NCBI GenBank assembly: GCA_028714615.1
Contig: JAQTMA010000173.1
Span: 1 to 8,785 of the forward strand
Length of the DNA stretch: 8,785 bases
Reading direction: 5' to 3'
From: Anaerolineaceae bacterium
Lineage (GTDB): Bacteria; Chloroflexota; Anaerolineae; Anaerolineales; Anaerolineaceae
Shown in pieces: positions 1 through 8,785 of this stretch (the stretch's first letter is position 1; every line of letters starts with the position of its first letter). The position numbers and the translations under genes are program-made. The notes beneath the pieces are model-generated. The model searched no databases. It was not told where the DNA came from and was given only the letters and a program-made list of their open reading frames with translations.

Positions 1-342
1 TGGATCCTTCCCGTCTAGCAAGCCATACAAGGCAGAAATCACTGCAAGGATGTAATTCTGATTTTCCAGGTACAACCTAGCAACTTGTGCCCGCAAATAG
101 ACCTTTCCGGTGTACCGCAGATAGGCCGGCATATATAGAATTTCTTCTTGAGCGATATCCCCGCCGAGATCGGGACCCGGAGAAAAATGCAGCCGTGTGG
201 CTAATTCACATCGAGCGCGGAGAAGTCGTTGGTATGCATATTGAGGAATGGAACTTGCCAGGGGTGGAACACGATAAGACGATGACCCACCCACACTCTT
301 ATCCTTACAGCAGGCGATCAGAATTAAATCCATATCAACCAT
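1..342 (-). CDS. YaaA/DUF6884-like protein, N-terminal part (runs off left edge)
   Basis: This is an uninterrupted minus-strand reading frame of 114 codons reaching base 1, so only the N-terminus is present. Two segments recall the YaaA/DUF6884-type families: an N-terminal hydrophobic strand followed by a Cys/Lys motif (LILIACCKDKSVGG, residues 6-19), and the strand-loop ISALYGLLD (102-110), matching the family's typical 'SAKYGLL' segment. YaaA proteins limit oxidative DNA damage and bind DNA; relatives of unknown role are common in defence islands. The first ATG (342-340) overlaps the mrr stop by 8 nt. A second ATG (333-331) lies one base past that stop and sits right before the strand, so it may be the true start. 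Neither has a clear Shine-Dalgarno sequence, which suggests translational coupling to mrr. The family call rests on motif recognition; the function is not established. Confidence 0.7.
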   Translation of the reverse strand, partial: MVDMDLILIACCKDKSVGGSSSYRVPPLASSIPQYAYQRLLRARCELATRLHFSPGPDLGGDIAQEEILYMPAYLRYTGKVYLRAQVARLYLENQNYILAVISALYGLLDGKDP

Positions 343-1243
343 TGGTGAAATAATCGGTGTCAATTTTCTTGAGCATATAAGTTGAAACGACGGTTACCCC
401 AATGTCATAATCCACCGTAAACTCCGCCAGGCGCTTTCCATCGATTAATACAATCTTGTAATCAATGGTGGCCACAAATTTGATCGCTTCGGAGGAGAAA
501 GTAGAAGTGGTAATGAAAATGCCTTTTCTGGCCTTCCTGCCCATGAGCGCCCCAACAAACTTTTGGATCTCCGGGCGGCTGACCACCCCTTCCCAGCGTT
601 TGGCTTGGATATAGACGGCATCCAACCCCAGGCGATCTTCATCGATGATGCCGTCGATGCCCCCATCACCAGATTTGCCCACCGCGCGAGCGGCCTCTTT
701 TTGAGACCCGCCATACCCCATTTTGACCAACAGCTCCACCACCAGGCGTTCAAAGAATGATGGTGAGCAGTTTTTTACATTCGATAAGGCATCTAGAATG
801 AGGTTCTCCCGGATTTCTTGATAGGCATCCTCGAAGATTTCCTCGGGGGTGCGCGGATCTATGGGACCGATGACCTTTGGAGGAGTAGGCTCTTTTTCTT
901 TGCGCTCGCGGAACTCCACGAACTCCGGGTATTGCTTCAGGAAAGCGATATCGATCCTGGCTGGTTTTTGTTGGAGGGCGGCTTTCCCTCGCTCGGTGAT
1001 CTGGTAAAAAGGCTTCTTCGTCATCCTGATCAGGCCGGATTTAGCCAAGTAAGTTCGCGCCCAACCGGCTCGATTATAAAATGTGGATTGCTTGCCGCTC
1101 GGGAGCAATTCGTCCAACTCGCCTTGAGACAATTTGAATTCTTGAGCCAAGCAATTGGTGATTTCTTGATTGGAATGTTCGATCCCATCACCCATGTGCT
1201 GGAGTAACGGTAACATGATCGACTGAAAATCAGGAATCGCCAT
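335..1243 (-). CDS. mrr: Mrr-type restriction endonuclease
   Basis: At 302 residues this has the usual Mrr length and layout. An N-terminal winged-helix domain (about 5-92, including the FYNRAGWARTYLAKSGLI segment) is followed by a proline-rich linker (about 118-132) and the Mrr catalytic domain (about 155-280). The PD-(D/E)XK-type active site is visible: F163-E165 in the first helix, GDGGIDGII (192-200, catalytic D197) and IQAKRW (212-217, Q213 and K215, the Q-x-K form typical of Mrr). Family members cleave DNA, often DNA carrying foreign methylation. The gene has its own candidate promoter (1292-1322) and only a G-rich stretch as ribosome site about 7 nt before the ATG. Its stop overlaps the start of the YaaA/DUF6884-like gene. 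Family assignment is firm; the target modification cannot be read from sequence. Confidence 0.93.
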   Translation of the reverse strand: MAIPDFQSIMLPLLQHMGDGIEHSNQEITNCLAQEFKLSQGELDELLPSGKQSTFYNRAGWARTYLAKSGLIRMTKKPFYQITERGKAALQQKPARIDIAFLKQYPEFVEFRERKEKEPTPPKVIGPIDPRTPEEIFEDAYQEIRENLILDALSNVKNCSPSFFERLVVELLVKMGYGGSQKEAARAVGKSGDGGIDGIIDEDRLGLDAVYIQAKRWEGVVSRPEIQKFVGALMGRKARKGIFITTSTFSSEAIKFVATIDYKIVLIDGKRLAEFTVDYDIGVTVVSTYMLKKIDTDYFTNG

Positions 1244-1291
1244 TTCTACCCCGATCTTGTTTAATTGTTATGAATTTTTGACGGTGTAATG

Positions 1292-1322
1292 ATTATACAG
1301 CGATACAAAGACCAATCACCAA
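1292..1322 (-). promoter_or_regulatory. Candidate promoter for mrr
   Basis: A perfect TATAAT (1297-1292 on the minus strand) lies 48 nt before the mrr start in the 126-nt gap after the PC4-like gene. The best -35 resemblance is TTGGTG (1322-1317), but its 19-nt spacer is long, so the -35 is weak. The gap is otherwise AT-rich with no gene. A separate promoter here would let mrr be expressed independently of the upstream res operon. Confidence 0.4.
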
Positions 1323-1369
1323 GAAATGTCTTAGAACAAATACACACGACCTGTCCCGAACCAGGATAT

Positions 1370-1591
1370 TTACAATTCCAACTTAATCAACAGGTCGCGT
1401 AATACTACCAATTCTTCTATTGATAAAGTCACCCCTTTGCCCATCGTCTGCCCATCCGGCGACCATTCGCGGATATCGTATTTCGGTTCCCGGTCGTTCC
1501 AGGAGATCAGGTTGAGCTGTTTCTCCCAACCCTTGGAGGTTTTGGAGAGTACGCCGATCTTTTTGACGATTTCAAACGAGATATCTGCCAT
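1370..1591 (-). CDS. PC4/YdbC-family ssDNA-binding protein
   Basis: This 73-residue protein resembles the bacterial YdbC-like branch of the PC4 (p15 transcription coactivator) family. Visible hallmarks are the N-terminal FEIVKKIGVLS strand, the WEKQLNLISWNDREPKYDIR core with two antiparallel strands, WSPDGQTMGKGVTLS (43-57), and a C-terminal helix. The family binds single-stranded DNA, usually as a dimer. The length is normal, so the gene is complete. The start is set by AGGAG seven nt before the ATG, and that ribosome site overlaps the res stop codon; only 8 nt separate the genes, so the two are very probably translated together. Action on the ssDNA made by the Res helicase is an attractive inference from this coupling, not something the sequence proves. 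Confidence 0.85.
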   Translation of the reverse strand: MADISFEIVKKIGVLSKTSKGWEKQLNLISWNDREPKYDIREWSPDGQTMGKGVTLSIEELVVLRDLLIKLEL

Positions 1592-1599
1592 CCTTGCTC

Positions 1600-4299
1600 C
1601 TATCGATATTCCTTGAACGATTCAATCAATTCTTTGAATGTCTTCGGTTGGTACCGGTCATAGCTTTCCTGGTCGACGAAAACGAATCCATAGACAACAT
1701 CGGATTGCACCCGGTTGATATCCTCGCACCACTGCTTCAGCCGCTGCATCTTCTGCGGCACATCCAGATCTTCCTGGCCTTTGGTTTCAACGATGACCAC
1801 CCGCTTCGAAGATAGCTTGACCAAAAAATCAGGATAATAGGTGGAGATCTCTCCGTCCGCGTTGACATAATCCAGCTTGAAGTGCACCGCCAGATAATTC
1901 TTGGTGTACGAGACCACATCCGGGCAATCTTCGAGGAAGCGGGCGAATACCAGCTCAAAATGGCTGTCGCCGATGATGCGGTTGAAGACGCTCTTCTTGG
2001 GGATCAGGTAGCCCTGATCCTTGGCGACGAACGGCCGCGTTTGGCGCAGCTTGATGGTGTCGCAGATCTGGGCGTCGCCCTTCTCCTGGACGGTCAGCGC
2101 GTTGATGGCTTTCTTGAACGTCTCCAAGAGGGTCTTGGTGGCAGCCAGCTCAGACAGGTTGCGCAGGGTATTGGGGCTTTCCAGGTCGACCGGCTGATCG
2201 AAGAGCTCGGACTGGGTAAATGCTTTTACTTTGCCGTACAGGACGTCATACCCGCTGACCAGGCGCAGCTCCTTCAACAGGGTTTGGGCAAAGTAGCCAA
2301 TCACGCTGCGGTAATCGGCGACGCCGGCCGTGTCGAGCAAGGTGGTATGTTCGATTGCACCGGTGGTGATGTCTTTGAAGACGATCTCGCGCTGCTGCTC
2401 CTCGCTGAATTGCAGATAAGCCACTTTTTGGTGCTCCAGCGCAGTCACGTCCAGATCAGCCAGGTGCTTGTATTCGCGATATATGCGCGGGGATAGCACC
2501 GGTATTTCAATATCGAGTGCGTCCAGGTCTTTCTTGGAATTCTCGGTTTCGACTTCGACCACCAGGGGTGTCTTGGGGCCGGTCCCTTCCCCCATCGGCT
2601 TGTGCTCCAGGATGACGCCTTCGGCCTGGATGGACTCGACAAAATCCATAAAGGCATTTGTGCCCACCACGCTGACATTTTCTTCCACACTGCCGGCGTA
2701 CATCTTGCGCAGGCCGCGTCCCAGGGTTTGCTCGGGGAGAATATTGCTCTGGGCAGAATATGCCCGCAAGCCGACGATAGTGGTGACGTTGCGCACGTCC
2801 CAACCTTCTTTGAGCACCATGACGGAGATAATCGCCTTAAACCGGCTGGATGGGTCGTCGATCTCGTTGGCCTGCTTGCGCAGCTTGTCCATCTCTTCTT
2901 TGTCTTTCCCGGAGGTGGATTCGGAGATTTCACCGTTCTTTTTGGTGTGGATGACCAGCACCGCGTCTTTCAGCTCGGGATAATTGCCTTCCAGGTACTC
3001 GGCGACGTCGTCGCAGTTTTTGGTGTCATCCGTCATGATGAACAGGATGGCTTTCTTTCCCATTTTTTCATGTTCGGCATAGGCTTTGCGCCACTCGATG
3101 ACCCCCAGATGGATGTAATCGGCATAATGCTCGGTATATTTAACGCTATCCCGCTCGACCAGTTTGGCGCGGCTGGGCGCATCCGGCAGCACCGGATGCT
3201 TCACCACGTTTTGAGAAATGGCCTCAACCAGCGGATAATCTGAAATGGTCTGAACGAAGATGGCGCCGTTATTGTGTTTGGGCGTGGCGGTCACGTCCAC
3301 CTGGAGGGATAGGAAAGATCCCTTTTGCTTCATGCGGTTGTGAATGTCTTCGATGGACTTGAACCAGGCCATACGCGGGTCGTGAATGTGGTGAGCTTCG
3401 TCGTTCAGCACCATGAGTTCATCGATATCGCGCACGATCATGCCCAGGTCCACCTTGGAATCGTTGGTTGCGCCGGTAGGGCGCGACCCCAGGAAGTAAT
3501 CGCGCAGGTCTTCGTCGTCGGCTGAAGCGAGGATGTCATCGCCGGCATACACGCGGTGGATGTTGGTCAGGAAGATGTTGCCGGTGGGATGGGTGATGTT
3601 CACGGCATCCTGCAAATGCACTTTCAGTTGAAAGTCATCGCACCAGTTGCGCCCCTCATAGCCGTTCATGGGCAGGATCGGATCTTCGAAGAAGATGCGC
3701 AGCCCCTGAAAATCCTTCTTGAGGCGGTCGAGGACGATGATATTAGGGGTGATGAGCAGGAAGTTGCGCGAGAGCTCGGAATCGGGCTCGTAGAGCTTAT
3801 GAAAGTAGCTCCAGGCTACCAGCAGACTGAGCACTTTGGTCTTCCCGGCGCCGGTAGCCATCTTGACCACAAAGCGACGCCAGGTTTCGTCAAACATCCC
3901 GGTGGAGACCGCGCCGGAGCTGTCGAAGCGCATCAGGTCGTATTTGTCGCGTACGCCAACCAGGTCATATAAGTAGACGATGGTTTCGAGTGCTTCTTGC
4001 TGGGCAAAGTAATAATGGAACTCAGTGAGCAGCTCGACCTCGCCTCCGGCCTCTCCCCCAGTGGTGGGGAGCAAATGAGGGGTGTTGAACCACCAGTTGA
4101 GCAGGCTGCGGCTGGTGGGGGTTGCGCCGGCATAGCCGCTATCGCGGAAGTCCTTGACCTTGCGGCGAAGTTGTGAGACGAGAGGCGGCATGAGCCGGTC
4201 CATCGTCGTCTCGCGCAGGGCTTCATCGGCGGGGAACCAGCGCACGGCAGGATCCAGGATGACGTAAGGGGATTCGGGGAAATCTTTATGCAAGGCCAT
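1600..4299 (-). CDS. res: Type III restriction enzyme Res subunit (helicase-nuclease)
   Basis: The product is 899 residues, close to the family norm. It is the ATP-dependent translocating and cutting subunit of a type III restriction system, acting with Mod. Superfamily 2 motifs appear in order: Walker A ATGAGKT (148-154), DEAH (300-303), TATP (337-340), motif V LKEGWDVRN (496-504) and motif VI EQTLGRGLRK (523-532). The C-terminal nuclease domain shows YYPDFLV (821-827) followed by VIVETKG (835-841), the PD...E-x-K catalytic set (D824, E838, K840). The N-terminus MALHKDFPESPYVILDPAVRW is typical of the family and fixes the start, although the ribosome site is poor. The gene lies 142 nt behind the GxxExxY gene across a repeat cluster and is coupled to the PC4-like gene. 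An unusual Gly-rich insertion at residues 77-88 is listed separately. All catalytic motifs are intact, so the enzyme is probably active. Confidence 0.96.
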   Translation of the reverse strand: MALHKDFPESPYVILDPAVRWFPADEALRETTMDRLMPPLVSQLRRKVKDFRDSGYAGATPTSRSLLNWWFNTPHLLPTTGGEAGGEVELLTEFHYYFAQQEALETIVYLYDLVGVRDKYDLMRFDSSGAVSTGMFDETWRRFVVKMATGAGKTKVLSLLVAWSYFHKLYEPDSELSRNFLLITPNIIVLDRLKKDFQGLRIFFEDPILPMNGYEGRNWCDDFQLKVHLQDAVNITHPTGNIFLTNIHRVYAGDDILASADDEDLRDYFLGSRPTGATNDSKVDLGMIVRDIDELMVLNDEAHHIHDPRMAWFKSIEDIHNRMKQKGSFLSLQVDVTATPKHNNGAIFVQTISDYPLVEAISQNVVKHPVLPDAPSRAKLVERDSVKYTEHYADYIHLGVIEWRKAYAEHEKMGKKAILFIMTDDTKNCDDVAEYLEGNYPELKDAVLVIHTKKNGEISESTSGKDKEEMDKLRKQANEIDDPSSRFKAIISVMVLKEGWDVRNVTTIVGLRAYSAQSNILPEQTLGRGLRKMYAGSVEENVSVVGTNAFMDFVESIQAEGVILEHKPMGEGTGPKTPLVVEVETENSKKDLDALDIEIPVLSPRIYREYKHLADLDVTALEHQKVAYLQFSEEQQREIVFKDITTGAIEHTTLLDTAGVADYRSVIGYFAQTLLKELRLVSGYDVLYGKVKAFTQSELFDQPVDLESPNTLRNLSELAATKTLLETFKKAINALTVQEKGDAQICDTIKLRQTRPFVAKDQGYLIPKKSVFNRIIGDSHFELVFARFLEDCPDVVSYTKNYLAVHFKLDYVNADGEISTYYPDFLVKLSSKRVVIVETKGQEDLDVPQKMQRLKQWCEDINRVQSDVVYGFVFVDQESYDRYQPKTFKELIESFKEYR
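4036..4071 (-). repeat. In-frame GC-rich palindromic repeat inside res
   Basis: The stretch encodes residues 77-88 of Res (LPTTGGEAGGEV), a low-complexity segment between LLNWWF and the conserved EFHYYFAQQEALET region. At DNA level it contains CTCCCC (4053-4058) and GGGGAG (4066-4071) around a 7-nt loop, followed on the coding strand by a GC-rich tail. The pattern resembles dispersed GGGGAG/CTCCCC palindromes seen between genes in many environmental bacterial genomes. The stretch between the two conserved blocks looks longer than I remember in related Res proteins, so this is probably a repeat inserted in frame. No target duplication was found. Confidence 0.45.
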
Positions 4300-4309
4300 A
4301 AGTACTCTT

Positions 4310-4469
4310 TCTCGCGCAGAGGCGCGAAGGCGCAGAGGTTTTTTTATTATTTCTCGCGCTGAGACGCGGAGACGCAGAGTTTTTTTATTATGTCTCGCGC
4401 AGAGACGCGGAGACGCAGAGTTTTTTTATATAAAGTTTTTCTCAGCGCCTCTGCGCCTCTGCGCGAGAC
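4310..4469 (+). repeat. Palindromic repeat cluster: three direct units and one inverted unit
   Basis: Three direct copies start at 4310, 4352 and 4393 (period 41-42 nt). Each has a TCTCGCGC head, a purine-rich core made of CGCRGAGA-like octamers, and an AT-rich tail beginning with seven T. A fourth, inverted copy lies at 4441-4469. Copy three (4392-4420) and the inverted copy can pair as a 29-nt imperfect stem (about 25 matches) around a 20-nt AT-rich loop. The inverted copy supplies the last eight codons and stop of the GxxExxY gene. The cluster fills the gap between that gene and res. No run of U follows the stem on either strand, so it is not a standard terminator. Confidence 0.85.
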
Positions 4470-4879
4470 CTATGTTCTTCTTCCAGTCCATTGACGGCGC
4501 GCACGATGCCATCTTTCATGAGGGCAGCTCCAAAGTTGAACAGATATCCGAGCTTCAAGTCCGTCAAGCGTAAATACGTTTGGATTTGCTTCCGGTGGGC
4601 CAGGTTCATCTGCTCCAACGACTTCAATTCAATGATGACCTTTCCTTCAACCAATAAATCCGCGCGAAAAGCATCCTCGAACTGGATGCCCTGATAAGCA
4701 ATCGTGATCGGAACCTGGCGCTCGACGCGCAAGCCCCGTTGGCCGAGTTCGTGCGCCAGCACCACTTCGTACACTGATTCCAGCAACCCCGGCCCCAGCT
4801 CGCGATGGACAGTGATGGCCGATTCAATGGATATCGTCCCGATCTCGTTTTCAGAATACTTCTCGCGCTTAGTTTGCAT
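4442..4879 (-). CDS. GxxExxY protein, PD-(D/E)XK nuclease-like
   Basis: The product is 145 residues. It carries the signature motif GLLESVY (31-37) following the helix AITVHRELGP, then the strand-strand core FRADLLVEGKVIIELKS (71-87) with D74, E84 and K86 in the D...E-x-K arrangement of the PD-(D/E)XK nuclease fold. The later HRKQIQTYLRLTDLKLGYLFNFG segment is also typical. The active-site residues are present, but no biochemical activity is well established for this family. A purine-rich GAGAGAAAG lies before the ATG as a modest ribosome site. The last eight residues (SRAEAQRR) and the stop codon come from the flanking palindromic repeat, so the original C-terminus was probably replaced. Repeat clusters flank both sides, and the gene splits mod and kilA-N from res, suggesting later insertion. 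Confidence 0.9.
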   Translation of the reverse strand: MQTKREKYSENEIGTISIESAITVHRELGPGLLESVYEVVLAHELGQRGLRVERQVPITIAYQGIQFEDAFRADLLVEGKVIIELKSLEQMNLAHRKQIQTYLRLTDLKLGYLFNFGAALMKDGIVRAVNGLEEEHRSRAEAQRR

Positions 4880-4918
4880 TTATTTCTTTCTCTCACATAG
4901 GCACGGGGTGATAAATAT

Positions 4919-5016
4919 GTCTCGCGCAGAGGCGCGGAGGCGCAGAGAAAAACTTATTAAAAAACTTTGCGTCTCTGCGTCTCAGCGCGAGACATAAAAA
5001 AAACTTTGCGCGAGAC
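4919..5016 (+). repeat. Palindromic repeat cluster between kilA-N and GxxExxY genes
   Basis: One direct copy of the same repeat (4919-4947) faces an inverted copy (4969-4993) across an AT-rich spacer. A truncated second inverted end (about 5003-5016, finishing GCGCGAGAC) follows. The direct and inverted copies can form a long stem with several G-U or mismatch positions. The cluster lies in the 165-nt gap between the KilA-N stop (5045) and the GxxExxY start (4879). Short frames read through it only because the repeat lacks stops in some frames. Confidence 0.82.
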
Positions 5017-5044
5017 CCGCTTCTCTTTGTCTCTACGATCATGA

Positions 5045-5863
5045 TTAATTTCCCTCGCCGAGCTGATCCAATCGAGCGTGATCGGTTAAGAGCCGCATCT
5101 GTTGGATAGCGATCTGGTTCAATTTGCGCAGGCGCTCCGGTTGGGGGATTTGCTCCTGGATGAAAAGAGCGTTCAGGTTTTCCAGGTTGGAAAGACAAAC
5201 CAGTTGAGATACGCTGGCTGTATCGCGAATATTGCCCTTCTCCCCGGGATGGCTATCGCGCCACTGCCTGGCGGTCAAGCCGAATAAGGCCATATTGAGC
5301 ACATCCGCTTCGGAGGCGTAAATGTTATTGATCTGCGGCTGCGTTAACGCCGGTGGGATCAGGTTTTCTTTGATGGCATCGGTATGAATTCGATAGTTGA
5401 TTTTGGCCAGATTCCGGCGGATATCCCAGCCGAGCTGTTTGCGCTCGTCTTCCTTCAGCCGCTGGAACTCCTTGATCAGGTACAACTTGAATTCAACCGA
5501 GATCCACGAGGCGAATTCGAAGGCGATATCCTTATGCGCGTATGTTCCCCCATACCGGCCGGCTTTCGAGATCAGGCCAATCGCATTCGTCTTTTCAATC
5601 CATTGCTTCGGCGTTAATGTAAAACTATTTAGGCCTGCTTGTTGTCTAAACCCGTCGAATTCGACGGGATTAAAATTAGGATTGTTGAGTTGTTCCCAGA
5701 TTCCCAGGAATTCGATGGTATTCCGATTGCGAATCCAGCCCCTGATCAAATCATCCGTTCTGTCCTGGTTTTTATATCGGGCGATATCGGTGATACAGAT
5801 GTAGTCCTCTTCGTTAACATTGTAGAAAGAGACGTTGTTCGACAATACTGTGATCTTTTTCAC
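5045..5863 (-). CDS. KilA-N domain protein linked to Mod
   Basis: This 272-residue protein carries a KilA-N domain at about residues 15-136, with the strand EDYICITDIARYKN, the helical DDLIRGWIRNRNTIEFLGIW and the conserved GGTYAHKDIAFEFASWIS block. KilA-N is a DNA-binding fold first known from phages and large DNA viruses. The C-terminal half is helical and charged with no recognised catalytic motif. Translation starts at GTG (5863-5861), overlapping the mod TGA by 4 nt, and the strong GGGAGGAG about 8 nt upstream decides this start. Proteins with very similar N-terminal motifs recur next to type I and III methylase genes, so a role in the restriction system (specificity, regulation or protection) is likely but not shown. 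Two sampled segments near its 5' end have 40% and 48% GC, below the 3' half of mod. Confidence 0.9.
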   Translation of the reverse strand: MKKITVLSNNVSFYNVNEEDYICITDIARYKNQDRTDDLIRGWIRNRNTIEFLGIWEQLNNPNFNPVEFDGFRQQAGLNSFTLTPKQWIEKTNAIGLISKAGRYGGTYAHKDIAFEFASWISVEFKLYLIKEFQRLKEDERKQLGWDIRRNLAKINYRIHTDAIKENLIPPALTQPQINNIYASEADVLNMALFGLTARQWRDSHPGEKGNIRDTASVSQLVCLSNLENLNALFIQEQIPQPERLRKLNQIAIQQMRLLTDHARLDQLGEGN

Positions 5864-8094
5864 CGTTTCGCTCCTCCCACCGTGACCTCACAGATGGTCA
5901 TGGTGTCATTGCCGAAGATATCCACGACTTTGACGGCCAATTTGCGGCGGCCGGGCTCGCATTCGTGATAGACGCTGGTCAGTTCTAGCGCACGCTCTTT
6001 TTTGGTGCGGAAGGATTGCCATTCATTCTCGAAGATGTAATCGCCGGTCCACACCTCTTCATACTCGGGCATCTCCATCTGGACGTCCTGCTCGAACCCC
6101 TCCAGATGCACCGCAGCGAGCTTATCCTTCTTGACCCGGATGATCTCACGCTTGCTCTCGAAGTTGAAATCGATGGCCCAATAATCGATCCAATCCGTCC
6201 AGCTCTTGGTGAGCGCTTCGCGGGTGACGATGCCGTGCGCATCCTTGCTGACCTTGACGATCTGGCCCTTTTCGACGACGATCTTGCTGCCCTTATCTTT
6301 GAGGGTCTGCTCGGCGTTGGCGACCGAATCTTGCGAGTAGAACACCGAGAAGTCGGTCAATTGGATGGCGACGCTGCTGCCTTTGACCAGCGGTTTGACC
6401 TCGATGAAGGCCACGTCGTGGAAGACCACCTGGTTCTTCTCGACGGCGCGCTTATCGAAGACTTCGGCGGGGATGTACTTGGGGGCGATATCGATTCCCT
6501 TGGCGCGCGCCTCGTCGAGCACATTGGGGAAGAGCCCCATCTCGAACTCGAAACCGAGGATATCGACGCGGGTGATGTGCTTCTGGCGGCATTCCAGGAT
6601 GATCTCTTCGACAAACAGGCGCGTCACAGGCAGGTTCACCGGACCGACCGCCACCAGGCGCCCGGCTTTCTTGCCGTGAAACGTGTTGAAGCCTTCTGCC
6701 TTCTCGGCGCGATAGGCGCGCAGGATGAGGGCCAGGAAGGCGGCCTCTTTTTCTTCAAGCTGCTTTTGCTGCTCGGCCTCGCGCAGGTTGGGGTTGACGC
6801 CGATGTAGTGCTGGCGCTCGTACTTGCCCAGGTTGAGGATCTCAAAGGCGCGGTAGTCCTTGCCCTCGCCTTTGAGCTGGCGCTGGACGCCGATCATGCG
6901 CTTGCGGGTGGTGTGGATGGCGAACTTACCCAGGTCGCAGGCGATCCACTTGCGGCCGAGTTTTTCGGCGACGGCGGCAGTTGTGCCGGAGCCGCAGAAG
7001 AAGTCGGCGACCAGGTCGCCTTCGTTGGAGGATGCTTGATAAATCCGTTCAAGCAGAGCCTCGGGTTTTTGCGTAGGGTAGTCACATTTCTCAGATGATT
7101 TTGGATCAAGCCCTTTCATATCCCAGACAGAATCAACAGGTTGTCCTCGCACCTCGAATACAATATCATCTGGCTCAGGGTCTCGCTTATTTTTTTCTCT
7201 CCATTTATTTAAATACCGGATAAATCGACTATCCTGTATTGGCATTCTAGCACCTACTATGCAATTGTCTTCATTTAGGAAAGTATTCCATCTTTTAAAA
7301 TCGATTGTATCTTCGACATCTGTACCAAACACTTCATGGTATATATGCTCCGAACCTTTACGATATAACAGAAGATTGTCATGCTTTTTTGCGAAATACC
7401 CATGTGTTTGACCTTGAAATGTCCGATAATGCCACACAATATCATTTACCAGTTGCTGGCGGCCAAATATCTGATCTAATACAATGCGTAGGTATGCATG
7501 AAGACGCCAATCGCAATGGACATAGATGCTGCCATTATCCGACAACAAATCACGCATTAGCGACAGTCGTTCATAGATCATGGCGATGAAGGAATCCGAG
7601 CCTTTGCCCCAGGTATCGCGGTAGGCGATCTCTTCCAGGATGTTGGGTTTCTTAGTGAAGGTATCGCCACCGATCTCGATATCCATGCTGAAATCAGCGC
7701 CAACATCGAAGGGCGGGTCGATGTAGATCAGCTTGAGGCCGCCCTGCTTTTCGATCTCTTCACGCATGGGGCCGTTCTTGAGAGAGGAGAGGATCAGCTT
7801 GTTATCGCCCCAGATGAGCTTGTTGGTCCACCCTTGCAACTGCCGGCCGCGCGCGTCCAGGTTGAAGAAGTCCATCTGCAGGCGCGTGTCTTTTTCGGCG
7901 CGGGGCTCGTCGACCTGTTCGATGACCTGGAAGGGCAGCACGATGTTGCTCACCTGGTTGGTTTTGCCGTTCCAGACCAGCTCGACTTCGCGCCTATCTT
8001 GAAAGAGCAGGAAGCGGTACTTGTCGGGCAGGGGTTTGTCGGCTTCGATGTAGCGGACGATCTCTTGCTGTTCCTGGGGTGTCAGACGCGGCAT
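5860..8094 (-). CDS. mod: Type III Mod: site-specific DNA methyltransferase
   Basis: The product is 744 residues. It transfers a methyl group from S-adenosylmethionine to a base in an asymmetric site, most likely adenine N6, and gives Res its specificity. The motif order marks a beta-class enzyme: catalytic DPPF (126-129, in LIYIDPPFDVGADF), then a variable target-recognition region (roughly 210-335), then YPTQKPEALLERI (339-351) and the cofactor site DFFCGSGTT (364-372). A long C-terminal region (400-744) is typical of Mod proteins paired with Res. An AGAGG about 8 nt before the ATG supports this start; a nearby upstream ATG (8098) is out of frame. The gene overlaps kilA-N by 4 nt. The target-recognition part has clearly lower GC than the rest. 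No simple-sequence repeat that would cause phase variation is visible in the gene. Confidence 0.96.
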   Translation of the reverse strand: MPRLTPQEQQEIVRYIEADKPLPDKYRFLLFQDRREVELVWNGKTNQVSNIVLPFQVIEQVDEPRAEKDTRLQMDFFNLDARGRQLQGWTNKLIWGDNKLILSSLKNGPMREEIEKQGGLKLIYIDPPFDVGADFSMDIEIGGDTFTKKPNILEEIAYRDTWGKGSDSFIAMIYERLSLMRDLLSDNGSIYVHCDWRLHAYLRIVLDQIFGRQQLVNDIVWHYRTFQGQTHGYFAKKHDNLLLYRKGSEHIYHEVFGTDVEDTIDFKRWNTFLNEDNCIVGARMPIQDSRFIRYLNKWREKNKRDPEPDDIVFEVRGQPVDSVWDMKGLDPKSSEKCDYPTQKPEALLERIYQASSNEGDLVADFFCGSGTTAAVAEKLGRKWIACDLGKFAIHTTRKRMIGVQRQLKGEGKDYRAFEILNLGKYERQHYIGVNPNLREAEQQKQLEEKEAAFLALILRAYRAEKAEGFNTFHGKKAGRLVAVGPVNLPVTRLFVEEIILECRQKHITRVDILGFEFEMGLFPNVLDEARAKGIDIAPKYIPAEVFDKRAVEKNQVVFHDVAFIEVKPLVKGSSVAIQLTDFSVFYSQDSVANAEQTLKDKGSKIVVEKGQIVKVSKDAHGIVTREALTKSWTDWIDYWAIDFNFESKREIIRVKKDKLAAVHLEGFEQDVQMEMPEYEEVWTGDYIFENEWQSFRTKKERALELTSVYHECEPGRRKLAVKVVDIFGNDTMTICEVTVGGAKR
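7070..7565 (-). other. AT-rich target-recognition block within mod
   Basis: Hand counting gives 188 G+C in the 480 bases 7081-7560 (39%), with 32-37% over 7201-7380. Sampled flanks are 65% (6841-6900), 67% (6961-7020) and 60% (7861-7920). The block encodes about residues 177-341, i.e. the region between the DPPF and FCGSG motifs that determines target recognition in beta-class Mod proteins. Codon use also shifts towards A/T-ending codons. The reading frame is intact across both edges, consistent with recombinational replacement of this segment. Confidence 0.75.
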
Positions 8095-8173
8095 GCATGA
8101 CCTCTTGTTTGGCAGCGATCTACAGGGTGGAAAGTTTTCGGTTTATCTCAGGAGACATGGGTAGCTTACTACC

Positions 8174-8202
8174 ATTATAGATCAATTCTGCAGCGGACAG
8201 TT
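8174..8202 (-). promoter_or_regulatory. Candidate promoter for mod operon
   Basis: A perfect TATAAT (8179-8174, minus strand) lies about 80 nt before the mod start. At 17 nt spacing the -35 position holds AACTGT (8202-8197), a poor match, so activity may need an activator or the true -35 may differ. The leader of roughly 70 nt contains no obvious additional gene. The upstream repeat cluster begins about 10 nt further out. Confidence 0.42.
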
Positions 8203-8211
8203 GGAATTTCT

Positions 8212-8342
8212 GGCTCACGCAGAGGTGCGGGGGATTATTTTCATGCTCGCGCTGAGACGCGGAAGCGCAGAGTTTTTTTATAATGTTTTTCTCTGCGCCT
8301 CAGCGTCTCTGCGCGAGAAATAATTATTAATCTCTGAGCGAG
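8212..8342 (+). repeat. Palindromic repeat cluster upstream of mod
   Basis: A degenerate unit (about 8212-8230) is followed by a direct copy (8246-8272) and an inverted copy (8291-8317) of the family found around the GxxExxY gene. The two pair at 24 of 27 positions around an 18-nt T-rich loop. A short inverted remnant (about 8331-8342) follows. The cluster lies between the decayed NERD fragment and the mod promoter candidate. Confidence 0.82.
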
Positions 8343-8363
8343 AATTCAAGTTCAGGGGAATAG

Positions 8364-8615
8364 TCACATGAGTATCCCATCGGTTGTCCCATTCTGTTCA
8401 CCCGACAGCTTCTGCTTCCCCCACCCCCATCTGGACTTGTATTGCCAGTGGTCGTCCAGGACGCGCACCATGCGGCGATACGCCTTGACCTCGAACACCC
8501 ACATGCCGCCGGGGCCAACCAGGACGAAGTCCACGTCGCCCCATTTCCGGTTTTGCCAGCTCAGGTTGTGGAAAATCGCCCAGGGGCTGCGCAGGATCGC
8601 GCGGTTTTGATATAT
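8364..8615 (-). pseudogene. NERD-domain nuclease fragment
   Basis: A stretch of 83 codons on the minus strand reads as part of a NERD (nuclease-related) domain: WAIFHNLSWQNRKWGD leads into VDFVLVGPGGMWVFEVKAYR, which contains the family's conserved D, the VGPGG turn and the E-V-K catalytic-type strand. An in-frame TGA (8618-8616) precedes it with no start codon between the stop and the domain. The frame then departs from the family after GWGKQKL and stops at 8366-8364. Both ends are thus missing, and the remaining piece covers perhaps half of the domain. It is most likely a remnant of an older gene of the island, cut off close to the repeat cluster. Confidence 0.65.
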
Positions 8616-8713
8616 TCATCTAAATATCAGGCGAGCTGCGAGCGAAGTTCCTTTTCCAGAATCAGATTCTGTGATGAGAATCTCTGGGCTCTGGTTAATG
8701 GGAAAAATGAGAT

Positions 8714-8785
8714 TTATGGATAGAGATAATCCAGACCATTTATCGGGAAGCCGTACTCAGCCAGAACAAACGACGGCGTTGTATC
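8714..8785 (-). CDS. Possible C-terminal end of an unrecognised protein (right edge)
   Basis: A minus-strand frame enters from the right edge and runs 23 codons (DTTPSFVLAEYGFPINGL and five more residues) to TAA at 8716-8714. The composition looks protein-like and the direction agrees with all neighbours, but the piece is too short to assign. A plus-strand frame starting at ATG 8707 is also open to the edge, so the call is uncertain. Between this stop and the NERD fragment (8619-8713) I see no supported gene. Confidence 0.28.
   Translation of the reverse strand, partial: DTTPSFVLAEYGFPINGLDYLYP

Follow-up and report, generated by a model that had tools for sequence, protein, structure and literature searches.

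The mod gene studied here, part of what seems to be a type III-like restriction-modification (R-M) locus, probably carries a recognition segment (approximately residues 174-354 of Mod) that was exchanged en bloc with that of another Mod; we give this reading, which comes from sequence comparison, a probability of roughly 80%. The gene lies in an 8,785-nucleotide contig of an Anaerolineaceae bacterium, and this whole stretch of DNA is called the window below. En bloc exchange is well supported. The nearest relatives of the window's Mod by segment are not those by the rest of the protein (the body), and this upholds the original prediction of a recombinational import of the Mod specificity segment; the low GC of the segment, taken alone, is weak evidence.

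The R-M locus and the low-GC3 block in mod

The mod product scored 156.5 bits against Pfam N6_N4_Mtase (cut-off 26.7) and 361.5 bits against PADLOC MTase_III. DPPF at residue 126, TQKP at 341, and FCGSG at 366 are presumably motif IV, the motif X region, and motif I, respectively, and together with a variable stretch at 201-340 they give the order motif IV, TRD, X, I of the beta class. The structure model has a fold near the EcoP15I and Mbo45V Mods, i.e., type III Mods, with the fold search barely testing the model outside residues 83-429. Please note that residue numbers in the model and in A1 are one below the Mod numbering because the reference of the model is without the first Met. The res-like protein combines a ResIII match above the cut-off with the patterns GAGKT (150), DEAH (300), PDFLVKL (823), and ETK (838), i.e., an SF2 helicase with a PD-(D/E)XK nuclease as in Res; a sequence match to solved structures was not found, and its 264.9 bits against NCBIfam NF046055 lie below the curated cut-off of 800 bits, which places it outside the BPTD_3080 family of restriction endonucleases. 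Both genes are on one strand with two small genes between them, the side-by-side arrangement of type III systems, and tblastn matched res in 77 of the 79 loci compared, which were taken from the best 80 of at least 488 stretches. No tandem-repeat tract as in phasevarions was found in 5860-8200 at a score of at least 30, and by that test mod is not phase-variable.

Table 1. Coordinates of genes, motifs, and segments in the window
Feature	Position	Strand	Basis
mod, beta-class N6/N4 DNA methyltransferase, type III-like, 744 aa	5860..8094	-	open frame; Pfam N6_N4_Mtase; PADLOC MTase_III; structure model
DPPF, Mod residues 126-129	7708..7719	-	pattern search; upstream of low-GC3 block
TQKP, Mod residues 341-344	7063..7074	-	pattern search; inside low-GC3 block
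FCGSG, Mod residues 366-370	6985..6999	-	pattern search; downstream of low-GC3 block
Low-GC3 block, putative exchanged segment as fitted from composition, Mod residues 174-354	7033..7575	-	two-edge fit
Hypervariable recognition segment used for comparisons, Mod residues 206-336	7087..7479	-	low identity across 79 loci
KilA-N domain protein between mod and res	5045..5863	-	Pfam KilA-N 80.3 bits; PADLOC PDC-S22 449.8 bits
GxxExxY (PDDEXK_3) protein between KilA-N gene and res	4442..4879	-
res-like helicase-nuclease, 899 aa	1600..4299	-	Pfam ResIII 50.5 bits (cut-off 22.5); patterns; tblastn

Several neighbors of mod are worth recording. The start of the KilA-N gene overlaps the end of mod by 4 bases, and tblastn found a KilA-N match between mod and res in 11 of the 79 loci (L009, L012, L014, L026, L033, L045, L047, L050, L064, L071, and L075); it is possible that this is an accessory gene of the R-M family. 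The GxxExxY protein was matched in three of the 79 (L015, L042, and L069), and an Mrr-type (type IV-like) restriction gene at 335-1243, which adjoins the R-M genes, in none of them. Copies of an intergenic repeat family, whose core resembles TCTCGCGCAGAGRCGCGGAGRCGCAGAG, lie at 4303-4473, 4911-5003, and 8235-8336; both direct and inverted ones occur, and a T run often follows. These repeats flank the GxxExxY gene and sit upstream of mod, and none lies at the edges of the recognition segment.

The count of 188 G/C among the 480 bases of 7081-7560 (39%), from which the import had been proposed, was reproduced exactly, and mod is open throughout its 744 codons, in line with the intact frame that had been claimed. 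The flanks had been put at 60-67% GC, which holds for 6600-7080 (61.3%) and fails for 7561-8041 (56.8%). As to the edges, the low-GC block is real, but the fitted block is wider than had been described (543 versus 480 bases, 63 more). The drop sits at third codon positions, and positions 1 and 2 change little: in 20-residue blocks, GC3 is 0.25-0.45 within residues 181-340 and 0.70-1.00 outside 181-360, the last four residues excepted. Briefly, a two-edge fit placed GC3 at 0.33 inside the block and 0.82 outside, with edge ranges (2 log units) of residues 172-175 and 353-358, and a log-likelihood gain of 72.9; the highest gain among 40 codon shuffles was 10.1. The block takes in motif X and the strands ahead of the recognition domain.

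Relatives of the window's Mod by body and by segment

The loci compared are 79 on genome contigs, from the best 80 of at least 488 confirmed stretches; they come from many phyla and are mostly metagenome-assembled records. Identity along mod, a test set beforehand, was not uniform across them: averaged by 20-residue block, identity to the window ranges over 0.59-0.98 in the body, apart from 661-680 (0.21) and the last four residues (0.18), versus 0.11-0.39 in the blocks of 201-340. Residues 661-680 (6055-6114) form a second short variable stretch, with gaps at 0.49 and a poor model.

The nearest body to that of the window (P0068) is 92% identical in the body and 21% in the segment. We sorted segments into groups by single linkage at 45% (there are 25 groups at 40% and 80 at 50%), and the first body carrying the window's segment group ranks 59th of 209: this is P0019, with a segment identity of 42%, which, like P0104, joins the group weakly. 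The next is P0002 (body 88%, segment 78%), whose body identity to the window of 0.85-0.88 makes it a fairly close body with the same segment group, a point against the exchange. Along the protein, the eight nearest rows for residues 1-180, 360-540, and 541-744 all belong to other segment groups, those for 206-270 and 271-336 all belong to the window's group, and the nearest rows for 181-205 and 337-359 are mixed.

The same discordance appears among near-identical bodies. For the pair comparison, 196 of 199 Mods were usable (three dropped), and the protein listing behind it holds the best 120 of 7998 by total score; 250 mutually non-independent pairs have bodies at least 95% identical; the segments are below 35% identity in 200 of these pairs and at 50% or more in 29, i.e., near-identical bodies carry unrelated TRDs, as TRD exchange predicts. 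The correlation between body and segment identity is negative, which is partly an effect of picking by total score, and we left it out of the evidence.

Related TRDs were likewise found in distant bodies. Among the closest kin of the window by segment (76-81%) are Mods whose bodies are clearly more distant. A search that used the segment and nothing else matched 131 proteins; among the 120 listed, 88 were new, and 76 of these have all three stretches. In 30 of the 76, the segment is closer to the window's than both catalytic stretches are (P0151, P0196, and P0200 are examples), and in 54 it is closer than at least one of them. P0151 (Aeromonas veronii) has 0.63 in the segment versus 0.38 and 0.49 in the catalytic stretches, and P0200, from an archaeal record, 0.63 versus 0.33 and 0.43. 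An attempt to reach a second Mod family through P0151 matched three of 388 genomes, but two of these matches fall in the window's own family, and the one close P0151 relative (L116) aligns to the window's segment at 31% (GC3 0.66 versus 0.74). As a separate observation, the window's segment group also occurs beside further Pfam domains in P0172, P0196, and P0200 (PF04480/PF18741, PF01844, and PF04471), which are of nuclease type and accompany the methylase there.

A segment shared through vertical descent is contradicted by the body tree. It holds 210 Mods (three duplicates and five more were dropped from 218), and the 60 segment groups need 121 changes on it against a minimum of 59; 100 shuffles gave a mean of 151 and a lowest value of 145. 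When all other groups are pooled and set against the window's, 18 changes are required (shuffles: mean 46, lowest 39). Segment groups are thus clustered on the body tree yet change often.

The GC3 trough across the family

Host GC was judged from neighboring genes. Among 78 other Mods from the best 80 of at least 488 stretches, 76 have a segment whose GC3 does not exceed that of its flanks. The mean difference is -0.27, and the window, at -0.52, has the largest drop among the 79 Mods (L043 was left out of this comparison). With 12 more Mods, segment GC3 is below body GC3 in 86 of 90, and regression on body GC3 gives a slope of 0.39 and leaves the window with a residual z of -1.8; the mean segment-body difference is -0.01 in six Mods with a body GC3 below 0.45. 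Over 75 loci, mean GC3 is 0.71 in the body, 0.61 in neighboring genes, and 0.43 in the segment, which falls below the neighbors in 72 loci while the body stands above them in 66. Since low GC is common to nearly the whole family, GC alone is weak evidence for a recent import in the window's lineage; the AT-rich segment is a family rule and does not by itself indicate that anything recent happened in the window.

Two-edge fits were made for 77 Mods, three short coding sequences of 80 being left out. The fitted edges bracket the segment in 55 of the 77, the window counted, with medians at residues 188 and 350; the best fits of L024 and L063 fall at the gene end and are uninformative on the segment. 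Many of the relatives are metagenome-assembled records, and it might be asked whether two mod genes were joined artificially in a metagenome contig. We regard this as extremely improbable: the frame is kept across both edges, and the same architecture recurs in these 55 fits from many assemblies, isolates among the records.

Could the segment simply evolve fast under diversifying selection, relaxed codon selection lowering its GC3, with no exchange at all? Fourfold-site GC in the body does fall mildly with conservation, from 0.79 to 0.68 in the least conserved columns; in the segment, however, it is 0.39-0.43 at conservation like or higher than that of the body columns. Fast evolution cannot yield the 30 of 76 proteins whose segment is closer to the window's than both of their catalytic stretches are, and the discordant pairs contradict it, which leaves it scarcely credible. 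Weak conservation as the cause of the dip is ruled out by the fourfold-site comparison (0.39-0.43 in the segment versus at least 0.68 in the body).

The recurrence of the dip at similar edges in hosts of many phyla would also be expected if selection on segment codons or mRNA kept the segment AT-rich whatever its origin, in which case composition would be silent on exchange. Three results speak against such selection, which we consider quite unlikely: the six Mods with a body GC3 below 0.45 have no mean difference; the segment of L034, which belongs to the window's group and is 79% identical to the window's, has a GC3 of 0.63 in a body of 0.56, so the protein does not force AT codons, the same-group segment being GC-rich in another host; and six Chloroflexota methylases with a 101-aa middle segment have no dip, their GC3 differences lying between -0.06 and +0.02.

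The last six come from a set of 19 Chloroflexota methylases (L090, without a full methylase, was left out) in which the middle segment is lower in GC3 in 14, with a mean of -0.116. Four of the 19 are of the window's family (L082, L083, L085, and L092; L085 is the same place as L036), and in the remaining 15 a dip of at least 0.2 is present in four (L081, L084, L088, and L096) and not in eleven. L088 has a 105-aa middle segment and shows the dip; short length alone is therefore not decisive.

Two further observations concern the distribution of this Mod. Putatively viral IMG/VR contigs (L100-L110) encode it, with bodies 62-86% and segments 21-31% identical to those of the window, and segment GC3 is below body GC3 in nine of the 11. 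In an Elusimicrobia Mod (L058:634-2880), high GC3 is confined to the N-terminal part (0.87 in residues 22-161 versus 0.43 elsewhere); perhaps this is another kind of mosaic.

Segments across the family may have been drawn repeatedly from a pool poorer in GC3 than most recipient bodies, and the common dip would then follow from this lower-GC3 pool. We also put forward, as a tentative and still doubtful suggestion, that a GC3 trough confined to the segment, with recurrent edges, marks continual TRD turnover from a shared AT-leaning, cross-phylum pool, being present in swapping Mods of GC-rich hosts and absent where the middle segment is fixed; the six trough-less methylases are assumed here to be non-swapping.

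Direction of the probable exchange, mechanism, and known systems

If a segment was exchanged, was the window's lineage the one that received it? We lean toward this view. A tree of 45 bodies places the window among Mods of other segment groups, and the segment tree, which rests on few columns with many forks open, sets it nearest to P0122, P0124, and P0127, of which P0127 comes from a Bacteroidetes bacterium (the L034 record); P0002 also belongs to this set, which has 14 members (support 87, not starred). The main alternative, which we hold to be unlikely, is that an old segment was inherited vertically in the window's lineage while its near relatives replaced theirs, the AT-rich dip being a standing family feature. 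The dip in 86 of 90 relatives agrees with it, and so does an AU test in which all 23 same-group bodies as one clade were not rejected (p 0.122); but two narrower clades were rejected, one joining the window's body to the main same-group bodies, 12 in number (p 0.0063), and one that adds a further six for 18 in all (p 0.040), these groups having been defined after inspection of the tree. Retention also sits poorly with the window's place as the most extreme of 79 in GC3 difference and with a segment tree that puts it beside Mods with distant bodies.

For the exchange that we favor, homologous recombination in conserved flanks, one before residue ~175-200 and the other between motifs X and I, would have swapped the segment in frame. 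The exchanged Mod would then methylate another site, and Res, which would read its site via Mod, could follow without change. The search for a donor with the segment covered sampled genomes of four phyla. In Chloroflexota, 134 of 400 genomes matched at E 1e-12, none near (best 37% over the whole length); in the phylum of L034, one of 395 matched at E 1e-50, the genome of L034 itself; in that of L001, two of 379, L001's own and one at 55%; and in that of L005, none of 398. Phage and plasmid records gave 173 and 177 segment matches, respectively, all below 60% identity, so that no donor, phage or other, was found in this material. Nor did the fetched loci contain a recent swap pair at the DNA level; the closest bodies there are 88.8% identical (L002/L033), and for this reason exact breakpoints could not be mapped.

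If the reading is true, one R-M body has been reused across many phyla with its specificity exchanged repeatedly, and it would then be unsafe to expect a close relative of the window's Mod to methylate the site that this Mod does. If the suggestion above is true as well, the third-position GC trough would be a quick test by which exchanged or swapping specificity genes of uncultured organisms could be spotted from one sequence at a time.

Our literature search, with most subscription papers outside its coverage, returned the precedents named here and no paper on the window's Mod family. As far as the accessible text of PMC3311624 goes, modA of Neisseria and Haemophilus influenzae has conserved 5' and 3' mod parts around a variable recognition domain, such domains were acquired en bloc from other species, and that of modA12 has 28% GC versus 40% in both flanks. 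Recognition-domain exchange in type III systems, an AT-rich one included, is thus published for modA, and the basic process is already known. The window's Mod is like modA in being a type III-like mod with conserved ends, a probable en bloc domain exchange, and, as in modA12, an AT-rich domain. From the same text, modA belongs to two host-adapted genera and is phase-variable, whereas the window's family has bodies 60-90% identical across many phyla and the window's mod has no repeat tract; the GC3 dip in nearly all members is a trait of the window's family, unlike modA.

The accessible portion of PMC3983042 credits Furuta and Kobayashi 2012 with the finding that type III TRDs can pass from one Mod to a non-orthologous one, with recombination taking place where conserved methylase motifs are encoded, and the occurrence of the window's segment group in Mods with 33-50% identical catalytic stretches is alike; that case centers on Helicobacter pylori, and a GC3 trough is absent from its description in that portion. 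Segmentally variable genes, conserved enzymes with one variable recognition segment and methylases as an example, have in general no significant GC difference between variable and conserved parts but biased codon usage, according to the part of PMC387263 available to us, and the window's mod differs from them in its strong GC3 difference. Against the type III Mods of solved structure, the window's Mod has ~24% identity to EcoP15I (PDB 4zcf; PMC4490356, in its accessible part) and ~18% to the Mbo45V Mod (7dsu), and it is longer (744 aa versus 644 in this comparison), with a C-terminal part barely tested by the fold search. Less usual features here are the spread over many phyla, a GC3 trough that recurs at similar edges throughout the family, and the absence of that trough in six related methylases of equal middle length.
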